Origin: an uncultured Gammaproteobacteria bacterium
GTDB taxonomy: Bacteria > Pseudomonadota > Gammaproteobacteria > HyVt-429
Length of the DNA stretch: 64,000 nucleotides
NCBI GenBank assembly: GCA_947259975.1
Contig: CAMYOD010000074.1
Span: 62,001 to 126,000 of the forward strand
Direction of reading: 5' to 3'
Part shown: piece after piece, positions 1 to 64,000 of the stretch
Layout: each line of letters starts with the position of its first letter
Numbering within the stretch: the stretch's first letter is position 1
The notes under the pieces: model-generated
Database searches by the model: none
The model's input: only the letters and a program-made list of their open reading frames with translations
What the model was told of the DNA's origin: nothing
Position numbers and translations under genes: made by a program

Positions 1-488
1 GGATCGAACACCATGTTGCCTTCGTCGTCCACCGCGACCTTGCTGAACAGGTTCAGATTGGCTGCCATATCGCGCTCGTTCATGCCATATTTCGCCAGCT
101 CGACCAGAAAGCTATCGTGTCCGTTGAGGTACCAGTCATTGCGGTGATCCTGGTAGTTTCGCTCACCCCATTTTTCATTCACAGACGCCGCGGTGGTATT
201 GCCACCCACCGTGTCATGCCAGCCAACCGTGTCCTCGATAATCGAGCAGAATATACGTCCCATATCCGAGTACAGGCAGTTGCCGCGGGTCAACTTGAAG
301 GTGTGCTGGCATTTTAGGGTGTCGGGCGCGTTATAGCGTTCGAGGTAATTCGATGGGTTATAGAACAGCATGCCAACATTGGCGCCGCCGTCCTTGTCGA
401 TCAGGTGCAGGGTCGTACCCTTGCGCATCAGCATCGACCAATGCTTGCCGCCCGGGATCTCATCCTGGTAGAAAACTTCGTTCGTCAC
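1..488 (-). CDS. Carboxyguanidine deiminase subunit (urea carboxylase-associated, DUF1989), 5' part
   Basis: Runs off the left edge; only the first 162 codons are visible. The start is GTG at 488, chosen because GAGGAG lies just upstream and no ATG fits. The protein opens VTNEVFYQDEIPGGKHWSML and contains GNCLYSDMGRIFCSI and GWHDTVGG, typical of the DUF1989 proteins annotated as urea carboxylase-associated protein 1 or 2. In published guanidine metabolism, a pair of these proteins forms a deiminase that converts carboxyguanidine to allophanate. It is the fourth gene of an operon with the transporter at 501-3238, 12 bp after the ATPase stop. Guanidine carboxylase and allophanate hydrolase genes are expected beyond the edge (inference). 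Which of the two subunits this is was not settled. Confidence 0.85.
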   Translation of the reverse strand, partial: MTNEVFYQDEIPGGKHWSMLMRKGTTLHLIDKDGGANVGMLFYNPSNYLERYNAPDTLKCQHTFKLTRGNCLYSDMGRIFCSIIEDTVGWHDTVGGNTTAASVNEKWGERNYQDHRNDWYLNGHDSFLVELAKYGMNERDMAANLNLFSKVAVDDEGNMVFD

Positions 489-500
489 TGTCGTGGCTCC

Positions 501-1286
501 TCATTCAATCAGTGCCCTGCGGCTTTCATCCAGGGATTCATTGATGTCTTCATAGGTATCGCCATTGGTCTTTCCCACCGGAATATCATAGGTGATAAAA
601 GCGCCGTAGGCGTTGGTATTATGCGGATCCAGCCTGATTTTATCGAACACCCAAAGACGGGTCCCGAGATAGAAACCTTCCTGCAGGTCATGGGTGATCA
701 TGAATACGGTCAGACCCGTCTTCTTCCATAAATCGAGGATCAGCTCATGCATATCCGCCCGGATTCCCGGATCGAGTGCGCCGAAGGGCTCGTCCAGTAG
801 CAGGATACGCGGGTTCTTCATCAGCGCCTGGGCAATCGCCAGACGCTGCTGCATGCCTCCCGACAGCTCATGCGGGTACCGGTCGAGCGCCTGGGTCAAG
901 CCGACAGACTCGAGTATGTGCCGGGCCCTGACTTCCGCCTCCCGGCGTTCGTCGCCAAACAGCCTGCCCAGTACCGGGGACTTGCCCAGCTCGGCGCCCA
1001 GCAGCGTATTCTTCAATACCGTCAAGTGGGGAAACACCGAGTATCTCTGGAACACGATGCCGCGTTCCTCACCCGGCTCGTTCGGAAACGGCTTGCCCTC
1101 GAGCAGTAATTCGCCGCGGCTCGGTTGCTCGACGCCGAGCAGCATGCGCAGGAAAGTGGTCTTGCCGCAGCCCGAGGTGCCGACGATGGTGATGAACTCG
1201 CCTTCTTCCACGCTTACATTGACCTGTTCCAGCACTACGTTGTCGCCGTATTCCTTCCACAGGTTCTTTGCTTCGATTATTGGCAT
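501..1286 (-). CDS. ABC transporter ATP-binding protein (guanidine/urea carboxylase-linked type)
   Basis: A 261-residue ATPase of the nitrate/sulfonate/taurine importer group (NrtD/SsuB/TauB-like). It has Walker A GTSGCGKTT near residue 37, the signature LSGGMQQRLA near 142 and Walker B LLLDEPFG near 160. An ORF extends further upstream, but MPIIEAKNLW at 1286 is the family-like start and follows the permease stop by two bases. It would energise import of the substrate captured by the protein at 2177-3238. Riboswitch control of the operon points to guanidine rather than urea (inference). Confidence 0.9.
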   Translation of the reverse strand: MPIIEAKNLWKEYGDNVVLEQVNVSVEEGEFITIVGTSGCGKTTFLRMLLGVEQPSRGELLLEGKPFPNEPGEERGIVFQRYSVFPHLTVLKNTLLGAELGKSPVLGRLFGDERREAEVRARHILESVGLTQALDRYPHELSGGMQQRLAIAQALMKNPRILLLDEPFGALDPGIRADMHELILDLWKKTGLTVFMITHDLQEGFYLGTRLWVFDKIRLDPHNTNAYGAFITYDIPVGKTNGDTYEDINESLDESRRALIE

Positions 1287-1288
1287 GG

Positions 1289-2107
1289 TTATTTGCTCGA
1301 CATATGGAACCACGGGAAGAACCGGGTAGAAACAAAGCGCAGCACATAGTCGGTCATGAACGCGAGAAACGTGATCCACACAACATACGGCAGGATGACG
1401 TCCATGGACAGATAGCGCCTTACCAGGAAGATGCGGTAGCCGAGCCCGTCGGTTGAAGCGATGGCCTCGGCGGCAATCAGGAACAACCACGCGGCGCCCA
1501 GGGAGAGGCGCAGGGCTTCGATCAGGCGTGGCAGGATCTGCGGCATAACCACGCGCAGGATGACCAGCCAGGTCGTGGCGCCCAGGGTCTGTGCCTTGAT
1601 CATTTGTTCGGCGGGCAGCTCCATGACCTTGCCCTGCAGGTCGCGAATAATGAACGGTGTGATACCAATAGCAATCAACACCACCTTTGAGAGTTCGCCC
1701 AGCCCGAGCACGATGAATAGTACCGGCAGCACAGCCAGTGGCGGAATCAATGATATCGCGGTGATTACCGGCGACAGGTTGGCGCGCACCAGCGGGATGA
1801 CTCCGTTGATGATCCCGAACAGCAGGCCGATGATGGCGGCGATGCCGAGCCCCAGGCCCAGGCGTCTCAGGCTCGACGCTGTATCATTCCATAATATGTA
1901 ATCCCCGGTGCGTTTGCTCGGTTCCGTGGCCAGCGTATCTACCGCGGTCGCCATGCTCTGTAGCGATGGCAGTAGTTTGTCCTGCGGGTTTTCCGCCAGA
2001 CGCGCATTCGAGGAGGTGATGTAGAGAATTAGCAGGAGAATGAAAGGAATCGCGCCCAGCACATACCTGGACACGTTCCCGGGGTGGCGATTCATCAGGC
2101 GTTTCAT
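1289..2107 (-). CDS. ABC transporter permease (guanidine/urea carboxylase-linked type)
   Basis: A 272-residue inner-membrane permease with about six hydrophobic segments. An EAA-like loop (AQTLGATTWLVILRVVMPQI) lies near residue 175, where it would contact the ATPase. It belongs to the SsuC/TauC/NrtB type of binding-protein-dependent transport component. It sits between the binding-protein and ATPase genes, 69 bp after the former and 2 bp before the latter, so the three are surely one transcription unit. Nothing in it defines the substrate; that comes from the riboswitch upstream and the deiminase gene downstream. Confidence 0.88.
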   Translation of the reverse strand: MKRLMNRHPGNVSRYVLGAIPFILLLILYITSSNARLAENPQDKLLPSLQSMATAVDTLATEPSKRTGDYILWNDTASSLRRLGLGLGIAAIIGLLFGIINGVIPLVRANLSPVITAISLIPPLAVLPVLFIVLGLGELSKVVLIAIGITPFIIRDLQGKVMELPAEQMIKAQTLGATTWLVILRVVMPQILPRLIEALRLSLGAAWLFLIAAEAIASTDGLGYRIFLVRRYLSMDVILPYVVWITFLAFMTDYVLRFVSTRFFPWFHMSSK

Positions 2108-2176
2108 GGCAACTTTCTCCTACACAGCAGACGAACAAAAGCGGGCCGGGTTCCCCCGGCCCGTTGTCACATTGCT

Positions 2177-3238
2177 TTATAGCTTGCCGTCCGCCGCCAT
2201 CTTCATGTAGGCGGGATTGAAACGGAACTTGATGTTGGCCTCGTCACCAAACACCCCGGCCGGCGTTTCGACGCCGATGAACCCGGCATCGGGTGCGCCC
2301 TCGCCCAGCAGGCCATGGGCGAAGGAGAACCCGGCCACCTTGGCCATGGTGTCTTTCAATGCCTCGCTGTTGGTGAACTCGACAGCGTCCGCAGCTTTAA
2401 AGAACATCTTGGTGGATGCCAGCTGCGCGTCATAGCCTTTCAGGTCGGTCCCGGATGCCTTACCCATGGCGGTGCGCGCCTCGACTGCTTTCTCGTCGGT
2501 ACCGGACATGGTCGCCATGATTTCGTACCAGGCGCCGGCCAGTGCCTTGCCCAGTTTCGGGTTCTCCGCGAGGGTCTTGGTGTTGACCACCATCAGGTCG
2601 ATGATTTCACCGGGGATCTGGCTGGAATCGAATACCTTGTAGCTATTGGGCATCGCCAGGATCTCACTCACCAGCGGATTCCAGGTGGTCACCGCGGTGA
2701 CATCGTCGGTGCCGTAGACCGCGACCATGTCGGCATCCGAAGTGTTCACTACACTGATGTCTTTTTCCGACATGCCGACGGTCTCAAGACCTCGCGCCAG
2801 CAGGTAATGGGATACGCTCAGTTCAACAAGGTTGACTTTCTGTCCCTTGATGTCCTTGAGTGCTTTCTTGCCTTTGAGAATGACCGCGTCGTTTCCGTTC
2901 GAGAAGTCACCGACGATCAGCGCGGTGCTGTCGACGCCGCTGGCCGCGGGGATGGTCAGTGCATCCATGTTGGTCATCACGCAACCATCAAACGCGCCGG
3001 CGGTGTATTGGTTAATGGATTCAACGTAGTCGTTGATCTGCACCACCTCGATATCGATGCCGTATTTATCAGCCCATTTCTTGACGATGCCTGAGTTATT
3101 CCCGTAGTCCCAGGGCATCCAGCCGACATAGATACTCCAGGCGATCCGAAATTTATCCTTCGCCAGGACCGGCTGCGCCACGGTCATGGACAATGCTAAC
3201 AACAGCAGTAGAAGCAGTTTTGTAGTCAGGTGTTTCAT
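2177..3238 (-). CDS. ABC transporter periplasmic substrate-binding protein (guanidine candidate)
   Basis: A 353-residue secreted protein with a Sec signal peptide ending near LSMTVAQPVLA (residues 17-27). It matches the binding proteins found beside urea carboxylase genes, which share the NrtA/TauA/SsuA periplasmic fold. The start ATG at 3238 follows GGAGGAAAC. It is the first gene of the operon, 57 bp after the guanidine-I riboswitch. Published work links operons with this riboswitch to guanidine uptake and breakdown, so guanidine is the best substrate guess. Urea or a related compound remains possible. Confidence 0.88.
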   Translation of the reverse strand: MKHLTTKLLLLLLLALSMTVAQPVLAKDKFRIAWSIYVGWMPWDYGNNSGIVKKWADKYGIDIEVVQINDYVESINQYTAGAFDGCVMTNMDALTIPAASGVDSTALIVGDFSNGNDAVILKGKKALKDIKGQKVNLVELSVSHYLLARGLETVGMSEKDISVVNTSDADMVAVYGTDDVTAVTTWNPLVSEILAMPNSYKVFDSSQIPGEIIDLMVVNTKTLAENPKLGKALAGAWYEIMATMSGTDEKAVEARTAMGKASGTDLKGYDAQLASTKMFFKAADAVEFTNSEALKDTMAKVAGFSFAHGLLGEGAPDAGFIGVETPAGVFGDEANIKFRFNPAYMKMAADGKL

Positions 3239-3294
3239 GTTTCCTCCGGCTAGTTACGCGTTGAGGTTGAGGAGGTTCAATGACATGCATTGCA

Positions 3295-3412
3295 TACCTC
3301 CCGGGCTTTTATCCCTCCGTGTAACCTGCGAGGAATCATGCAAATGCATGTTAGGCAGGTCGACTGCTCTCGGACCAGTCATCCAGTAATGGATCGGAAC
3401 CCTAGCGGTCTA
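3295..3412 (-). promoter_or_regulatory. Guanidine-I (ykkC type 1) riboswitch
   Basis: On the minus strand three conserved blocks occur in the order and spacing of this riboswitch: CTAGGGTTCCG (3405-3395), ACTGGTCCGAGAG (3379-3367) and GGGATAAAAGCCCGGGAG (3315-3298). Between the last two is a stem, AACCTGCGAGG-like against CCTGCCTAA-like sequence. The class binds guanidinium and turns genes on. Just after it, a hairpin at 3271-3301 pairs GGAGGT with ACCTCC and shares bases with the last conserved block, so it could be the switching element. No U-tract follows, so control at translation or by another route is possible. Confidence 0.93.
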
Positions 3413-3470
3413 TTTTTGGCTTGTCGCGGTATAGCGACATGTCACTGAACACTCAGCTGACAGGCAGGTT

Positions 3471-3486
3471 TGCAATTTCGATGCCA
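3471..3486 (-). promoter_or_regulatory. Sigma-54 promoter for the guanidine operon
   Basis: Minus strand TGGCATCGAAATTGCA matches the -24/-12 pattern TGGCAC-N5-TTGCA, with GG and GC exactly ten bases apart and a single change in the -24 block. Transcription would start near 3460, about 50 bases before the riboswitch. The NtrC-like site at 3570-3586 lies about 118 bases upstream, a usual enhancer distance. This is a pattern match, untested, but the coincidence of position and spacing is strong. Confidence 0.72.
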
Positions 3487-3569
3487 GCAACAAACTTGCG
3501 CAGAAACAAGCCATTAGATGTCTGACTGTGCCCGGTGCGAGGCAAGTATTTCCAAAATGGCGCACGCCA

Positions 3570-3586
3570 CGCACTATTTTGATGCA
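3570..3586. promoter_or_regulatory. NtrC-like enhancer site
   Basis: Plus strand CGCACTATTTTGATGCA agrees with TGCACCA-N3-TGGTGCA (read on the minus strand) at 11 of 14 specified positions. It lies upstream of the sigma-54 promoter at 3471-3486. NtrC would activate the operon when nitrogen is scarce, fitting a nitrogen-scavenging role. Confidence 0.55.
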
Positions 3587-3738
3587 AAACGGGTTGCTGG
3601 CGGTCTGGGTCGGGCGTTACGAAATCTTCTGGTGAGATGCGAGCCTGTAACCATCGGCCGCGGGCTTGCCACACTGCAAGTGGCACGGCTTTGGTGATGA
3701 CCGCATTGCGCCTCAACACATCAGGATCTGTTTAGATA

Positions 3739-4410
3739 TTAAGAACGGAACAGACGTGAATATTGCACTTCATGTAGCGCGCTGGCCATGGCCAGCGCCG
3801 GTGCAATCGCGCCGATCGCCGAATCTTCCAGCTCCAGACCACGCTCCATCATCTCCGGCAACTCCACAGTCACATCGCTCAATATCCTTTGTCCCGCGGT
3901 CTGACCCAGGGGCACCAGTTTGATTGCGGCGGCCACCTGGTTTTCTGCCCACGCCCATACATAACCGCTCACCGCATCCGCCAACGGAATTTGCCAATGC
4001 ACCGCGGCCATGGCGAACAGCGTGGCGAAACTGCGCGCCGGATGATCGACCCATGTACTGGCGCCGGGGACATCCAGTTCATCGAGCAACCTGGCGAGGG
4101 CCGCACCCAGATGGTGGTCTTCGGCCTGCAGCTCGGCAGTCTCGCGGCAGGCGCGCAACAATTCGCTCCAGGCGAGTACCGCGGCTTTATCATCTGCAGC
4201 GAACCCACGATAGATACGCGCAAATACCGGTACGTCCAGGTGACAGAGGGAGTGGTCCATCAGACCCAGAATCCAGTCGCGCGCGTCGGCCTCGTCACTG
4301 ACCCAACCCCGCTCCACCGCGGTTTCGAGTCCCTGGGAATAGGCATAGGCCCCCACCGGCAGGGCCGGGCTCACCAATTGCATCAGGCGCAGTGTGGTCT
4401 GGTTAGTCAT
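3739..4410 (-). CDS. ureF: Urease accessory protein UreF
   Basis: A 223-residue protein of the usual UreF length, with the family opening LRLMQLVSPALPVGAYAYSQ and GLETAVERGWV. UreF forms a complex with UreD and UreG that delivers nickel to the urease active site and gates UreG GTP hydrolysis. Its start overlaps the end of ureE by 8 bp, so the two are translationally coupled. The usual next gene, ureG, is absent; the following genes belong to the guanidine operon and have their own promoter. Confidence 0.95.
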   Translation of the reverse strand: MTNQTTLRLMQLVSPALPVGAYAYSQGLETAVERGWVSDEADARDWILGLMDHSLCHLDVPVFARIYRGFAADDKAAVLAWSELLRACRETAELQAEDHHLGAALARLLDELDVPGASTWVDHPARSFATLFAMAAVHWQIPLADAVSGYVWAWAENQVAAAIKLVPLGQTAGQRILSDVTVELPEMMERGLELEDSAIGAIAPALAMASALHEVQYSRLFRS

Positions 4411-4852
4411 GGTGACCGTGATGATGATGGCCGCTGTGATAGGCCCCGGCCTCGGGTTCGAAGGTTGCCTGTTCGGTGACGACTTTAAGCCCCAGCTTGA
4501 TCACCATGTCATCCAGCACATGATCATGCGCGTAACGTACCCAGCCGGTACCAACCTGCAGCGGTACATGCCGGTTGCCCAGATGATAACTGGCGCGTGC
4601 CAATTGCACGGGGTTGTCACTGTAGGCGGTGGATACGGTCTCGGCGGCGGCGTGCACCTCGACCACCATGCCGTTCTCGGCCCGTAATCGGTCACCATGT
4701 CTCAGCACACTGCCCCGGGGCAGCATCAATCCCACCGCCATGCCGTCCTCCAGGCGGGTGGCGAGTCGACTCTTCTGCCGCTCCTCGAAACGCAGGGTCA
4801 GGACTGCGCCGGGCGTCGGGTCGCTATTCGTAATTTCAGTGATTTTTAGCAT
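4403..4852 (-). CDS. ureE: Urease nickel metallochaperone UreE
   Basis: A 149-residue nickel-binding chaperone that hands Ni(II) to the UreDFG complex. The C-terminus is histidine-rich (HSGHHHHGHHD), as in Klebsiella-type UreE, and would bind extra nickel. The conserved histidine of the metal site lies in the YHLGNRHVPLQV segment near residue 95. It overlaps ureF by 8 bp. A 137-bp inverted-repeat element starts 7 bp upstream of its start codon, so its own leader sequence is mostly that element. Confidence 0.95.
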   Translation of the reverse strand: MLKITEITNSDPTPGAVLTLRFEERQKSRLATRLEDGMAVGLMLPRGSVLRHGDRLRAENGMVVEVHAAAETVSTAYSDNPVQLARASYHLGNRHVPLQVGTGWVRYAHDHVLDDMVIKLGLKVVTEQATFEPEAGAYHSGHHHHGHHD

Positions 4853-4859
4853 TGGAAAA

Positions 4860-4996
4860 GGGGTCGGAGTGATTTATTTTTAGGCAGTTGAGTCGGGATG
4901 CAACTTCCGCAGACAAACGTTTTCGATTGCGCTGAATGAATTTGCGTTCGAGTTTTTGGTGGTAACAACTGCCTTAAAATAAATCACTCCGACCCC
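4860..4996. mobile_element. MITE-like element with 30-bp terminal inverted repeats
   Basis: The two ends (4860-4889 and 4967-4996) are inverted copies matching at 29 of 30 positions. Each begins GGGGTCGGAGTGATTTATTT at the outer edge. The interior (about 77 bp) has no coding capacity. It sits between ureC and ureE inside the urease operon, where the gap would otherwise be very short. A lone copy of the same end is at 18965-18990 and a worn one at 14384-14405. No clear target-site duplication is visible. The shared GGGGTCRGAG edge links it to the REP-like sequences beside the transposase relic near 18.9 kb (inference). Confidence 0.8.
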
Positions 4997-4998
4997 TT

Positions 4999-6698
<1,700 letters not shown>

Positions 6699-6702
<4 letters not shown>

Positions 6703-7016
6703 GCGCCTTCCTCCAGCTTACCCATCACCTTGGCGTTGAAACCGTACACTGTGCGCGCCCCGGCGTAGGCGACGAGTTCCACTTCCCGTTGCTGCCCCGG
6801 CTCGAAGCGCACCGCAGTGCCGGCCGGGATGTTCAGCCGGAAGCCCCGCGCCGCCTCGCGATCGAATGCCAACGCGGAATTGGTTTCATAAAAATGATAA
6901 TGCGAGCCGACCTGGATCGGCCGGTCGCCGGTGTTGGCGACGGTCACGGTGATGGTTTCGCGCCCGGTGTTGAGTTCGAGTTCACCGGCGGCGGTCACTA
7001 TTTCTCCGGGGATCAT
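6699..7016 (-). CDS. ureB: Urease subunit beta
   Basis: A 105-residue structural subunit of normal length, beginning [20 protein letters not shown] and containing the conserved [17 protein letters not shown] segment. With UreA and UreC it forms the (ABC)3 urease trimer. It overlaps ureC by an ATGA and lies 10 bp after ureA, in the standard A-B-C order. Confidence 0.97.
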
Positions 7017-7026
7017 GTCGGTCTCC

Positions 7027-7329
7027 TCAGGTAATCGGGTTATGCACCGTGACCAGCTTGGTGCCGTCGGGAAAGGTGGCCTCGACCTGGACCTCGGGAA
7101 TCATTTCCGGGATACCGTCCATGACGTCGTCGCGGGCAAGCAGGGTGGTACCGTAGGCCATCAGGTCGGCCACGGTGCGGCCCTCGCGCGCACCCTCCAT
7201 GATGGCCGCGCTGATGAAGGCCATCGCCTCCGGGTAATTCAGCCTCAGACCTTTGGCTTTGCGCCGTTCCGCCAGCAGGGCGGCGGTGAAAATCAGCAGT
7301 TTATCTTTCTCCCGGGGGGATAATTCCAT
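7027..7329 (-). CDS. ureA: Urease subunit gamma
   Basis: A 100-residue urease gamma subunit. A longer frame runs upstream to 7416, but [20 protein letters not shown] at 7329 is the family's invariant start. The conserved [20 protein letters not shown] and LVTVHNPI segments are present. It is separated from ureD by 168 bp, which contains a few CAAGAT-type bases like the heptad arrays elsewhere; a separate promoter could lie there, though none was clear. Confidence 0.96.
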
Positions 7330-7497
7330 ACCGACATCCTCGATAAAAGGGGCAGACGTATTTTGTGATCCCGATATCGTCTCGTTAAATAAATAATCAA
7401 AGAGAAAACCAGCCACAACTCCTGGTCAATGCATATTTCAGCATCGTCCTTCCAGAATTGTCGCTTTGCACTTTCATCTTGTATCTTTTCTCCGCTT

Positions 7498-8343
7498 TTA
7501 TGTAAACCAGATACGGGGCGCGCAGGCCGGTCGTTGCACAATCATGGGGCGCAGGATTTCCCACGCACGGCTCAGTCGATGTCGCGCATGTGCGGCGTGT
7601 AGACCCAGGTAGCGACAGACGACAACGTCATCGAGTTGGGTTACCGAGCAATACTCCTGTGCATCCTGGGTCTGCACGGCGTCTCGCACCTGGGACGCGA
7701 GGCCGGGGTCCCGGCCAGTGGCGATCAGGCTGGCGGTGACCGGGAAACCGCGCAGGCCCCAGGGCGACGTGAGCAGCGGGCCACCGCCGTCGATCGATAT
7801 ACGTTCCAGCAACAGCGGCTTGTTCTCGCGCCAGATCTCGAATCGCTGCCGAACATTGCCGTGATCGAATCCCTCACCGGCGGCACTGCGGCCGAGACAC
7901 AGAATTTCCCAGCCAAGAAATTCGGCGTCGCCGGTCAGATCCACTCGGGTCAGCAGGTCCGCTTTGGCACCCGCGAACACTATGGTTTCCTGGGGTAGCC
8001 ATTCCAGACGGGCGTTGGGTTGCACGCACAGGTTCACAACCTGGTGCGCAGTCGCGCCGCTGCTGCGATAAAACTTGCCGGCCGCCGGGGTGGTCAATAA
8101 AGCGTGCGCACCGGTCTGCGCGCGCGCCGAAATATGCAAGGTATCGCCGCCGACCACACCACCGGGCGGATGCAACACATACGCATGGCATACGCCTGGA
8201 CCTTCCGGGTAGAACGGCCGTTGTATGCGCAGCGGGCCCAGATGACGCCGGTCGGCCAGCACTGTGCGCCCGTCCCGGTGATGGAACCCTAATTCGAGTT
8301 CACCGCGCCAGCAGTCGGTGTCGGTTTCGGATAATTCAGGCAT
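7498..8343 (-). CDS. ureD: Urease accessory protein UreD
   Basis: A 281-residue urease assembly scaffold, of normal length, that binds apo-urease and recruits UreF and UreG. It contains the family segments GPLRIQRPFYPEG, HPPGGVVGGDTL, TTPAAGKFYRS and EWLPQETIVFAGA. It is the first gene of the urease cluster, and 120 bp without a gene separate it from the membrane protein upstream. No nickel or nitrogen regulatory site was recognised in its leader. Confidence 0.95.
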   Translation of the reverse strand: MPELSETDTDCWRGELELGFHHRDGRTVLADRRHLGPLRIQRPFYPEGPGVCHAYVLHPPGGVVGGDTLHISARAQTGAHALLTTPAAGKFYRSSGATAHQVVNLCVQPNARLEWLPQETIVFAGAKADLLTRVDLTGDAEFLGWEILCLGRSAAGEGFDHGNVRQRFEIWRENKPLLLERISIDGGGPLLTSPWGLRGFPVTASLIATGRDPGLASQVRDAVQTQDAQEYCSVTQLDDVVVCRYLGLHAAHARHRLSRAWEILRPMIVQRPACAPRIWFT

Positions 8344-8463
8344 GAGTCGTTCGCGCGGGAAACTCTTACGCGATCGCAGCGCCGCGCGGGAAAGTCTCCG
8401 TTGTCACAGGTTGCGAATAATACGCCCGAAACGACCGGTACGACAAAGAGCGCAGCCGGAGCA

Positions 8464-10170
8464 TTATGCAATTCCGCTTTTGCGGAAATCGCGCGCGCTT
8501 TGCCAGGCCGCGGTCAGGCTGACGATGATGAAGGCGAGGATCAGCGGGTAGGCCGTGTGCATGGCGCGGTCGACCTGGGGATAGGCGGTCAGCTGCACCA
8601 GGGTCAATATGAGACAGACGCTCAGCACCGCGCCGAGCAAGGCGCCGGCGAAGGTGGTCATCAGACTCAGTCGGCGTGACTTCAAATCGAGCATCAACGC
8701 GATTAACAATGCGATCAGCGCCAGGCCAAACAGCCAGATGCCGGGGTATTGATAGACCCCGCGTGCAATGCGCCACAGCAGTTGGCCCTTGGCCTGTTCA
8801 CGTTCGATCTGCGCCGGCGGCTTTTCCGCGTCCCGCTCCGGTTTCGAGGTGCGCAGCGGTTCACGGGTAACGTCTTCAAACAACGCCATCGCCTCGGCCG
8901 GTCCCCAGCTGTATCTACCGTCGAGCTGGGTGCCGAGAAAATCGTCGAACCTCACCATGCGCTTCAGTGTAGCCCAGTAGGTCGGCAACAGTGCGCGCGT
9001 GTATTCATCCCGCCACTGGGACATGAATTCCGACAGCAACGGCGCGCAATCCAGACGTCCGTCGTCACAGGCGGCGGCCAATTCATCGCCCATGCGGCGA
9101 TAGAAATCCAGCGTCGTGGCGGCATCCGAACCCTGGTAATAACCCGCCCAATCCACCGCGTCACGGAATATCCAGATAAACGCGTAGGCGGGCAGGTCGA
9201 CGCCGTGCCGCCCCTGCCACTGTGCGGCCTTGGGGCCTTCTATATAGTCGCGCAGTTCACGGAACGCGGGACTGACGTCGTAGGCTTTGTGCCGCGCCTC
9301 CTTCGTCACCGGCACATGTTTGTGCCAGCTGTCGCTGCGGATACGCAGCAGGCCGCTGTAGGCGGCCTTGAATTCACTGGATTTGATCTCCAGCGGCGTG
9401 AAGATGCCGTAATGCGACCAGTTCAGCGTCGCCAGACTCAGCGTGGCCGCCAGCCAGATGCCCAATGGTACCGCCAGCAGACCCGCGAAGCGTTTTGCGC
9501 CCGCTACCGTCCAGGGGAGATGGGCGAGCAGTGCATAGCCGAGCAACAGCGCCAGCGACGGCAGGATCCAGATGGACTCTTCGCGGGTATGCCACAGCGC
9601 CGCGAATGCCAGGCCCAGGCCGATCCCCCAGAGCAACGGTTTGCCGCCGGTCATAACGCTGCGGGTGTAGAAACCGTAGGCGCAGGCGAACACCAGTAAC
9701 CCCAACGCGGGATAGATGCTCAGACGGAACACACGACTGACGCTCAGGTAATCATAGGTCAGTGGATTGAACAACAGGAATGCAAAAATAAAGAACAGCC
9801 ACCACAGGTTTTTGATGGTCGGACGCAGTGCGAGCACAAAGACCACGCAGGCCAGCGCATAGAGCAGGCGCTCACCGGTGAGCAGGGGAATCGACAAGGT
9901 GTTACACAACGCGATCCACAACGGATAGAACAGTCCTTTCATCAACGTATATTGGGAGTAGGGACCGAGCCACTCACCGTTGACGATGTGGTACGCCAGC
10001 TTGACGAAGTGATGGTCATCATGCGGCGCGTAATAGGCGCGCAGCAGCTGATAATCCATCAACCAGAGCTTGACGAGAACCAGTAGCGCCACGCCGAGAC
10101 CGAAGATGAGCCAACGGTGTTTCGAGGCGTAGGCCAAAGCGGCTGCAAGATTTCGTTTCACATCGCTCAT
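8464..10170 (-). CDS. Polytopic membrane protein of a surface-glycan operon
   Basis: A 568-residue protein with about ten hydrophobic helices and a large soluble region near residues 255-420 that carries many acidic and aromatic residues. An early HDDHHFVKLAYHI stretch follows the first helix, as in GT-C glycosyltransferases and related polyprenyl-sugar enzymes, where acidic residues sit in the first periplasmic loop. I do not recognise a named family. It overlaps the deacetylase by 4 bp and ends a three-gene operon (GT2, deacetylase, this), which suggests glycan transfer or export at the inner membrane (inference). Confidence 0.75.
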   Translation of the reverse strand: MSDVKRNLAAALAYASKHRWLIFGLGVALLVLVKLWLMDYQLLRAYYAPHDDHHFVKLAYHIVNGEWLGPYSQYTLMKGLFYPLWIALCNTLSIPLLTGERLLYALACVVFVLALRPTIKNLWWLFFIFAFLLFNPLTYDYLSVSRVFRLSIYPALGLLVFACAYGFYTRSVMTGGKPLLWGIGLGLAFAALWHTREESIWILPSLALLLGYALLAHLPWTVAGAKRFAGLLAVPLGIWLAATLSLATLNWSHYGIFTPLEIKSSEFKAAYSGLLRIRSDSWHKHVPVTKEARHKAYDVSPAFRELRDYIEGPKAAQWQGRHGVDLPAYAFIWIFRDAVDWAGYYQGSDAATTLDFYRRMGDELAAACDDGRLDCAPLLSEFMSQWRDEYTRALLPTYWATLKRMVRFDDFLGTQLDGRYSWGPAEAMALFEDVTREPLRTSKPERDAEKPPAQIEREQAKGQLLWRIARGVYQYPGIWLFGLALIALLIALMLDLKSRRLSLMTTFAGALLGAVLSVCLILTLVQLTAYPQVDRAMHTAYPLILAFIIVSLTAAWQSARDFRKSGIA

Positions 10171-10991
10171 GCTGCCGCCGAAAGCTCGCGCACGTATTCA
10201 CTGTAAGTCATCGCCTTATGACCATGCCGCAGTGCCTGTAGCCGCGGCAGCACCTTGTTGCGATTGATGTACATCAGTCGATTAAGCCAGCGATTATCGT
10301 TGAGATCGGGGTGCATGAAGCGTTCCTGCGCTTCATCCAGATCGTAGGGGTGCAGGTAGGTCAGCAAGGGGCGATTTTGTCGCGCGCGCACGGCGACGCC
10401 CAGACGAATCAAAAACCAGGGCAGCACGCGAAAATACACGCCGCCTGCCAGCGGCACCCGCAGCCCCGGCCAGGGGTGCAGGGTAATGGGCAGTTCCCAG
10501 ACGGCGCCCGCCATGCGTCGCGGTTGCTCGCCGAAACCCGGCCAACCGTACAGCGGGTTGCCCGCCGGCAGCACCGAGCTGGAATACTCGAACCCCAGTT
10601 CCGCCAGCGTCGTGTACATCCACTCGCTGGCGGCGGTAAGAGAGAAGGTCGGCGCGCGGTAGCCGGTCACCCGGTCGATGCCGGCGCGATCCAGGGCATC
10701 GAGGTTGCGACGCAGGTCCTCGGCGCATTGCGCCGGCGTCTGTTTGTTGAGCTGAATATGGCGATCGCTATGACAAGCGATCTCATGACCGGCGGCCGCG
10801 ATCTCGCGCAGCAGTTCCGGATAGCGGCGCGCCACGTCGCCCACCACAAAAAACGTCGCGCGCACATCGTTCTCGGCGAACCACGCCAGATAGCGAGCGG
10901 TGTTGGCGGGCACCCGTTCCGGTCTGGCATGGCCGTCCGCGATCTGGTCACGCACGTCCTCCAGATCGATGCTGAGTAGCAACTGGGTCAT
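10167..10991 (-). CDS. Polysaccharide deacetylase family protein
   Basis: A 274-residue NodB-fold (carbohydrate esterase 4) protein. Metal and catalytic motifs are visible: SIDLEDV near the start, where the second Asp would be the catalytic base region, and the HSDRHIQLN histidine motif near residue 92. GYRAPTFS near 137 and a late TYLHPYDLD complete the pattern. It resembles the deacetylases of exopolysaccharide clusters with a C-terminal DUF3473-like region. The gene lies 19 bp after the GT2 gene and overlaps the membrane-protein gene, so all three are co-transcribed. Likely role: N-deacetylation of a lipid-linked or secreted glycan. Confidence 0.88.
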   Translation of the reverse strand: MTQLLLSIDLEDVRDQIADGHARPERVPANTARYLAWFAENDVRATFFVVGDVARRYPELLREIAAAGHEIACHSDRHIQLNKQTPAQCAEDLRRNLDALDRAGIDRVTGYRAPTFSLTAASEWMYTTLAELGFEYSSSVLPAGNPLYGWPGFGEQPRRMAGAVWELPITLHPWPGLRVPLAGGVYFRVLPWFLIRLGVAVRARQNRPLLTYLHPYDLDEAQERFMHPDLNDNRWLNRLMYINRNKVLPRLQALRHGHKAMTYSEYVRELSAAA

Positions 10992-11010
10992 TACGCGGTC
11001 TGTGCCGGGT

Positions 11011-11886
11011 TCAGGATTTCACCTGGTCGCGGCGAATCAAGGACAGTTGCTCCGCCAACAGGCCGAGTAGAAAAAACAGCAACCCGGACACCAGCAGCAA
11101 TAACGTACCCACCGAGACGCCCTCGCCGCGAAACATAATCGGCAGCCCCCACGCGAGGCCGGCGATTATGAAGAGCATGGCAATCGGCAGAAACACACGC
11201 ATGGGATTGAACAACACGACGATATTGACGATTTCCATCACGGTATCAAGCGCGGTCTTCAGGTTGATGGTGCTGCGCCCCGTGACCCGGGCGCGGACGT
11301 TGACATCCCGTTCCAGCACCCGGTGGCGGCGACTGATGAACACCAACACGATGATGTCGCTGTAGGCCATGGTGTCGGGGCATAATTTCAAATAGGACGT
11401 CGCCAGTTGCCGGTCGTAGATTTTCATGCCGGAGTTGAGGTCTTCGACGTCGAGCGGCATCAACAGGCGCGCGATGAAGCGAATCAGGCTCTTGCCAAGC
11501 CGGCGATAACTGCTGCTCACGCGACCCACGCGCCGGCCAACCACCATGTCCGCGTCCTCGGCCAGCAGGACATCATACAGCCCGCGCACGTCTTCCAGGC
11601 GATGTTGGCCATCGGCATCGAGGGTAATCACATAGCGGGTCTCGGCGCTGAGAATGCCGGCCTTGATGGCCCCGCCATAGCCGCGATTGACCTTATTGTG
11701 CACGACGGTCAACACCGGATCGTCGGCGCGGCCCGCCAACAGTGCGCCGGTACCGTCAGTGGAACCGTCGTCGACGACGACGAGCTTGCAGTCCTCGCGG
11801 CGGGCAAAGTCAATCAGCTCATCAAGGAAACTGCCCAGTGCGGCTTCTTCGTTATATGCGGGAACGATGATCGTCAGGTCATGCAT
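11011..11886 (-). CDS. Family 2 glycosyltransferase, membrane-anchored (undecaprenyl/dolichol-phosphate sugar type)
   Basis: A 291-residue GT-A enzyme. It begins TIIVPAYNEEAALGSFLDEL, has the nucleotide-binding VVVDDGSTDGT and the metal-binding TLDADGQHRLED (DXD). Two hydrophobic helices follow near residues 228-280. This architecture fits enzymes that move a sugar from a nucleotide donor to a polyprenyl phosphate at the inner membrane. It is the first gene of the three-gene glycan operon; no surrounding O-antigen cluster is present. Confidence 0.88.
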   Translation of the reverse strand: MHDLTIIVPAYNEEAALGSFLDELIDFARREDCKLVVVDDGSTDGTGALLAGRADDPVLTVVHNKVNRGYGGAIKAGILSAETRYVITLDADGQHRLEDVRGLYDVLLAEDADMVVGRRVGRVSSSYRRLGKSLIRFIARLLMPLDVEDLNSGMKIYDRQLATSYLKLCPDTMAYSDIIVLVFISRRHRVLERDVNVRARVTGRSTINLKTALDTVMEIVNIVVLFNPMRVFLPIAMLFIIAGLAWGLPIMFRGEGVSVGTLLLLVSGLLFFLLGLLAEQLSLIRRDQVKS

Positions 11887-11982
11887 GAATGTCTTGCCGC
11901 CGCCGGTGCCGGCCGCCCTTGCTGGTTCGACTCATTCGCTAGATTACCACGCGTGCCGGGACAAGACACCGATCGGTCCCGG

Positions 11983-12741
11983 TCAGGAAGCCGGTCGCGG
12001 CAGCGCACCGCGCAGGAGAAATTCCTCGCGCGGGAATGAATAGATTGCCTTTGGATCGACGAGACCGAAGACAACGCCGCGCGCGTCTGTGGTGCAAAAC
12101 ACCTGGGTCTGTAATGTCGGGATCAGTGTCGTAAATACCTTCGGCGTGAACAAAGTAACATTCAAACCATGCTTTCGATCCCGTGCCGAGACCGACTCGA
12201 AGGCTTCGACCCCCGCGTCACGCATGGCGGCGCCCAGCGCCTGGGTCGCATCGTAGCGGGCCGGGTCCACAAGCGTTTCGCGAAACGCATTGAAGGGAGG
12301 CGTCTGTAACGTCAGGCCACGCACGCTGTGAAATTCGGCGCGCAAGAGGGTGTGTTGGGTACGGATCTGGCCGGACTCGGGTGGTGTCGCCATGTCGTGC
12401 CAGAAAATAAGCTGGTAATACGCGCCCTCCGCCAGCACGGCACGCGCCGTGCGCGAGCCGTAGAAAGGCGAAGGCTCGAACCGGGTACCGAAACGCGAGC
12501 CATGCGCCAGCGGCGGATAACGGAACGGGGTTGCAAGGAGATAATGCAGCCCGGGGGGCGTCTCCGGGTGCAGTCTGGGTTTGGTCTTATCCAGCAGCTG
12601 CTCGAGGACATTTTGTTCCGCCACGTCGTCGACCAGATTGAAGGTGGCGGCCCGTTCCTGGGACTCGACGATGCGCAGCACCTCACCGCCGAGCGGCACG
12701 GGCGCGGCGTCCTTGCCGCAACGCTCCCAGATGTCACTCAT
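11983..12741 (-). CDS. RES-domain toxin
   Basis: A 252-residue protein with the RES fold pattern: HGSRFGTRFEPSPFYGSRTA supplies the Arg and the Tyr/Glu-rich pocket near residues 78-100, and a conserved Ser lies later. RES toxins act on NAD+ or modify phosphoribosyl pyrophosphate synthetase. The start ATG at 12741 overlaps the antitoxin stop (ATGA), giving antitoxin-then-toxin order with translational coupling. A longer upstream frame overlaps the antitoxin and is rejected. Confidence 0.88.
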   Translation of the reverse strand: MSDIWERCGKDAAPVPLGGEVLRIVESQERAATFNLVDDVAEQNVLEQLLDKTKPRLHPETPPGLHYLLATPFRYPPLAHGSRFGTRFEPSPFYGSRTARAVLAEGAYYQLIFWHDMATPPESGQIRTQHTLLRAEFHSVRGLTLQTPPFNAFRETLVDPARYDATQALGAAMRDAGVEAFESVSARDRKHGLNVTLFTPKVFTTLIPTLQTQVFCTTDARGVVFGLVDPKAIYSFPREEFLLRGALPRPAS

Positions 12742-13109
12742 ACCTTGGCGCGCATGGCATCCAGATATTCGACCACTCGCACCAAACCGGGCACGGTCAA
12801 CACCTGCGCGGCCGGGGTGCCCTGGGTACCCCGGTTTTCCGTGCGCATCCAATGCCGCATACCATCGCGCTCGCCGCCCATCACCGCGAACAGGCTGCGG
12901 TAGACGCGCACCAGCAGGGCGGCCAGCTCGCCTTCCTTGCTCTCGGGCTTCAGCGGCGCGCCTTTCGCATAGCGCCCGATGGTGCTGCGGTTCTGGCCGA
13001 TTGCCATCCCGATGTCGGTCTGGGTCAGCGCCAACTCCCGGCCGGCGCGGATCACGGCCTTGGCGAGCACGTTACCCGGGTCCGGCGCAGATTCCGGTTT
13101 GACGGTCAT
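12738..13109 (-). CDS. Xre/MbcA/ParS-type antitoxin
   Basis: A 123-residue antitoxin with a helix-turn-helix (LTQTDIGMAIGQNRSTIGRY, residues 29-48) and a C-terminal region with the antitoxin-type NRGTQGTPAAQVLTVPGLVRV segment that would plug the RES active site. Start ATG at 13109 follows an AGGAGG. The 90 bp upstream are AT-rich with short inverted repeats including AGTACT and are the likely autoregulated promoter. A GGGGTCAGAG repeat follows on the far side. Confidence 0.88.
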   Translation of the reverse strand: MTVKPESAPDPGNVLAKAVIRAGRELALTQTDIGMAIGQNRSTIGRYAKGAPLKPESKEGELAALLVRVYRSLFAVMGGERDGMRHWMRTENRGTQGTPAAQVLTVPGLVRVVEYLDAMRAKV

Positions 13110-13185
13110 CTCGGCCTCCTAGTGCGCCTTGGATAATGTATTATTTAAGCGTTTAGTACTATATTTTGCATCATTTCATACATTT

Positions 13186-13207
13186 TTCAAGGGGTCAGAG
13201 TCCTTGC
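13186..13207. repeat. GGGGTCAGAG repeat unit
   Basis: Reads TCAAGGGGTCAGAGTCCTTG, an imperfect palindrome (CAAGG against CCTTG) with the GGGGTCAGAG core of the repeats near 18.5-18.8 kb. It lies between the Xre promoter and ppk2. Confidence 0.65.
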
Positions 13208-13399
13208 AACAACCTCAAGATGCAGCGCTAAGGCGGATCGACCAACCATGCCGTCTCACCCCCGGGCGACGCGCTTGGCCTTGGGTCGTGCTTCCTGGTC
13301 TGAAACTTGCAGTTCTACCTGCTCCAATGCGCTCTGCACGGGATGATCGGTCGCGCCATTTTCGGGCAAATCGATCACGCGCGCAGAAAAACCCGGGTG

Positions 13400-14266
13400 A
13401 TGACGATGGCAAAGACAAACTCCAAGACGAAGACGACGAAACAGGCGCCCAAGGGCAATGGCGCAAGACCGCCGAAAGCAGCGAAGCCCGGCAAGCTCAA
13501 GAAAAAGCGCTATGAGCGCGAACTCGCGCGATTGCAGGTCGAGCTGGTGAAATTACAGGAGTGGGTCAAGCACAATGGTCTGCGCGTGGTGGTGGTGTTC
13601 GAGGGACGGGATGCCGCCGGCAAGGGCGGCAGTATCAAGCGCATCACCGAGTGCCTGAGCCCGCGCATTTGCCATGTGGTGGCCCTGCCCGCGCCCACGG
13701 AACGGGAGAAAAGCCAATGGTATTTCCAGCGTTACGTACCGCACCTGCCGGCCGCCGGCGAGATGATGTTGTTCGATCGTAGCTGGTACAACCGCGCCGG
13801 GGTGGAGCGGGTGATGGGGTTTTGTAGCGACGACGAATATCGCGAGTTCTTACGCTCGTGTCCGGAATTCGAGCGTATGCTGGTGCGCGCGGGGATCATC
13901 TTGATCAAATATTGGTTCTCGGTGAGCGACGAGGAACAGGAGCGACGTTTCCAGGGCCGCATCCATCATCCCACCAAGCACTGGAAGCTCAGCCCCATGG
14001 ACCTGCAGTCGCGTTCGCGCTGGGTGGAGTACTCCAAGGCCAAGGACGAGATGTTTGCCCACACCGACATCAAGCAGGCACCCTGGTATGTGGTGAACGG
14101 CGACAACAAGAAACGCGCGCGGCTGAACGTGATCAGTCACCTGCTGAGCATGCTCGACTACGAAGACCTCTCGCCCGCACCGGTGAAACTGCCGCCACGG
14201 CAGGAGAACGTGGGGTATGTACGCCCGCCGTTGAGTGACCAGACCTTTGTGCCGGAGACTTATTAA
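13400..14266 (+). CDS. ppk2: Polyphosphate kinase 2
   Basis: A 288-residue PPK2 that moves phosphate between polyphosphate and nucleoside diphosphates. It has Walker A EGRDAAGKGG, the Walker B/lid segment FDRSWYNRAGVERVMGF and the late YVVNGDNKKRARLNVI. A lysine-rich tail of about 35 residues precedes the domain. The open frame extends to 13307, but that part has no family similarity; ATG at 13400 or 13406 is preferred. It stands alone between the RES/Xre pair and a lipoprotein gene. Substrate preference (ADP or GDP) cannot be read from the sequence alone. Confidence 0.92.
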   Translation: MTMAKTNSKTKTTKQAPKGNGARPPKAAKPGKLKKKRYERELARLQVELVKLQEWVKHNGLRVVVVFEGRDAAGKGGSIKRITECLSPRICHVVALPAPTEREKSQWYFQRYVPHLPAAGEMMLFDRSWYNRAGVERVMGFCSDDEYREFLRSCPEFERMLVRAGIILIKYWFSVSDEEQERRFQGRIHHPTKHWKLSPMDLQSRSRWVEYSKAKDEMFAHTDIKQAPWYVVNGDNKKRARLNVISHLLSMLDYEDLSPAPVKLPPRQENVGYVRPPLSDQTFVPETY

Positions 14267-14383
14267 TACCTAAAAGGCCGGCGCTAATTGACGCCACCTT
14301 TCGCCCGACGCGCGTTTCCTCGGCCCTCGGGAAGGGTACGATGACCCCGGGCAAGGGCAGTGCTCGGGGCGAGCACGAGCGGC

Positions 14384-14405
14384 CAAAAAATAATCCCTCC
14401 GTCCC
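14384..14405 (-). repeat. Worn copy of the MITE end
   Basis: The minus strand reads GGGGACGGAGGGATTATTTT, matching the outer end of the element at 4860-4996 with a few changes. No second arm is visible nearby, so it is a solitary remnant. Confidence 0.5.
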
Positions 14406-14554
14406 CTTTTTCGCTGCCGTTAGTCGGAAATCAGTCTTTCTTTAGCCGCGCATGCTCGAGGTTTTGCGCGGAATCCTGTATTTGCACTATATATATAGTG
14501 TCGTAGCATACAAAAACGACCACCTGATAATAGTCGGCCGGGAACCCCTGAAAA

Positions 14555-14827
14555 ATGATTCGCACGTATCGCTTAACATTCAAGAATTCGCGTCACTTGC
14601 TGTTGTTGGTGATTTTCCTTCTCATCGGGGGATGCGCCAGTTCTCCGCAACTTGCCACACCCAATCAGTGGCAGCCAGACGGCAGCGGGAACTATGTGCA
14701 TAAAAATGACAGGCGCGTAATCAGCAAGGATCGCTATGTAGAATTGGTCGCCTCCGAGGCGCGCGGTCGTATTCGCAACCTCACCGGCGGCAAACCCAAT
14801 CACTGCGTGATTCAATCCAGGAACTGA
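14555..14827 (+). CDS. Small hypothetical lipoprotein
   Basis: A 90-residue protein with a lipoprotein signal: positively charged start, hydrophobic LLLLVIFLLI and lipobox LIGGC, so Cys28 would be lipidated. The mature part is short and polar (ASSPQLATPNQW and onward) with no domain I recognise. The start at 14555 has only a weak ribosome site. It is monocistronic, between ppk2 and a convergent gene. The upstream stretch is A+T rich with a run of alternating TA near 14490. Confidence 0.6.
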   Translation: MIRTYRLTFKNSRHLLLLVIFLLIGGCASSPQLATPNQWQPDGSGNYVHKNDRRVISKDRYVELVASEARGRIRNLTGGKPNHCVIQSRN

Positions 14828-14937
14828 TCCGATTCGACCCGCGCGCCCGATCGCGATGCGGCAAGTAGGTCCTCCCACCCGTGCCGAACACACCAGCACG
14901 CTCGCCGACATAAATTACGGAGCGCCGGATCCCGGCG

Positions 14938-17193
14938 TCACCGGCAGTCGGCCTCGTCGAGGTGGGCGAGGGTATTGATCGCCGCCGGGTAGGTGCAGCG
15001 GCGGTCGGAAACGGGCCAGAAGACCTCGACGCCGTCGATCGCGATGGCATCGAGTAACCCGATGTGGGCCAGATAGGGCGCGCTGCCGAAACCCGTTTTG
15101 TGGTCCATCAGATAGGTGCGGACGATGGGTGCGCTGCGCGCATCGACCGCCCGCACCGTGATCCTGGCGCCGACGCCGAAGCGGTTGGTCTGCCGGCCAC
15201 GGAGGCGGATCTTGACCCAGCGGTTCCCGGTGTCGCTTTCGTTGATGAAGAACTGGTTGGGCCAGCGGTCGCCGGGCCACATGCCGCCAAGGCTGGAGTA
15301 AACGTCCTGGTCGCCGTCCGCGTCGAAATCGAAGAACACGATGCCGTGCCCCTTCTGAACAGTGCCGAAGCCGTGAAGCATCGAGATGTTTGATGCGCGC
15401 TTCCCACAGCGCGTACCGTCCCGGTCGCCGCGGAACATCAGGTTTGGCAACACGAACCAACCCTCCGGGTTGCCGGTCCCGAGGTAGAAGTCCAGGCAGC
15501 CGTCGAGATCGAGGTCGCCGTAGGAGACCCCCATGCTGGCGATCGGCAAACGCCCGTCATCGAAGAACCCGCTGTCGGCGCGAAACTGCCCCGCCGAGTC
15601 ACGGCGCAGCAGCAGGCTGCCGCCGGCGGGATCGCCGAGGTCTTCGCCGAACACCGCGCCGGCGGTGCTGGTCCAGGCGTCGGTGAACCCGCCCTGGAAG
15701 ATCTCCAGCTGACCGTCATGGTCGACGTCCACAAACGCCGCCATGAATCCGGGACCGTGTCGTTGCGCATTTTCGAACCGCGCTGCGCCGTTGTTGTGCA
15801 GCAGCCGGCTGCCGCGGTGGACCAGGCTCGATAGGAACAAATCCAGGTCGCCGTCGTTGTCGGCGTCGCCCCAGGCGGCGCCGATGAAGGCGCGGTCGTG
15901 CACGATCTTGCCGAGCCCCGACGCATGGGTGCGATCGACGAAATGTCCGCCCTCGTTGACGAAAAAGCGCGCGCCACGGAACGGTTGTGCCAGTATTCCG
16001 CCCAGCAACGGGATGTGCATTCCCCAGCGGGCAATGAAAAGATCCAGATCGCCGTCGTTGTCGGCGTCGCCCCACGCCGAGGCCCAGGTAAAGCTCATCT
16101 CGTCGTCCAGCCAGCCGTCGAGCAGCCCGGCGGCGGCGGTGACGTCCTCGAAGGTGCCATCGCCCCGGTTGCGGAGCAGCAGATAGTGCAGGAAGGGCCG
16201 CCCGACGAACAGATCCATAAACCCGTCGTTGTCGAAGTCGGCCGCGGTGATGACATGAACCTGGGTGATACCGTTGAAGCCCGCCGCTTCGCTACGATCG
16301 ACAAAGTCCGCACCGTCCAGATTGGCGTAGTAGCGGAGCGTGTCGAAATTGCCGCCGGTCACGATGTCCAGATCGCCGTCCCCGTCGAAATCTTCCACGG
16401 CCACGCCCTTGCCGGCATCGAAGGTGGCGACGTGGAGCGCGGCGGCGCGATCGGCGAACGCAAGATCGGCGTGTTCGGACGCCAGGCGTTCCGCGCGCCG
16501 GCCGTAGAAGGTATCGATGAACGGTGTTGCCAGGAGGTCAGCCGGCGGGACACCCTGCGGGTATTCACCCAGGGCCATGTAGCTGAAGTTGAGCAGCCAG
16601 TGGTAGACACGATCATCCGGGTGTTGATCATGCAGACGCTGCAAGATCTCGGCGGCACGCCGGGTACTCGCGCGGCGCATGTGCGGACGCAGGAGCGGCA
16701 GCGTGCACATGGGCTGAACGTGATCGGGGAAGCGCATTGCACCGCCCGCTTGGGCCGGCGCGTCTGCGCGGAGGGTGGCGAGACAGTTTTCCGCCTCGGC
16801 AAGGCGCAGGTGGGCATTGGCGAGCCAGAAGAGCCGGTCTTCGGATTCGCCCCGCGCCGCGATCGCTTTTTCCAGCATCGCGACGGCGGTGGTGAAATCA
16901 CCGGCGTGGTAGGCGAACAAACCCCGCTCGAAATCCGTGTCCGCCTGCCGACGGGCCGCCGCGAAGTCGTAGAAACCGGTCTGCGGATTGAGGCTGAGCC
17001 GGGTAATAAATTTTCCTGCATAGATCAGGAACCGAAGGTTGTTTCGGGTCTCCCGCAGGCCACCGTCGAGAGCCTGGAACCAGCCGGCTTCGAAAAGCCC
17101 GGGATAGCGCGCGAGCATCAGCAGTGGCGCACCCAGCACCAGGATGAGCACGACGCCCAACAGCAAACCGCGACGCCTTGGCCGACCCATCAC
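14938..17193 (-). CDS. FG-GAP/VCBS repeat protein with ASPIC/UnbV C-terminus (CRTAC1-like)
   Basis: A 751-residue secreted or membrane-anchored protein. An N-terminal hydrophobic segment (GLLLGVVLILVLGAPLLMLA) is followed by a helical tetratricopeptide-like region to about residue 240. Then come six or more calcium-binding FG-GAP/VCBS repeats, marked by DFDGDGDLDI, DFDNDGFMDLF, DADNDGDLDLF (twice) and DLDGCLDFYLG. An ASPIC/UnbV module ends the chain (NRWVKIRLRGRQTNRFGVGA). Such proteins fold as a beta-propeller in the periplasm or outside the cell; their function is poorly known. The gene stands alone. Confidence 0.88.
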   Translation of the reverse strand: MMGRPRRRGLLLGVVLILVLGAPLLMLARYPGLFEAGWFQALDGGLRETRNNLRFLIYAGKFITRLSLNPQTGFYDFAAARRQADTDFERGLFAYHAGDFTTAVAMLEKAIAARGESEDRLFWLANAHLRLAEAENCLATLRADAPAQAGGAMRFPDHVQPMCTLPLLRPHMRRASTRRAAEILQRLHDQHPDDRVYHWLLNFSYMALGEYPQGVPPADLLATPFIDTFYGRRAERLASEHADLAFADRAAALHVATFDAGKGVAVEDFDGDGDLDIVTGGNFDTLRYYANLDGADFVDRSEAAGFNGITQVHVITAADFDNDGFMDLFVGRPFLHYLLLRNRGDGTFEDVTAAAGLLDGWLDDEMSFTWASAWGDADNDGDLDLFIARWGMHIPLLGGILAQPFRGARFFVNEGGHFVDRTHASGLGKIVHDRAFIGAAWGDADNDGDLDLFLSSLVHRGSRLLHNNGAARFENAQRHGPGFMAAFVDVDHDGQLEIFQGGFTDAWTSTAGAVFGEDLGDPAGGSLLLRRDSAGQFRADSGFFDDGRLPIASMGVSYGDLDLDGCLDFYLGTGNPEGWFVLPNLMFRGDRDGTRCGKRASNISMLHGFGTVQKGHGIVFFDFDADGDQDVYSSLGGMWPGDRWPNQFFINESDTGNRWVKIRLRGRQTNRFGVGARITVRAVDARSAPIVRTYLMDHKTGFGSAPYLAHIGLLDAIAIDGVEVFWPVSDRRCTYPAAINTLAHLDEADCR

Positions 17194-17270
17194 CTACCTC
17201 CTGATTCGCAACGTTGGGCCCGGTAATGTAAAGGATCGAGGGGTAAGACGGTATCTGACCCTCGAAAAGT

Positions 17271-17304
17271 GCACAAATGTGCTAGAATGTACCCTGTACG
17301 TACA
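17271..17304. promoter_or_regulatory. Candidate HigBA operator/promoter region
   Basis: Two palindromes lie 28-61 bp before higB: GCACAAATGTGC (17271-17282) and TGTACGTACA (17295-17304), with a TAGAAT-like -10 between them. Autoregulation by the HigBA complex at such palindromes is known for the family; here it is inferred. Confidence 0.5.
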
Positions 17305-17331
17305 ACGTAATATTTGCCAGGGCGTGGCGCC

Positions 17332-17610
17332 ATGATTCGAAGTTTCAAGGACCGAAACACCGAACATTTTTTCCAGGGCCGTCGGGTGCGGGGCTTTGCA
17401 GGATTTGCGAAACAGGCCGAACGTCGGTTGACCTACCTCGATAGCGCCGACAGCCTGCAAGACCTTGCCGGCTTGCGCAGCAATCGGCTGGAAGCCTTGT
17501 CCGGCGATCGAGTCGGGCAGTACAGTATACGCGTAAATCGCCAGTGGCGAATTTGTTTTCGCTGGGAAGACGACGGTCCTTACGACGTAGAGATCGTGGA
17601 TTATCACTGA
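17332..17610 (+). CDS. higB: HigB-type toxin (RelE/ParE superfamily)
   Basis: A 92-residue ribosome-dependent mRNA endonuclease of the HigB group, starting MIRSFKDRNTEHFFQGRRV. The family ending RVNRQWRICFRWEDDGPYDV and IVDYH is complete. The start at 17332 is the conserved one; the frame begins slightly earlier. The toxin precedes the antitoxin, the inverted order typical of HigBA, with a gap of 12 bp. Confidence 0.93.
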   Translation: MIRSFKDRNTEHFFQGRRVRGFAGFAKQAERRLTYLDSADSLQDLAGLRSNRLEALSGDRVGQYSIRVNRQWRICFRWEDDGPYDVEIVDYH

Positions 17611-17622
17611 TATGGGGTGAAT

Positions 17623-17928
17623 ATGATGAGTGCCAAGAATGGTATGCGACCGGTGCATCCCGGCGAGATCTTGCGTGACGAGCTCGACGCGCTCGGAATG
17701 TCGGCCAAGGCGTTTGCCACAGCGCTGGATGTGCCGGCGAACCGCATTTCCGCCATTTTAAACGGACAACGTGGGGTCACTGCCGATACCGCGCTACGGT
17801 TGTCGCGTTACCTCGGCACGACGCCCCAAGTATGGTTGAATCTGCAGCAGGCCTATGAACTGCGTGTCGCTGAAATCGAATCAGGCAAACACATCACGAA
17901 GCGCATAAAGCCGCGGACCGCAGCCTAA
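17623..17928 (+). CDS. higA: HigA-type antitoxin
   Basis: A 101-residue antitoxin and autorepressor with a helix-turn-helix of the HigA type: RPVHPGEILRDELDALGMSA, then ALDVPANRISAILNGQRGVT and TALRLSRYLGTTPQVWLNLQ. A GTG at 17617 is possible, but ATG at 17623 (or 17626) sits at a better distance from GGGG at 17614. It neutralises the HigB toxin upstream. Confidence 0.93.
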   Translation: MMSAKNGMRPVHPGEILRDELDALGMSAKAFATALDVPANRISAILNGQRGVTADTALRLSRYLGTTPQVWLNLQQAYELRVAEIESGKHITKRIKPRTAA

Positions 17929-18019
17929 TCATTTTCGACTGAGGATGATCTGATGTGTCCAGTTAATCCAAGGTAATATGCCACATGCTCCAGCATGATT
18001 ATTAGCGATGTTGTTAGGC
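17923..18019. other. attC-like stretch between higA and the next ORF (weak)
   Basis: GCCTAAT at 17923 and GTTAGGC at 18013 are inverted, 97 bp apart, and frame imperfect inner stems, as in integron attC sites. The next ORF starts 9 bp after GTTAGGC and is AT-rich, like a cassette gene. There is no integrase in the window and no clear second site, so this may be chance. Confidence 0.22.
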
Positions 18020-18028
18020 AGCTGAATT

Positions 18029-18463
18029 ATGAGTACTTATTTGAAAATAATGAAACTAGTAATTCTCTTTACTATTTCTAGTTGGCTGTTGTTTAAACTG
18101 TATTACGTATTTTTACCTTCTAACTATATTACTCAAGCGATATATTTTGTGGTATTAATCGGGTTGATTTTTTATTCTGGCAGGGAGCACTCAAAAATAT
18201 TGAATTCCTCAATTGCGGGATCTGGGTACACAGGAGTCTTTATATTCTTTATAGCGCATCCAATTCTAAATGGCGGTAATTATTTGGTTATGTACTTACT
18301 CAATTTCCTAGAAGGTGAGCAGTACAGTCAGTATTGGGACGCCTTTCTTGGGATCTTGTTGACCTTCTTGGGGTTTTCTCCCATTGCGGCGTTGATTGCC
18401 ATTCTGGGATGTATATACGAAAGAAAATGGGGGAAGGTCTCTGAATCGCACCGGGTTTCTTAG
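18029..18463 (+). CDS. AT-rich hypothetical membrane protein
   Basis: A 144-residue protein with four likely transmembrane segments (near residues 8-25, 33-48, 63-82 and 108-132) and no family I recognise. Its base composition is clearly more A+T rich than its neighbours and its codon use differs, pointing to acquisition from another source. It starts 100 bp after higA and just after a GTTAGGC motif, then is followed by a repeat field. It may be a gene-cassette passenger or the last trace of a mobile island. Confidence 0.6.
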   Translation: MSTYLKIMKLVILFTISSWLLFKLYYVFLPSNYITQAIYFVVLIGLIFYSGREHSKILNSSIAGSGYTGVFIFFIAHPILNGGNYLVMYLLNFLEGEQYSQYWDAFLGILLTFLGFSPIAALIAILGCIYERKWGKVSESHRVS

Positions 18464-18487
18464 ACGCCGGTTCAAGAGGAGGATCAA

Positions 18488-18816
18488 GGGGTCAGAGTCC
18501 TTGAAATAGAAACATTTTCGTTACAATCGCAAACGGAGTTGCGCGATAGATATTTGGGGTCAGAGTAAAAACTCTTTCGGGAAGGCGAGACCCACCGTTC
18601 TTCTACGACAGACAAAACCGCCGGGTTCGCGCCGTGTATGCGGACGGTACCGCGATGGAACGTGCAAGCGATCAAGAGGTCAGAGTTCTGGATATTTGGA
18701 TATTTGGGGTCAGAGTAAAAACTCTTTCAGCTACAGCCTGATCGGCCCCGCGGTCACCGGCCCCGGGTGCCCCGGCGCCGGCTGTCCAGATAATTGGGGT
18801 CAGAGTAAAAACTCTC
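18488..18816. repeat. Field of GGGGTCAGAG repeats
   Basis: Units at about 18488-18505 (AAGGGGTCAGAGTCCTTG), 18556-18577, 18706-18727 and 18796-18816. The last three read GGGGTCAGAGTAAAAACTCT, in which AGAGT pairs with ACTCT around AAAA. A degenerate one, GAGGTCAGAGTTCTGG, is at 18677. Between them is non-coding DNA, including GC-rich fragments. They sit directly upstream of the transposase relic at 18877 and are probably its REP-like substrates. Confidence 0.75.
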
Positions 18817-18876
18817 TTGATCGCGCTTTTGCGATACCATTGATTTTGATTATTGACTGTTTTTCAGGGAGGAAAA

Positions 18877-18962
18877 ATGGCGCGTTTACCTCGACTCTGC
18901 CTGCCGGGCATCCCACAGCACATTATTCAACGCGGTAACAACCGCCAGGTGTGCTTCACAAA
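18877..18962 (+). pseudogene. REP-associated tyrosine transposase, truncated after 28 codons
   Basis: After a good ribosome site (GGGAGGAAAAATG) the frame reads MARLPRLCLPGIPQHIIQRG and then NNRQVCFT, the standard start of RAYT (Y1/TnpA_REP) transposases; compare RFAVPGVPQHVVQRG in the intact copy at 33670. Homology ends exactly where a copy of the MITE end begins (18965), and the rest of the transposase is missing. The frame runs on without meaning to a stop at 19024. The catalytic HUH and Tyr are therefore lost. Confidence 0.82.
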
Positions 18963-18964
18963 AA

Positions 18965-18990
18965 GGGGTCGGAGTGATTTATTTTTGAGC
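18965..18990 (+). repeat. Solitary copy of the 30-bp MITE end
   Basis: Begins GGGGTCGGAGTGATTTATTT, identical over the first 22 bases to the left end of the element at 4860-4996. It abuts the truncated transposase and ends close to tRNA-Pro. No inverted partner is seen before the tRNA. Confidence 0.7.
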
Positions 18991-19057
18991 AGCTCCGCAG
19001 CAATTGCGGCTCGCTCTGTCGACTAAAGAAAGCTTACGTGTAACGCCCAGAAAGAAA

Positions 19058-19134
19058 TGGTCGGGGTGAGAGGATTCGAACCTCCGGCCCCTGCCTCCCG
19101 AAGGCAGTGCTCTACCAGGCTGAGCTACACCCCG
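19058..19134 (-). tRNA. tRNA-Pro (CGG)
   Basis: A 77-nt cloverleaf on the minus strand: acceptor CGGGGTG pairs with CACCCCG, D-arm AGCTCAGCCTGGTAGAGC, anticodon stem CTGCC/GGCAG around loop TTCGGGA (anticodon CGG), T-arm GGAGGTTCGAATCCTC, and an encoded CCA end. It reads codon CCG. Confidence 0.95.
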
Positions 19135-19156
19135 ATGGTAGTGGTTGTGTGCCGCG

Positions 19157-20176
19157 CTAGTGGTCGCGGCGGACGGAAAAATCGGCCAGTTCGAGCAATG
19201 CGTCTTTGTAGTGCGAGTCGGGAATTCGCGCGAGTGCCGCCTTGGCCTTGGCGGCGTGCTGTGCCGCGAGGGCCGAAGTGTACGCAAGCGCCCCGGTCGA
19301 TTCAATGGCCGCCAGCACACTGTCGATGTGCTCCTTACCGTCGGCCTCGATGGCCCGGCGCAGCAGGCTGACCTGTTCCGGGGTGCCGTCCTGCAGGGCC
19401 TTGATCAGGGGCAGGGTGACCTTACCCTCGGCCAGATCGTCACCCACGTTCTTGCCGAGGGTGGCGGCATCCGCGGTGTAGTCGAGCACGTCGTCGACCA
19501 GCTGGAAGGCGATGCCGAGTTCGAGTCCGTAGGTGGCGAGCGCGGTCTCGATCTCCGCCGGCTGGCCGCTGATGACCGCGCCCAACTGCGCCGCGGATTC
19601 GAACAGCTTGGCGGTCTTGTAGCCGATCACCGCCAGGTAGCGTTCCTCGCTGGTGTCGGCGTCGTGTACGTTCATCAGCTGCATGACCTCGCCCTCGGCG
19701 ATGGTGTTGGTGGTGCGGGCGAGGATGGCCATCACCCGCATGCTGTCCACGTCCACCATCATCTCGAAGGCGCGGGAATACAGGTAATCGCCGACCAGGA
19801 CGCTGGCGGCATTGCCCCAGACCTCGTTGGCGGTGACCCGGCCGCGGCGCATGTCGGAGCCGTCCACCACGTCGTCGTGCAGCAGGGTGGCGGTGTGGAT
19901 GAATTCGATCGTGGCGGCCAGGGTGGTGTGGGCCGCGCCGCTATAGCCACAGGCCCGGGCGCTGAGCAGCACTGTCATGGGCCGCAGCCGCTTGCCGCCG
20001 GTACTTATAATATAGTGGCCGAGCTGGTTGACCAGGGCCACGTCAGAGGCCAGCCGTGCGACGATACAACGATCCACCGCCGCCATATCCTCCGTCACCA
20101 GGGCGCGAATGCGGTCGACGGTGCTGTCGGCGGCGGGCGCGGCAACGGTGGCGGCGGGGGTTACGGGAGAACTCAT
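19157..20176 (-). CDS. ispB: Octaprenyl diphosphate synthase
   Basis: A 339-residue trans-polyprenyl synthase that builds the ubiquinone side chain from isopentenyl diphosphate. Both Asp-rich motifs are present: LLHDDVVDGSDMRRG near residue 93 and QLVDDVLDY near 223. An Ala-rich tail of about 18 residues precedes the usual start region. It is divergent from rplU with the standard gammaproteobacterial arrangement ispB / rplU-rpmA-obgE. Chain length (eight units) is inferred from synteny. Confidence 0.93.
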   Translation of the reverse strand: MSSPVTPAATVAAPAADSTVDRIRALVTEDMAAVDRCIVARLASDVALVNQLGHYIISTGGKRLRPMTVLLSARACGYSGAAHTTLAATIEFIHTATLLHDDVVDGSDMRRGRVTANEVWGNAASVLVGDYLYSRAFEMMVDVDSMRVMAILARTTNTIAEGEVMQLMNVHDADTSEERYLAVIGYKTAKLFESAAQLGAVISGQPAEIETALATYGLELGIAFQLVDDVLDYTADAATLGKNVGDDLAEGKVTLPLIKALQDGTPEQVSLLRRAIEADGKEHIDSVLAAIESTGALAYTSALAAQHAAKAKAALARIPDSHYKDALLELADFSVRRDH

Positions 20177-20313
20177 GGCGTCAGTGGTTATTGTCGAGGC
20201 TTCTTGGCGTTATTCCGCCCGAGGCCGCTATGGTATACGGAACCGCGCCGGCGGGCATCCCCCCAATGGGCATAAATCGCCTGAAATCACGTGCCTACGC
20301 GGATTTTCGCGGT

Positions 20314-20342
20314 TTGACGGGGTGCCGCCGGAAGGCTAGAAT
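20314..20342 (+). promoter_or_regulatory. Sigma-70 promoter for rplU-rpmA
   Basis: TTGACG at 20314-20319 and TAGAAT at 20337-20342 are separated by exactly 17 bp, 75 bp before rplU. Only one base in each hexamer departs from consensus. Confidence 0.75.
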
Positions 20343-20416
20343 TGCCCGCCTTGCGGTCCCTGTGGTGATTCCAGGAACCTTCGGCCGCCGGCTTTTTTCT
20401 TCGGAGAATCAGAGAC

Positions 20417-20848
20417 ATGTATGCGGTAATTCAAAGCGGCGGCAAGCAGTACAAGGTCGCGATTGGCGATGTGGTTCAGGTCGAATCGCTGCCGGCGCAA
20501 GCGGGCGATACGGTGCAGCTGGATAAGGTGCTGCTGGTGTCCGACGGTAAAGACGTGACGGTCGGCACCCCCTATGTGGACGGCACCGCCGTGACCGCCA
20601 CCGTGCGCGGCCATGGCCGCGGCGAGAAGATCGTTGTGTTCAAGATGCGCCGCCGTAAAGATTCTCAAACGCGTACCGGGCATCGCCAGAACTACACCGA
20701 ACTCGAGGTGACCGGCATCGGCGACGCAAAGGCGAAGGCCGCGCCGAACAAGAAGGCCGCTGCCACCGACGAAACCAAGGCCGCACCGAAGAAAAAAGCG
20801 ACCAAGAAAGCTGCGCCGAAGAAGGCCGCAGCCAAGAAAGAATCCTAG
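20417..20848 (+). CDS. rplU: 50S ribosomal protein L21 with extended tail
   Basis: Residues 1-100 are a standard L21 (MYAVIQSGGKQYKVAIGDVV, with the MRRRKDSQTRTGHRQ rRNA-binding segment). It continues into about 40 extra residues rich in Lys and Ala, with repeated KKAA and APKK units, making 143 residues against about 103 in E. coli. Such basic tails occur in several lineages and probably contact rRNA. It leads the rplU-rpmA pair, 12 bp apart. Confidence 0.96.
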   Translation: MYAVIQSGGKQYKVAIGDVVQVESLPAQAGDTVQLDKVLLVSDGKDVTVGTPYVDGTAVTATVRGHGRGEKIVVFKMRRRKDSQTRTGHRQNYTELEVTGIGDAKAKAAPNKKAAATDETKAAPKKKATKKAAPKKAAAKKES

Positions 20849-20860
20849 AGGTAGTTAGTC

Positions 20861-21118
20861 ATGGCACATAAAAAGGCAGGCGGCAGTTCACGTAACGGCC
20901 GCGATTCCGTTTCCAAGCGGCTGGGTATCAAGCGTTACGGTGGCGAGAATGTGCGCGCCGGCAATATCCTGGTGCGCCAGCGCGGTTCGACCTTTCATCC
21001 GGGCCCGAACGTTGGCATGGGGAAAGACTACACCCTGTTCGCCAAGTCCGATGGACGTGTCATCTACCAAGTCAAAGGCCCGCGTAACCGCAAGACCGTC
21101 AGCGTGATTGCCGAGTAA
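20861..21118 (+). CDS. rpmA: 50S ribosomal protein L27
   Basis: An 85-residue L27 of normal length, beginning [20 protein letters not shown] with the flexible N-terminal arm that reaches the peptidyl-transferase centre. GTTFHPG-type sequence is present as [14 protein letters not shown]. It follows rplU by 12 bp with GAGGTAGTTAGTC as the ribosome site. A strong terminator follows. Confidence 0.97.
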
Positions 21119-21149
21119 GCGCGCGTCCGGGTTGCAAGACCGAACACGA

Positions 21150-21183
21150 ACCCCGCCTTGGCAACAGGGCGGGGTTTTTTTTT
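21150..21183 (+). terminator. Rho-independent terminator after rpmA
   Basis: CCCCGCC-TTGGCAACA-GGGCGGGG hairpin followed by nine T residues, ending the rplU-rpmA unit before the heptad array and obgE. Confidence 0.92.
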
Positions 21184-21185
21184 GG

Positions 21186-21305
21186 AAGTTACAAGGTGCA
21201 AGATACAAGATACAAGTGAAGGCGCAGGCGTCTTCGGCATGCCGGCAACGGAATGGGGTCTATGCTTCGCTCGATACTTGTATCTTGAATCTTGTAACTT
21301 GAAAC
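21186..21305. repeat. Inverted heptad array between rpmA and obgE
   Basis: Left arm (21186-21217) is built of seven-base steps of the type TACAAGA/TACAAGG. The right arm (21276-21305) is its inverse, made of CTTGTAT, CTTGAAT and CTTGTAA steps. Together they could form a long stem around a non-repetitive loop of about 58 bp. Similar arrays lie at 22344-22435, 36554-36675 and 43960-44030. Confidence 0.75.
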
Positions 21306-21314
21306 TGGGTTGAA

Positions 21315-22343
21315 ATGAAATTCGTCGACGAAGCAACGATTCACGTGAGCGGTGGCAAGGGCGGCAACGGCTGCCTGAGCTTTCGGCGCGAGAAATATAT
21401 TCCCCGCGGCGGTCCCAACGGCGGTGACGGCGGCCGTGGCGGTGACGTGATTCTGGTCGGCACGACCGGGCTCAATACCCTGGCGGACTTTCGTTATACA
21501 CGCCGCTTCCATGCGGAAAACGGTCGCCACGGCGAGGGCAAGGAGAAGACCGGGCGCAGTGGCGAGGATCTCTTGATCCAGGTGCCCCTGGGGACGGTGG
21601 TGGCGGACCGGGGCACCGGCGAGGTCATAGGTGACGTGACCCATGAAGGCGAACATCTGCCGGTGGCCCATGGCGGCGGCGGCGGTTTCGGCAACACCCA
21701 TTTCAAGTCCAGCACCAACCGTGCGCCGCGGCGCACGACCCCGGGGCAGGCCGGAGACGAACGGGATCTGCAGCTGGAGTTGCGGGTGCTGGCGGATGTG
21801 GGGTTACTGGGGCTGCCCAATGCGGGCAAGTCCACGTTCTTGCGGGCGGTGTCCCAGGCCCGGCCCAAGGTGGCGGACTATCCCTTCACCACCCTGTACC
21901 CGGAGCTGGGCGTGGTGAGCGTCGAGGCGGGGCGCAGTTTCGTGGTGGCGGACATCCCCGGCCTGATCGAAGGTGCCGCCCAGGGCGCGGGGCTGGGCAT
22001 ACGCTTCCTCAAGCACCTGAGCCGCACCCGCTTGCTGCTGCACCTGGTGGACATGGCTTCGTTTCAGGACGACGCGGAGCGCAGCGCCGATGCGAGGGCG
22101 ATTATGGGTGAGCTGCGCGAGTACAGCGCGGAGTTGGCGGACAGTGAACGCTGGTTGGTGTTGAATAAAATGGATGCGGTACCAGCGGCCGAGCAGGCGG
22201 CGCGCGGCAAGCAATTGCTCGACGACCTGGATTGGACCGGCCCGGTGTATCGAGTCTCTGCCTTGAGCGGGGAGGGGTGTCAGGCGCTGGTTTATGACAT
22301 TATGCAATGGCTTGAAACGAAGCGAACAGCGAGTGACGAATGA
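21315..22343 (+). CDS. obgE: Obg GTPase
   Basis: A 342-residue essential GTPase that binds the 50S subunit during ribosome assembly. The glycine-rich Obg fold fills residues 1-158 ([14 protein letters not shown]). G motifs follow: GLPNAGKST, the switch region [18 protein letters not shown] and LNKMD. It lacks the long acidic C-terminal extension of E. coli ObgE. It lies between two inverted heptad arrays. The start ATG has only weak ribosome-site pairing (TTGAA), but the N-terminus matches the family. Confidence 0.96.
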
Positions 22344-22435
22344 AGAGTTACAAGATACAAGTTACAAGATACAAGTAAAGGCACTTGTTCTTGTGTTTTT
22401 CGCTTGCAACTTGGACCTTGTATCTTGTATCTCTT
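22344..22435. repeat. Inverted heptad array between obgE and proB
   Basis: The left arm (22344-22376) repeats TTACAAG/ATACAAG steps and the right arm (22383-22435) has CTTGTAT and CTTGCAA steps in inverse orientation. It starts at the obgE stop and ends about 6 bp before proB, covering the whole intergenic space. Confidence 0.75.
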
Positions 22436-22441
22436 AAAAAA

Positions 22442-23563
22442 ATGAACGACGACCAAAAAACCAAAACCGCGACCCGCTGGGTAATCAAGATCGGCAGTGC
22501 CCTGCTCACCGACGTGCACCAGGGCCTGAATACCGAAGCGATTCGCGACTGGGTCGGGCAGATGGCGCAGTTGCGCCGCGACGGTATCGAAATTGTCGTG
22601 GTCTCCTCCGGTGCGGTGGCCGAGGGCATGATGCGGCTCGGCTGGCGCCGCCGCCCGCATGCCCTGTATCAATTGCAGGCCGCCGCCGCCGTCGGCCAGA
22701 TGGGTCTGGTGCAGGCCTACGAATCCGCCTTTCAGGGCCACGATCTGCACACCGCCCAGGTGCTGTTGACCCACGAGGACCTGGCCGACCGGCAGCGCTA
22801 CCTGAACGCCCGCAGCACCCTGCGCACATTGCTGAGCCTGGGAGTGGTGCCGGTGGTGAACGAGAACGACACCGTGGTTACCGATGAGATCCGTTTCGGC
22901 GATAACGATACCCTGGCGGCATTGGCGGCGAATCTGGTGGAGGCGGACCGCTTGATAATCCTCACGGATCAGGCCGGGCTGTACGACAAGGACCCGCGAC
23001 AACATGCGGATGCGGAACTCGTCAGCGAAGGCGCGGCGGGGGATTCGTCGCTGAACGTCCTCGCCGGCGACGGCGGTGTCCTGGGGCGCGGCGGTATGAT
23101 CACGAAACTGCAGGCGGCGGAGAAGGCGGCCCGTTCCGGCACCGCGACGGTAATCGCCAGCGGGCGCGAAACGAATGTGTTGACACGCCTGGCGGCCGGC
23201 GAGGCCCTCGGCACCCTGCTGCAGCCGGCCACGGGTTCGATCAAGGCGCGTCAGCAATGGCTCGCGAATCAGATGCAGGTGCGCGGCAAGCTGATCCTGG
23301 ATGCCGGTGCCGTGAAGGTGTTGCGCGAGTCGGGACGCAGCCTGTTACCAGTGGGTGTCACCGCGGTGGAGGGTCGGTTCTCCCGCGGCGAGATGGTGGT
23401 GTGCGTGGGCCCGGATGCCCAGGAGGTCGCGCGCGGGCTGGTGAACTACGACGCCCAGGAGGCGACGCGTATCGCCGGGCATGCCAGCGACGAGATCGAG
23501 TCCATCATCGGCTACGTGGACGAGCCGGAACTCATCCATCGGGACAACATGGTAATCCTTTGA
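22442..23563 (+). CDS. proB: Glutamate 5-kinase
   Basis: A 373-residue enzyme for the first step of proline synthesis (glutamate to glutamyl 5-phosphate). The amino-acid kinase domain opens [12 protein letters not shown] and contains [23 protein letters not shown] and [13 protein letters not shown] domain forms the last 100 residues. An upstream in-frame ATG at 22385 lies within the heptad array; ATG at 22442 fits the family. obgE-proB order is common in Gammaproteobacteria. The heptad array replaces a normal leader, so translation signals are poor. Confidence 0.96.
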
Positions 23564-23697
23564 GTTCGATGCCCCAGTTGCTGCTGCATTAGCCGCAAAG
23601 GAACCGACTGAAGACAAGTAGATCATGACGCGCCATGTTCGCCTGATGGGATACATTAAGGAGTGCTGTCGCAGAAGCGGGCACAAACAAACACGCA

Positions 23698-23784
23698 GTC
23701 ATTCCCGCGCACGCGGGAATCCAGAAAGCTTTTGCGGTTGCTCGCCTGGATTCCGGCTCTGCGCTTCACTGCGGCCGGAATGAC
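23698..23784. repeat. GTCATTCC...GGAATGAC palindromic repeat
   Basis: Opens GTCATTCCCGCGCACGCGGG, which is itself a hairpin, followed by AATCCAG; the far half has CTGGATTCCGG and ends CCGGAATGAC. A second member is at 33295-33389. Repeats of this type are scattered in many proteobacterial genomes. Confidence 0.8.
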
Positions 23785-23813
23785 GATTCTAGTGGCTATA
23801 CTTCTCTAGCTTT

Positions 23814-23842
23814 TTCTTTGCGTCTCTGCGCCTTTGCGGCGA
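23814..23842. repeat. CTTTGCGCCTTTGCGGCG-type repeat
   Basis: Reads TTTCTTTGCGTCTCTGCGCC and then TTTGCGGCG. Related copies are at 33501-33521 and 40931-40958; all three are in gene-free repeat-rich spaces. Confidence 0.6.
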
Positions 23843-23865
23843 ACAGTCTGACCGAGCACCTAGGC

Positions 23866-23898
23866 ACAAAAAAAACCGGTCATCGACCGGCTTTTTTA
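23866..23898 (-). terminator. Terminator of rpsT (bidirectional form)
   Basis: GCCGGTC-GAT-GACCGGT hairpin read on the minus strand, followed by eight T residues; the plus-strand side also has a T-run, so it could stop transcription both ways between proB and rpsT. Confidence 0.88.
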
Positions 23899-23917
23899 TA
23901 TTCGTTGTCGACCGTGT

Positions 23918-24181
23918 TCAGCCGATGCCGCGCAGGCGGTTGTTGAGGCGGCTCTTCAGGCGCGCGGCCCGGTTCTTGTGCTGCAGGCCCTTGCCCGCCA
24001 ACTTGTCGATCATCGCGACCGCGCTGCGGTAGGCGGATGTCGCCGCGTCTTTATCGCCGGCACCCGCGCTTTTCACGAAGGCCTTGATCATGGTGCGCAT
24101 ACGGCTGCGAATGCTGTGATTGTGCACTCGCCGCTTGTCGTTCTGTCGGGCGCGTTTTCTCGCCTGGGCGCTGTTCGCCAC
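23918..24181 (-). CDS. rpsT: 30S ribosomal protein S20
   Basis: An 87-residue S20 of normal length. The real start is GTG at 24181 (protein MANSAQARKRARQNDKRRVH), placed 8 bases after TGAGGT; a longer upstream frame is not conserved. The basic helical protein binds 16S rRNA during early assembly. It is divergent from murJ, as in many relatives, and is followed by a strong terminator. Confidence 0.96.
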   Translation of the reverse strand: MANSAQARKRARQNDKRRVHNHSIRSRMRTMIKAFVKSAGAGDKDAATSAYRSAVAMIDKLAGKGLQHKNRAARLKSRLNNRLRGIG

Positions 24182-24422
24182 GCTGACTACCTCATTGCAA
24201 AGCTCGATTTGGGAGGCGCAACTATCCGGATTTCGGCCACTATTGTCAATGGGGCCCGGAGCCTTATGGGGCGCGGCTTTCACGGGGGTGGCGGCAGTTA
24301 ACAGGGGGCATTTTCGCGGTTTCGGTGGCCGCGGGGCGCCGTGACTGTGGGTGCCGGGCAGTAAGCCGGCGGCGATGCTATAGTCGCGCCAGGATAACAA
24401 CAAGGCGTGTAGCCCGCCGCTC

Positions 24423-25994
24423 GTGTCGAAAAAATTGCTCAAATCCACCGCCGTCACCGGCGGCATGACCCTGATCTCACGGGTCACCGGGCTGGTGCGC
24501 GACGTGGTCTTCGCCAGCCTCATCGGCGCCAGCGCCGGGGTGGCGGCGGACGCCTTCTACGTGGCGTTTCGCATCCCCAACTTCTTCCGTCGCATCTTTG
24601 GCGAGGGCGCGTTCGCGCAGGCCTTCGTGCCGGTGCTCACGGATTACAAGACTCACGAGGCCGCGGCGCAAAGCCGCGCCTTTGTCGATCGCATGACCGG
24701 GATCTTCGGGGTGATCCTGTTTGTGATTACGCTGATCGGCGTGCTGGCGGCGCCCATCCTGGTGATGATTCTGGCGCCCGGTTTTCTGGCTGAGCCGGAC
24801 AAGTACGACCTCACCGTGCAGATGTTGCGCATCACCTTTCCCTACTTGATGTTCATTTCCCTGGTGGCGATGGCCGGTGCGGTGCTGAACACCTATGGAA
24901 AATTCGGCGCGCCGGCGTTCACACCGGTGCTGCTTAACCTGTGTCTGATTGGCGCCGCGCTACTGTTGGCGCCGCGCATGCAGGACCCCGCACTCGCCCT
25001 GGCCTGGGGCGTGTTTGTCGCCGGGGTCGTGCAGTTGCTGTTTCAATTGCCGTTTCTCGCCAGGATTCGCATGTTGCCGCGACCCAAGGTCAAACGGAAT
25101 CATGCGGGGGTGCGGCGAGTGTTCCGTCTCATGTTGCCGGCGATCCTCGGCAGCTCCGCGGCGCAGATCAATATGCTGGTGAACACCGTGCTGGCGTCGT
25201 TTCTGGTGACCGGCAGCGTGTCCTGGTTGTACTACTCGGATCGCCTCATGGAGTTTCCCCTCGGCGTGTTCGGCATCGCCCTGGCGACGGTGATTCTGCC
25301 GAGCCTTTCCGCCAAGCATGCCCGCGCCTCGCACGATGAATTCGCCGGGCTGCTGGATTGGGCGCTGCGCTGGGTTTGTATCGTCGGTATCCCGGCCACG
25401 GTGGCGCTCATTGTGCTGGCCGGCCCCATGCTCGCGACCCTGTTTCAGTACGGCGCCTTCGGTGACCACGACGTGCACATGGCGATACGCAGCCTGATTG
25501 CATTTGCCATCGGCCTGCCCGGGTTTATTCTGGTCAAGGTACTGGCGCCAGGGTTTTTCGCGCGTCAGGACACCGCGACCCCGGCCAAAATCGCGGCATT
25601 TTCCATGGCTGCCAACATCGTTTTGAGCCTGCTGCTGGTAATGCCGCTCAAACACGCGGGTCTGGCGCTGGCGATCTCGCTGGCCGCCTTCATCAACGCC
25701 GGCTGGTTGTTCATCCTGCTGCGCCGCGAGGGTGTCTATGCGCCCCGTCCCGGCTGGCCTCGATTTTTTGCCCAGGTCATAGCGGCCAGCGGCTTGATGG
25801 GCGCTGTTTTATGGTGGCTGACCGGGGATATAGATACCTGGCTCGCGGCAGGGGCATGGTCCCGGGTATCCCGGCTCACGGTTCTCGTCGTGACAGGTCT
25901 TGTGATATATCTTATAGGTCTCTTGATCAGCGGCGTGCGGCCGCATCAGTTGTTGCGCAGTGACGTGACGGTAAAGCCTGCAAGCGATGTATAA
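24423..25994 (+). CDS. murJ: Lipid II flippase MurJ
   Basis: A 523-residue polytopic protein with about 14 membrane helices that moves lipid II across the inner membrane for peptidoglycan synthesis. The family N-terminus is clear: GGMTLISRVTGLVRDVVFAS, then AFYVAFRIPNFFRRIFGEGA, with the conserved Arg residues of the central cavity. It starts with GTG at 24423. Its stop overlaps the start of the DUF2203 gene by 8 bp, suggesting coupled translation. Confidence 0.96.
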   Translation: MSKKLLKSTAVTGGMTLISRVTGLVRDVVFASLIGASAGVAADAFYVAFRIPNFFRRIFGEGAFAQAFVPVLTDYKTHEAAAQSRAFVDRMTGIFGVILFVITLIGVLAAPILVMILAPGFLAEPDKYDLTVQMLRITFPYLMFISLVAMAGAVLNTYGKFGAPAFTPVLLNLCLIGAALLLAPRMQDPALALAWGVFVAGVVQLLFQLPFLARIRMLPRPKVKRNHAGVRRVFRLMLPAILGSSAAQINMLVNTVLASFLVTGSVSWLYYSDRLMEFPLGVFGIALATVILPSLSAKHARASHDEFAGLLDWALRWVCIVGIPATVALIVLAGPMLATLFQYGAFGDHDVHMAIRSLIAFAIGLPGFILVKVLAPGFFARQDTATPAKIAAFSMAANIVLSLLLVMPLKHAGLALAISLAAFINAGWLFILLRREGVYAPRPGWPRFFAQVIAASGLMGAVLWWLTGDIDTWLAAGAWSRVSRLTVLVVTGLVIYLIGLLISGVRPHQLLRSDVTVKPASDV

Positions 25995-26391
25995 CATCAC
26001 ACAGATTCTCGCGAACAAGGAGTCCCGCGTGTTTACGCTCGCGGAGGCCCGCGAACTGTTCCCGTTGGTACGGCGTATTACCGAGGAGGCGTTTCGCGAG
26101 CTGGAGCCCGTGCGCCATAAGCTGGAAGGCATGGCGCCGAGCAATCCCAAACTGGTACAGGTGGAGAAGCAATACGAGACGATCGTGAAGCGTTGGGTCA
26201 GCAAGATGGAACGCCTCGGGCTGGTGGTTAAGGGCCTGTGGTTGGTGGATTTCGATACCGGTGACGGTTACATCTGCTGGAAATATCCGGAACTGCAGCT
26301 TGGTCACTACCATGACTATCACACCGGCTTTGCCGGCCGCCGTCCCCTCGATGAAGTCATCGAAGAGATCGATCCGGATTGGGCATATTAA
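25987..26391 (+). CDS. DUF2203-family protein
   Basis: A 134-residue soluble protein resembling DUF2203: FTLAEARELFPLVRRITEEA at residues 16-35, then a helical middle and the typical late VDFDTGDGYICWKYPELQLG plus a HYHDYHTGFAGRRPL segment. The function of the family is unknown. It overlaps murJ by 8 bp and is the last gene of that unit; a purine-rich/pyrimidine-rich inverted region follows. Confidence 0.8.
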   Translation: MYNITQILANKESRVFTLAEARELFPLVRRITEEAFRELEPVRHKLEGMAPSNPKLVQVEKQYETIVKRWVSKMERLGLVVKGLWLVDFDTGDGYICWKYPELQLGHYHDYHTGFAGRRPLDEVIEEIDPDWAY

Positions 26392-26393
26392 AA

Positions 26394-26515
26394 GCAGGGA
26401 AAAGAAAAAAGAGGAAAGAGAAAGGTGTGAAAGAAGCATCGGCTGCCGATGTTTCCCAGCATACGAGGTATGTTAGTTCATTTTTTACTTTTCTCTTTGT
26501 TTCGAAGAAATAAGT
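26394..26515. repeat. Degenerate inverted array after the DUF2203 gene
   Basis: A purine-rich arm (GGGAAAAGAAAAAAGAGGAA and onward) is mirrored by a pyrimidine-rich arm ending CTTTTCTCTTTGTTTC. The middle holds a small hairpin, ATACGAGGTAT. It looks like a worn or different-word version of the heptad arrays and lies between convergent genes. Confidence 0.45.
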
Positions 26516-26703
26516 CTGGTGAGCTTGTCTTGTGTGGCGCGAATTAAATCGCGGTACGTGTGGGCCAGCCGCTTCTCGTAGGCGCTGTCATCCGCGTCTT
26601 CGGTGTGCAACAGACGTTGTTCCAGGCAGGTAATCTGCTCTTCAAGTTCCTGTTCGCTGAGGTGCTCAACCGTCGCGCTTGCATTACTGTAACCGGTCGT
26701 CAT
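26485..26703 (-). CDS. Small helical hypothetical protein
   Basis: A 72-residue, highly charged, mostly helical protein (EHLSEQELEEQITCLEQRLL and onward) with coiled-coil character and no signal or membrane segment. The start at 26703 is chosen because GGAGT lies 8 bases upstream; a longer frame to 26781 lacks support. No family is recognised. It is alone between the murJ unit and the GT2 gene, and overlaps part of the pyrimidine-rich array at its 3' end. Confidence 0.6.
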   Translation of the reverse strand: MTTGYSNASATVEHLSEQELEEQITCLEQRLLHTEDADDSAYEKRLAHTYRDLIRATQDKLTRLISSKQREK

Positions 26704-26805
26704 CTGTATTACTCCGGATCTCTCATCGTCTTTTAAGGTCGTGGCAGAGCGTAGCGGCTGTCTATGACGATCGTGTGACACTGGTGCGGGGTAGTGGCGC
26801 GAATT

Positions 26806-27534
26806 TCAGTCCGCCTCGAGTTCCAGTTCGTCACGTTCGCGTTTCGACCAGTAACCCCAGTCGTGTCGTCGCCATCGCGCCGGCAGAGCACCGGTGTACA
26901 GCAGCGCACAACGCGCGATGGAATGCGCGGTCTTGGAGAAGAGACCGCCACGCAGCCGCCGGTGATCGGCGGCATACACGACGAGACCGCGCACGAAACG
27001 TGTGCGGAAGCCCGCGCGCTTAACCCGCCAGGCAAGTTCGGAATCTTCGTTACAGGTCAGCTCGAGATCAAATCCAGACACGGCGTTCAGGGCGTGCCGG
27101 GAAATGATCATATTCGAGCCGGTGGCGGCCGGGATGCCGCTCCAGGCAGACAGCTGTTGTCCACGAGCGACCCATTGGTAGTAGCACATGAATTCGTCCC
27201 ACGAAAGCTTGGGCCCGTAGACCAGATCGTAGTCGGCGTAGCGCGGCAGTCGCGCGAAATAGCCGGACGGAAGAATAACGTCCGCGTCAGTAAACATGAT
27301 CCACGGCGTGTCCGCCCGATCCGCACCCAGTTGCCGCGCTTCCGTCACCGTACTAACTTCGCGCAGCACTTCGGTGTTCCGCGGACGCAGTTTGGTGACA
27401 AGCTCGGGCGTGTCATCTGTGCTGGCGTCCACCACGATCAGATGGATGGCGGGTGGCAGGGTCCGAAGGAAGCGTTGAATGTTTTTTGATTCGTTGCGCG
27501 TGGGCAAAACGATTGTGATGTGGCTGAAATTCAT
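26806..27534 (-). CDS. Family 2 glycosyltransferase (candidate Pho-regulated)
   Basis: A 242-residue GT-A glycosyltransferase beginning ITIVLPTRNESKNIQRFLRT, with VVDASTDDT and the metal-binding FTDADVILP. Later motifs include TGSNMIISRHALNAVSGFD and the acidic NEDSELAWRVKRAG. It has no clear membrane anchor. A frame extends to 27762, but MNFSHITIV at 27534 fits the fold. Its promoter region contains a PhoB-like direct repeat (27580-27600). The lipid-remodelling context suggests transfer to a lipid acceptor, but the substrate is unknown. Confidence 0.85.
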   Translation of the reverse strand: MNFSHITIVLPTRNESKNIQRFLRTLPPAIHLIVVDASTDDTPELVTKLRPRNTEVLREVSTVTEARQLGADRADTPWIMFTDADVILPSGYFARLPRYADYDLVYGPKLSWDEFMCYYQWVARGQQLSAWSGIPAATGSNMIISRHALNAVSGFDLELTCNEDSELAWRVKRAGFRTRFVRGLVVYAADHRRLRGGLFSKTAHSIARCALLYTGALPARWRRHDWGYWSKRERDELELEAD

Positions 27535-27579
27535 GAAGGCGCGGGTCGGAAGAATGGCGCGCGTATCTTGGGTGGCGGA

Positions 27580-27600
27580 GATGACAGGTCTGTGACGCTG
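27580..27600 (-). promoter_or_regulatory. PhoB-like box upstream of GT2 gene
   Basis: The minus strand has GTCAC then GTCAT exactly 11 bases apart (AGCGTCACAGACCTGTCATC), the half-site spacing of Pho boxes, about 50-65 bp before the GT2 start. A further GTCGA lies 12 bases before. Confidence 0.55.
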
Positions 27601-27859
27601 TTGTCGACAGGAACATGCAGCGTACAGTTCATGATGCGGTAACACGGCGCTGCTACTGTACCGACCATTCGGGCAAAGGACGGCAGGGACGACCAGGGAA
27701 TGCGCAAGGAAGCGCCCGGGGGCACACCGTCCGGGGAGGGTGCCGTCCACGTCCGAATGCAATAACTAAAATCAACGCTTCTCCTCCGTTTACGCACCGC
27801 GTCGGGGTGCGTTCCTCCGGATTACGGCCGGCCGAGGTCGACCGTAATCCACTTTTCTT

Positions 27860-27900
27860 TGGTCACAAAAGATTCACGCCTTTGTAACCCCTGTTTCACG
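27860..27900 (+). promoter_or_regulatory. PhoB-like tandem box upstream of PAP2 gene
   Basis: Four half-sites occur at exact 11-bp steps: GTCAC (27862), TTCAC (27873), GTAAC (27884) and TTCAC (27895). AATACT at 27911-27916 is a good -10 about 11 bp further on, with no -35 hexamer. This is the layout of PhoB-activated promoters. It lies about 50 bp before the PAP2 start. Confidence 0.68.
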
Positions 27901-27946
27901 GACGGTGACCAATACTTAGCTTCGTGAGCACTGCGGAGACGGCGTC

Positions 27947-28483
27947 ATGAGCGTGGCGCGAATTGAAAACTTTCTGCGCACAATCGACGAGTCCGAACTA
28001 GGCCTGTGTCTGCGGGTCAACCATACCTGTCGCCACGAGAAGGTGCAGAAATTCTTCGCTTTCGTCAGCCGCCTCGGCAACGGCGTCTTCTGGTATGCCC
28101 TCATCCTTATTCTGCCCCTGATTTACGGGGCCTCGGCTCTGCCCGCGGCTATTCATATGAGTGCGGTAGCGATTGTCGGACTACTGATTTACAAGGTGCT
28201 CAAGACGGTCACGGTGCGGCGACGACCCTTTGTCGTACATCCGGGAATACAGCTCGGCACGGCGCCGCTCGATCAGTACAGTTTTCCCTCTGGCCACACC
28301 CTGCACGCAGCATCGTTTACGGTCGTCGCCGTCGCCTACTACGGCGAACTTGCCTGGGTGTTGGTCCCCTTCAGCCTGCTCGTCGCCGCATCACGTGTCG
28401 TGTTGGGACTGCACTACCCAAGTGACGTACTGGCCGGCGCACTAATCGGCAGTACCCTCGCTGCCGTCAGTCTGGCACTCTAA
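27947..28483 (+). CDS. PAP2-family phosphatase
   Basis: A 178-residue inner-membrane phosphatase with all three PAP2 motifs: KTVTVRRRP (residues 86-94), PSGHT (114-118) and SR with LGLHYPSD (149-160). About five hydrophobic helices surround them. Such enzymes remove phosphate from phosphatidic acid, undecaprenyl diphosphate or similar lipids on the periplasmic face. In this locus phosphatidate dephosphorylation to diacylglycerol would feed glycolipid synthesis (inference). It begins the plus-strand unit PAP2-GT4-kinase behind a PhoB-like promoter. Confidence 0.9.
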   Translation: MSVARIENFLRTIDESELGLCLRVNHTCRHEKVQKFFAFVSRLGNGVFWYALILILPLIYGASALPAAIHMSAVAIVGLLIYKVLKTVTVRRRPFVVHPGIQLGTAPLDQYSFPSGHTLHAASFTVVAVAYYGELAWVLVPFSLLVAASRVVLGLHYPSDVLAGALIGSTLAAVSLAL

Positions 28484-28555
28484 CGCGTGAATCGACGTTT
28501 CTCGTCAGCCGGTGCCGACTAGGGGCGCCGGCCCGCTTCATATAGGAATCTGGCC

Positions 28556-29710
28556 GTGCGCATACTTATGATCTCCGATGTCTATTTTCCGCGCATCAAC
28601 GGCGTCTCGACGTCGATTCTCACTTTTCGCCGCGAATTTCAGGAGAACGGACATCAGGTCACCTTAATCGCGCCGGACTACGGAACCGAGAACGGGATCG
28701 ATCCCGACATCTATCGGATTCCATCCCGTTATGTGGTCGTCGATCCCGAGGACCGCATGTTGCGTTACCGCGCCATCCTTAAGCACGCCGATGAACTCAA
28801 CGGCAAGAAATTCGATATTCTGCATATCCAGACCCCTTTCGTGGCGCATTATGCGGGCCTGAATCTGGCGCGCCGCCTGGCGCTTCCCGTAGTCGAGACC
28901 TACCATACCTTTTTCGAAGAATACCTTTACAACTACGTCCGATTTCTACCGCGCAGCACCCTGCGCTTCGCCGCGCGCCGATTTTCGAGCCGGCAATGCA
29001 ACAGCGTACAGGGGCTCGTGGTGCCGTCCTCGCCCATGCTCGAGGTGTTGCGCGGCTACGGCGTAACCACACCGGCGCGGGTGATCCCGACCGGGATCGA
29101 GTTGTTACGCATCCATGGCGGTGACGGCGCCGCGTTTCGCGCGCGCCACGGGATCGAGGCGCAGCGACCCACCCTGGTGCACGTCGGACGCATCGCCCAC
29201 GAGAAGAACATCGATTTTCTGCTGCACGTGGTGAAGTCGGTACGGGAGCGTCTGCCGTCGGTATTAATGATTGTGGCGGGGGAGGGACCGGCACTGGCGG
29301 GGCTGCGCAAACTGGCCCATGCGCTCGACATCGAGGACAACGTGCTGTTCGTCGGCTACCTGTCACGGGACAACGAGTTGCTCGACTGCTATCGTGCCGG
29401 GGATGCGTTCGTATTTTCATCGCGCACGGAAACCCAGGGCCTGGTTCTACTCGAGGCCATGGCGCTCGGTGTGCCGGTGGTGTCCACCGCCGTGATGGGC
29501 ACCAAGGATATTCTCAAGGCCGGCAAGGGCGCCCTGGTGGCGGAGGAAACGATTCCTGATTTCACGGACAAGGTGACGGCAATTCTGACCGACGCGCAGC
29601 TGCGCGAGCGCTTGAGTCGGGAGGCCGGCGAATATGTAAAAGATTGGTCGGCGGAGGCGCTGGCGGACAATATGTTAGACTTCTACGAGGAAGTGATCGC
29701 CACCCACTGA
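28556..29710 (+). CDS. Family 4 glycosyltransferase (candidate diacylglycerol glycosyltransferase)
   Basis: A 384-residue GT-B enzyme. The N-terminal domain opens MRILMISDVYFPRINGVSTS; the C-terminal domain has VGRIAHEKNIDF and the E-x7-E motif in SSRTETQGLVLLEAMALG. It resembles glucosyl-diacylglycerol synthases of the Acholeplasma type, in which the sugar is added to membrane lipid. The start is GTG at 28556 after AGGAAT. It overlaps or abuts the kinase-like gene. Acceptor identity is inferred from the PAP2, PlcP and Agt-like neighbours. Confidence 0.85.
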   Translation: MRILMISDVYFPRINGVSTSILTFRREFQENGHQVTLIAPDYGTENGIDPDIYRIPSRYVVVDPEDRMLRYRAILKHADELNGKKFDILHIQTPFVAHYAGLNLARRLALPVVETYHTFFEEYLYNYVRFLPRSTLRFAARRFSSRQCNSVQGLVVPSSPMLEVLRGYGVTTPARVIPTGIELLRIHGGDGAAFRARHGIEAQRPTLVHVGRIAHEKNIDFLLHVVKSVRERLPSVLMIVAGEGPALAGLRKLAHALDIEDNVLFVGYLSRDNELLDCYRAGDAFVFSSRTETQGLVLLEAMALGVPVVSTAVMGTKDILKAGKGALVAEETIPDFTDKVTAILTDAQLRERLSREAGEYVKDWSAEALADNMLDFYEEVIATH

Positions 29711-29748
29711 CGCTGGATACCGTTTCCACCACCACCGCCGATTCCCTA

Positions 29749-30639
29749 TTGAATCCTCCGACCGCGCCGCGCCGGCGCATTCTCATCATTTACAATCCCA
29801 CCGCCGGGCGTTTTCGCCGGCGTCACTTCGCCGCGACCTTGGACGCGCTGGCGGCCGCCGGTGCCGAGGCTGTGGTACGCGAGACCCGCGGCCGCGGAGA
29901 CGCGGAGCGTTTTTCCGCCGCCGCGCGGGATTGTGATGTGATTGTCGCCGCCGGCGGTGATGGCACCATCAACGAAGTCGTCAACGGACTGCGCACCGAC
30001 GCGCCGCCACTGGCCCTGATTCCCCTGGGCACGGCCAACGTGTTGGCCGCCGAGATCGGGCTCGGGACGCAGCCGCGCGAGGTTGCCGCGGCGATTGTTG
30101 CGGGACCCGTACGGCGGGTTTACGCGGCGCGCGCCAACGAACGGCGCTTTCTGATGATGGCCGGGGCCGGGCTGGATGCCCGCGTCGTGCGCGGTGTCAA
30201 CGGTCGCCTGAAACGGTGGCTCGGCAAGGGCGCCTATGGAATAGAAACCATAGTGCAACTGCTGCGTGATGCGGGGCGCCCGTTTGCGGTCAAGGTGGAC
30301 GGCCGCGAGTACTCTGCGGCGGCGGCGGTGGCGGCCAACGGGCACTACTACGGCGGTCGTTTCGTGCTCGCGCCGGCGGCGCGCCTCGATTCGCCGGAAT
30401 TGCAGGTGTGTCTGTTCAAGCGTGCCGGGCGTTGGAATCTGTTGCGGTACACCGCCGCGGTGGTGAGTGGGCGCATCCACCGCTTGCCGGATTACGAAAT
30501 CGTGCGCGGGAAGACCATCGTCGTCGAGGGGCCGGTGACCGAACCGGTGCAGGGCGACGGCGAAATCATCGGGCATCTACCCGTACGCATCGCGCCGGAA
30601 CCCGAACCGATTTCTCTGGTGATGCCTGCCGACGACTAA
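29749..30639 (+). CDS. Diacylglycerol kinase-like lipid kinase (YegS/DagK family)
   Basis: About 296 residues with the DAGK catalytic fold: RILIIYNPTAG at the start, VAAGGDGTINEVVNG as the nucleotide-binding loop, and PLGTANVLAAEIG. The C-terminal domain ends in VQGDGEIIGHLPVRIA. Enzymes of this group phosphorylate diacylglycerol or related lipids. The start is unclear: the frame is open from a TTG at 29644 inside the upstream gene, a CTG at 29707 overlaps that gene's stop, and a TTG at 29749 is used here. In this locus it could recycle diacylglycerol to phosphatidic acid. Confidence 0.83.
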   Translation: MNPPTAPRRRILIIYNPTAGRFRRRHFAATLDALAAAGAEAVVRETRGRGDAERFSAAARDCDVIVAAGGDGTINEVVNGLRTDAPPLALIPLGTANVLAAEIGLGTQPREVAAAIVAGPVRRVYAARANERRFLMMAGAGLDARVVRGVNGRLKRWLGKGAYGIETIVQLLRDAGRPFAVKVDGREYSAAAAVAANGHYYGGRFVLAPAARLDSPELQVCLFKRAGRWNLLRYTAAVVSGRIHRLPDYEIVRGKTIVVEGPVTEPVQGDGEIIGHLPVRIAPEPEPISLVMPADD

Positions 30640-31683
30640 TCATTCGGATGCCGTCGCCACCGGTTCCGGAAGCGCGGACCGTTTCACCGCATTCGGTGCC
30701 AGGTTGGCCGCAAACTGATCGGTCGCCGCTTCCCAGGAGTGTTGCAGCGCGTAATCCCGGCAGTTCTCGGCGTCGAGCTGCAGTGCCGCCAGAGCTGCCG
30801 CGCGCAGGTCCTCGCCCAGTATGCCGGTGACACCGTTTTGCACCACATCGATGGGTCCGGTGACGGGAAAGGCCGCGACCGGCACACCGCAGGCCATGGC
30901 CTCGAGCAGCACGAGCCCGAAGGTATCTGTCCGGCTTGGAAAGACGAAGACATCGGCGGCGGCGTAGTGACTGGCCAATTCCTCGCCGAATTTGTAGCCG
31001 GTGAAGCGGACCTCCGGATACTTGCGCTTCAGCATTGGCAGATCGGGTCCGTCGCCGACGACGTACTTGGTGCCCGGCAGGGCGAGCGCGAGGAAGGCTT
31101 CCAGGTTCTTTTCCACTGCCACGCGCCCGGCGTAGATAAAAATTGGCCGGCGATCGCGCAGGAAATTCCTGGCGCGCGGCCGGAACAGATCGATATCCAC
31201 GCCCCGTGTCCAGAGCGCGACATTCCTGAAGCCATGATCCAGTAATTCCTGGCGTTGCGATTCGGTGGGCACCATGGTGCGTTCCGCCGCGGAATGGAAC
31301 CAGCGCAGAAAGGCATAGGACCACTTTTCGGGGATCGGCGCACGCATGCGCAGGTAGCGCGGAAACTGGGTGTGGTAAGAGGTGGTAAAACGAAGCCCCG
31401 CCCGCCGACAGTAGCGGCGGGCGGAGAAACCGAGGGGCCCCTCGGTAGCGATGTGAACGGCCTCGGGTGCGAAGGTGTCGAGCATTCGCCGTACCGCGGA
31501 ATAGGGGAACAGGGACAAACGGATCTCCGGATAGGTGGGCAGCGGCACGGTCCGAAACGACTCGGGTGTGACGAAGAGTACCGTGTGGCCGAGCTCGGTC
31601 AGCCCCGCACCGGTCTTTCCCAACGTGGTGACGACGCCGTTGGTCTGAGGACGCCAGGCGTCGGTGACGATCGCGATTCTCAT
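30640..31683 (-). CDS. Family 4 glycosyltransferase, Agt-like
   Basis: A 347-residue GT-B enzyme opening MRIAIVTDAWRPQTNGVVTT, with IYAGRVAVEKNLEAFLAL and the motif SRTDTFGLVLLEAMACGVPV. It is encoded with the PlcP-like phosphoesterase with a 4-bp ATGA overlap. The pairing of a PlcP-type phospholipase with such a glycosyltransferase is the known bacterial lipid-remodelling module, in which phospholipids are split to diacylglycerol and then glycosylated. The start at 31683 fits the family; a longer frame is rejected. The sugar donor is unknown. Confidence 0.86.
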   Translation of the reverse strand: MRIAIVTDAWRPQTNGVVTTLGKTGAGLTELGHTVLFVTPESFRTVPLPTYPEIRLSLFPYSAVRRMLDTFAPEAVHIATEGPLGFSARRYCRRAGLRFTTSYHTQFPRYLRMRAPIPEKWSYAFLRWFHSAAERTMVPTESQRQELLDHGFRNVALWTRGVDIDLFRPRARNFLRDRRPIFIYAGRVAVEKNLEAFLALALPGTKYVVGDGPDLPMLKRKYPEVRFTGYKFGEELASHYAAADVFVFPSRTDTFGLVLLEAMACGVPVAAFPVTGPIDVVQNGVTGILGEDLRAAALAALQLDAENCRDYALQHSWEAATDQFAANLAPNAVKRSALPEPVATASE

Positions 31684-32492
31684 GTGGCGGTGGCGGCGCC
31701 GTACTCCGTTGCGGGCACGGCCTTGACGGTCTCCTGTGAGTCCGACCAGTGGAGGATTTCGAGCGCGCCGCCGTGGTGCTCCACGAGCGCCGTGCAACTT
31801 TCCACCCAGTCGCCATCGTTGCAGTAGAGCACATCGCCGATCTGACGCATCTCGGGATGATGGATGTGGCCGCAGACCAGCCCATCGACCTTGCGCCGCG
31901 CGGCCTCATGGGCGACCGCGTGTTCGAAATTGCTGATGTGGTTGACCGCGTTCTTCACACGGTGCTTGAGGTACTTGGCCAGCGACCAGTAGGGCAGGCC
32001 AAAGCGCCGGCGCGCCAGATTGACCCAGCGATTGACGATTACCAGGAGGTCGTAGGCGCGGCTGCCGACTACGGCGACCAGCTTGCTGCACTTGATGATA
32101 CTGTCGAACTCATCGCCGTGCATGACGAGCAGGCGGCGGCCGTCATGGGTGGTGTGCACATATTCCCGGCGAATCTCCACGTTACCCAATCGCATCCCCA
32201 CGTGGTCGCGGAACGGCTCGTCGTGATTGCCGGGCACATAGATGACCTTCGTGCCACGCTTGGACTTGCCGAGAATGGTCCGAATCACGTTGTTGTGCGC
32301 CTGGGGCCAATAGAGCCCGTTCTTCATGGCCCAGGTATCGATGATGTCGCCGACGAGATAGAGGGTGTCGGATTGGGTGGACTTGAGGAACTCGAGAAGA
32401 TATTCGGCCTTACAGCCGCGAGAGCCCAGGTGAACGTCAGATATCCATATCGAGCGGTATTTCAGAGGTTTCAATGGATAAACACGCGCCAT
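31680..32492 (-). CDS. PlcP-like metallophosphoesterase (phospholipid remodelling)
   Basis: A 270-residue calcineurin-type phosphoesterase with two-metal motifs: SDVHLGSRG, VGDIIDTW, PGNHDEPF, MHGDEFD and CGHIHHPE. It is often annotated as UDP-2,3-diacylglucosamine diphosphatase (LpxH), but its place before an Agt-like glycosyltransferase and its Pho-type promoter fit PlcP, which removes phospho-headgroups from phosphatidylcholine or phosphatidylethanolamine. ATG at 32492 follows a strong GGAGGAG. Sequence alone cannot exclude an LpxH role. Confidence 0.82.
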   Translation of the reverse strand: MARVYPLKPLKYRSIWISDVHLGSRGCKAEYLLEFLKSTQSDTLYLVGDIIDTWAMKNGLYWPQAHNNVIRTILGKSKRGTKVIYVPGNHDEPFRDHVGMRLGNVEIRREYVHTTHDGRRLLVMHGDEFDSIIKCSKLVAVVGSRAYDLLVIVNRWVNLARRRFGLPYWSLAKYLKHRVKNAVNHISNFEHAVAHEAARRKVDGLVCGHIHHPEMRQIGDVLYCNDGDWVESCTALVEHHGGALEILHWSDSQETVKAVPATEYGAATAT

Positions 32493-32535
32493 ACAATCTC
32501 CTCCGCATTTTTACGGCAGAGTGTGCGGCGCGAGT

Positions 32536-32575
32536 GTTACGACGGCGGGACAAAACCCTGAAAGTTTTGTGACAG
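32536..32575 (-). promoter_or_regulatory. PhoB-like tandem box upstream of plcP-agt
   Basis: The minus strand begins CTGTCACAAAACTTTCAG, close to the Pho-box CTGTCAT-N4-CTGTCAT. Four half-sites are spaced exactly 11 bp: GTCAC, TTCAG, GTCCC and GTAAC. The box ends about 43 bp before the start codon. It strongly suggests phosphate control of the two-gene operon. Confidence 0.72.
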
Positions 32576-32582
32576 TCTTCTA

Positions 32583-32660
32583 ACCAAAGGTCGAGGAGCG
32601 AGGGACGAGGAACCAGCAACCAGGGGACCGCCTGCAATTTTAATCTTGAAACTTGTGCCT
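32583..32660. repeat. Heptad-array remnant
   Basis: Steps of the type TCGAGGA, GCGAGGG, ACGAGGA and ACCAGCA, then TCTTGAA and ACTTGTG inverse steps toward 32655. It is a short, worn relative of the arrays at 36.6 kb, between the plcP promoter and the CBS gene. Confidence 0.5.
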
Positions 32661-32700
32661 GAGCTTGGCGGCCGTGGATCGGGGCTGAATCGTGCGTAGC

Positions 32701-33162
32701 CTAAAACTCTTCTTCCTCGATCCCTTCCTCCGGCTCGGACATTTCGGCCTGTTCGAGGAGATTGATTGCCACGGCAACGAAATCCGAGTCGGTAACGATT
32801 CCCATCAGTCTGCCGTCGGTGACCACCGGCAGGCAGCCGTGTTTGAATTGCTGCAGACGCATTGCCGCCTTGCGCAGATTGGCGCCTTCGCCGATGGTCG
32901 AGAGATTCGTCGTCATGACATCTTTCAGCGGCACCGTGGATTCAAACTCCTCGCGCGCGTCCTCACCCACGTTCGACAGCTTCGAGACCGTCGCGGCCAA
33001 AATGTCACGCTGGGTAACCAGCCCCACCAGGCGATCATCATTGTCGACAATCGGAACATGGCGGATGTTCTTTTCGGTCATAAGCGTGCGCGCGGCGTTT
33101 ACCGTATCCGTATCCTGTAGCGTGTACACGTCCGTGGTCATGATTTCGTTAATACTGAGCAT
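32701..33162 (-). CDS. Tandem CBS-domain protein
   Basis: A 153-residue stand-alone pair of CBS domains (MTTDVYTLQDTDTVNAARTL and onward; second half starting near VPLKDVMTTNLSTIGEGANL). Each has the G-hVTxRD type motif: RLVGLVTQRDILA and RLMGIVTDSDFVA. Such modules bind adenosyl ligands such as AMP or ATP and act as energy sensors on partner proteins. The very acidic end (EPEEGIEEEEF) is unusual. It is monocistronic; the partner cannot be inferred from context. Confidence 0.9.
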   Translation of the reverse strand: MLSINEIMTTDVYTLQDTDTVNAARTLMTEKNIRHVPIVDNDDRLVGLVTQRDILAATVSKLSNVGEDAREEFESTVPLKDVMTTNLSTIGEGANLRKAAMRLQQFKHGCLPVVTDGRLMGIVTDSDFVAVAINLLEQAEMSEPEEGIEEEEF

Positions 33163-33294
33163 GATAGCTCCCTATGGTTTCTTCAACGCTAAGCATAACC
33201 TATTGTTTAGCGCTTCGGGCCGGCGCGCTCCTTGATCCACGTCAACAAAAGAAAGGGACAAGGAACAAGGCGCGAGGCGCAGGCTAATTCCTAC

Positions 33295-33389
33295 GTCATT
33301 CCGGGGCGGTACGCAGTACCGAACCCGGAATCCAGCAGCCCGCTACGCCCGACTGGATTCCGGATCACGCTGCGCGTGTCCGGAATGAC
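33295..33389. repeat. GTCATTCC...GGAATGAC palindromic repeat, second copy
   Basis: Starts GTCATTCCGGGGCGGTACGC and ends CCGGAATGAC with CTGGATTCCGGATCACGC inside, like the copy at 23698-23784. It lies upstream of the REP-associated transposase. Confidence 0.8.
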
Positions 33390-33500
33390 GGGTGCCATGG
33401 ACAGGCGGCTACAGGGGCTGGGCAAAACTCGGTGTGGCTCCGCCCCGGACGCGCCCGTTCGGGACCCGTCGCCACGCCACGGCATTGCGGTACTTCTCAA

Positions 33501-33521
33501 TGTCTTTGCGCCTTTGCGGCG
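33501..33521. repeat. CTTTGCGCCTTTGCGGCG repeat
   Basis: Reads TGTCTTTGCGCCTTTGCGGC; shares an 18-bp core with the copy at 40931-40958 and most of it with 23814-23842. Confidence 0.6.
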
Positions 33522-33669
33522 GGTTGTTGCGCCGGTACCGCCACCGCCGCAAGCGGTTCTCATGGAGCGGAGAAATATGCGAAACTAACAGCTGGAGCAG
33601 TTCGCCGCGACCCGGATCGGTCGCCCAGGGAATGTCCAGGAGGGACGTTCCGCACACATGGAGGTGTCT

Positions 33670-34410
33670 ATGGACAACAAGCCACGCTTTGCCGTGCCCG
33701 GGGTTCCCCAGCACGTCGTACAACGGGGCAGGGATTGCGCGCCCTGTTTTTCCCACGAGTCCGACTACTCGTTCTTTCTCGACTGCGCGCGCGATGCCGC
33801 GGTGCAGCACCTGTGCGCCGTGCATGCATATGTATTGATGCGCGATCACGTGCACTTCCTCGTCACCCCGGCGTCAGCGGAAGGAATCACACACTTCATG
33901 CGCCAGCTGCGCCGGCGCTACGCGGTCTATTACGACGGCGTGCGCGGCAATGCGGGAGTGCCGTGGGAAGGCCGTTTTCGCGCCAGCCTGGTCGAGGCCC
34001 GGGCTTTTCTCCTCACCTGCTACCGGTACGTGGAGCTCAATCCCGTGCGTGTCGGCCTGGTCGATCATCCGGGCAGCTATCGTTGGTCGAGTTACATGGG
34101 TAACGCCTTCGGTAGGCCGGATCCGGTAATTACGCCGCACTCCCTGTACCTGGAGCTCGGGTCGAGCGAATACCGGCGCCAGTGTGCCTACCGCAGCCTG
34201 TTTCAGGCACCCTTCGACGACGGCGAATTGCGCCGGATCCGCGCGGCGCTGAACCGCGAGGGCATCCTCGGTGACGATGCCTTCTGGCGGGACCGCTTGC
34301 CCGCACCCGGTTCCGTGGCGCCGCCCGTCCGGGGCCGGCGCCGGAAGCGCGACGTGGCGGCGGAGCTGGCAGCGCTGGAATCACTGCTTGCGCAAGAGCC
34401 GTGGTATTAA
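33670..34410 (+). CDS. REP-associated tyrosine transposase (RAYT), intact
   Basis: A 246-residue Y1/TnpA_REP protein: RFAVPGVPQHVVQRG at the start, the HUH metal motif as DHVHFLV near residue 60, EGRFRASLV, and CYRYVELNPVRVGLV with the catalytic Tyr near 117. GGAGG lies 6 bases before ATG 33670, favoured over 33658. A basic tail (RGRRRKRDVAAEL) ends it. RAYTs nick REP-type hairpins and are usually single-copy, domesticated genes. Several GGGGTCRGAG units and a truncated sister (18877) are in the window. The gene's own flanks carry other repeat kinds. Confidence 0.9.
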   Translation: MDNKPRFAVPGVPQHVVQRGRDCAPCFSHESDYSFFLDCARDAAVQHLCAVHAYVLMRDHVHFLVTPASAEGITHFMRQLRRRYAVYYDGVRGNAGVPWEGRFRASLVEARAFLLTCYRYVELNPVRVGLVDHPGSYRWSSYMGNAFGRPDPVITPHSLYLELGSSEYRRQCAYRSLFQAPFDDGELRRIRAALNREGILGDDAFWRDRLPAPGSVAPPVRGRRRKRDVAAELAALESLLAQEPWY

Positions 34411-34424
34411 AAGGCTTTTGGTGC

Positions 34425-34444
34425 TATCTTGACAAGTCAAGATA
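34425..34444. promoter_or_regulatory. Palindromic operator of the RHH/Doc pair
   Basis: TATCTTGAC-AA-GTCAAGATA is a perfect 9+2+9 palindrome, 22 bp before the antitoxin start, and contains a TTGACA -35-like hexamer. Binding by the ribbon-helix-helix antitoxin is the obvious guess. Confidence 0.65.
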
Positions 34445-34466
34445 TGTCAATTTCGAAGCCAGGCCG

Positions 34467-34679
34467 ATGACGACGATCAAGATCAGCTCGAAAGTGGAAG
34501 CCGCGGTTTGGGATGACCTCAAGCAGCTTGCGGAGGAATCTCATCAAAGTATTTCCGGCGTGCTCACGGAGGCGATCAGCGATTATGTGCGGCGGCGGCG
34601 GGTACGTCCGGTCGTGCTGGATCATCTCGCCGACTCCATGGAAGAAAACCGCAGCCTGGGACAGCTGCTTGCCGAGTGA
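34467..34679 (+). CDS. Ribbon-helix-helix antitoxin
   Basis: A 70-residue protein whose first 45 residues fit the ribbon-helix-helix (CopG-like) fold: TTIKISSKVEAAVWDDLKQL, then helix ESHQSISGVLTEAISDYV. The C-terminal part would mask the toxin. It overlaps the Doc gene by a few bases and follows a palindromic operator, so it is likely an autorepressor. The frame extends upstream to 34401, which would overlap the transposase gene; ATG 34467 is favoured. Confidence 0.82.
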   Translation: MTTIKISSKVEAAVWDDLKQLAEESHQSISGVLTEAISDYVRRRRVRPVVLDHLADSMEENRSLGQLLAE

Positions 34680-35055
34680 CACCGTTGCGTTTCTAACCGT
34701 CGATGAGGTCCTGGCCATACATCAGGGCCTGCTCGACAATTTTGGCGGTCCGCCGGGCGTACGTGATCTGGGTCTGCTCGAAAGCGCGCTGTTCCGCCCG
34801 CGCACGGGCTATTACCGGGACTTGGCGGAAATGGCCGCCGGCCTGTTCGAGTCATTGATCATGAATCACCCCTTCGTCGACGGGAACAAGCGCGTCGCCT
34901 TCTTCGCGACCGACGTATTCTTACGATTGAACGGCTGGAAATTTGAGGTCGAGGCGGAGCCAACTCACCGATTCCTGATCGGTCTTTTGGATGACGCCCG
35001 GTGCGATTTTGATCATCTTCTACCGTGGATCCGCGCTTCCATTCGTCGGTTTTGA
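34669..35055 (+). CDS. Doc-type toxin (Fic family, death-on-curing)
   Basis: A 128-residue protein with the Doc version of the Fic motif, HPFVDGNKRVAFFATDVFLR, and the typical N-terminal LTVDEVLAIHQGLL plus RDLGLLESALFRP. Doc toxins phosphorylate elongation factor Tu. The start is probably TTG at 34669, preceded by GGGA and overlapping the antitoxin end; no ATG fits. The RHH-Doc arrangement is a plausible type II module. Upstream frame extension inside the antitoxin gene is not homologous. Confidence 0.85.
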   Translation: MPSDTVAFLTVDEVLAIHQGLLDNFGGPPGVRDLGLLESALFRPRTGYYRDLAEMAAGLFESLIMNHPFVDGNKRVAFFATDVFLRLNGWKFEVEAEPTHRFLIGLLDDARCDFDHLLPWIRASIRRF

Positions 35056-35133
35056 TTCCGTCAAACATTGGCGCGGCCATGATCTTGCTGCAAAATGATG
35101 TCGGACGTTTCCAACCTAAAGGTTACTGAGACT

Positions 35134-36546
35134 ATGGAAATCGAATTTTTCGGCGCCGCCGGCGAGGTCACCGGCTCCTGTCATATCCTGCGCGTGGCGG
35201 GTCATCAGGTGCTGCTCGACTGCGGCATGATTCAGGGCAGTTACAAAGACGAGGCGCGCAACCGGGATCCGTTCCCCTTCGACCCGAAGAAGATCGATGC
35301 CGTCGTGTTGAGTCATGCCCATATCGACCACTCCGGCCGGCTGCCCTTGCTGGTCAAGAGCGGTTATCGCGGGCCCATCTATACGCAGAACGCGAGCCGG
35401 GATCTCTGCGACATCATGCTGCGGGATTCGGCCTTTCTCAGCGAAAAAGACGCGCAATGGGAGAACCGTAAACGCGAGCGCAAGGGCCTCGAGCTGATTG
35501 AGCCCCTGTACACCATGCAGGACGCGGAACGCGCGTTCACCCAGTTCGAGGGTCTGCCCTACGACGAGCGGCGCGAAATCCTGCCGGGGGTGACCATTCG
35601 CTTCGTCGATGCCGGCCATATCATCGGCTCAGCTATGGTGGAAGTCTGGCTGGAAGAGCAGGGGCACAAACGCAAGCTGGTCTTCAGTGGCGACGTGGGG
35701 CATCACGGCAAACCGATTTTGCGCGACCCAAGCCGGATCGAGGATGCCGATCTGGTGTTGATGGAGAGCACTTACGGCAACCGCCAGCACCGCAACATGC
35801 ATGACACCATCGAAGAGTTACACGAGGTGGTGGAAAAGGCGGCCCGCGCCAAGGGCAACGTCTTGATACCGGCGTTTGCCGTCGGCCGCAGTCAGGAACT
35901 GTTGTATTTTTTCGCCAAGAATTATGACAAGTGGAATCTCGATCGCTGGAAGATTTTTCTCGACAGTCCGATGGCCATCAAGGCGACCCAGGTCTACGCG
36001 AAATACAGCCATTTGTATGATGATGAGGCCGCGCGGCTGTGGGATGAGCACCAGGAAAACGATCTCCTGCCCAACCTGTATATGTCGCAGACCTCCGAGG
36101 AATCCATGGCGCTCAATCGGGTGCGCGGCGGTGCCATCATCATCGCCGGCAGCGGCATGTGCACCGGCGGCCGTATCAAACACCACCTGAAACACAATGT
36201 GTGGCGCAGCGACTGCCACATCATCATCGTCGGTTACCAGGCCCACGGCACCACCGGCCGCGCCCTGGTGGACGGCGCGCATCACATCCGCTTGTGGGGT
36301 GAGACCGTGCGCGTGGGCGCCACCATCCATACGGTGGGTGGGCTGTCCGCCCATGCCGATCAGCAGGGGCTCATTGATTGGTATGGTCATTTCAAGAAGC
36401 GGCCGCCGGTGCGTCTGGTGCACGGCGAAGGCGAGGCACAACAAATCCTGGCGGATAAGCTGCGTAACGAGCATGCGGCGCCGGTGGCGATTCCGACACG
36501 GGGCGAGCGTTTCGATCTCATCGGGCGGCGCGATCTGGCAGCTTAA
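35134..36546 (+). CDS. MBL-fold RNA-processing exonuclease-like protein (beta-CASP)
   Basis: A 470-residue metallo-beta-lactamase/beta-CASP protein: FGAAGEVTGSCHIL at the start, the metal motif SHAHIDHSGRLP, DAGHIIGSAMVEV, FSGDVGHHG and the late VGGLSAHADQ. Similar bacterial proteins are annotated as RNA metallo-hydrolases with nuclease activity. The start MEIEFFG at 35134 is preferred over 35095. It is monocistronic; the stop is 8 bp before a large heptad array. Confidence 0.9.
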   Translation: MEIEFFGAAGEVTGSCHILRVAGHQVLLDCGMIQGSYKDEARNRDPFPFDPKKIDAVVLSHAHIDHSGRLPLLVKSGYRGPIYTQNASRDLCDIMLRDSAFLSEKDAQWENRKRERKGLELIEPLYTMQDAERAFTQFEGLPYDERREILPGVTIRFVDAGHIIGSAMVEVWLEEQGHKRKLVFSGDVGHHGKPILRDPSRIEDADLVLMESTYGNRQHRNMHDTIEELHEVVEKAARAKGNVLIPAFAVGRSQELLYFFAKNYDKWNLDRWKIFLDSPMAIKATQVYAKYSHLYDDEAARLWDEHQENDLLPNLYMSQTSEESMALNRVRGGAIIIAGSGMCTGGRIKHHLKHNVWRSDCHIIIVGYQAHGTTGRALVDGAHHIRLWGETVRVGATIHTVGGLSAHADQQGLIDWYGHFKKRPPVRLVHGEGEAQQILADKLRNEHAAPVAIPTRGERFDLIGRRDLAA

Positions 36547-36553
36547 AAAATAG

Positions 36554-36675
36554 TCGCGAGTAACGAGGAGCGAGTTACGAGTTACGAGGGGCAAGATTCA
36601 AGATACAAGCAATAATTCTTGCTCCTTGTAACTTGTAACTTGTAACTTGTAACTTGTAACTTGTAACTTGTAACT
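36554..36675. repeat. Large inverted heptad array
   Basis: The left arm (36554-36610) steps in sevens through CGAGTAA, CGAGGAG, CGAGTTA, CGAGTTA, CGAGGGG, CAAGATT and CAAGATA. The right arm (36617-36675) is mainly (CTTGTAA)n with at least six exact units. Together they form a long inverted repeat between the convergent MBL-fold and def genes. It is the clearest example in the window. Confidence 0.88.
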
Positions 36676-37176
36676 CTATTTATATTTCTTGCGCCGAAAC
36701 AGGTCGCTGCGGCGGCTGACCAGGCGGTCGAGGAACAGCATGCCGTCCAGGTGGTCCACTTCGTGTTGCACGGCGCGAGCCTCGAAACCTTCCAGCTCGA
36801 AACTTTGTGCTGCACCGTTTTCGTCTTTTGCTTCCAGGGTGATGCGTTCGGCGCGGATTACGTTGCCGGTGTAGTCCGGCACCGACAGGCAGCCCTCGCG
36901 ACCCACCGCGTACCCGTCCCATTCGCTGATCTCCGGATTCACCAGCACCATGTGGCCGTGGTTGGGCGTATTCTTGCGCCCGGAGCAGTCGACGATGACG
37001 ATGCGCTCGAGCCGGCCGACCTGGGGCGCGGCGATGCCCACTGCACCGGGACCGTCACGCATGGTTTCATCCAAATCGGCGACGAACGCGCGCAGCGCCT
37101 CGTCGAAGCGCTCCACCGGTGCCGCGATCTCCTTCAGGCGGGGATCCGGATAGGTGAGGACGTCCAGTACTGCCAC
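36676..37176 (-). CDS. def: Peptide deformylase
   Basis: A 166-residue metalloenzyme that removes the formyl group from new proteins. All three motifs are present: VGIAAPQVG, EGCLSVPD (metal Cys) and QHEVDHLDG (metal His and catalytic Glu). The start is GTG at 37176, four bases after the GcvR-like gene's stop; a longer frame overlapping that gene is rejected. This is probably a second deformylase or the main one; the usual def-fmt pairing is not here. Confidence 0.94.
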   Translation of the reverse strand: MAVLDVLTYPDPRLKEIAAPVERFDEALRAFVADLDETMRDGPGAVGIAAPQVGRLERIVIVDCSGRKNTPNHGHMVLVNPEISEWDGYAVGREGCLSVPDYTGNVIRAERITLEAKDENGAAQSFELEGFEARAVQHEVDHLDGMLFLDRLVSRRSDLFRRKKYK

Positions 37177-37180
37177 GGAA

Positions 37181-37702
37181 TCAGCCGATGACCGTATCGA
37201 TGGGGGCGATGTCGGCCTCGATGCCCTCGGCGGTGATCGGCGCCAGAGCCTGGCGCAATGCTTCGATGCCCTGGGTTGCCTCACCCTCCATCTGCATGAT
37301 GTAGATGGGCTTATCCTCGGTGCCGCCGACGTCGGTTTCCAGATCCACGATATTGAGCCCGGCCTCGGCCAGGGCGCCGGTCACCTGGGCGACGATGCCG
37401 GCGCGGTCGGCGCCGAACACGGTGATGCGCACGTCCGGTTCCTTGTGACGATGCAACTCGCCGGCGAACGCATCCACGTGCAGGCGCAGCGAAAGGGTCT
37501 CGACCACCGGCTGCAGTAATCTCTCCAGTGCCGTCGCGTCGCCGGCGTGGCGCACCATCATCATAATGCTGAAATTGCCGCCGAGGCGGATCATGGACGC
37601 CTCGCCCAGATTGCAGCCCCCGTCAAACAGGGCCTTGGTCACCGCGGCGACGATGCCGGGGCGGTCGTCGCCAAAAAGAGTAATAAGAAACCATTCATTC
37701 AT
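37181..37702 (-). CDS. GcvR-like double ACT-domain protein
   Basis: A 173-residue protein made of two ACT domains (FLITLFGDDRPGIVAAVTKA and VRITVFGADRAGIVAQVTGA). The layout matches the glycine cleavage system repressor GcvR and relatives, which bind glycine and control GcvA. No gcv genes are nearby. It precedes def by 4 bp in one unit. A specific regulatory role here is uncertain. Confidence 0.85.
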   Translation of the reverse strand: MNEWFLITLFGDDRPGIVAAVTKALFDGGCNLGEASMIRLGGNFSIMMMVRHAGDATALERLLQPVVETLSLRLHVDAFAGELHRHKEPDVRITVFGADRAGIVAQVTGALAEAGLNIVDLETDVGGTEDKPIYIMQMEGEATQGIEALRQALAPITAEGIEADIAPIDTVIG

Positions 37703-37748
37703 AGGGGTATCCTTCCGGAGTCAACCTGCGAAACAGGGTCGCTGCTGT

Positions 37749-37766
37749 CTTTGATTTGAATCAAAG
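37749..37766. promoter_or_regulatory. FNR-type box upstream of fccAB
   Basis: TTGAT-TTGA-ATCAA at 37751-37764 is a perfect match to the FNR consensus TTGAT-N4-ATCAA, inside a longer palindrome CTTTGATT-TG-AATCAAAG. It lies 164 bp before fccA and 47 bp before the GcvR-like gene, so it could serve either side. If it is centred at -41.5, fccA transcription would start near 37799. Confidence 0.68.
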
Positions 37767-37929
37767 TTCCTGGACGGAGGCGGAGTAAGGTTCAATTTCG
37801 TCTGCCCGGCGCCGGTTCTCTGCGTTGCCCAGACAGATTGCCGGGTCAACTTCGATCGCCAACCTCCCGATATCTCGTTTTCGACGGCGGCGATCTACCA
37901 GGTACCCACGTTACCAAAGGAGGTGAGCG

Positions 37930-38235
37930 ATGCATAGACGGCTTGCGTTCGTCATTCTGTTTTCATTATTGATCGCGATGCCGGGCATGAGCCTTGCCGG
38001 CAAGGTCAGTCGCGGCACCATGTTGGCCAATTCCTGCGCCGGCTGTCATGGCGAAGACGGCAAGAGCCCCGGTGCCATTCCTCGCATCGCCGGCAAATCC
38101 GCCGGCTATATCGAACAAACCATGAAGGATTTCGCCAGCGGCAAGCGTGCCGCCACGGTCATGGGCCGGCACGCGCTGGGCTACACGGACGAGGAAATAA
38201 AATTGATCGCCAAATATTTCGCCAGCCAGCAGTAG
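37930..38235 (+). CDS. fccA: Cytochrome c subunit of flavocytochrome c sulfide dehydrogenase
   Basis: A 101-residue monoheme c-type cytochrome with a Sec signal ending MPGMSLA (about residue 23). Heme attachment is CAGCH (Cys36, Cys39, His40), and a distal Met lies in [14 protein letters not shown]. It lies 12 bp before the flavoprotein gene. With FccB it oxidises sulfide to zero-valent sulfur in the periplasm and passes electrons to cytochrome c. The monoheme form is shorter than the diheme FccA of Allochromatium. It starts after AGGAGGTGAGCG. Confidence 0.9.
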
Positions 38236-38247
38236 GAGGGTGCCGAC

Positions 38248-39546
38248 ATGAAAGACTATTCACGCAGAGACTTCCTGAAAATCGCCGGTACCACCGGTGC
38301 GGTGTCCGCCCTCGGGGTGATGGGTTTCCCCGCCATCGTGAACAGCGCCAAAGCCTCCGGCCGGGTGGTGGTGGTCGGCGGCGGTTTCGGTGGCGCCAGC
38401 TGCGCCAAGTACATCCGCAAATTCGACTCCGCCATGGCGGTGACCCTAGTCGAACCGAAAAAGGCGTTCATCACCTGTCCGTTCAGCAACCTGGTGCTGG
38501 GCGGTTTACGCGAGATGCCGTCGATCACCCACAGCTATGATGCACTGAAAGGCAAACACGGGGTCGATGTCATGCACGACATGGTTACCGAGATCGACGC
38601 CGCGGCGAAAAAGGTCAAGCTGGCGGGCGGCAAGACACTGGAATACGACCGCCTGGTAGTTTCCCCCGGCATCGACTTCAAGTGGGACGCCATCGAAGGT
38701 TACGACGCGGCGGCGAGCAAGACCATCCCCCATGCCTGGCAACCCGGGGAACAGACCACGACGCTGCGCAAGCAGATCGAGGCCATGGCCGACGGCGGGG
38801 TCTATATCATGGTGGCGCCGCCCAACCCGTTCCGCTGTCCGCCCGGACCCTACGAGCGGGTCAGCATGGTCGCGAACTACCTGAAACAGAACAAGCCGAA
38901 ATCCAAGATCCTGATCCTGGATCCCAAGGACAAGTTCTCCAAGCAACCGCTGTTCATGCAGGGCTGGGAGAAGCTGTATCCGGGCATGATCGAGTGGGTG
39001 AAGGGCAGTGACGGCGGCAAGGTGGATGAGATCGATGTGGCGACGCGTACCCTGACCACCGAGCTGGGTGACAAGCACAAGGGGGACGTGATCAATCTGA
39101 TTCCGCCGCAGAAGGCGGGCGCGATCGCGTTCGCCGCCGGGCTCACCAACGCGGACGGCTGGTGCCCGGTGGACCAGCGCAGCTTCGAATCGAAGGTGCA
39201 CAAGGGCGTGCATGTGATCGGCGATTCCAGTGTCGCCGGCAAGATGCCGAAGTCGGGTTTCGCCGCCAGCAGTCAGGGCAAGGTTGCTGCTGCGGCGATC
39301 GTCTCGGCCATGGCCGGCGAGACCATGCCGGAGCCGTCCTACGTGAACACCTGCTACAGCCTGGTGGGGCCGAACTACGGCATCTCCGTGGCGGCGGTGT
39401 ATCGCCTGGGTACCGACGGCACCATCGTCAAGGTGGAGGGTTCCGGCGGGGTCAGCCCGAAGGATGTGGATGACGCGTTCCGCGCGCAGGAAGCGGTCTT
39501 CACCCGCGGTTGGTACGACAGCATCACGGCGGATATTTGGGCATAA
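38248..39546 (+). CDS. fccB: Flavocytochrome c sulfide dehydrogenase, flavoprotein subunit
   Basis: A 432-residue FAD protein exported by the Tat pathway (SRRDFLKIAGTTG near residue 5). It has the FAD-binding VVVVGGGFGGASCAKYIRKF and the Cys-containing TCPFSNLVLGG and late NTCYSLVGP segments, which supply the disulfide used with sulfide. Its family-specific C-terminal region is present. The pair with FccA is direct evidence of sulfide oxidation. A terminator follows the stop. SoxF is a close relative but no sox genes are seen. Confidence 0.93.
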   Translation: MKDYSRRDFLKIAGTTGAVSALGVMGFPAIVNSAKASGRVVVVGGGFGGASCAKYIRKFDSAMAVTLVEPKKAFITCPFSNLVLGGLREMPSITHSYDALKGKHGVDVMHDMVTEIDAAAKKVKLAGGKTLEYDRLVVSPGIDFKWDAIEGYDAAASKTIPHAWQPGEQTTTLRKQIEAMADGGVYIMVAPPNPFRCPPGPYERVSMVANYLKQNKPKSKILILDPKDKFSKQPLFMQGWEKLYPGMIEWVKGSDGGKVDEIDVATRTLTTELGDKHKGDVINLIPPQKAGAIAFAAGLTNADGWCPVDQRSFESKVHKGVHVIGDSSVAGKMPKSGFAASSQGKVAAAAIVSAMAGETMPEPSYVNTCYSLVGPNYGISVAAVYRLGTDGTIVKVEGSGGVSPKDVDDAFRAQEAVFTRGWYDSITADIWA

Positions 39547-39563
39547 CCCGACTTAGCATCGCT

Positions 39564-39595
39564 CAAAGGGCGGCCATCGGCCGCCCTTTTTTTTG
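39564..39595 (+). terminator. Terminator after fccAB
   Basis: AAGGGCGGCC-ATC-GGCCGCCCTT hairpin followed by a run of eight T residues, 18 bp after the fccB stop. Confidence 0.93.
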
Positions 39596-39619
39596 TTTCG
39601 GTTCACCTTTGCGAGGTCA

Positions 39620-39695
39620 GGATGCTGACGCGAAGACCGTCGGCCACAGGGACGTGGCCGTCGAGCCTACAGGGACGTATTTACGGCGTGTCTTC
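39620..39695 (-). repeat. 76-bp repeat, left copy (inverted flank of ribF)
   Basis: Read on the minus strand it begins GAAGACACGCCGTAAATACG and is about 85% identical over 76 bp to the copy at 40780-40855 in the other orientation. It contains a hairpin of CGGCCAC and GTGGCCG. Confidence 0.8.
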
Positions 39696-39762
39696 GCTTC
39701 AGCAACCTGACCTCGTATTTAAATTCGCCCTTTGGCATTGAATGGCCAGTATTGTCTATTGG

Positions 39763-39772
39763 CTCTGACCCC
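39763..39772 (-). repeat. Short GGGGTCAGAG repeat before ribF
   Basis: Minus strand GGGGTCAGAG, the exact core of the 18.5 kb repeats, 27 bp before ribF. It is too short for firm assignment on its own. Confidence 0.45.
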
Positions 39773-39798
39773 ATATCGCATGTTAAAAGAACCGGGTT

Positions 39799-40731
39799 AT
39801 GGAGATCATTCGCGGACTGCAGAATCTGAAGCCGGAACACCACGGTTGTGTCGCCACTATCGGTAATTTCGATGGCGTGCACCTGGGTCACCAGGCGGTG
39901 ATCGGCCAGCTGGCCGAGCAGGCCGACGCGTTTGGTTTGCCCGCGGTGGTCATTACGTTCGAGCCCCAGCCGCGGGAGTTTTTCACTCACGGCCAGACGC
40001 CGGCGCGGCTGACCCGGTTCCGCGAGAAGATCCAGGCGTTGTTGCGCTTTTCGGTGGACCGGGTGCTGGTGCTGCGCTTCGATGCCAAATTCGCCGCCCA
40101 GTCGGCGGATGAATTTATCCAACGGGTCCTGGTGGGCGGCCTCGGCGTCAAGTACCTGGTGGTCGGCGACGACTTTCAATTTGGCAAAGGTCGCGAGGGC
40201 GGCTTCGATACTTTGCGTGCCGCGGGTGAGCAACATGGTTTCCAGGTCGTGAACATGCACAGCTTCGACGTGGACGGGGCACGGGTCAGCAGCACCCGCA
40301 TCCGTGAGGCGCTCGCCGCCGGCGATCTGCACACCGCCGAGAAACTCCTCGGCCGGCCTTACCGTATGTGTGGCCGCGTCGCCCACGGCGACAAGCGCGG
40401 GCGCATCATCGGTTTTCCCACCGCTAACATCTATACCCATCGCAAGGAGACGCCGGTGCAGGGGGTGTTCGCGGTGGAGCTGTTCGGCGTCGATGTGGAG
40501 CCCTGTCCCGGGGTTGCGAACGTGGGCACCCGGCCCACCGTGGACGACGGTACTCGCACCCTGCTCGAGGTGCACCTGTTCGATTTCGATCAGGACATCT
40601 ACGGTCGCCATGTGAACGTGAATTTCGTACACAAGCTGCGCGATGAACACCGTTACGAATCGTTCGATGCCCTCAAGGAACAAATCCTGAAGGATGCGAG
40701 CCAGGCACGGGATTTCTTCGCTCATCGCTAG
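39799..40731 (+). CDS. ribF: Bifunctional riboflavin kinase/FAD synthetase
   Basis: A 310-residue enzyme making FMN and FAD. The N-terminal adenylyltransferase half has IGNFDGVHLGHQAVI, GDDFQFGKGREG and SSTRIREAL. The C-terminal kinase half has GRVAHGDKRGRIIGFPTANI and LEVHLFDFDQDIYG. It precedes ileS, as in E. coli and relatives, but with a 350-bp gap of repeats. The gene is bracketed by inverted 76-bp repeats. No FMN riboswitch is seen. Confidence 0.97.
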   Translation: MEIIRGLQNLKPEHHGCVATIGNFDGVHLGHQAVIGQLAEQADAFGLPAVVITFEPQPREFFTHGQTPARLTRFREKIQALLRFSVDRVLVLRFDAKFAAQSADEFIQRVLVGGLGVKYLVVGDDFQFGKGREGGFDTLRAAGEQHGFQVVNMHSFDVDGARVSSTRIREALAAGDLHTAEKLLGRPYRMCGRVAHGDKRGRIIGFPTANIYTHRKETPVQGVFAVELFGVDVEPCPGVANVGTRPTVDDGTRTLLEVHLFDFDQDIYGRHVNVNFVHKLRDEHRYESFDALKEQILKDASQARDFFAHR

Positions 40732-40779
40732 GCGAACTCACGGCAATTCACCGCGGGCGGTGCCCTGGGATGTGGCCGT

Positions 40780-40855
40780 GAAGACACGCCGTGAATACAT
40801 CCCTGTAGGCTCGACGGCCGCTTCCCTGCGGCCGACGGTCTCCACGACCACATCC
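40780..40855 (+). repeat. 76-bp repeat, right copy (inverted flank of ribF)
   Basis: Begins GAAGACACGCCGTGAATACA and ends CCACATCC; inverse of 39620-39695 with the same length. The shared core includes CCCTGTAGGCTCGACGGCC. Confidence 0.8.
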
Positions 40856-40930
40856 TGCGCCACCACAAGCCCATAACGATGGCTCCCATCTTGCTCCCTG
40901 CGAGACAAGCCGTTCCTTCGATTAATTTAT

Positions 40931-40958
40931 TCCTTTGGGTCTTTGCGCCTTTGCGGCG
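40931..40958. repeat. CTTTGCGCCTTTGCGGCG repeat, third copy
   Basis: Reads GGGTCTTTGCGCCTTTGCGG with the same core as 33501-33521, in the ribF-ileS space. Confidence 0.6.
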
Positions 40959-41080
40959 TTCTTTTCAGGTCCCCGAAATTAGCCCATTTCCCTTTGCCTT
41001 CGAGGGCCGTTTGCCTCTACCATTCGGGGCTTCGATTTTGCCTGTTGACCCGATGATGGAACGTAATCCTACGGACCCCG

Positions 41081-43951
41081 ATGACCGACTATAAAGACAC
41101 CATCAATCTGCCCCGGACCGAGTTCCCCATGCGTGCCAATCTGGCCCAGCGGGAGCCGGCAATCCTCGAGCGCTGGCAGGACGAGGATCTCTACGGCAGG
41201 CTGCGCACCGCCGGTGCCGGGCGGCCCAAGTTCATCCTGCATGACGGCCCGCCCTACGCCAACGGCGACATTCACATCGGCCACGCGGTCAACAAGATCC
41301 TCAAGGACGTCATCGTCAAGGCCAAGACCCTGAGCGGTTTCGACGCGCCTTATGTGCCGGGCTGGGATTGTCACGGCCTGCCCATCGAGCTGCAGGTTGA
41401 GAAGAAGGTCGGCAAGGCGGGGCACAAGGTGGACGCGGCGACGTTCCGCAAGGCCTGTCGTGAGTACGCGCGCAAGCAGGTCGTCGGCCAGAGCGAGGAT
41501 TTTCAGCGCCTCGGCGTGTTCGGCGACTGGGACAATCCCTATTTGACCATGGACCCGGGCATCGAAGCGGACATCGTGCGTTCACTGGGCCGGGTACTGG
41601 CCAAAGGTCACCTGTACCACGGTGCCATGCCGGTGTATTGGTGCACGGAGTGCCGTTCCGCACTGGCCGAGGCGGAGGTGGAGTATGAAGACAAGACCTC
41701 GCCGGCCATCGACGTGCGTTTCCGCGCGGTAGTGGACGACGAGATCCTCGATCGCTGTACCGCCGAGGGTGGCGACTCAGGCGCGGGGCCGGTGAGTGTG
41801 GTGATCTGGACCACCACCCCCTGGACATTGCCGGCGAACATGGCGGTGGCACTGCATCCGGATCTCGAGTACGTGGTGGTCGCCATCGAAGGTGGTCAAG
41901 ACAATAGCGGGGGCCCGGAACGCCTGGTATTGGCCGAGGCGTTGCATGCCGAGGCCCTGGCCCGCTACGGCGTCACGGACTATCGCATCGTTGCCCGTTG
42001 CGCCGGTGCCGCGCTCGAGCATGTCTCGCTGGCGCACCCATTTTATGAGCGGCAGGTACCTATTATATTGGGCAGCCACGTCACCACCGAGGCGGGCACC
42101 GGCGCGGTGCACACCGCCCCCGGTCACGGCCAGGAAGACTATGTGGTGGGCAAACAGTATGACCTGGAGGTCTTCAACCCGGTGGGCAACAATGGTTGCT
42201 TCCTGCCGGACACCCCCTTGTTCGGCGGCGAGCACGTGTTCAAGGCCAACGACCATGTCATCGAGGTGCTGAAGGAGAAAGCGGCCCTGATACATACCGA
42301 GCCCATGCTACACAGCTACCCCCATTGCTGGCGGCACAAGACCCCGATCATCTTCCGCGCCACCTCGCAGTGGTTCATCGGCATGGAGCAGGCCGGGTTA
42401 CGCGCGGCCGCCTTGGCGGAGATCGCAACGGTCGACTGGATCCCGGACTGGGGTCAGGCCCGTATCACGGGCATGGTGGAGAACCGGCCCGACTGGTGTG
42501 TGTCGCGGCAACGCAGCTGGGGCACACCGCTGACGCTGTTTGTGCACAAGAATACCGGCGCGCTGCATCCCGAGACCGCGCGCCTGATGGGCGAGGTGGC
42601 GGATCGGGTACAAACCCAGGGAATCGAGGCCTGGTGGGAACTGGAGCCGGCGGAACTGCTCGGCAGTGATGCAGACGACTACGAAAAGGTGACCGACATC
42701 CTCGATGTCTGGTTCGACTCCGGCGTGACCCATGCCTGCGTCATCGAACCGCGGCCCGAGCTGACCCTGCCCGCGGATCTGTATCTCGAGGGGTCGGATC
42801 AACACCGCGGCTGGTTCCAGTCATCGCTATTGTCCGCCGTGGCCATGCGTGGCAGTGCCCCCTACAAGGCGGCGCTCACCCACGGTTTCACCGTGGATGC
42901 GCAAGGCCACAAGATGTCCAAGTCCCGCGGTAACGTGGTGGCGCCGCAAAAGGTGATCAAGACTCTGGGCGCGGACGTGCTGCGGCTGTGGGTGGCGGCC
43001 ACCGACTATCGCACCGAGATGAGTATCTCCGATGAGATTCTCAAGCGTACCGCGGACACTTACCGGCGCTTGCGCAACACCGCGCGCTTCCTGCTCGGCA
43101 ACCTGCACGGCTTCGATCCGACCCATCATCTACGTGCCGTAGACGAGCTGGTGGAGATCGACGCCTGGGCCATTGCCCGGGCCGCGGATATTCAGGACAA
43201 GATTCGCGCCGCCTATGACAGCTACAACTTTCATCAGATCTACCAGCTGGTGCATCAGTTTTGTATCGTCGATATGGGCGGCTTCTATCTGGATGTCTTG
43301 AAGGACCGCTTGTATACCACGCCGACCGATTCGCCGGTGCGCCGTTCGGCGCAGACCGCCATGTATCATGTGCTCGAGGCCATGGTCCGCTGGCTGGCGC
43401 CGATCCTGAGCTTCACCGCCGAGGAAATCTGGCGCGATATGCCGGGGACGCGGGAGGACAGCGTGTTTCTCGCCACCTGGTACGAGGCGCCGCTGCCGCC
43501 GCACGCCGGCGAACTTCTGCAGCAGTGGGGCGTCGTGGAGAATGTTCGTGATGCTCTCGGCGGACTGCTCGAAGAGCTGCGTAATGAAGGCAAGATCGGC
43601 TCATCCCTGGCCGCGGAAGTGGATGTTTACTGCGAGGGCGAGACGCAGCAATTGCTGCGGAGATTCGGTGATGAACTGCGCTTCGCCCTGATCACGTCCT
43701 ATGCCCGGGTCTATCCGTTTGATGAAAAGCCCGCCGATGCCACGGAAGTGGAGGCGGGCTGGAACCGTGCCGCGGGCGGCGCCTGGGGTGACGAAAAACT
43801 CGCCCTGCAGGCCACGGCGGTGGCGCATAATAAATGCATTCGCTGCTGGCATTTGCGCGAAGACGTCGGCTCGCACCCGGAGCATCCGGAGATTTGTGGG
43901 CGATGTGTGGAAAACGTGGACGGGGCGGGGGAGAGCCGGCGTTTTGCCTAG
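41081..43951 (+). CDS. ileS: Isoleucyl-tRNA synthetase
   Basis: A 956-residue class Ia synthetase. It has the ATP motif HIGHAVNK near residue 64, the second motif KMSKSRGN near 613, the inserted editing domain with [15 protein letters not shown], and a C-terminal zinc finger [12 protein letters not shown] with CGRC, as in E. coli IleS (type sensitive to mupirocin). The ileS-lspA-fkpB-ispH order is conserved in Gammaproteobacteria. The start follows a stretch with weak ribosome-site pairing. Confidence 0.98.
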
Positions 43952-43959
43952 ATACAGTT

Positions 43960-44030
43960 TCGAGTGGCGAGCGAAGAGTTGCAAGTTTCAAGATGCAAGT
44001 TGCAAGAAAATCTTCTTCGCCGTTGATGAG
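43960..44030. repeat. Heptad array between ileS and lspA
   Basis: Steps such as CGAGTGG, CGAGCGA, GCAAGTT, TCAAGAT, GCAAGTT and GCAAGAA, again in sevens, start just after the ileS stop. The inverse arm is poor (CTTCTTCG) so this copy is mostly one-sided. It fills the gap before lspA. Confidence 0.65.
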
Positions 44031-44049
44031 CTTTGTCGAGTGAAGGTGC

Positions 44050-44523
44050 ATGCTTAAGTTGTGGTGGATTGCGGTGCTGGTGATCGTGTCGGATCAGGTC
44101 ACCAAGTATCTGGCAGTGAAACAACTGACGGGCCATCCGGGGATCGACCTGCTGCCGTTTCTGCGCTTCGAGTTGACCTACAATACCGGCGCGGCATTTG
44201 GCTTCCTGAGCAACGCCGGCGGTTGGCAAAACCTGTTTTTTGTCGTTGTTGCGCTGCTGGTGTCGGTTTTCATCATCCTCATGGTGCGTCAGCTGGGACG
44301 CAAGGACATACAAGTCGCGGTGGCGTTGCTGCTGATCCTCGGCGGCGCATTGGGTAACGTGATCGATCGGGTCCGTTTCAGCCATGTCGTCGATTTTATC
44401 GATGTCTATTACCGGCACTGGCACTGGCCCACCTTCAACGTGGCCGACTCCGCCATCGTCGTGGGCGCAGCGCTGCTGATCATGGATGCCTTCGGCCTGC
44501 GCCTCGGCAAGCCCCATGACTGA
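44050..44523 (+). CDS. lspA: Prolipoprotein signal peptidase (SPase II)
   Basis: A 157-residue inner-membrane aspartyl protease that cuts lipoprotein signal peptides. It has four membrane helices, the NTGAAFGFL segment, and the two catalytic Asp in GNVIDRVRFSHVVDF and FNVADSAI. It is downstream of ileS and overlaps the FKBP gene by 8 bp. The window's own lipoproteins (14555, 61617) would be substrates. Confidence 0.97.
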   Translation: MLKLWWIAVLVIVSDQVTKYLAVKQLTGHPGIDLLPFLRFELTYNTGAAFGFLSNAGGWQNLFFVVVALLVSVFIILMVRQLGRKDIQVAVALLLILGGALGNVIDRVRFSHVVDFIDVYYRHWHWPTFNVADSAIVVGAALLIMDAFGLRLGKPHD

Positions 44524-44971
44524 GCAGCCCACCAAGGTCGCACCGGGCGTGCGCGTGACCCTGCATGCGCGCTTGACCCTGGCCGCGGACGGCCGCGAGG
44601 TGGAGTCCACCTTCGGTGACGAGCCGATTACCGCGGTCATCGGCGACGGCGAGCTGGCCTACGGCCTGGAAGCCTTGCTGATTGGGTTGCGCGTGGGCGA
44701 TCACAAGCACTTCGAGGTGACGGCGAGCGATGAGGTCTTCGGGCCCCGCGACAGTGACAACATCCATGGGATCGAGCGCGCGGAATTCGCCGACGACATT
44801 GACCTCACGCCCGGGGTGGTCATCGGATTCACCACGCCGGGGGGTGACGAGGTGCTCGGCACCGTGCTCGAGGCAGGCGACGACGAGGTGCGGGTGGATT
44901 TCAACCATCCCCTGGCCGGCCACAGCTTCACCTACGAAGTCGAAATTCTCGCCCTGGCGGCACCGGCATAG
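44516..44971 (+). CDS. fkpB: FKBP-type peptidyl-prolyl isomerase (FkpB/SlpA-like)
   Basis: A 151-residue SlyD/FkpB-group isomerase: split FKBP domain with an inserted flap (residues about 75-120) and family segments LIGLRVGDHKHFEV, GFTTPGGDEVLG and DFNHPLAGHSFTYEVEIL. The start at 44516 overlaps lspA by 8 bp; a frame from 44486 is an overrun. It is part of the ileS-lspA-fkpB-ispH block. Confidence 0.94.
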   Translation: MTEQPTKVAPGVRVTLHARLTLAADGREVESTFGDEPITAVIGDGELAYGLEALLIGLRVGDHKHFEVTASDEVFGPRDSDNIHGIERAEFADDIDLTPGVVIGFTTPGGDEVLGTVLEAGDDEVRVDFNHPLAGHSFTYEVEILALAAPA

Positions 44972-44998
44972 CGCCGCCGCGCACGGTATAATCCCGCC

Positions 44999-45919
44999 AT
45001 GCAGGTTCATCTCGCCAATCCACGCGGTTTCTGCGCCGGCGTCGATCGTGCCATCGATATCGTCGAGCGGGCCCTCGAGCTGTTCGGTCCGCCCATCCAT
45101 GTGCGCCACGAGGTGGTACATAACCGTTTTGTGGTCGAGCGCTTGCGCGAGGACGGCGCGGTGTTTGTCGATGAGCTCGACGAGGTGCCGGACGGCGCGA
45201 CGGTGATTTTCAGCGCCCATGGCGTATCGCAGGCGGTGCGCGAGGAGGCGGCGCGGCGCGATCTGACGGTGTTCGACGCCACCTGTCCGTTGGTCACCAA
45301 GGTCCACCTGGAGGTGGCGCGCCATCGCAAGCAGGGCACCGAGTGCATCCTCATCGGCCACGCCGGGCATCCGGAAGTGGAGGGCACCCTCGGGCAGGCG
45401 CGGGACGGCATCTATCTGATCGAGACCCCGGCGGATGTGGCGGGGCTCGCGGTGAACGATGCGGACAATCTGGCCTACGTCACCCAGACCACCCTGTCGG
45501 TGGACGACACCGCCGCGGTAATCGCGGCACTCAAGGCTCGGTTCCCGAAAATCGGTGGGCCGAAGAAAGACGATATCTGTTATGCCACACAGAATCGCCA
45601 GGATGCGGTGAAGGCCCTGGCGCGGCAATGCGACGTGGTGCTGGTGGTGGGTTCGCCGAACAGCTCCAACTCAAACCGCCTCAAGGAGATTGCCGAGAAA
45701 ATGGACGTGCCCGCCTATTTGATCGACGGCGCCGACGACATTCAAGCGAATTGGATCACGGGTAAGACCCACGTGGGTATTACCGCCGGGGCGTCGGCGC
45801 CGGAGGTGCTGGTGGCGCAGGTCGTGGCCCGCCTCGAAAGTTGGGGCGCGGAATCGGTCGTGGACGTGGTGGGCAAGCCGGAAAACGTGTCGTTCTCTCT
45901 ACCCGCCGCTCTGCGCTAA
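44999..45919 (+). CDS. ispH: 4-hydroxy-3-methylbut-2-enyl diphosphate reductase
   Basis: A 306-residue iron-sulfur enzyme for the last step of the MEP isoprenoid pathway. The three cluster Cys are in [22 protein letters not shown] and [11 protein letters not shown]; the [13 protein letters not shown] substrate segment and TAGASAPE are present. Last gene of the ileS block, convergent with pilE, 25 bp apart. No terminator is clear between them. Confidence 0.97.
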
Positions 45920-45944
45920 GCGCCGACCGCGGCCGGCGACGGCG

Positions 45945-46427
45945 CTATTTCTCGTAATTCCAGCTCTTCCAGGCGCCGAGATTGTCCTTGTCCCATTCCT
46001 GGCGCCCCATGGAGTCCATGCGAAACTGCCCGTCGGGTGCCTGTACTCCCAGGGGCGTGGCGGTGGCCGTGTAGCCGCAGGTAAACGCGCCACCGCCGCC
46101 GGAGCAGGCACCGGTGATGGCGCCGGGCACGACGGCGAGGTTGTAATGTCCGTCGTTCGATGTGTCCGGCATGCCGAGCACACCGGCGTTTTCATCCGCG
46201 CCGCAGTCACGCACCCCGGCCATGGTGGAGGCATAATAATTACACTCGGTAAAGAAACGTTCCTGTTGGTTCGCAAGTGTGGTCAGCGCCGTCTTCGCGT
46301 CGGCGCGGCGCATCTTCTGCATGGTGTATTCGTAACCCATGAGCGAGATCGACGCCAGGATGGCGATAATCGCCACGGTGACCATCAACTCGACCAGCGT
46401 AAAACCGGAATCTCTCATCGTTTTCAT
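45945..46427 (-). CDS. pilE: Type IV pilin-like protein PilE
   Basis: A 160-residue minor pilin. A short leader ends in DSG, and the prepilin peptidase cuts before F of GFTLVELMVTVAIIAILASI, with Glu5 present. The C-terminal half carries Cys pairs and a WNYEK end. It is the last gene of the fimT-pilV-pilW-pilX-pilY1-pilE cluster, which matches the Pseudomonas order. It primes pilus assembly with the other minor pilins. Confidence 0.93.
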   Translation of the reverse strand: MKTMRDSGFTLVELMVTVAIIAILASISLMGYEYTMQKMRRADAKTALTTLANQQERFFTECNYYASTMAGVRDCGADENAGVLGMPDTSNDGHYNLAVVPGAITGACSGGGGAFTCGYTATATPLGVQAPDGQFRMDSMGRQEWDKDNLGAWKSWNYEK

Positions 46428-46495
46428 AGTGTGCCTGTTCCTGCTGAGTGGCGCCGTTGCCGCCGCGTGTCACGCCGGCGGAAACGGCGGGACGT

Positions 46496-49400
46496 TTATC
46501 TGAGTTCGCGCCAGGACTGCCGGCCGACGTCACCGGACGCACCCAGGTTGTCGATGATCTGGATCTCCCCGGAGGTGCCCGGCAGCAGCTTCTTGAACGT
46601 GGCGATCTCATTACCCGAAGGCGACTCCGTCACGATGGTCGGCGCGGGATTCAGACCGTTTTCGGTCTTCACGCCGCCGACCATGGATTGGCCGGGTGCC
46701 GTGCCCGACGTCGGATCGGGATCCACCAGCAAATCTTCCTCATCGAAGACGCCGTCCCCGTTCAGGTCGAACACGTTCTGCGGCAGCCGGCCGCCGTTGC
46801 GCGGGTTCAATTCCATCAACCAGCTGTCACCGCCGAAGGAACATACCTCACCGCTGGGGATGATGGTGGTGAAAATGATACGTGGGATGTCGCCGCCGAA
46901 GAAAATCGGATTCGAGATGGACATTTCGCCCGTGATATTCAGATCCACACGCCAGCCCATGCAGAAACCGGTGCCGTCCGTTTCGCAGACGTCGGTGTCG
47001 TTAACTTTCCAGCTGATGGGCGTATCCGTGACCGTGCGCACCTCGGCTGTGACATTACCGCTGGTAAAGGTTTCGGTATCCAGAATCTGCGGCAGCAGGT
47101 CGGCACGCTCGATGGCGGCATCGCCGCTGATGGTCCGGTCGGTGTCCGCCGCTGGGTTGAAGTCCCATAGCCCATAGAAGGTTTGCACCGGCGCCGCGTT
47201 CGGTGTGACGTCGTCGCTTTCGAGGAACTTGCCGGTGCCGAAATAGACCATGAAGCCGTCCAGTTCGTCAGGATGAAAAGTGATCTCCGGCTGCTCGGTG
47301 ATGGGCTGCACCTCGCCGTTGCCGTCCCGCGCCTGGAAGAAGGGCTCGGTCGGGTCGCCGCCGGATTTCCAGAATGAACCCCACTGGTTCTCATTGTTGT
47401 CGGTGACATCGATTTTCCACATGTTGCCCAGCAGGTCGCCGGCGAAGATGTAATCCGCCACCAGGTCGCCATCCACGTCGATGGCCGCCGGCATGGACAG
47501 GCCGTTGCCGGTGCCGTCCGCGTCGCTCAGATCGATCTTGCGGATCAGGGCACCGGTTGCGATATTGACGATGAACAGCACCGCCCGCTCATTGGTACTG
47601 TTGTAGCCGTTACCGAAGATCGCCGCCCAGTCGCCATTGTGCATCTTGGCGATGGTGGGGGTGCCATAGAAGTAGCCCATGTCATCGGCGTCAGTGAATT
47701 CCCACAACACCAGGTTGCTGGCCTGGGCCTCGTTGAGCAGCGACGGGTCGGTGATATCCAGCGCGAACACGCCCTTGCCGCCGCGGCCCGGGCTGGCCGC
47801 CAGCACGGTGTGCCAGGCGCCGCCGAAAAACGCGTCGCCCACGGTGGGAGTGGCGTTGAGGTAAAACAGATGGTTGTAATGCGTGCTGGTCAGCTGGTTA
47901 AGGTTGTCGAACACCAGATTGGGCACGTAACCGAGCAACTCGTTGCCGGTCGCCGCGTCGATGGCATGGAACACGCCGGCATTGGCGCCGACGTAGATCA
48001 CCGGCGTGCGGTTGAGGTTCGCGTTACGGAAACTCGAGTGCGGCACCGCTTCGAGGGCGTCGCCGGCGTCGCTCAGGATCGGCGGGCTCGCGACGTAGAA
48101 GGGGCCCGAATCGACGACATCGCCCATGACGAAATCGTCCGGGCGATTGCGAAATGTTCCGCTGTTGCGCAGCTCGTTGGAATGGTCGCCGCGGACGTAG
48201 TTGAGGCGGTCCTCACCGATGGCATCGGTTTCGTTGGCGCCGGTGACGGGATGGGTGCGCAAGGCCGTCTTCTGGTCAACATTCAGATTGCCCCAGGCGA
48301 ACGGGATGCCGGTGCTCGCGTTGTCGTCGTAGGTGATGATCTCGCGGCCGGTGAGGTAATTCTGGTTCGAGATCTGGGTGCGCGCGCTCCAGATCTCGGC
48401 GCCGATGGTACCGTCGAGGTTGAATTCGATGGCGCGCAGGTCGCCGCTCCATTCGCCGCTGGTGTAGGTGCCCTGGAAGATTCTCGACTCGGTCACCAGG
48501 GTGGCGGAGTTCACCGCTACCGAAGCGAAGGTGCCGGTTTTCTTTTCTACCGTTCGCAGCGCATCGCTCAGGGCGCTGGTCAGGCCGGGCGCGTCCTTGG
48601 CGGTAAGGAAGCCGCCGCCGCCCTGAGTGCCCGCGTCCTTTATCAACGGGTCGTTGATCACCTGGTCGTCGGCGAAGCCCACCATAAAGGTAGTGATATT
48701 GTTCTTGACCTCGTTACCATCGAAGTCGTCCAGGTCGGGACGCAAATCCATTTCGAACCAGGCCTGGGCCACGTCGTCCAGGTAATCGCTGCCGGCACTT
48801 TCGTATTCATAACCACCGGCGGTCTTGCGATCGTGGGTGTCACAGGCCGGCGAGGCACCGTCGCAATCGCCGTCGTAGTCCGCCAGGCTGGCGCTCATGT
48901 TTTGGTCACTCTGCGGCCGGCCGTCGCTGACGGCAACCACAAAGTTCTTTTCGCACCAGTTCTGCACTGGCACGTCGCCTGGATTGTTGAACGAGTAGTT
49001 GCGGGAAAATAAGGTCCCCTTCGCGACCGTCGTGTTGTCGCTGTCCGGGCGTAACCTGAAGTTGCCGGAATAACCGTTGCTGAAGTAGTCGCCGATGTCA
49101 CGCAGGGACTCCGCCAGTGGCGTGGAACCGGACGGGGAGAGCGCATCGACGCTGGACTTCAGGTTATTGAAATGTGTGGTGTTTGTGATGTCATTGATCG
49201 ACTGATTGATACTGGCGCCGCTGCCGCCGTTGTACGAGGCCAGTCCGATCCGCATGGGCAGTGCCGCGAGAGAATCCAGCAGCCCGTTCGTGGCGGTCTG
49301 GGCGATGTCCATACGAATCTGGGTGCCCGGTTTGCGGTTCGCGCCGCTACCCCAGGCGGTAGGTGCACTGCCGAAGTACCAGTTCAAGTAGTGACCAGTG

Positions 49401-49927
49401 TACACGGCGTCCAGGTAACCTGACGGGTAGCGGGTCCCACTGCCGCCGCCATTGCCATGCAGACGGGCGTCGTAATCGGCGGTCGGATCGAAGCACTTGA
49501 TCGGCTCGCCACCTGCGGTACTACCGCCAGCCGTGCCCCAGGCGTATGTCGTGCCGCCAGCGCGAAAGAATGGGGCGCCACCCGAGGTGATACGCACGTC
49601 GATTGTGCTCGCGGTACCCATCGCGTTGACCGCAGTACAGGTGTTCCAGGTGTCGTCGTCCGGGTCGTAGGGCGCCTCGGGCACGATGTTGTTCATAGAC
49701 CCGGAATCGTCCATCAACAGCAGGATGTTGGGCTTGCCGAAGGTGGCCACGGTGAGCGGCGTGTCGGCCAGGTCCAGGGGTGCCGCGGCGGCGAGATTGG
49801 GCGCCGCGACCAGCAATGCCGCAAGCATGCCGATGGCACCGCGCAGGCGTCCGGTTCCGGAGCGCTTGCCCTGGCGTGTCGGGTTGTTACCCCCCCAAAT
49901 GTTCTGTTTTATATCGCGGGTTTGCAT
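46496..49927 (-). CDS. pilY1: PilY1-type pilus tip adhesin
   Basis: A 1143-residue secreted protein. Signal peptide near residues 20-45 (GAIGMLAALLVAAPNLAAAA), then a von Willebrand A-type domain with MIDAS-like LLLMDDSGSMNN near 62, and a C-terminal PilY1 beta-propeller with VIYVGANAGVFHAIDAATG and DVDGDLVADYIFAGDLLGNM. An EF-hand-like loop, DLNGDGVFDEEDL, lies near the end. PilY1 sits at the pilus tip with the minor pilins and aids adhesion and extension. ATG at 49927 is chosen over an upstream frame start at 50023, which overlaps pilX. Confidence 0.94.
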   Translation of the reverse strand: MQTRDIKQNIWGGNNPTRQGKRSGTGRLRGAIGMLAALLVAAPNLAAAAPLDLADTPLTVATFGKPNILLLMDDSGSMNNIVPEAPYDPDDDTWNTCTAVNAMGTASTIDVRITSGGAPFFRAGGTTYAWGTAGGSTAGGEPIKCFDPTADYDARLHGNGGGSGTRYPSGYLDAVYTGHYLNWYFGSAPTAWGSGANRKPGTQIRMDIAQTATNGLLDSLAALPMRIGLASYNGGSGASINQSINDITNTTHFNNLKSSVDALSPSGSTPLAESLRDIGDYFSNGYSGNFRLRPDSDNTTVAKGTLFSRNYSFNNPGDVPVQNWCEKNFVVAVSDGRPQSDQNMSASLADYDGDCDGASPACDTHDRKTAGGYEYESAGSDYLDDVAQAWFEMDLRPDLDDFDGNEVKNNITTFMVGFADDQVINDPLIKDAGTQGGGGFLTAKDAPGLTSALSDALRTVEKKTGTFASVAVNSATLVTESRIFQGTYTSGEWSGDLRAIEFNLDGTIGAEIWSARTQISNQNYLTGREIITYDDNASTGIPFAWGNLNVDQKTALRTHPVTGANETDAIGEDRLNYVRGDHSNELRNSGTFRNRPDDFVMGDVVDSGPFYVASPPILSDAGDALEAVPHSSFRNANLNRTPVIYVGANAGVFHAIDAATGNELLGYVPNLVFDNLNQLTSTHYNHLFYLNATPTVGDAFFGGAWHTVLAASPGRGGKGVFALDITDPSLLNEAQASNLVLWEFTDADDMGYFYGTPTIAKMHNGDWAAIFGNGYNSTNERAVLFIVNIATGALIRKIDLSDADGTGNGLSMPAAIDVDGDLVADYIFAGDLLGNMWKIDVTDNNENQWGSFWKSGGDPTEPFFQARDGNGEVQPITEQPEITFHPDELDGFMVYFGTGKFLESDDVTPNAAPVQTFYGLWDFNPAADTDRTISGDAAIERADLLPQILDTETFTSGNVTAEVRTVTDTPISWKVNDTDVCETDGTGFCMGWRVDLNITGEMSISNPIFFGGDIPRIIFTTIIPSGEVCSFGGDSWLMELNPRNGGRLPQNVFDLNGDGVFDEEDLLVDPDPTSGTAPGQSMVGGVKTENGLNPAPTIVTESPSGNEIATFKKLLPGTSGEIQIIDNLGASGDVGRQSWRELR

Positions 49928-50016
49928 GCGATTACCCTCTGTTCGTTGCGGCGCCCCTGGGCCGTGCGTTGTATTTTGCTTCCCAGCTCTCGTAATCAAT
50001 GGTCGACGGAATGGCC

Positions 50017-50580
50017 TCACCATACCCGGCCGAAGGCGGATTGCACCTTGGCACGGGCGGCATCGCTGCCGCCGGTACCGGCGGCGGTGATGCGATACAT
50101 GACCGCGCCCTGGCTGGAGTAGGTCTTGCCCAGCACCAGGCCCTTCTCCGCCGGTTGCTCGCCGATCTCCTCGACGATGTACTTCGGTTGTGTGCGCACG
50201 CCATTCAGGCTGCCGGCTACGTTGGCGTCCGGCGTATTCGGATAGACCACCAGATCGGCGGTCGACGTCCAGTCAATGGTGTCCCACACCGGGATGCCGG
50301 TGGTGGTGGAGGGATGCAGGCCGTCGCCTTCGCGCCCCACGAACACCGGGCGCTCGATCAGGTCGCCGAGCCAGTTTTCCGCGCTGATCAGGGCCGACTC
50401 GGCGGCCTGAAACGCCACCTGCCGGTCTTTCAGATTGCCTGACATGCGCTCCTGCAGGAGCGTGGTGTTCATGGTGGACATGCCGAGTATGGTGAGCACC
50501 ACCAGAAACACCAGGGCCATGACCAGCGCGGTGCCGCGCTGGCGGAACATTCCGGAGTTGTATGCGCAATGTGACGTCAT
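50017..50580 (-). CDS. pilX: Minor pilin PilX
   Basis: A 187-residue minor pilin: MFRQRGTALVMALVFLVVLT near residue 11 is the hydrophobic N-terminal helix (the cut site lacks the usual G-F, as in PilX), followed by MSGNLKDRQVAFQAAESALI typical of PilX. It is between pilW and pilY1, in standard order. The start is 50580 or 50550 (MFRQRG). Confidence 0.9.
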   Translation of the reverse strand: MTSHCAYNSGMFRQRGTALVMALVFLVVLTILGMSTMNTTLLQERMSGNLKDRQVAFQAAESALISAENWLGDLIERPVFVGREGDGLHPSTTTGIPVWDTIDWTSTADLVVYPNTPDANVAGSLNGVRTQPKYIVEEIGEQPAEKGLVLGKTYSSQGAVMYRITAAGTGGSDAARAKVQSAFGRVW

Positions 50581-50592
50581 GGTGTACGCACC

Positions 50593-51735
50593 TCAGTTGC
50601 GTTTCTGAAAGGTCGCGGTAAAGCTGTGGCGCCGGCGCTTGTCGTTGAACGGCCCCACCGTGTCACCGACGAGTTCGAAGCTGTGGGTATTGATCTCCGG
50701 GTCCACGTTGGTGGGCGTACGCACCAGCACCGCGGCGCGTACCGTGGTCACCCCGCCCCAATCGTCCTCGGTCAGCAGATCCGGCGTCTGGTAGACATTC
50801 GCGATGCGATCCGGGGTGGCGTCCGTATCGACACCGATCATCACGCGCATGGATTCCACCCCCTCCACCAGCTCCTGGGTCTCCAGCGCCCCCCGGCGCA
50901 CTTCCTTGCGGAACAGGGCGGGCTCGCCGCTGGCGCCCTCGCCGATGAAATAGGCGCGGCTGAGCAACAGGAACAACTGGGCGTCGTCGCTATAGTCATG
51001 GGTGAGGCGGTTGGTGATGTTCTCGGCCCCCTGGCTGTGAGCGATGGTTGTTTTGGCGCCACCCTCGGACACATTGGTGGCGGAAAAGACATCCGCATGC
51101 TGGCAGTCCGACACCATGAGAATATCGCCGGCGACGATCTCGTTGGCCAGCCGGCCGCTGGAGAAGACGTGGATGTTGGCGTTGTCCGGGTTATCGTCAT
51201 TCAGGAATGCGGTGAGATCGGAGGCCCGTTGAATGATGATCACGTCGGTCTCCGGTTCCACCTCGCCGTTGGCGAAATAATCCGCGGGCAGCGCAGGGGT
51301 CCAGTCGGTCAGATTGTTCGAGGTCCCGCCGCCGGTGTAGCGGAACGCACGCAGACCGTCCGGATCGAAGTTGGCCCATGCCTCCGGCGGACCGATATTG
51401 CACACATCGCCGGTACAGCCCACCGAGTTGCCCTGACCGAAGGTCACATTGCCTTCGTCCATATCGCTCTTGCAGCCACCGTAGCCCGCCATGCGAATGT
51501 CGACGCCGAGAAACTCCATGCCGAAACGGCCACCCTCCTGGACCCGGGCCATGCCTTCCTCCAGGCGGCTGGTGGCGCGGCTGCTGAGGTACATGGTGAC
51601 CAGGGCGGAGGAGATCACCAGCGCCAGCACCATGGACACCATCAGTTCGATCAACGAGACGCCACGTTGGTTCTTGTATGACACGCCGCGGCGTGCGTAA
51701 GACGGACGGGATGCTGTATAAGAATTCGACGTCAT
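50593..51735 (-). CDS. pilW: Minor pilin PilW
   Basis: A 380-residue minor pilin with leader and cut site at QRGVSLIELMVSMVLALVIS near residue 25. The large C-terminal region includes EGMARVQEGGRFGMEFLGVD and a late EGVESMRVMIGVDTDATPD, both family features. The start overlaps the pilV stop by 4 bp. It joins the tip complex. Confidence 0.92.
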   Translation of the reverse strand: MTSNSYTASRPSYARRGVSYKNQRGVSLIELMVSMVLALVISSALVTMYLSSRATSRLEEGMARVQEGGRFGMEFLGVDIRMAGYGGCKSDMDEGNVTFGQGNSVGCTGDVCNIGPPEAWANFDPDGLRAFRYTGGGTSNNLTDWTPALPADYFANGEVEPETDVIIIQRASDLTAFLNDDNPDNANIHVFSSGRLANEIVAGDILMVSDCQHADVFSATNVSEGGAKTTIAHSQGAENITNRLTHDYSDDAQLFLLLSRAYFIGEGASGEPALFRKEVRRGALETQELVEGVESMRVMIGVDTDATPDRIANVYQTPDLLTEDDWGGVTTVRAAVLVRTPTNVDPEINTHSFELVGDTVGPFNDKRRRHSFTATFQKRN

Positions 51736-52265
51736 AGTTCTGCTTCCACAATCGCGTTCTTGATCAATTCGTCTTCGCGCCATTCGATGCCTACCTGAAA
51801 CAGGCGCTGGCCGGGGTTGCCCGCACAGTTGAGGTCATCATCCAGCACACCGCGGCAGATCGCGCCCTGACCTTCCGGTAGGAGATCGGCGTTAGCCTCC
51901 GCCCATTGCTCGATGTCGTGATCGCGCAGCTGGGCCGGGGTACAGCTGGTGGTGCAATCGGAGGTGCCGCCGGGGATGTAACCGAGGCCGACGTTGTCGA
52001 AGCCGCCGGCCTCGATTTCCGTCGGGTTGGCGCGAATCCGATCCATCATGTCATAAGCCTGCAGGGTGGCCTGGGTGCGCAGATAGGACTGATGGTCCAG
52101 CTTCAGGCCCGTGGTCTGCAGTGCCGCGAGACCGAGCACGCCGACGGACAGCACCGCCAGGGCCACCAGGACCTCCAGCAGGCTGTAGCCGCAGGTGGCA
52201 GGCGGCGGCATGCGTCTGCATACGGACTTGAAAGTAATCGACGTGGCGCAGTGTGTATGTTGCAT
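51732..52265 (-). CDS. pilV: Minor pilin PilV
   Basis: A 177-residue minor pilin. The cleavage motif is CGYSLLEVLVALAVLSVGVL near residue 25, followed by LGLAALQTTGLKLDHQSYLR and AYDMMDRIRANP, a typical PilV stretch. It sits between fimT and pilW with a 4-bp overlap of the latter, so translation is coupled. The start is 11 bp after the fimT stop. Confidence 0.93.
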   Translation of the reverse strand: MQHTHCATSITFKSVCRRMPPPATCGYSLLEVLVALAVLSVGVLGLAALQTTGLKLDHQSYLRTQATLQAYDMMDRIRANPTEIEAGGFDNVGLGYIPGGTSDCTTSCTPAQLRDHDIEQWAEANADLLPEGQGAICRGVLDDDLNCAGNPGQRLFQVGIEWREDELIKNAIVEAEL

Positions 52266-52276
52266 GGTGGCGGCCT

Positions 52277-53239
52277 TCAGAGGGTCGGACAGCTGGCGTC
52301 GGCGAGCGCATTCCCGGCCATGTCCTTGCCCTGCTCGGATAAATGGACGCGCCCGGCGCGGTTGACGGTAACGGCGTAGGCGTATTTTGCGCCGCGCTCG
52401 TCACAATGAAAGAATTCGCGATCGTCGACGGGATTGCCGTCGCCGTCGATCGTAGCGAAGCCGAGCATGCCGAAGGAGTCGGCAGTGATGCGGTTGGCGG
52501 TACCCTCCAATTCACCGTCACCGTACAGTTCATTCTTGTCGCCACTCAAGGCCTCGCGCACGATCAGTATCTCTTCACCGTTGTCGATTTTCCCGTTGGC
52601 ATCGTTGGTCGGGCTGCCGGAGTCACCGTCGACGAAGATGACCCAGCCGTTGCTCCAGGGGTTGCCGGTACTTGTATCGCATTTCGGCGGATCCGCGAGG
52701 GGGTTGTTGCTCTTGCATAGGGTCACCGGCGCGCTGCGCTTGATGGCCTCGACTTGCAGCACACTTAGGTCATCGATGAGATCGGTCACCTGATCCTTCT
52801 GGCGTTGGTCCTTGATGAAACGGGACATGCCCGGCTGGGCGAGGGTGACCAGGATGGCGACCACTGCCAGGGTGACGACCAGTTCCACCAGCGTAAACCC
52901 GGCCCGCGGGAGCACGGGATGACCCGAATAGGACAACCTGGCGCCGGCGACGGTGGACACGGTGCCCGTGCCCCGGACCATGCTGTCCTGCACCGCCGCC
53001 GGACCGCCGCCAAGAGGAAGATTGCGCTGAAAATCCACGCGCCGGCCGGGCGGTTGGGTTCGACCGACAAACGGACCGATAAACGGTACACTTTTCAGGA
53101 TGAACGGTACTATGTGACCGATGAACGGTAGGCGCAAATTTGTACGCGGCACCCCTGAAATCGTCGTATTTTCGATTTCACCGTGGCTCATGGACCCCAC
53201 TCCTGTTTGAAAGTGTATGATTTTTCGTATCTTTTTCAT
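52277..53239 (-). CDS. fimT: Minor pilin FimT/GspH type with a very long leader
   Basis: 320 codons as read, but the prepilin motif RAGFTLVELVVTLAVVAIL starts only at residue 112, so the mature part is about 207 residues. The preceding 110 residues (including VPFIGPFVGRTQPPG) have no family similarity, and the DNA there contains tandem GAACGGTA/GATAAACGGTA-like words. A start at ATG 52981 (MVRGTGTVSTVAG) would give a normal 28-residue leader. The C-terminal GspH domain is complete. First gene of the minor-pilin operon. Confidence 0.85.
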   Translation of the reverse strand: MKKIRKIIHFQTGVGSMSHGEIENTTISGVPRTNLRLPFIGHIVPFILKSVPFIGPFVGRTQPPGRRVDFQRNLPLGGGPAAVQDSMVRGTGTVSTVAGARLSYSGHPVLPRAGFTLVELVVTLAVVAILVTLAQPGMSRFIKDQRQKDQVTDLIDDLSVLQVEAIKRSAPVTLCKSNNPLADPPKCDTSTGNPWSNGWVIFVDGDSGSPTNDANGKIDNGEEILIVREALSGDKNELYGDGELEGTANRITADSFGMLGFATIDGDGNPVDDREFFHCDERGAKYAYAVTVNRAGRVHLSEQGKDMAGNALADASCPTL

Positions 53240-53469
53240 TAGTCTCTAAATTAAGTTTAGCTAATCAAGAACTTGCGTCAAAACGGGCCGGCCCCTGATG
53301 CGCCAAAGTCTGTCGCCGCATCTGGTATACTGGGTGAAATAGCGCCATTGGTCGCACTTTTATGAATTTTGGCGACTTTTGACCGCATTTTCTGTGAATT
53401 TAGACACTAAATCGCCGCAACATTGTTGCAATTCATTTACATTTACCCGCCCCTCGGACTTAAGCGTCG

Positions 53470-54594
53470 ATGTCGACCCGGCCCCACGCAGTAATCATCG
53501 GCGGCGGCGCCATGGGCCTGATGACGGCCCGTGAGCTGCATGGGTCAGGCTTCCGCGTGACCGTGGTGGAGCGCGGCCGCAGTGGGCGCGAATCCTCCTG
53601 GGCCGGCGGCGGCATCCTCTCGCCCCTGTACCCCTGGCGTTACGCGCGGGAGATCAATGATCTCGCCGCCTGGAGCCAGGCACGCTACGCGGAGCTGTGC
53701 ACCGCCCTGGCCGACGTCACGGGCGTCGACCCGGAGTGGGAGGCATCCGGGCTGCTGGTGCTGGATAGCGAGGAAGTGGCGCCTGCTCAGCAATGGGCCT
53801 TGAGCCGGGCCGGCGGTGCGGGAGATTCCGCTGCCGGCCCCGAGCTGCTGCGGGTCGGGCGCGAGACCCTGCATGATCTGGAGCCGGCGCTCGAGCCCGA
53901 TTTTGCCGCCGCATTATGGATGCCGCAGGTAGCACAGGTGCGCAATCCCCGGCTAGTGGCGGCGTTGCGCGCCGCCGTCCTGGGCGCCGGGATCACGCTG
54001 CAGGAAAATGTCAGCGTGACCGGGTTCCGGCTGCTGGCCGATCGGCTGGTGGGGGTCGAGACCGCCACCGGGGTGCTCGAATGCGACCGTTGTGTGGTCG
54101 CGGCGGGGGCCTGGAGCGCAGAGCTGCTGCGGCCGGTGGGCCTGGAGCTGCCCATCGCGCCGGTGCGCGGGCAAATGATCCTGTTCCGTACCGAGCCCGG
54201 GCGCATTCGCCGCATCCTGTTGCACCGGGATCGCTATCTGATTCCGCGCCGTGACGGCCGGGTGCTCGCCGGCAGCACCCTGGAGGACGTGGGTTTCGAC
54301 AAGTCCACCACCGACGCCGCACGGGACGAATTACTGGCGGCCGCGGCCGCGATGGTGGGCGGCTTGCGCTCGGTGGAAATCGAACAACAGTGGTCGGGAT
54401 TGCGGCCGGGTGCGCCCCGGGGCATGCCTTATATCGGCGGCCATCCGGAGATCGCGGGGCTTTTCGTGTGTGCCGGGCATTTCCGCAACGGCCTGGTGTT
54501 GGCCCCGGCCTCGGCGCGCTTGGTCACCGATCTCATTGCCGGACGCACGCCCATCGTCGCGCCGGAGGCATTTGCCCCGGGGCGAGACGATTAG
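53470..54594 (+). CDS. thiO: Glycine oxidase ThiO
   Basis: A 374-residue FAD-dependent amine oxidase. The dinucleotide fold is VIIGGGAMGLMTARELHGSG; ESSWAGGGILSPLYPWRY is typical of ThiO, and the end has GLRPGAPRGMPYIGGHPEI with ICAGHFRNGLVLAP-type sequence. ThiO oxidises glycine to iminoglycine for the thiazole ring of thiamine. Other thi genes are not nearby. Its stop codon lies in the palindrome that serves the next gene. Confidence 0.92.
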   Translation: MSTRPHAVIIGGGAMGLMTARELHGSGFRVTVVERGRSGRESSWAGGGILSPLYPWRYAREINDLAAWSQARYAELCTALADVTGVDPEWEASGLLVLDSEEVAPAQQWALSRAGGAGDSAAGPELLRVGRETLHDLEPALEPDFAAALWMPQVAQVRNPRLVAALRAAVLGAGITLQENVSVTGFRLLADRLVGVETATGVLECDRCVVAAGAWSAELLRPVGLELPIAPVRGQMILFRTEPGRIRRILLHRDRYLIPRRDGRVLAGSTLEDVGFDKSTTDAARDELLAAAAAMVGGLRSVEIEQQWSGLRPGAPRGMPYIGGHPEIAGLFVCAGHFRNGLVLAPASARLVTDLIAGRTPIVAPEAFAPGRDD

Positions 54595-54616
54595 ACTTAG
54601 ACCGTGTCTAAGTCTA
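54592..54616. promoter_or_regulatory. 25-bp palindrome upstream of the Fur-family gene
   Basis: TAGACTTAGAC at 54592-54602 and GTCTAAGTCTA at 54606-54616 are perfect inverted arms around CGT. The right arm ends 10 bp before the regulator's start, and the left arm contains the thiO stop codon. This is a strong candidate autoregulatory operator. Confidence 0.75.
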
Positions 54617-54626
54617 TACTAGAGCA

Positions 54627-55052
54627 ATGCAAATGATGGAAAAAATTGAATCGAAAGAGAAGCTTACGGAGATGTTGCGGGCGCATGGCATCAATCCGAC
54701 GAGCCAGCGCGTGGCGCTTGCACATGCCTTGTTCGCCCGTGGCGAGCACCTGTCGGCGGACCAGCTTTTCGCGCTCGTCAACGTAGAACGCAGCCACGTG
54801 TCCAAGGCCACGGTGTATAACAGCCTGGCCCTGTTCGTAAAAAAGGGTCTGATTCGGGAGGTCATCGCGGATCCCAACCGGACCTTTTACGACCCCAACA
54901 CCGCACCGCATCACCACTTTTTCGACGTCGACACCGGCGAGCTGATCGATATCGACGGCAGCGACGTGGACGTCAGTGGCTTGCCGCCGCTGCCCCAGGG
55001 CACCGAACTGGACGGCATCGACGTGGTCGTCCGGCTGCGCCATACGCGCTGA
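54627..55052 (+). CDS. Fur-family transcriptional regulator, cysteine-free (Irr/Mur-like)
   Basis: A 141-residue Fur-family protein: winged helix GINPTSQRVALAHALFARGE and HVSKATVYNSLALFVKKGLI, and a dimerisation domain with FYDPNTAPHHHFFDVDTGEL. It has no Cys at all, so it lacks the structural zinc site of Fur/PerR/Zur. The HHHFF motif resembles the heme/metal site of Irr and iron-responsive relatives. A 25-bp palindrome lies just upstream. The ligand is uncertain (iron, heme or manganese). Confidence 0.86.
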   Translation: MQMMEKIESKEKLTEMLRAHGINPTSQRVALAHALFARGEHLSADQLFALVNVERSHVSKATVYNSLALFVKKGLIREVIADPNRTFYDPNTAPHHHFFDVDTGELIDIDGSDVDVSGLPPLPQGTELDGIDVVVRLRHTR

Positions 55053-55111
55053 TTCCCACCACCGCGTTTCTTGTACCCGCGCCGAGGCAGGTCTTATACT
55101 GCGCGTCCGGT

Positions 55112-55130
55112 GCCGGAGTAGCTCAGTTGG
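55112..55130 (+). pseudogene. Duplicated 5' end of tRNA-Thr
   Basis: GCCGGAGTAGCTCAGTTGG is identical to the first 19 bases of the intact tRNA-Thr that starts 148 bp further on; homology stops in the D-loop. The 129 bp between contain a perfect 9-bp hairpin, CGCAAACAT/ATGTTTGCG (55146-55170), and GC-rich inverted segments. Confidence 0.8.
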
Positions 55131-55259
55131 GCGAAGCCGGACGGACGCAAACATCCTGTGAATGTTTGCGCCGGCGAGCGCCCGGCCAGGGAAGGGCGGG
55201 CCGGGGCTTCATGTTTGCAGGGCGCCTCGCCAGGGATGGCATAACAACGTTCGATATAC

Positions 55260-55335
55260 GCCGGAGTAGCTCAGTTGGCAGAGCAACTGATTCGTAATCA
55301 GTAGGTCGGAGGTTCAAATCCTCTCTCCGGCACCA
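55260..55335 (+). tRNA. tRNA-Thr (CGT)
   Basis: A 76-nt cloverleaf: acceptor GCCGGAG/CTCCGGC, D-arm AGCTCAGTTGGCAGAGC, anticodon stem ACTGA/TCAGT around TTCGTAA (anticodon CGT, codon ACG), T-arm GGAGGTTCAAATCCTC, encoded CCA. Confidence 0.95.
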
Positions 55336-55751
55336 TTTTTCGATCCCCGCCTGCTCTGCGATTCATTCCGTACCGTAAACTGCGATCGGTTGCGCCGCGC
55401 CCGCCAGGGGGACGTTACCGCACGTCAACCGTGTGCGCCTGTGAGCCGTTAAACATCCCCACGACGGTGCCGAATTTCCCCGGTCGCGGGCGGCCGGACG
55501 CTGGCGCCGGTCGGTTTTCTGTGCCTGGTTTGCAGGACCGTGCGTGACGCTTTAACCATCTGTTTGGACTATACTTTTGAAAAAGCGGTGTTCGAGCATG
55601 GGTTTGGTGGCTTAAAATACGAGCAGCGCGCCGGCGCGGTCAGCGACGCCGGTGCATGCGCGCATAACAAAAAACATCTGCCGATAGGTTAGTGCCGTAG
55701 CAGTTGCGCGCCGTTTGCGATTCGACTGCCGCGGGCGGGGGCGACAAAAAT
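55336..55751. other. Gene-free region after tRNA-Thr
   Basis: I see no gene, terminator or repeat of the families above. A GC-rich first half grades into a leader for the small secreted protein at 55752. Confidence 0.6.
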
Positions 55752-56135
55752 ATGTCTCTTATTCGTATAGTGGTTACAGCCCTGGTGTTCAGTGCCATTG
55801 CGCTGTCGCCGACGCCGGTATTTGCGCAGCAGCCGTCGAGCCGCGCCGAATTCATCGAGGGCCGGGTCATCGACAAGCGCACCGGTGTCGCATTGGCAAC
55901 CGTCGAGGTGAGGCTCGTCGACAGCGAAAATACAATGATGGATCTCGTCGAGACCGATAGCGATGGTAATTACCGCCTGGATCTCGGTGTCCTCGATGTG
56001 GACGAATACCAGAACATCAAGGCGTTCTTTATCCGCGTCGACGACAAGAACGGTCGCAATGCCCTCTACAATGTCGGTCGCGGCATGGTGCGCCGCGGCT
56101 CGATCATCCAATATCCGTTGATCGCATTACCCTGA
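55752..56135 (+). CDS. Small secreted protein with carboxypeptidase-regulatory-like domain
   Basis: A 127-residue protein with a Sec signal ending SPTPVFAQQ. The rest is one beta-sandwich: FIEGRVIDKRTGVALATVEV, VETDSDGNYRLDLGVLDVDE and IQYPLI. This is the pattern of carboxypeptidase regulatory-like or transthyretin-like domains, often seen in surface proteins. The start at 55752 is favoured by GGGGGCGAC. It lies upstream of a GspE-like ATPase with no strong link. Confidence 0.7.
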   Translation: MSLIRIVVTALVFSAIALSPTPVFAQQPSSRAEFIEGRVIDKRTGVALATVEVRLVDSENTMMDLVETDSDGNYRLDLGVLDVDEYQNIKAFFIRVDDKNGRNALYNVGRGMVRRGSIIQYPLIALP

Positions 56136-56288
56136 TCCGACCCCGGCGTACCCGCGGGTCCGGCCCGTTAAATCAAGCCCTTATCGGTGCCGTGGAACTC
56201 AAGTTTCCGCGCCGGCGCCCGATAACTCCCCAAGGAAAAAGCGTCCGCGCAGCCTGCGCGGGGCGCGGATTATGCGGGATATTTCGCC

Positions 56289-58721
56289 ATGCTGGTCAAG
56301 CTATTGGAAAATTTGCCGGGAGCGGCCAAGCGCCCGCCGGCGCAAGCCGTGAATGTGGCAACTGCGCCGGTGCGCGACGTGTTCGATGTCATCGAACTGC
56401 CACCACCGCCATTGCGTACCACCGGCGTCGAGGAACAGCTCGCCGACGCCGCCGTGCAGGCCTATCTCATGAAAGGCCAGATGATCAAGGGGTATCTGAC
56501 GCGCCTGAGTCGCGCGGAAGAGGTTTTGCGTCTCAAGTTTGACGGCGATGCCGACGCCCGCGACATCAGTTTTAGCGAGCTGCGCTATTTGAAGTTCGTT
56601 AATCCCCTGCCCGTGACCCAGGGCCCGCATCCGCTCGAGGAGCGCGCCGGCGCGGTGGAAATGCCCAGCCCATTGCAGACCTTCAAAGTGGTATTCAAGG
56701 ACGGTACGACCATCTCCAGCGAGACCCGGTCATCGTTTGTCGATCAGGATGCCCTGCATCTGTTTCAGGCGGAAAACGACAGTGAGGTTACCCGCATCTT
56801 CGTGCCCTTACAGGTGGTCGCGCAGCATCAGATCGGCCCGATGCTGGGAGAGGCGATGGTGGAGTATCAGCAGGCGCGTGAGGAGGACATTCAGGCCGCC
56901 GTCGCCAGCCAGGAGAAACAGCGCAACAAGAAAATCGGCGAGTATCTGCAGGACAGCATTCCGCTGACCGCCGAGCAATTGCGCATTGCCCTCGACGAAC
57001 AGACCGACCGTACCCTCGGTCTCGACAATGCGCCGCTGCCGCGGCTTGGCCAGATTCTGGTTGAGGAAAACGTCATCACCGAGGACCAGCTGGAAGCGGC
57101 GCTGGCGCAACAGAGCCGGGATCGCGGCAAGAAACTTGGCGAAATTCTCGAAGAATCCGGTCTTGTCAGTCACACGGCGGTTTGCGTAACCCTGGCGCGC
57201 AAGCTAGGGGTACCGTTCGTCAAACTGAAAAAAATACAGACCGATCAGGACGCTATCGACGCGGTGCCACTGGATCTGGCACGTAAATATTGCTGTCTGC
57301 CGTTGTTTATCTATCGCAGCCGGCTGGTGGTGGCCGTCGACGACCCCGCCAACACGGACGCGATCGATGCGGTGCGTTTCGTTTCCGGGCGCAATCTCGA
57401 GGTTGTGGTCGCCACCCGTAAAGAGATTCTCGAACAGCTGGAGTTGCTGGGCGGCACGGCTAATGACTCGTCCGCCGCCGAGGATCTCGAACGTGAGTTG
57501 GAACTCGAACTCGATCTCGATACCTATCAATCCAAGGATGTCGAACTCAAAGAGGCCGAGCGGCTCTGCAGTGAAAAGCCCATCGTTCGGCTGGTCGACA
57601 GCATCATTCTGGATGCGGTGCAGCGGCGCGCGTCCGATATTCACATCCGCCCCCTGAAAGACAACGTGGACCTGCTCCTGCGCATCGACGGCAGCCTGGT
57701 CAAGGTGCGTACCTTCAGCAAGGGCTTGTTACCCGCGGTGGTGAGCCGCATCAAGATCATCAGTCGGCTCGATATCGCCGAGCGACGCATGCCCCAGGAC
57801 GGACGTACGCGTATCAGCGGCGATCATTTCGTGGTCGATTTGCGCGTCTCGATCATCCCCACGGTCAGCGGCGAGAGTGTTGTAATTCGTGTCCTGAACA
57901 CCGAAGAGGGCCTCAAGTCGATTCGCGAAATCGGTTTCAGCGAACGGGATGAAAACGTCTTTCGCGATTTGATTCACAAGAGCTACGGCATGATCCTGGT
58001 CACCGGGCCGACCGGCTCCGGCAAGTCCACCACCCTGTATGCGGCCTTGCAGGACGTGCAGAAAACAAACGTCAATGTGATTACCGTCGAAGACCCGGTG
58101 GAGTACCACATGGAGGGCATGGAACAGATCCAGGTCAATGCGCGCACCGGTTTTACTTTCGCCAAGGCCCTGCGCCACATTCTGCGGCATGACCCGGATG
58201 CCATCATGGTCGGTGAACTGCGTGACGAGGAGACTGCCAAGGTTGCCGGCCAGGCGGCCCTGACCGGGCACCTGGTGCTCAGTACACTGCACACCAATAA
58301 CGCCGCCTCGGCGGTGACCCGTTTGATCGACATGGATCTGGAGCCGTTTCTGTTGCGCTCGGCCCTGTTGGGTGTGCTCGCGCAACGCCTGGTGCGGCGC
58401 AATTGTCCCCACTGCCTGGCGGAGGAATCCGTCGACCCGCTGATGCGCGACTCCCTGAGCATCACCGAGGATGAGGTCTTTTACCGCGGCACCGGCTGCG
58501 AGAACTGTAACGATACCGGCTACAGTGGGCGCATCGCGGTCTATGAGTTGCTGTCGGTGACCGCAGAGATCCGTGCCGCCCTGCGCCCCAATGTGGCGGC
58601 GGATGAGATCCACCAGCTGGCGGTCGAGGGGGGCATGGTGGCGTTGACCGAGAATGCGTTGGCGCAGGCGCGCCAGGGCAAAACCTCGCTGGCCGAGGTC
58701 TATCGGGTGCGCCAGGATTAG
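56289..58721 (+). CDS. GspE/PilB-type secretion ATPase with long N-terminal region
   Basis: An 810-residue ATPase. After an unusual 200-residue N-terminal part come two MshEN-type modules (LGQILVEENVITEDQLEAAL and LGEILEESGLVSHTAVCVTL). The C-terminal ATPase has Walker A GPTGSGKSTT near 572, GELRDEETA, HTNNAASAVTRLIDM and a zinc module CPHC with CENC near 705-740. It powers pilus or secretion assembly. The window lacks PilC/PilD. The long N-terminal part resembles c-di-GMP/PilZ-linked ATPases, but this is not proved. It may not be the main PilB. Confidence 0.9.
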   Translation: MLVKLLENLPGAAKRPPAQAVNVATAPVRDVFDVIELPPPPLRTTGVEEQLADAAVQAYLMKGQMIKGYLTRLSRAEEVLRLKFDGDADARDISFSELRYLKFVNPLPVTQGPHPLEERAGAVEMPSPLQTFKVVFKDGTTISSETRSSFVDQDALHLFQAENDSEVTRIFVPLQVVAQHQIGPMLGEAMVEYQQAREEDIQAAVASQEKQRNKKIGEYLQDSIPLTAEQLRIALDEQTDRTLGLDNAPLPRLGQILVEENVITEDQLEAALAQQSRDRGKKLGEILEESGLVSHTAVCVTLARKLGVPFVKLKKIQTDQDAIDAVPLDLARKYCCLPLFIYRSRLVVAVDDPANTDAIDAVRFVSGRNLEVVVATRKEILEQLELLGGTANDSSAAEDLERELELELDLDTYQSKDVELKEAERLCSEKPIVRLVDSIILDAVQRRASDIHIRPLKDNVDLLLRIDGSLVKVRTFSKGLLPAVVSRIKIISRLDIAERRMPQDGRTRISGDHFVVDLRVSIIPTVSGESVVIRVLNTEEGLKSIREIGFSERDENVFRDLIHKSYGMILVTGPTGSGKSTTLYAALQDVQKTNVNVITVEDPVEYHMEGMEQIQVNARTGFTFAKALRHILRHDPDAIMVGELRDEETAKVAGQAALTGHLVLSTLHTNNAASAVTRLIDMDLEPFLLRSALLGVLAQRLVRRNCPHCLAEESVDPLMRDSLSITEDEVFYRGTGCENCNDTGYSGRIAVYELLSVTAEIRAALRPNVAADEIHQLAVEGGMVALTENALAQARQGKTSLAEVYRVRQD

Positions 58722-59392
58722 GCTGTCATCAGCGGTTCGATACAGTCCGGCGCGTCGTGACGCGCGTTGTTGACCCGGGTGCTGATCGGTATCGCGACCA
58801 TCTCGTTGTCAGGATAGGGCTGCAGGATTGCCGCCAGGTCGTCCGCCTTCTCGATCGTGGGATCCAGCCATTGCGCGTAGACCGCCTGGTCGACAATTAC
58901 AGGCATGCGATTGTGAATCGGCGCGACCAAAGAATTCGGTTCCGTGGTCAGCAGTGTACAGGTCTCGATAAGCTCGCCGCCGGCCGGTTGCCAATGTTCC
59001 CAAAGACCGGCGATGGCAAACGGCGCATCGTCGCGTCGGCGGATGTAAAACGGCTGTTTCCCCTGCGCGCGTTTCTGCCACTCATAAAACCCGTCTGCCG
59101 GCACCAGACAACGGCGCCGTCGCATCGCGGCACGAAACGCCGGTTTCGCGGCCGCGGTTTCCGCGCGTGCATTGATGAGCCGCTGGCCGATAGCCGGGTC
59201 TTTGGCCCAGGACGGGATCAGGCCCCAGCGGACCTCCACCCACTCGCGCGTACCCGTCGCGGCCATGCGCACCACCGGCACTGACTGGCTCGGCGCCACG
59301 TTGTAGCGCGGCGCCAGTTCGGCGATCGTTCCAATATCGAAGCTCGCGGCGAGCGTCGTGGCGGGTGAAGTAAGGGTGTAACGACCACACAT
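58718..59392 (-). CDS. SRAP (HMCES/YedK) abasic-site protein
   Basis: A 224-residue SRAP-domain protein beginning MCGRYTLTSPA, so Cys2 would form a thiazolidine link to abasic sites in single-stranded DNA. Other active-site segments are present: PRYNVAPSQSVPVV, NARAETAAAKPAF, GFYEW and PIHNRMPVI. ATG at 59392 is the only start giving Cys2; a long upstream frame overlaps the WD40 gene and is rejected. The stop is convergent with the GspE-like gene by 4 bp. Confidence 0.95.
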   Translation of the reverse strand: MCGRYTLTSPATTLAASFDIGTIAELAPRYNVAPSQSVPVVRMAATGTREWVEVRWGLIPSWAKDPAIGQRLINARAETAAAKPAFRAAMRRRRCLVPADGFYEWQKRAQGKQPFYIRRRDDAPFAIAGLWEHWQPAGGELIETCTLLTTEPNSLVAPIHNRMPVIVDQAVYAQWLDPTIEKADDLAAILQPYPDNEMVAIPISTRVNNARHDAPDCIEPLMTA

Positions 59393-59438
59393 GCCGCCAG
59401 TGTCCCATAGCCGGCGGCCGGGTGCAGCCTTGAGGGGA

Positions 59439-61067
59439 CTAGTTTTTCGCCCGCCAGAGCCGGATGGTGTTATCGGTACTGGCGGAGGCGAGCCAGCGGC
59501 CGTCGGGTGAGAAGGCCACCGAAGGCACCCAATCCTCGTGACCCCGCAGGGTCTGCAACTGGTTGCCGTGAGCCACATCCCACACCCGGATGGTCTTGTC
59601 CGATGCGCCCGAGGCGAGCCAGCGGCCGTCGGGGGAAAAGGCCACGGAATGCACCGGCGAGTCGTGGCCACGCAGGACCTGGCGCAGCTCGCCGCTGTCG
59701 ATATCCCAGAGGCGAATCGATTTGTCCGCGCTCGCGGTTGCGACGACCCGTCCGTCCGGCGAGAACGCGGCGGAGTTGACGGAGTCCTCATGCCCGGTCA
59801 GCGTGCGCAGCAGCGCACCGGTGGTGCTATTCCATACTCGTACCGTCTTGTCCCAACTTCCGGAGACCAACAGTTTACCGTCCGGAGAGAACGCGACCGT
59901 GCGCACGCGACCTTTGTGTCCACTCAGGGTGCCGATCATGCTGCCCTCGTGTGGGTTCCACAATTTGACCGTGGCATCCGTACTGCCGGATGCGAGCAGC
60001 TGACCGTCGGGAGAAAAGCTCACGGTCCGCACCCAGTCACGGTGTCCGTTGAGGGTGCGGATCTGTGCGCCGCTGGCCGCGTCCCAGATCTTGATGGTCT
60101 TGTCCCAGCTCGCCGAAGCAATACGTCTACCGTCGGGCGAATAGGTCACGAAGGGCACCCAATTCTGGTGGCCGACCAGGGTATGCACCGGTTGTCCATT
60201 ACTCACGTCCCAGATCATGACGGTTTTGTCTTTGCTGCCAGATACCAGTTGGCGGCCATCCGGTGAGAAGTTAACCGAATAGATCCAGTTCTTATGGCCA
60301 GTCAGTGTCTTACTAGGCTGAAACCCCGGCCCCTTGGTGCGCACCGGCTTCTTTGCCGCTTGTTTTTTCGCGGTCTTACGCTGGGCCGGGGTGGCGGCCT
60401 TTTTCTTTGAACTGCCAAGCCGTCCATGCAGGGTGAGAACACGTTCGCGCAGCCCCTTGACCTGGTTCTGCAACAATCCGGAGCGTTCCTCATAGTCCGC
60501 GATGCGCGCGCGCAGTTCGGCATTACGCGCTTGCAGGTCCGATGGCTCGGCAGGTGATGTCTGTAATGTGTCGGCCGCGTCCTGTGACTGCACGAGTTTT
60601 TCGAGATTGCGCACGGTGCGTTGTTGTTGGGCGAGAGTCGCTTCGAGCGCATCGCCGCGGTCGAGTGCCTGGCGTTCACGCTGCTGCAACTCGGTCAGTG
60701 TGGCTGATTTTTCCGCCAGTTCGGCCTGCAGAGTGCGGTAGGCGCTTTGGCTGTGCCACAACAGCACCGCGCCACTCGCGAGTACGACCAGCAGCAACAC
60801 CGAGGCGGCCAACAGCAAGCGTTCGCGCGGCAGGCGCGCAAGCAAGCCGGTTACGGCACCCAGTCGCGCCGTCAAATTGTTGACAAGCGCACGCCAGCGC
60901 TTTGGCGTGGTTACCGGTGTTTCGGCGTCAGTCGAGTCCGGGGCGGACTCCGGCGGCGCGGTTTCCGCGGCGGGATCTTCGGCCTCCACGCTCTCGAAGG
61001 CCATGCCGCAATCGCCGCACAGGGCCGCATCTGCGGGATTTTCGGCTTCGCACTGGGGACATTTCAT
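59439..61067 (-). CDS. Zinc ribbon, membrane, coiled-coil and seven-blade WD40 protein
   Basis: A 542-residue protein. It opens with a zinc ribbon (MKCPQCEAENPADAALCGDC), then one membrane helix near residue 90 (LLLAASVLLLVVLASGAVLL), a coiled coil (about 110-215), a Lys/Ala/Pro linker, and seven WD40 repeats (about 249-542) that start GHKNWIYSVNFSPDGRQLVS and match each other very closely. It would expose a propeller outside the cytoplasm or within it depending on topology. The function is not known; it probably scaffolds partners. The repeats are so similar that gene conversion is likely. Confidence 0.9.
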   Translation of the reverse strand: MKCPQCEAENPADAALCGDCGMAFESVEAEDPAAETAPPESAPDSTDAETPVTTPKRWRALVNNLTARLGAVTGLLARLPRERLLLAASVLLLVVLASGAVLLWHSQSAYRTLQAELAEKSATLTELQQRERQALDRGDALEATLAQQQRTVRNLEKLVQSQDAADTLQTSPAEPSDLQARNAELRARIADYEERSGLLQNQVKGLRERVLTLHGRLGSSKKKAATPAQRKTAKKQAAKKPVRTKGPGFQPSKTLTGHKNWIYSVNFSPDGRQLVSGSKDKTVMIWDVSNGQPVHTLVGHQNWVPFVTYSPDGRRIASASWDKTIKIWDAASGAQIRTLNGHRDWVRTVSFSPDGQLLASGSTDATVKLWNPHEGSMIGTLSGHKGRVRTVAFSPDGKLLVSGSWDKTVRVWNSTTGALLRTLTGHEDSVNSAAFSPDGRVVATASADKSIRLWDIDSGELRQVLRGHDSPVHSVAFSPDGRWLASGASDKTIRVWDVAHGNQLQTLRGHEDWVPSVAFSPDGRWLASASTDNTIRLWRAKN

Positions 61068-61280
61068 GGTGGTCGACGACTCTGGGGCGACCTCGCGGGG
61101 CGCCGGTATGCGTTTATGTCGGGATCATATTTGCAAGGACCGGGCCACCCCCTGGCGACGGGCAAGGGGCATTCGTTCGCGAGCGGCAGGAAATTTGCAT
61201 AGTCAAGAGGGGTCGGCGGGGGTCGGGCCGCCGCCGGTGGCCCGACCCCCAACGCTCAGTCATTCGGTAAAGGTGGCGTT

Positions 61281-61583
61281 ATGGCAGAAATACATCGTGA
61301 TTACTCGGAAAAGCGGGACTATCACCGCATGCTGGTGGATTGCCCGATGGTTCTGCGTGAGCAGGATGCCGAGGCAGAGGAGCAAGTTGTGTGTCGAAAT
61401 CTAAGCGGCGGCGGGCTCATGTTCGTCAGCGAGCATCCCTATGCTATCGGTACGCTGCTCAAGGTCCGCATAGAGCCCAACGACACCATCGTGGCACCCC
61501 TGGAGAAAGTGATTGAAATCGTACGCGTGGACTACAGCGACGCCGATCACGGCTACGAGGTTGCGGGTATGATGCGGGCCTGA
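61281..61583 (+). CDS. PilZ-domain protein
   Basis: A 100-residue stand-alone PilZ domain. The c-di-GMP-binding KRDYHRM (RxxxR-like) is at residues 11-17 and NLSGGGLMF (D/NxSxxG) at 40-48. ATG 61281 is preceded by GGTGGCGTT. It is between the WD40 gene (divergent) and the SPOR gene (convergent). PilZ proteins link c-di-GMP to pili, flagella or polysaccharide; here the nearest candidates are the pilus genes. Confidence 0.88.
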   Translation: MAEIHRDYSEKRDYHRMLVDCPMVLREQDAEAEEQVVCRNLSGGGLMFVSEHPYAIGTLLKVRIEPNDTIVAPLEKVIEIVRVDYSDADHGYEVAGMMRA

Positions 61584-61616
61584 CTGGGGGTCGCCCGGGT
61601 TCCGTGGGTCCCCGGA

Positions 61617-62375
61617 TCAGGGAATCGCGATCTTGCGGATGTCGCCGATGTTGCGCGGCCACGGCGCGGCCTTGCGCAGGGCCGGCGCAAGTGAATCGAT
61701 GGCGGTGCGCGCCGCCGCCTTGGACGGAAACACGCCCTGCACCAGGGCGTACCAGAACACATCCTCGCGCCGACTCTTGAAGTAGGCGACCTGACCGCCC
61801 AGATTCTGTTCCTCGATATAACGTTGAATCGCCCGTTCGTCGCGACTGGCGACGAGTTGGATGGTGTAGTGATCCGGCGCCGCGGTCTGCAGCCAACCGG
61901 GTGCGGCATGGGTCGCCGGTGCACCCATGCTTTCAGCGACCTTCGTTGCGGGCAGGGTCTCCTTTGGTGCGGCGCTCTGCTGCGCGTAACGAATTGCCAG
62001 CGCATCGGTGTTGTGCAGCGTTTTTCTACCTTCGATGCTGGTATGTGTTTCGGTAATCACGATGGCATCGGCGCCCAGGTTGTGTGCCCGTTGTGCCAAT
62101 TCCCGATAGCTGCGCGCACGGCCGCCGCCGGTTAGATTCGGTTTCTGCGCCGCCCGCAATAAGGCGACGCGCTCGTAGGTACGATTCGGAATGCGATGCA
62201 GAATATCCACCGACTGACTGGTGGGGAAGGTCTTGTAGGTCTCCGCGATGGTTACCTGCGGTTTGGCGCAGCCGCCGTTTAGCGGAATAAAAAAGGCCAG
62301 AACCAGCGAGGTGGTGACGCGCCGTAAGCTATGCGGCCGCTGGTTTGCAGCCGCGCGAGTTGCCGTCGATAACAT
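61617..62375 (-). CDS. Lipoprotein with C-terminal SPOR-like domain
   Basis: A 252-residue protein with a lipobox (IPLNGGCAK, Cys36). Its middle has ARSYRELAQRAHNLGADAIV, similar to DUF4156-type YajI/RcsF-like lipoproteins. The C-terminal 85 residues match the SPOR fold (HYTIQLVASRDERAIQRYIE and YALVQGVFPSKAAARTAIDS), which binds peptidoglycan stripped of stem peptides. The combination suggests an outer-membrane protein tethered to septal or stressed wall. It overlaps no neighbour; alone on its strand. Confidence 0.8.
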   Translation of the reverse strand: MLSTATRAAANQRPHSLRRVTTSLVLAFFIPLNGGCAKPQVTIAETYKTFPTSQSVDILHRIPNRTYERVALLRAAQKPNLTGGGRARSYRELAQRAHNLGADAIVITETHTSIEGRKTLHNTDALAIRYAQQSAAPKETLPATKVAESMGAPATHAAPGWLQTAAPDHYTIQLVASRDERAIQRYIEEQNLGGQVAYFKSRREDVFWYALVQGVFPSKAAARTAIDSLAPALRKAAPWPRNIGDIRKIAIP

Positions 62376-62514
62376 CGCAAGGAATTCCCGAAGATCCTGT
62401 CAGCCCGTCGCTGTGGCTGAGTCCAACAACATGGCTGCACATGATGGCGCATGTGTGGGGAGAATACCAGCACCGGTTCGCCGGCTGCGAACCCGTGTCC
62501 CGACTGGCGTGTGG

Positions 62515-62943
62515 TTAATCCTTGGGTACTAAACGGAACTTGAATACATAGGGGGAGTCGGGCATGCCGACGACGACCACATTACCGTCCTCCAGCGGAC
62601 AGTGTCCGCCGCGGTCGTCACCGCCGATCCGCTGGTTGCCGACACTGATGCCGCAGGCACTGCCGCGATCCACCAGTTCGTAGCCGCCGGATCCATTCTG
62701 CTCGATCTGAAAGTGCTCGCGCGAGATATTCAGAACACTGCGCTCATCGATCAGATAGAGGTCATTATTGGGGGGCGCCTTCAGCTTGCGGCGTTCCAGT
62801 ACCTTGAGGGCGCCTTTGACGATGCCCAGGCGTGATTCGCGGCCGACGCGGAACGGCAGCCGATCCAGTTCGAGCCTGTCCCGGCCCATGGACTCGCGTG
62901 CCTCGGGCGACAGGGGCTCCAATACGGGAATTCGGTCAGGCAT
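62515..62943 (-). CDS. FHA-domain protein
   Basis: A 142-residue protein with a forkhead-associated domain: PFRVGRESRLGI, the phosphothreonine-binding NISREHFQIEQN and the VDRGSACGISVGNQ region. It recognises phosphothreonine on partners, so a Ser/Thr kinase may be elsewhere. ATG 62943 is favoured over GTG 62946. It lies beside the SPOR lipoprotein gene (140 bp apart) on the same strand. Confidence 0.86.
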   Translation of the reverse strand: MPDRIPVLEPLSPEARESMGRDRLELDRLPFRVGRESRLGIVKGALKVLERRKLKAPPNNDLYLIDERSVLNISREHFQIEQNGSGGYELVDRGSACGISVGNQRIGGDDRGGHCPLEDGNVVVVGMPDSPYVFKFRLVPKD

Positions 62944-63276
62944 CACATCTCTCCCTCGGGTTCTGCACTATGGATAACGACTTCGTGGACAAATTCTTTA
63001 GGCAACCTTAGCGTTATCAGAGGTTTCTGTGGCACTGGGAGGCACCGCCCATGGGAGCAGGCACGGCGAGTGCCTGGCTTGGGCGGGACGCGCCCGAACG
63101 CCTACCGGATCCGGTGAGTCTGTGCAATGCCAGGATGGCATCGAGCAGACATTGTCTAGAGTGTAGACCCTAATTTCGGCAACTCACGAAATGGGCGGTG
63201 ACGCGCGCCACACCCGCTGCCGACCGCGGGTTTGTTATAATGTCGGGGTTTTCCATCGTTCAGCGGAGGATTCGAT
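62944..63276. other. Gene-free region between the FHA and small membrane protein genes
   Basis: Holds the divergent leaders. A GC-rich stretch with no ORF fills most of it; no repeat family seen. Confidence 0.55.
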
Positions 63277-63462
63277 ATGCTTGCAGGCATCATATTGATC
63301 ATCGCGGGACTGGTGATCGCAATCTATCCGCCGCTATTGGCGTGGATCATCGCATTCCTGCTCATGGTCGTGGGCGCGCTTACGATCGCGGTAGCCTTTG
63401 AGAATCGCAAGCTCGCGCGGCATTATGAAAACCCCTTTATCGAGATCTTTTTTCGTTTCTAG
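63277..63462 (+). CDS. Small two-helix membrane protein
   Basis: A 61-residue protein with two hydrophobic helices (LAGIILIIAGLVIAIYPPLL and IIAFLLMVVGALTIAVA) and a charged end with FENRKLARHYENPFIEIFFR. The ATG follows GGAGGATTCGAT, an excellent ribosome site. A similar short protein is common in Gammaproteobacteria, but I know no function. It is upstream of ampD. Confidence 0.8.
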   Translation: MLAGIILIIAGLVIAIYPPLLAWIIAFLLMVVGALTIAVAFENRKLARHYENPFIEIFFRF

Positions 63463-63518
63463 GCGCGCGCCGGGAAACTCCGCTGCGACGTAATCGGCGC
63501 GGCCGCGAACCTTTCGCC

Positions 63519-64000
63519 ATGTTGAATCCTGACGAGCTGACCATCGACCCGCAGACTGGCCTGCTGCGTGGTGTGCGCTATGCACCGTCACCGAATTGCG
63601 ACGATCGACCGGATGATGGTGGTATCAGTGTATTGGTTGTGCATGCGATCAGTCTGCCGCCGGAGCACTTCGGCGGGCCGGAAATCGAGAAGTTTTTTCA
63701 GAACAGCCTGGATTATTCCGCCCACCCTTATTTCGATGAATTACGTGACTTACGCGTGTCGGCACATTTTTTGATTCGCCGTAGCGGTGAGATCATTCAG
63801 TTTGTGCCGATTCATCAACGTGCCTGGCATGCCGGTGAGTCCTGTTGTGAGGGGCGCGAACAGGTCAATGATTTCTCCGTCGGCGTGGAACTGGAGGGCT
63901 CCGACAATACGCCCTTCGAAGACACGCAATACGAGAGTCTGGCACAACTGACCAAGGCGCTCATGACCGCCTGCCCGGATATCAGCCTGCAGCGTATCTA
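63519..64000 (+). CDS. ampD: N-acetyl-anhydromuramyl-L-alanine amidase AmpD, 5' part
   Basis: Runs off the right edge (160 codons visible of about 185). It is a cytoplasmic amidase for recycled cell-wall muropeptides. The zinc His is in VLVVHAISLPPEHFGG; SAHFLIRRSGEIIQFVPIHQ, AWHAGESCCEG and NDFSVGVELEGSD are family segments. ATG at 63519 begins MLNPDELTIDPQTGLL. The second zinc His and Asp lie beyond the edge. Confidence 0.95.
   Translation, partial: MLNPDELTIDPQTGLLRGVRYAPSPNCDDRPDDGGISVLVVHAISLPPEHFGGPEIEKFFQNSLDYSAHPYFDELRDLRVSAHFLIRRSGEIIQFVPIHQRAWHAGESCCEGREQVNDFSVGVELEGSDNTPFEDTQYESLAQLTKALMTACPDISLQRI

Follow-up and report, generated by a model that had tools for sequence, protein, structure and literature searches.

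A probable guanidine nitrogen-scavenging operon nested in a gammaproteobacterial urease island

In the genome of an uncultured gammaproteobacterium, a group of genes carrying the database names of a urea transporter and a urea carboxylase is headed by a guanidine riboswitch and lies in the middle of a urease cluster. The locus raises the question of which of the two compounds these genes serve, and under which control. We consider it highly probable that they serve to scavenge nitrogen from guanidine, as an operon of the guanidine-carboxylase type that has its place between the ureF and ureG genes of a urease/urea-uptake island. The pathway and the operon type are already published, and the main yield of the core finding is a further genome in which a urea label from the databases should read guanidine; it is the placement and the regulatory features that set this locus apart.

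The window, that is, the whole stretch of 64,000 nucleotides analyzed, corresponds to G000:C74:62001-126000. The DNA to its left was taken from L004 (C74:48001-65600), where a position equals the window position plus 14000. The source assembly is MAG-like, with 78 contigs and a completeness of 92.8%, and the contig carrying the locus has 203 kb. The features are the following:

Window 4403..8343, minus strand: ureD-ureA-ureB-ureC-ureE, upstream portion of the interrupted urease cluster
Window 3739..4410, minus strand: ureF (PF01730), final urease gene ahead of the guanidine cassette
Window 3570..3586, minus strand: NtrC-like candidate enhancer site TGCATCAAAATAGTGCG, 9/12 informative positions
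Window 3471..3486, minus strand: predicted sigma-54 (-24/-12) promoter TGGCATCGAAATTGCA, 11/12
Window 3296..3416, minus strand: guanidine-I aptamer (RF00442), full-length
Window 3240..3303, minus strand: probable expression platform, read from the sequence (hairpin, aptamer-complementary segment, Shine-Dalgarno)
Window 2177..3238, minus strand: periplasmic substrate-binding protein, annotated 'urea ABC transporter' (TIGR03427)
Window 1289..2107, minus strand: ABC permease of the TauC/SsuC/NrtB type, by family match
Window 501..1286, minus strand: ABC ATPase of the nitrate/taurine type, by family match
Window 1..488, minus strand (whole gene L004 14488-13763): cgdA, carboxyguanidine deiminase subunit (DUF1989, UAAP1; TIGR03425, PF09347)
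L004 13761-13114, minus strand: cgdB (TIGR03424)
L004 13079-13036, minus strand: guanidine-II aptamer (RF01068)
L004 13014-9409, minus strand: biotin carboxylase gene (gca), 1201 residues (TIGR02712)
L004 9412-7607, minus strand: allophanate hydrolase gene atzF (TIGR02713, PF01425, PF21986)
L004 7049-6417 (C74:54420-55049), minus strand: ureG, 3' of atzF
L004 6043-5291, minus strand: Gcw_chp porin, after ureG and followed by urtA, urtB, urtC and urtD

The left window edge splits cgdA, with codons 1-162 of 241 inside and the remainder at L004 13763-14000. A preliminary description of this DNA had predicted the carboxylase and the allophanate hydrolase to the left of base 1, and both were found in L004. 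The order cgdA-cgdB-gca-atzF is contiguous, without extra genes, and the 557 bp interval between atzF and ureG holds no identified gene. The assignment of ureD (window 7498-8343) relies on its position and on tblastn matches of 40-54% within relatives' urease clusters.

Position within the urease cluster

The guanidine cassette interrupts the urease genes after ureF, leaving ureG 10.7 kb away, beyond atzF. In the sample of relatives, both genes occur in 28 further genomes and are neighbours in every one. In one of the relatives, G046, the series ureDABCEF-ureG-porin-urtABCD is uninterrupted and the guanidine operon is found on another contig. The displaced ureG is the only one found in the assembly. 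The preliminary description went as far as the riboswitch, the importer and the pathway; what the present analysis adds is that the urease cluster is interrupted, that a sigma-54 promoter motif lies upstream and that there is a second riboswitch.

Since the assembly is MAG-like and fragmented, and the nesting was seen in no other sampled genome, the placement could be an assembly error that joined an ordinary, stand-alone operon to urease genes. We judge this very unlikely, given that the contig is long and its base composition shows no break, that both flanks keep the typical gene order seen uninterrupted in G046, and that guanidine genes are physically linked to urease genes also in G029, G058, G039, G060, G196 and G310. 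A horizontal insertion of foreign base composition was also considered and rejected, as the cassette does not clearly differ from its flanks. Comparison of the flanking gaps with the uninterrupted G046 site gave no alignable intergenic sequence. Thus, with a cassette of undistinguished composition and gaps that do not align, no insertion scar can be read.

Within ureC, on the opposite strand, lies a match to the Rfam family 5_ureB_sRNA (RF02514, 117.2 bits; window 6267-6553, plus strand). The match recurs inside ureC of L107, L108, L111, L147, L149 and L177, so it probably reflects antisense coding conservation and not a genuine small RNA, and it was set aside.

The linkage in relatives takes several forms. 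The G029 genome has the order guanidine-I, cgdA, cgdB, gca, atzF, ureD, ureA, a 415-residue ORF, urtABCD, ureB, ureC, ureE, ureF and ureG, with all genes after the riboswitch on one strand and with atzF and ureD overlapping in the sequence TGATG. A sigma-54 promoter, guanidine-I, cgdAB-gca-atzF, the TGATG passage into ureD, urtABCD and the remaining urease genes are likewise read along L108 3668-19900 and L109 1-1804. In G058 the guanidine-I aptamer is followed by a guanidinase, a NicO-type membrane protein and ureDABCEFG, the first three genes being spaced by 2 and 0 bases; in G039 the guanidinase and ureD are visible before the contig stops within ureD. Locus L177 (7155-1, minus strand, and 7546-10437, plus strand) has two divergent guanidine-I riboswitches, each with a sigma-54 promoter, one ahead of guanidinase-NicO-ureDABCEFG and the other ahead of a guanidine ABC importer. 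In the congeners G060 and G196, ureG is succeeded by the guanidine operon in the same orientation; in G310 the operon stands 5 kb ahead of ureD. Judged from gene order alone, G029 and G058 look like exceptions.

The carboxylase gene and ureC lie at most 25 kb apart in five of the 22 sampled genomes of the class that have both. With our own genome excluded the count is 4/21 (P = 4e-4, or 0.004 with congeners counted once). A wider sample of the phylum showed almost no guanidine-urease linkage, by which a general rule of clustering is rejected and the clustering is restricted to certain lineages. Among carboxylase loci of named genomes, none had a urease gene in the flanks covered (0/80).

Riboswitches, enzymes and importer

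The preliminary description had placed a guanidine-I riboswitch at 3295-3412, followed by an ABC transporter and a DUF1989 protein, and had argued for a guanidine rather than a urea pathway. The Rfam covariance model confirms the riboswitch at 3416-3296 of the minus strand, with model positions 1-107 complete, E = 1.1e-14 and 89.2 bits over a gathering score of 63, a score that rules out a chance match; the genes after it proved to be the TIGR03427 protein, permease, ATPase and the TIGR03425 (UAAP1) protein. The aptamer would bind guanidinium, judging by its sequence. The guanidine-II match, 22 nt ahead of the carboxylase start, is barely above its cut-off (32.3 bits versus 32) and has two ACGA loops in its sequence. 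A guanidine-II aptamer precedes the carboxylase also in relatives L112, L115, L150-L152, L154, L024 and L031.

The carboxylase scores 1869.9 bits with TIGR02712, named 'urea carboxylase'. It belongs to the same family, and has the same domain order, as the ATP-dependent urea amidolyase of K. lactis (PDB 3va7, 5i8i), which served as reference. Guanidine carboxylases are recognized by two Asp residues, in the places of residues 1330 and 1584 of the K. lactis enzyme (PMC11410670). Aligned with the reference, D953 matches D1584, whereas D704 occupies the place of N1330, so that the Asn expected of a urea carboxylase is an Asp here. Among the carboxylases of relatives, Asp is found at the 1330 site in 91 of 94 and at the 1584 site in all 94. 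These residues suggest that the enzyme would prefer guanidine over urea. A carboxylase with the urea-type Asn at 1330 is encoded at L148 1422-5012 (minus strand), which equals L018 10001-13591 (plus strand); it sits behind a guanidine-I riboswitch and cgdAB, and the same-genus G060 (L107) has Asp. Between them, the two enzymes form a natural experiment on the specificity residue.

The other pathway members also match their families. CgdA and CgdB form an adjacent DUF1989 pair (TIGR03425, UAAP1, 326 bits; TIGR03424, UAAP2, 340 bits), both above the cut-off. AtzF joins the amidase domain PF01425 to AH_C (PF21986) and reaches 773.5 bits with TIGR02713. The complete set TIGR03427, TIGR03425, TIGR03424, TIGR02712 and TIGR02713 is above curated cut-offs.

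For the ligand of the importer the argument is indirect. The binding protein (3238-2177) scores 559.6 bits with TIGR03427 over a cut-off of 333.9, and the permease has partner genes in relatives that are 60-77% identical. Modelled with AlphaFold (pLDDT 89.8), the binding protein has TauA and SsuA as its nearest solved folds, at 14-17% identity. TauA and SsuA bind sulfonates, and a predicted fold of this type does not settle the ligand. Against guanidine import, none of the sequence features tested proves guanidine over urea as the ligand of the binding protein. In G058 and G039 the same importer type, with a binding protein 66-67% identical, is encoded divergently from a gene of the arginase family, and each of the two sides has a guanidine-I aptamer. 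The G058 arginase-family protein is closest to the solved structures 7esr/7oi1 (E = 2.7e-171) and 9fek (E = 1.3e-163), named 'agmatinase 2' in the PDB, which we take to be the guanidinases of Synechocystis and Nitrospira. That one type of importer accompanies now one, now the other of two unrelated enzymes, both of which degrade guanidine, is most simply explained by guanidine import, and this shared company, a clean comparative argument, supports guanidine as the predicted ligand. Moreover, a separate urea transporter, UrtABCD, is encoded nearby, so that urea uptake does not require the TIGR03427 importer. A search of viral contigs for relatives of the binding protein found none. In nine loci (L007, L008, L011, L012, L014, L015, L058, L063 and L082) a different, distant importer, with a binding protein 29-35% identical, stands ahead of cgdAB-gca-atzF and replaces the close TIGR03427 type.

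Published operons provide the frame for these assignments. That of Vreelandella boliviensis (PMC12508155) combines guanidine-I, importer, cgdA/B, gca, atzF and an internal guanidine-II, and thus has the core gene content and dual riboswitch of our locus; it differs in carrying mgdH and mgdL between gca and atzF and in not being inside a urease cluster. In Raoultella, Erwinia and Klebsiella, guanidine-I precedes importer and deiminase, and guanidine-II precedes carboxylase and allophanate hydrolase (PMC12186494), which is the division of riboswitches seen here; the nesting between ureF and ureG is a feature of our locus and not of theirs. The guanidinase (GdmH) operons of Synechocystis and Nitrospira inopinata share the guanidine-I control of import and breakdown (PMC12186494, PMC11410670), but their chemistry differs, GdmH being a Ni hydrolase that yields urea; in relatives G058 and G039 the guanidinase is joined to urease.

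As the V. boliviensis operon uses mgdH and mgdL for methylguanidine (PMC12508155), a substituted guanidine of this kind might be the main substrate of importer and enzymes, with guanidine acting as inducer. This is very unlikely for a cassette where cgdA, cgdB, gca and atzF are consecutive and no mgdH- or mgdL-like gene occurs. Least probable of all, and hardly tenable, is an ATP-urea amidolyase system that takes up urea through a dedicated ABC transporter, the reading suggested by the database names (TIGR02712, 'urea carboxylase'; TIGR03427, 'putative urea ABC transporter') and by the surroundings of urease and urea uptake, in view of the Asp at 1330, the two guanidine riboswitches, the presence of CgdAB, a urease and UrtABCD that already serve urea, and the same importer next to the guanidinase in G058 and G039. 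The case for guanidine made in the preliminary description is supported by the riboswitch score, the carboxylase and allophanate hydrolase genes beyond base 1, D704 and D953, the separate UrtABCD, and the importer beside a guanidinase.

Leader, promoter and nitrogen control

The leader platform (3240..3303, minus strand) contains a hairpin GGGAGGU/ACCUCC, a segment GCGUAAC and the Shine-Dalgarno GGAGGAA. The GCGUAAC segment is complementary to GGTTACACGG / GGUUACACGG of the aptamer. Complementarity to the aptamer just 5' of the Shine-Dalgarno recurs over 30 leaders, with a mean of 6.5 pairs versus 4.6 in shuffled sequences. No terminator-like site was found in the guanidine-I leader which, together with the complementary segment ahead of the Shine-Dalgarno, points to translational control. 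The folding energies of free and bound leader give no clear difference in Shine-Dalgarno exposure. Around the cassette, terminator scans returned a single weak hairpin-T site, some 45 nt ahead of ureG and on a par with what shuffled sequences yield, and scans for sigma-70 promoters, including the region ahead of the riboswitch, returned no match.

The sequence TGGCATCGAAATTGCA (3486-3471) fits a sigma-54 promoter (GG-N10-GC) and ends about 54 nt before the aptamer; only two sites of such quality occur across the whole window. In a survey of 30 distinct guanidine-I leaders, our own included, where 200 nt upstream were scanned, a site of at least 11/12 was present in 26 (0.07 expected by shuffling) and one of at least 10/12 in all 30 (0.33 expected). 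The leaders of G058, G039, G029, G094 and G046 agree on the sigma-54 promoter. The NtrC-like site (3586-3570) lies 100 nt upstream of the promoter and, with p 0.13, is weak alone; over 31 leaders, the best NtrC-like palindrome averages 9.2/12 versus 7.5 in shuffled sequences, and most of these sites lie 79-131 nt upstream of the sigma-54 promoter. Genes for RpoN and for an NtrC above its curated cut-off are present in the genome. These motifs suggest that the operon may use sigma-54 and NtrC. No exporter-type guanidine-I riboswitch was identified among the relatives. The sigma-54/NtrC-type promoter seen here is absent from the review on the Raoultella, Erwinia and Klebsiella operons (PMC12186494), and a literature search lying mostly outside subscription journals found no paper linking guanidine riboswitches to RpoN or NtrC. 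Another sigma-54-like sequence, TGGTATGGGCCTTGCA (L004 6176-6161, minus strand), lies between ureG and porin-urtABCD; its place suggests that urea uptake is under the same nitrogen control.

We propose the following model for the locus. Upon nitrogen shortage, phosphorylated NtrC and sigma-54 RNA polymerase would transcribe the leader. Guanidine bound to the guanidine-I aptamer would then free the Shine-Dalgarno of the binding-protein gene, giving rise to importer and CgdAB, and the guanidine-II aptamer would gate carboxylase and allophanate hydrolase likewise. Imported guanidine would be carboxylated at the expense of ATP and with biotin, the carboxylated product would be deiminated to allophanate by CgdAB, and AtzF would hydrolyze allophanate to ammonia and CO2. 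Urea would be handled separately by urease and UrtABCD. As the only ureG found lies downstream of atzF, urease maturation may be partly coupled to the guanidine transcript, although this coupling is speculative. Equally speculative is that, in the carboxylase version of the pathway, urease would recover urea leaking from allophanate. A wider reading, that several gammaproteobacteria include urease in their guanidine response (as single units in G058, in G039 as far as its contig extends, and in G029, and with ureG behind the cassette here) under an NtrC/sigma-54 AND gate, is possible but somewhat short of probable.

The sigma-54 promoters ahead of 26 of the 30 related guanidine-I leaders suggest a gate that combines nitrogen shortage and guanidine, and the operon appears to require both together for its expression. 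The conserved sigma-54/NtrC-type promoter suggests that the guanidine riboswitches of import operons would be the second half of an AND gate.

Follow-up and report, generated by a model that had tools for sequence, protein, structure and literature searches.

A candidate NtrC/sigma-54 promoter stacked on a guanidine-I riboswitch at the head of a guanidine-assimilation operon

The guanidine-assimilation operon described here is very probably controlled by two stacked inputs, the first acting through NtrC and sigma-54 and the second through a guanidine-I riboswitch. Comparison of relatives lends firm support to the predicted promoter and to its conservation, and NtrC is well supported as the likely activator. 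The layout is best read as an AND gate that would require both nitrogen shortage and guanidine. What can be read from the DNA itself are the sites, with how they are conserved, placed and paired, together with the regulator genes and the riboswitches, and from these we infer NtrC binding, the transcription start, the AND logic and the action of the leader hairpin.

The guanidine operon and its riboswitches

Read along the minus strand, the window (the whole 64-kb stretch of DNA that was analysed) contains ureDABCEF, a 280-nt gap, the guanidine-I riboswitch and the guanidine operon. The first gene of the operon encodes the periplasmic binding protein of a guanidine or 'urea carboxylase-related' ABC importer (2177-3238, minus; TIGR03427, 559.6 bits, over the cut-off); no solved structure resembling this protein was found by sequence. 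The permease (1289-2107, minus) was assigned from TauC/SsuC-type permease matches below curated cut-offs together with its operon position, and the ATPase (501-1286, minus) from ABC ATPase matches that were also below curated cut-offs. The start of UAAP1, a carboxyguanidine deiminase subunit, lies at the edge of the window (1-488, minus; TIGR03425, 326 bits), beyond which the operon continues with UAAP2, a guanidine-II riboswitch, a 1201-aa carboxylase and allophanate hydrolase. This is the gene order expected of a guanidine carboxylase operon, from the importer through UAAP1/UAAP2 and the carboxylase to allophanate hydrolase. At the active site of the carboxylase, GAIDFTGD aligns to GAINFTGD of the Kluyveromyces lactis enzyme, placing Asp at the position of the Asn that we take to be Asn1330 of that urea enzyme. 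A review assigns Asp to guanidine carboxylases and Asn to urea carboxylases (PMC12186494). Because of its gene set and the Asp, not Asn, in the carboxylase active site, we consider this a guanidine-assimilation operon.

The operon splits the urease genes, lying between ureDABCEF (window 3739-8343) and a ureG-porin-urt group (L003:6417-7097), in which ureG, a TorF-type porin and urtA follow 3' of the allophanate hydrolase gene. The last gene of the ureDABCEF run, a UreF-like ORF named by position and sequence (3739-4410, minus), stops about 280 nt short of the predicted transcription start. Between ureE and ureC is a 34-nt inverted repeat whose arms are 97% complementary and 75 nt apart (window 4857-4999). 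Its core, GGGGTCGGAGTGATTTAT, is present in 21 copies across the genome at no more than one mismatch, several of them as facing pairs; we regard the repeat as a dispersed REP/MITE-like element. An Rfam match to 5_ureB_sRNA (RF02514, 117 bits; window 6267-6553, plus) is antisense to ureC and may merely reflect conservation of the coding sequence.

The guanidine-I aptamer spans 3296-3416 (minus) and matches RF00442 over its full length (1-107) at 89.2 bits against a gathering threshold of 63; we take it to be a real riboswitch heading the importer/carboxylase operon. Its last bases, GGGAGGU, pair with ACCUCCU in a predicted expression-platform hairpin (3270-3302, minus) that would compete with the aptamer. 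The 83-nt stretch containing this hairpin has a predicted folding energy of -19.5 kcal/mol, and the hairpin is likewise readable in close relatives. An intrinsic terminator is the usual expression platform of guanidine-I riboswitches and is not defining for the aptamer. Because the leader holds no U-tract 3' of the hairpin, the structure does not qualify as a standard intrinsic terminator, and it may halt RNA polymerase, assist Rho or affect translation; a terminator-like match was found in 15 of 77 relatives.

The guanidine-II riboswitch between UAAP2 and the carboxylase (RF01068, 32.3 bits; G000:C74:61036-61079, L003:13036-13079) falls outside the window, 922-965 bases ahead of its position 1. 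A tandem hairpin motif resembling class II precedes the carboxylase in 60 of 66 relatives. Class II guanidine riboswitches served as a control, and most of them, whether inside the operon or standalone, have no sigma-54 site. In three standalone cases (L151, L167 and L169), one of them before a carboxylase, a sigma-54-like site lies 26-43 nt upstream, which would be stacking of a promoter on another riboswitch class.

The sigma-54 promoter in the window and in relatives

The earlier note had described a near-perfect sigma-54 promoter on the minus strand, just 5' of the riboswitch. The position is as claimed, with the predicted -24/-12 promoter CTGGCATCGAAATTGCA at 3471-3487 (minus) and the aptamer at 3296-3416 on the same strand, and the site itself is real and the best in the window; 'near-perfect' overstates the match, which is good and has TGGCAT instead of TGGCAC. 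Its 16-mer, TGGCATCGAAATTGCA (3471-3486, minus), carries GG at -24 and GC at -12 and conforms to TGGCAY-N5-TTGCW. Scoring with sigma-54 and NtrC matrices, as the same note had proposed, gave 15.7 bits for the promoter at 3471, a higher sigma-54 score than at any other position of the window on either strand, and 15.1 bits for the upstream dyad; both matrices were written from published consensus sequences and are approximations, not fitted models, the former with GG and GC set 12 apart. The sigma-54 spacing rule, applied from the C of the GC element at -12, predicts that transcription starts at about 3460 (minus).

How far such matches could arise by chance was gauged with shuffled sequences. 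When the dinucleotides of the 300-nt leader were shuffled, 0.2% of the shuffles equalled the sigma-54 score and 0.15% the NtrC-type dyad score, single-site rates of about 0.2% each that leave some room for coincidence, as does the presence of an equally good sigma-54 match on some strand in 5 of 10 shuffled 64-kb windows. Taken by itself, without the comparative data, the sigma-54 match would thus be weak. Across the 3.2-Mb genome, the exact pattern TGGCAY-N5-TTGCW occurs at only 19 sites, versus 1 for the reversed control pattern.

A scan with the binding protein yielded 80 loci, and 77 upstream regions were scored for sigma-54 sites at a threshold of at least 12. A site preceded the aptamer in 60 of the 77, compared with 1.8 expected from shuffles (maximum 5 in 100 runs), 2 on the antisense strand and 1.0 in other stretches of the same loci. 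In a second, independent sample, class- plus phylum-wide, with loci picked by the riboswitch alone, a site lay within 170 nt of the aptamer at 51 of 57 loci, representing 33 of 37 Proteobacterial families, and was not found at the other 6 sampled loci; in both sets the genomes are related and the counts are therefore not independent. The logo of 123 distinct sites was canonical (GG 100%, GC 95-100%) at a median distance of 71 nt before the aptamer core. Given this conservation of position and the joint presence of both elements, we rejected chance as the source of the sigma-54 and NtrC matches and regard it as exceedingly improbable.

Promoter and riboswitch occur together in Pantoea vagans, Serratia proteamaculans, Rhizobium etli, Agrobacterium tumefaciens and Caballeronia, the last (Burkholderiaceae) also with paired weak NtrC-like sites. 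Enterovibrio relatives keep the promoter before a riboswitch with a longer loop, and in diverged binding-protein relatives that have no riboswitch (L200 and L202, on Citrobacter and Vibrio plasmids) the promoter is absent as well. At one locus, L045, the sigma-54 site TTGGCACCTATCTTGCT is kept 255 nt before the binding-protein match, with no recognisable guanidine-I riboswitch.

The operon transcript could instead come mainly from urease read-through or from a sigma-70 promoter that escaped recognition, leaving the riboswitch alone to decide expression. The arrangement in the window would allow this: ureDABCEF precedes the operon on the same strand, and no intrinsic terminator was found between them. 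Yet urease genes are absent from about 5 kb around the operon in all 80 relatives, most of which keep the sigma-54 site. Urease read-through was rejected on the basis of these operons without nearby urease genes. No sigma-70-like site was found in 3180-3800. For the leader, a sigma-70 promoter was rejected, as was a standard terminator, neither having been found. We consider this explanation quite improbable, and the conserved sigma-54 promoter remains the preferred origin of the transcript.

NtrC as the candidate activator

A predicted NtrC-type enhancer dyad, TGCATCAAAATAGTGCG, occupies 3570-3586 (minus). Counted from the predicted start at about 3460, its centre falls at -118, in agreement with the NtrC-like site that had been placed about 118 bp upstream. 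As expected for a member of the NtrC regulon, this is a GCAC-N7-GTGC-type dyad 5' of a sigma-54 promoter, with one half-site imperfect. On the opposite strand it reads CGCACTATTTTGATGCA; of the 17 bases, all but one are shared with CGCACTATTTTCATGCA, the second glnA site in this genome. A possible second half-site, TGCGCCATTTTGGAAAT (3548-3564, minus; centre -96), is tentative, with a score of only 1.7. Two NtrC sites about 30 bp apart are common at strong NtrC enhancers and are not required; no such pair was found in the window, where the weak second site lies 22 bp from the first.

The genome encodes RpoN (PF04552, 236 bits) and a true NtrC (TIGR01818, 718.9 bits against a curated cut-off of 558.6). 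Its glnA gene has a sigma-54 site and two predicted NtrC-type sites, TGCGCTAAAATCGTGCA and CGCACTATTTTCATGCA, 30 bp apart, and a promoter and dyad of the same kind precede both glnK-amtB and the porin-urt genes. In front of the TorF-type porin and urtA these are the sigma-54 site CTGGTATGGGCCTTGCA and the NtrC-type dyad TGCACGACTTTGGTGCC (L003 near 6177 and 6258, minus). A TorF-like ORF is also found 5' of glnK-amtB (L208:639-1376), and these porins may belong to the nitrogen regulon.

The genome also encodes at least 8 further sigma-54 activator candidates, and the promoter could be real but driven by an enhancer-binding protein other than NtrC, in which case the first input would not be nitrogen status. 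The 260 nt before the promoter in 71 relatives were searched for palindromes without bias toward any regulator (256 half-sites by 13 gaps). The top match was GCAC-N7-GTGC, exactly the NtrC consensus, with 11 exact occurrences against 0.7 expected; at one mismatch it was present in 40 of 71 relatives against 10 expected, and the runner-up in that scan, CACC-N5-GGTG, is the interior of the NtrC site. NtrC-type sites with a score of at least 13 were found at 24 of 71 loci, compared with 0.34 expected. In relatives the sites are concentrated around -95 and -125, and a second site lies 29-32 bp away in 46 of 82 regions with a site, other offsets giving 2 to 11. Spacing of about 30 bp, or three helical turns, is the known layout of NtrC enhancers such as that of glnA, and the same pairing is seen at glnA in the genome of the window.

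A minority of relatives has no recognisable NtrC dyad: 20 of 71 have no NtrC-type site with a score of at least 9 and retain the promoter, so a different protein may act there. For the operon as a whole we consider a non-NtrC activator unlikely, given the outcome of the palindrome search, the shared 30-bp pairing and the NtrC dependence of an operon matched by annotation in Burkholderia cenocepacia (PMC5491218), and we continue to favor NtrC. The earlier note had also stated that its proposal would be refuted if close relatives retaining the riboswitch had lost both motifs. This is not the case: the sigma-54 site is present in 60 of 77 relatives and in 33 of 37 families, and NtrC dyads are strongly enriched, constant in position and spaced in pairs of about 30 bp.

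Proposed control and known systems

Under nitrogen limitation, phosphorylated NtrC would occupy the upstream dyad or dyads and, by looping, reach the sigma-54 RNA polymerase bound at the -24/-12 promoter, whereupon transcription would begin about 45 nt 5' of the aptamer. The nascent leader would then fold into the guanidine-I aptamer. When guanidine is absent, the hairpin that captures the 3' end of the aptamer would block expression, and when guanidine is present this hairpin would be prevented and the operon expressed. With the two inputs stacked, the operon would thus be on only when nitrogen shortage and guanidine coincide, and the internal guanidine-II riboswitch would add a third checkpoint at the carboxylase.

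Since most sampled Proteobacteria with these genes have the two-step arrangement, cells seem to be wired to use the pathway only under nitrogen shortage with guanidine at hand. We think it likely that, across Proteobacteria, assimilation of guanidine belongs to the core of the nitrogen-starvation regulon under NtrC/sigma-54, that its operons are generally gated in three tiers (an NtrC enhancer, guanidine-I at the head and guanidine-II before the carboxylase) and that published NtrC data on 'urea carboxylase' really concern guanidine. If the pathway is wired to nitrogen starvation in most sampled Proteobacterial families, this would argue that guanidine is an emergency nitrogen source and not merely detoxified, which bears on its natural role. 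Ammonium would then be predicted to shut the pathway despite guanidine, NtrC-dependent 'urea carboxylase' genes of earlier transcriptomes would be reassigned, and the leader would offer a case from nature in which a DNA enhancer and an RNA switch act one after the other.

The first input resembles that of glnA in Escherichia coli, where the -24/-12 promoter glnAp2 is preceded by NtrC dyads about 100-140 bp upstream and about 30 bp apart; unlike the window, glnAp2 has no riboswitch after the promoter. Published data on an operon of similar annotation come from B. cenocepacia H111, in which RNA-seq under nitrogen limitation showed strongly decreased expression of I35_7283-7286 in an ntrC mutant (PMC5491218). 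These genes are annotated as a urea carboxylase-related ABC binding protein, an aminomethyltransferase-type protein and urea carboxylase, and were read by the authors in terms of urea utilisation; the likeness to the window operon rests on this shared type of annotation, and the report differs in mentioning neither a riboswitch nor guanidine. A genome survey of sigma-54 lists COG3665 genes, 59% of them annotated as urea carboxylase, among those under sigma-54 control in alpha-, beta- and gammaproteobacteria (PMC12316311), and neither study links guanidine or a riboswitch to NtrC/sigma-54 control. The guanidine carboxylase operon of Vreelandella boliviensis has the same gene set, with a class I riboswitch at its head and a class II riboswitch before the carboxylase; the available part of that report ascribes induction to the two riboswitches and describes no sigma-54/NtrC promoter (PMC12508155).

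The literature searched, in which coverage was incomplete and an earlier report is possible, held no paper joining NtrC/sigma-54 to a guanidine riboswitch. The earlier statement that such a gate had not been described for this operon therefore holds for the stacked promoter and riboswitch and does not extend to the NtrC dependence of a similarly annotated operon (PMC5491218) or to sigma-54 control (PMC12316311), both already published. A comparable pairing on one transcript is found in cyanobacterial gifB, which combines the global nitrogen regulator NtcA with a riboswitch; there, NtcA represses and is unrelated to NtrC/sigma-54, the ligand is glutamine and both inputs report nitrogen status (PMC6316151). 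Relative to these systems, neither part of the proposed arrangement alone would be new, and its novelty would lie in its generality and in the joining of two known kinds of control.
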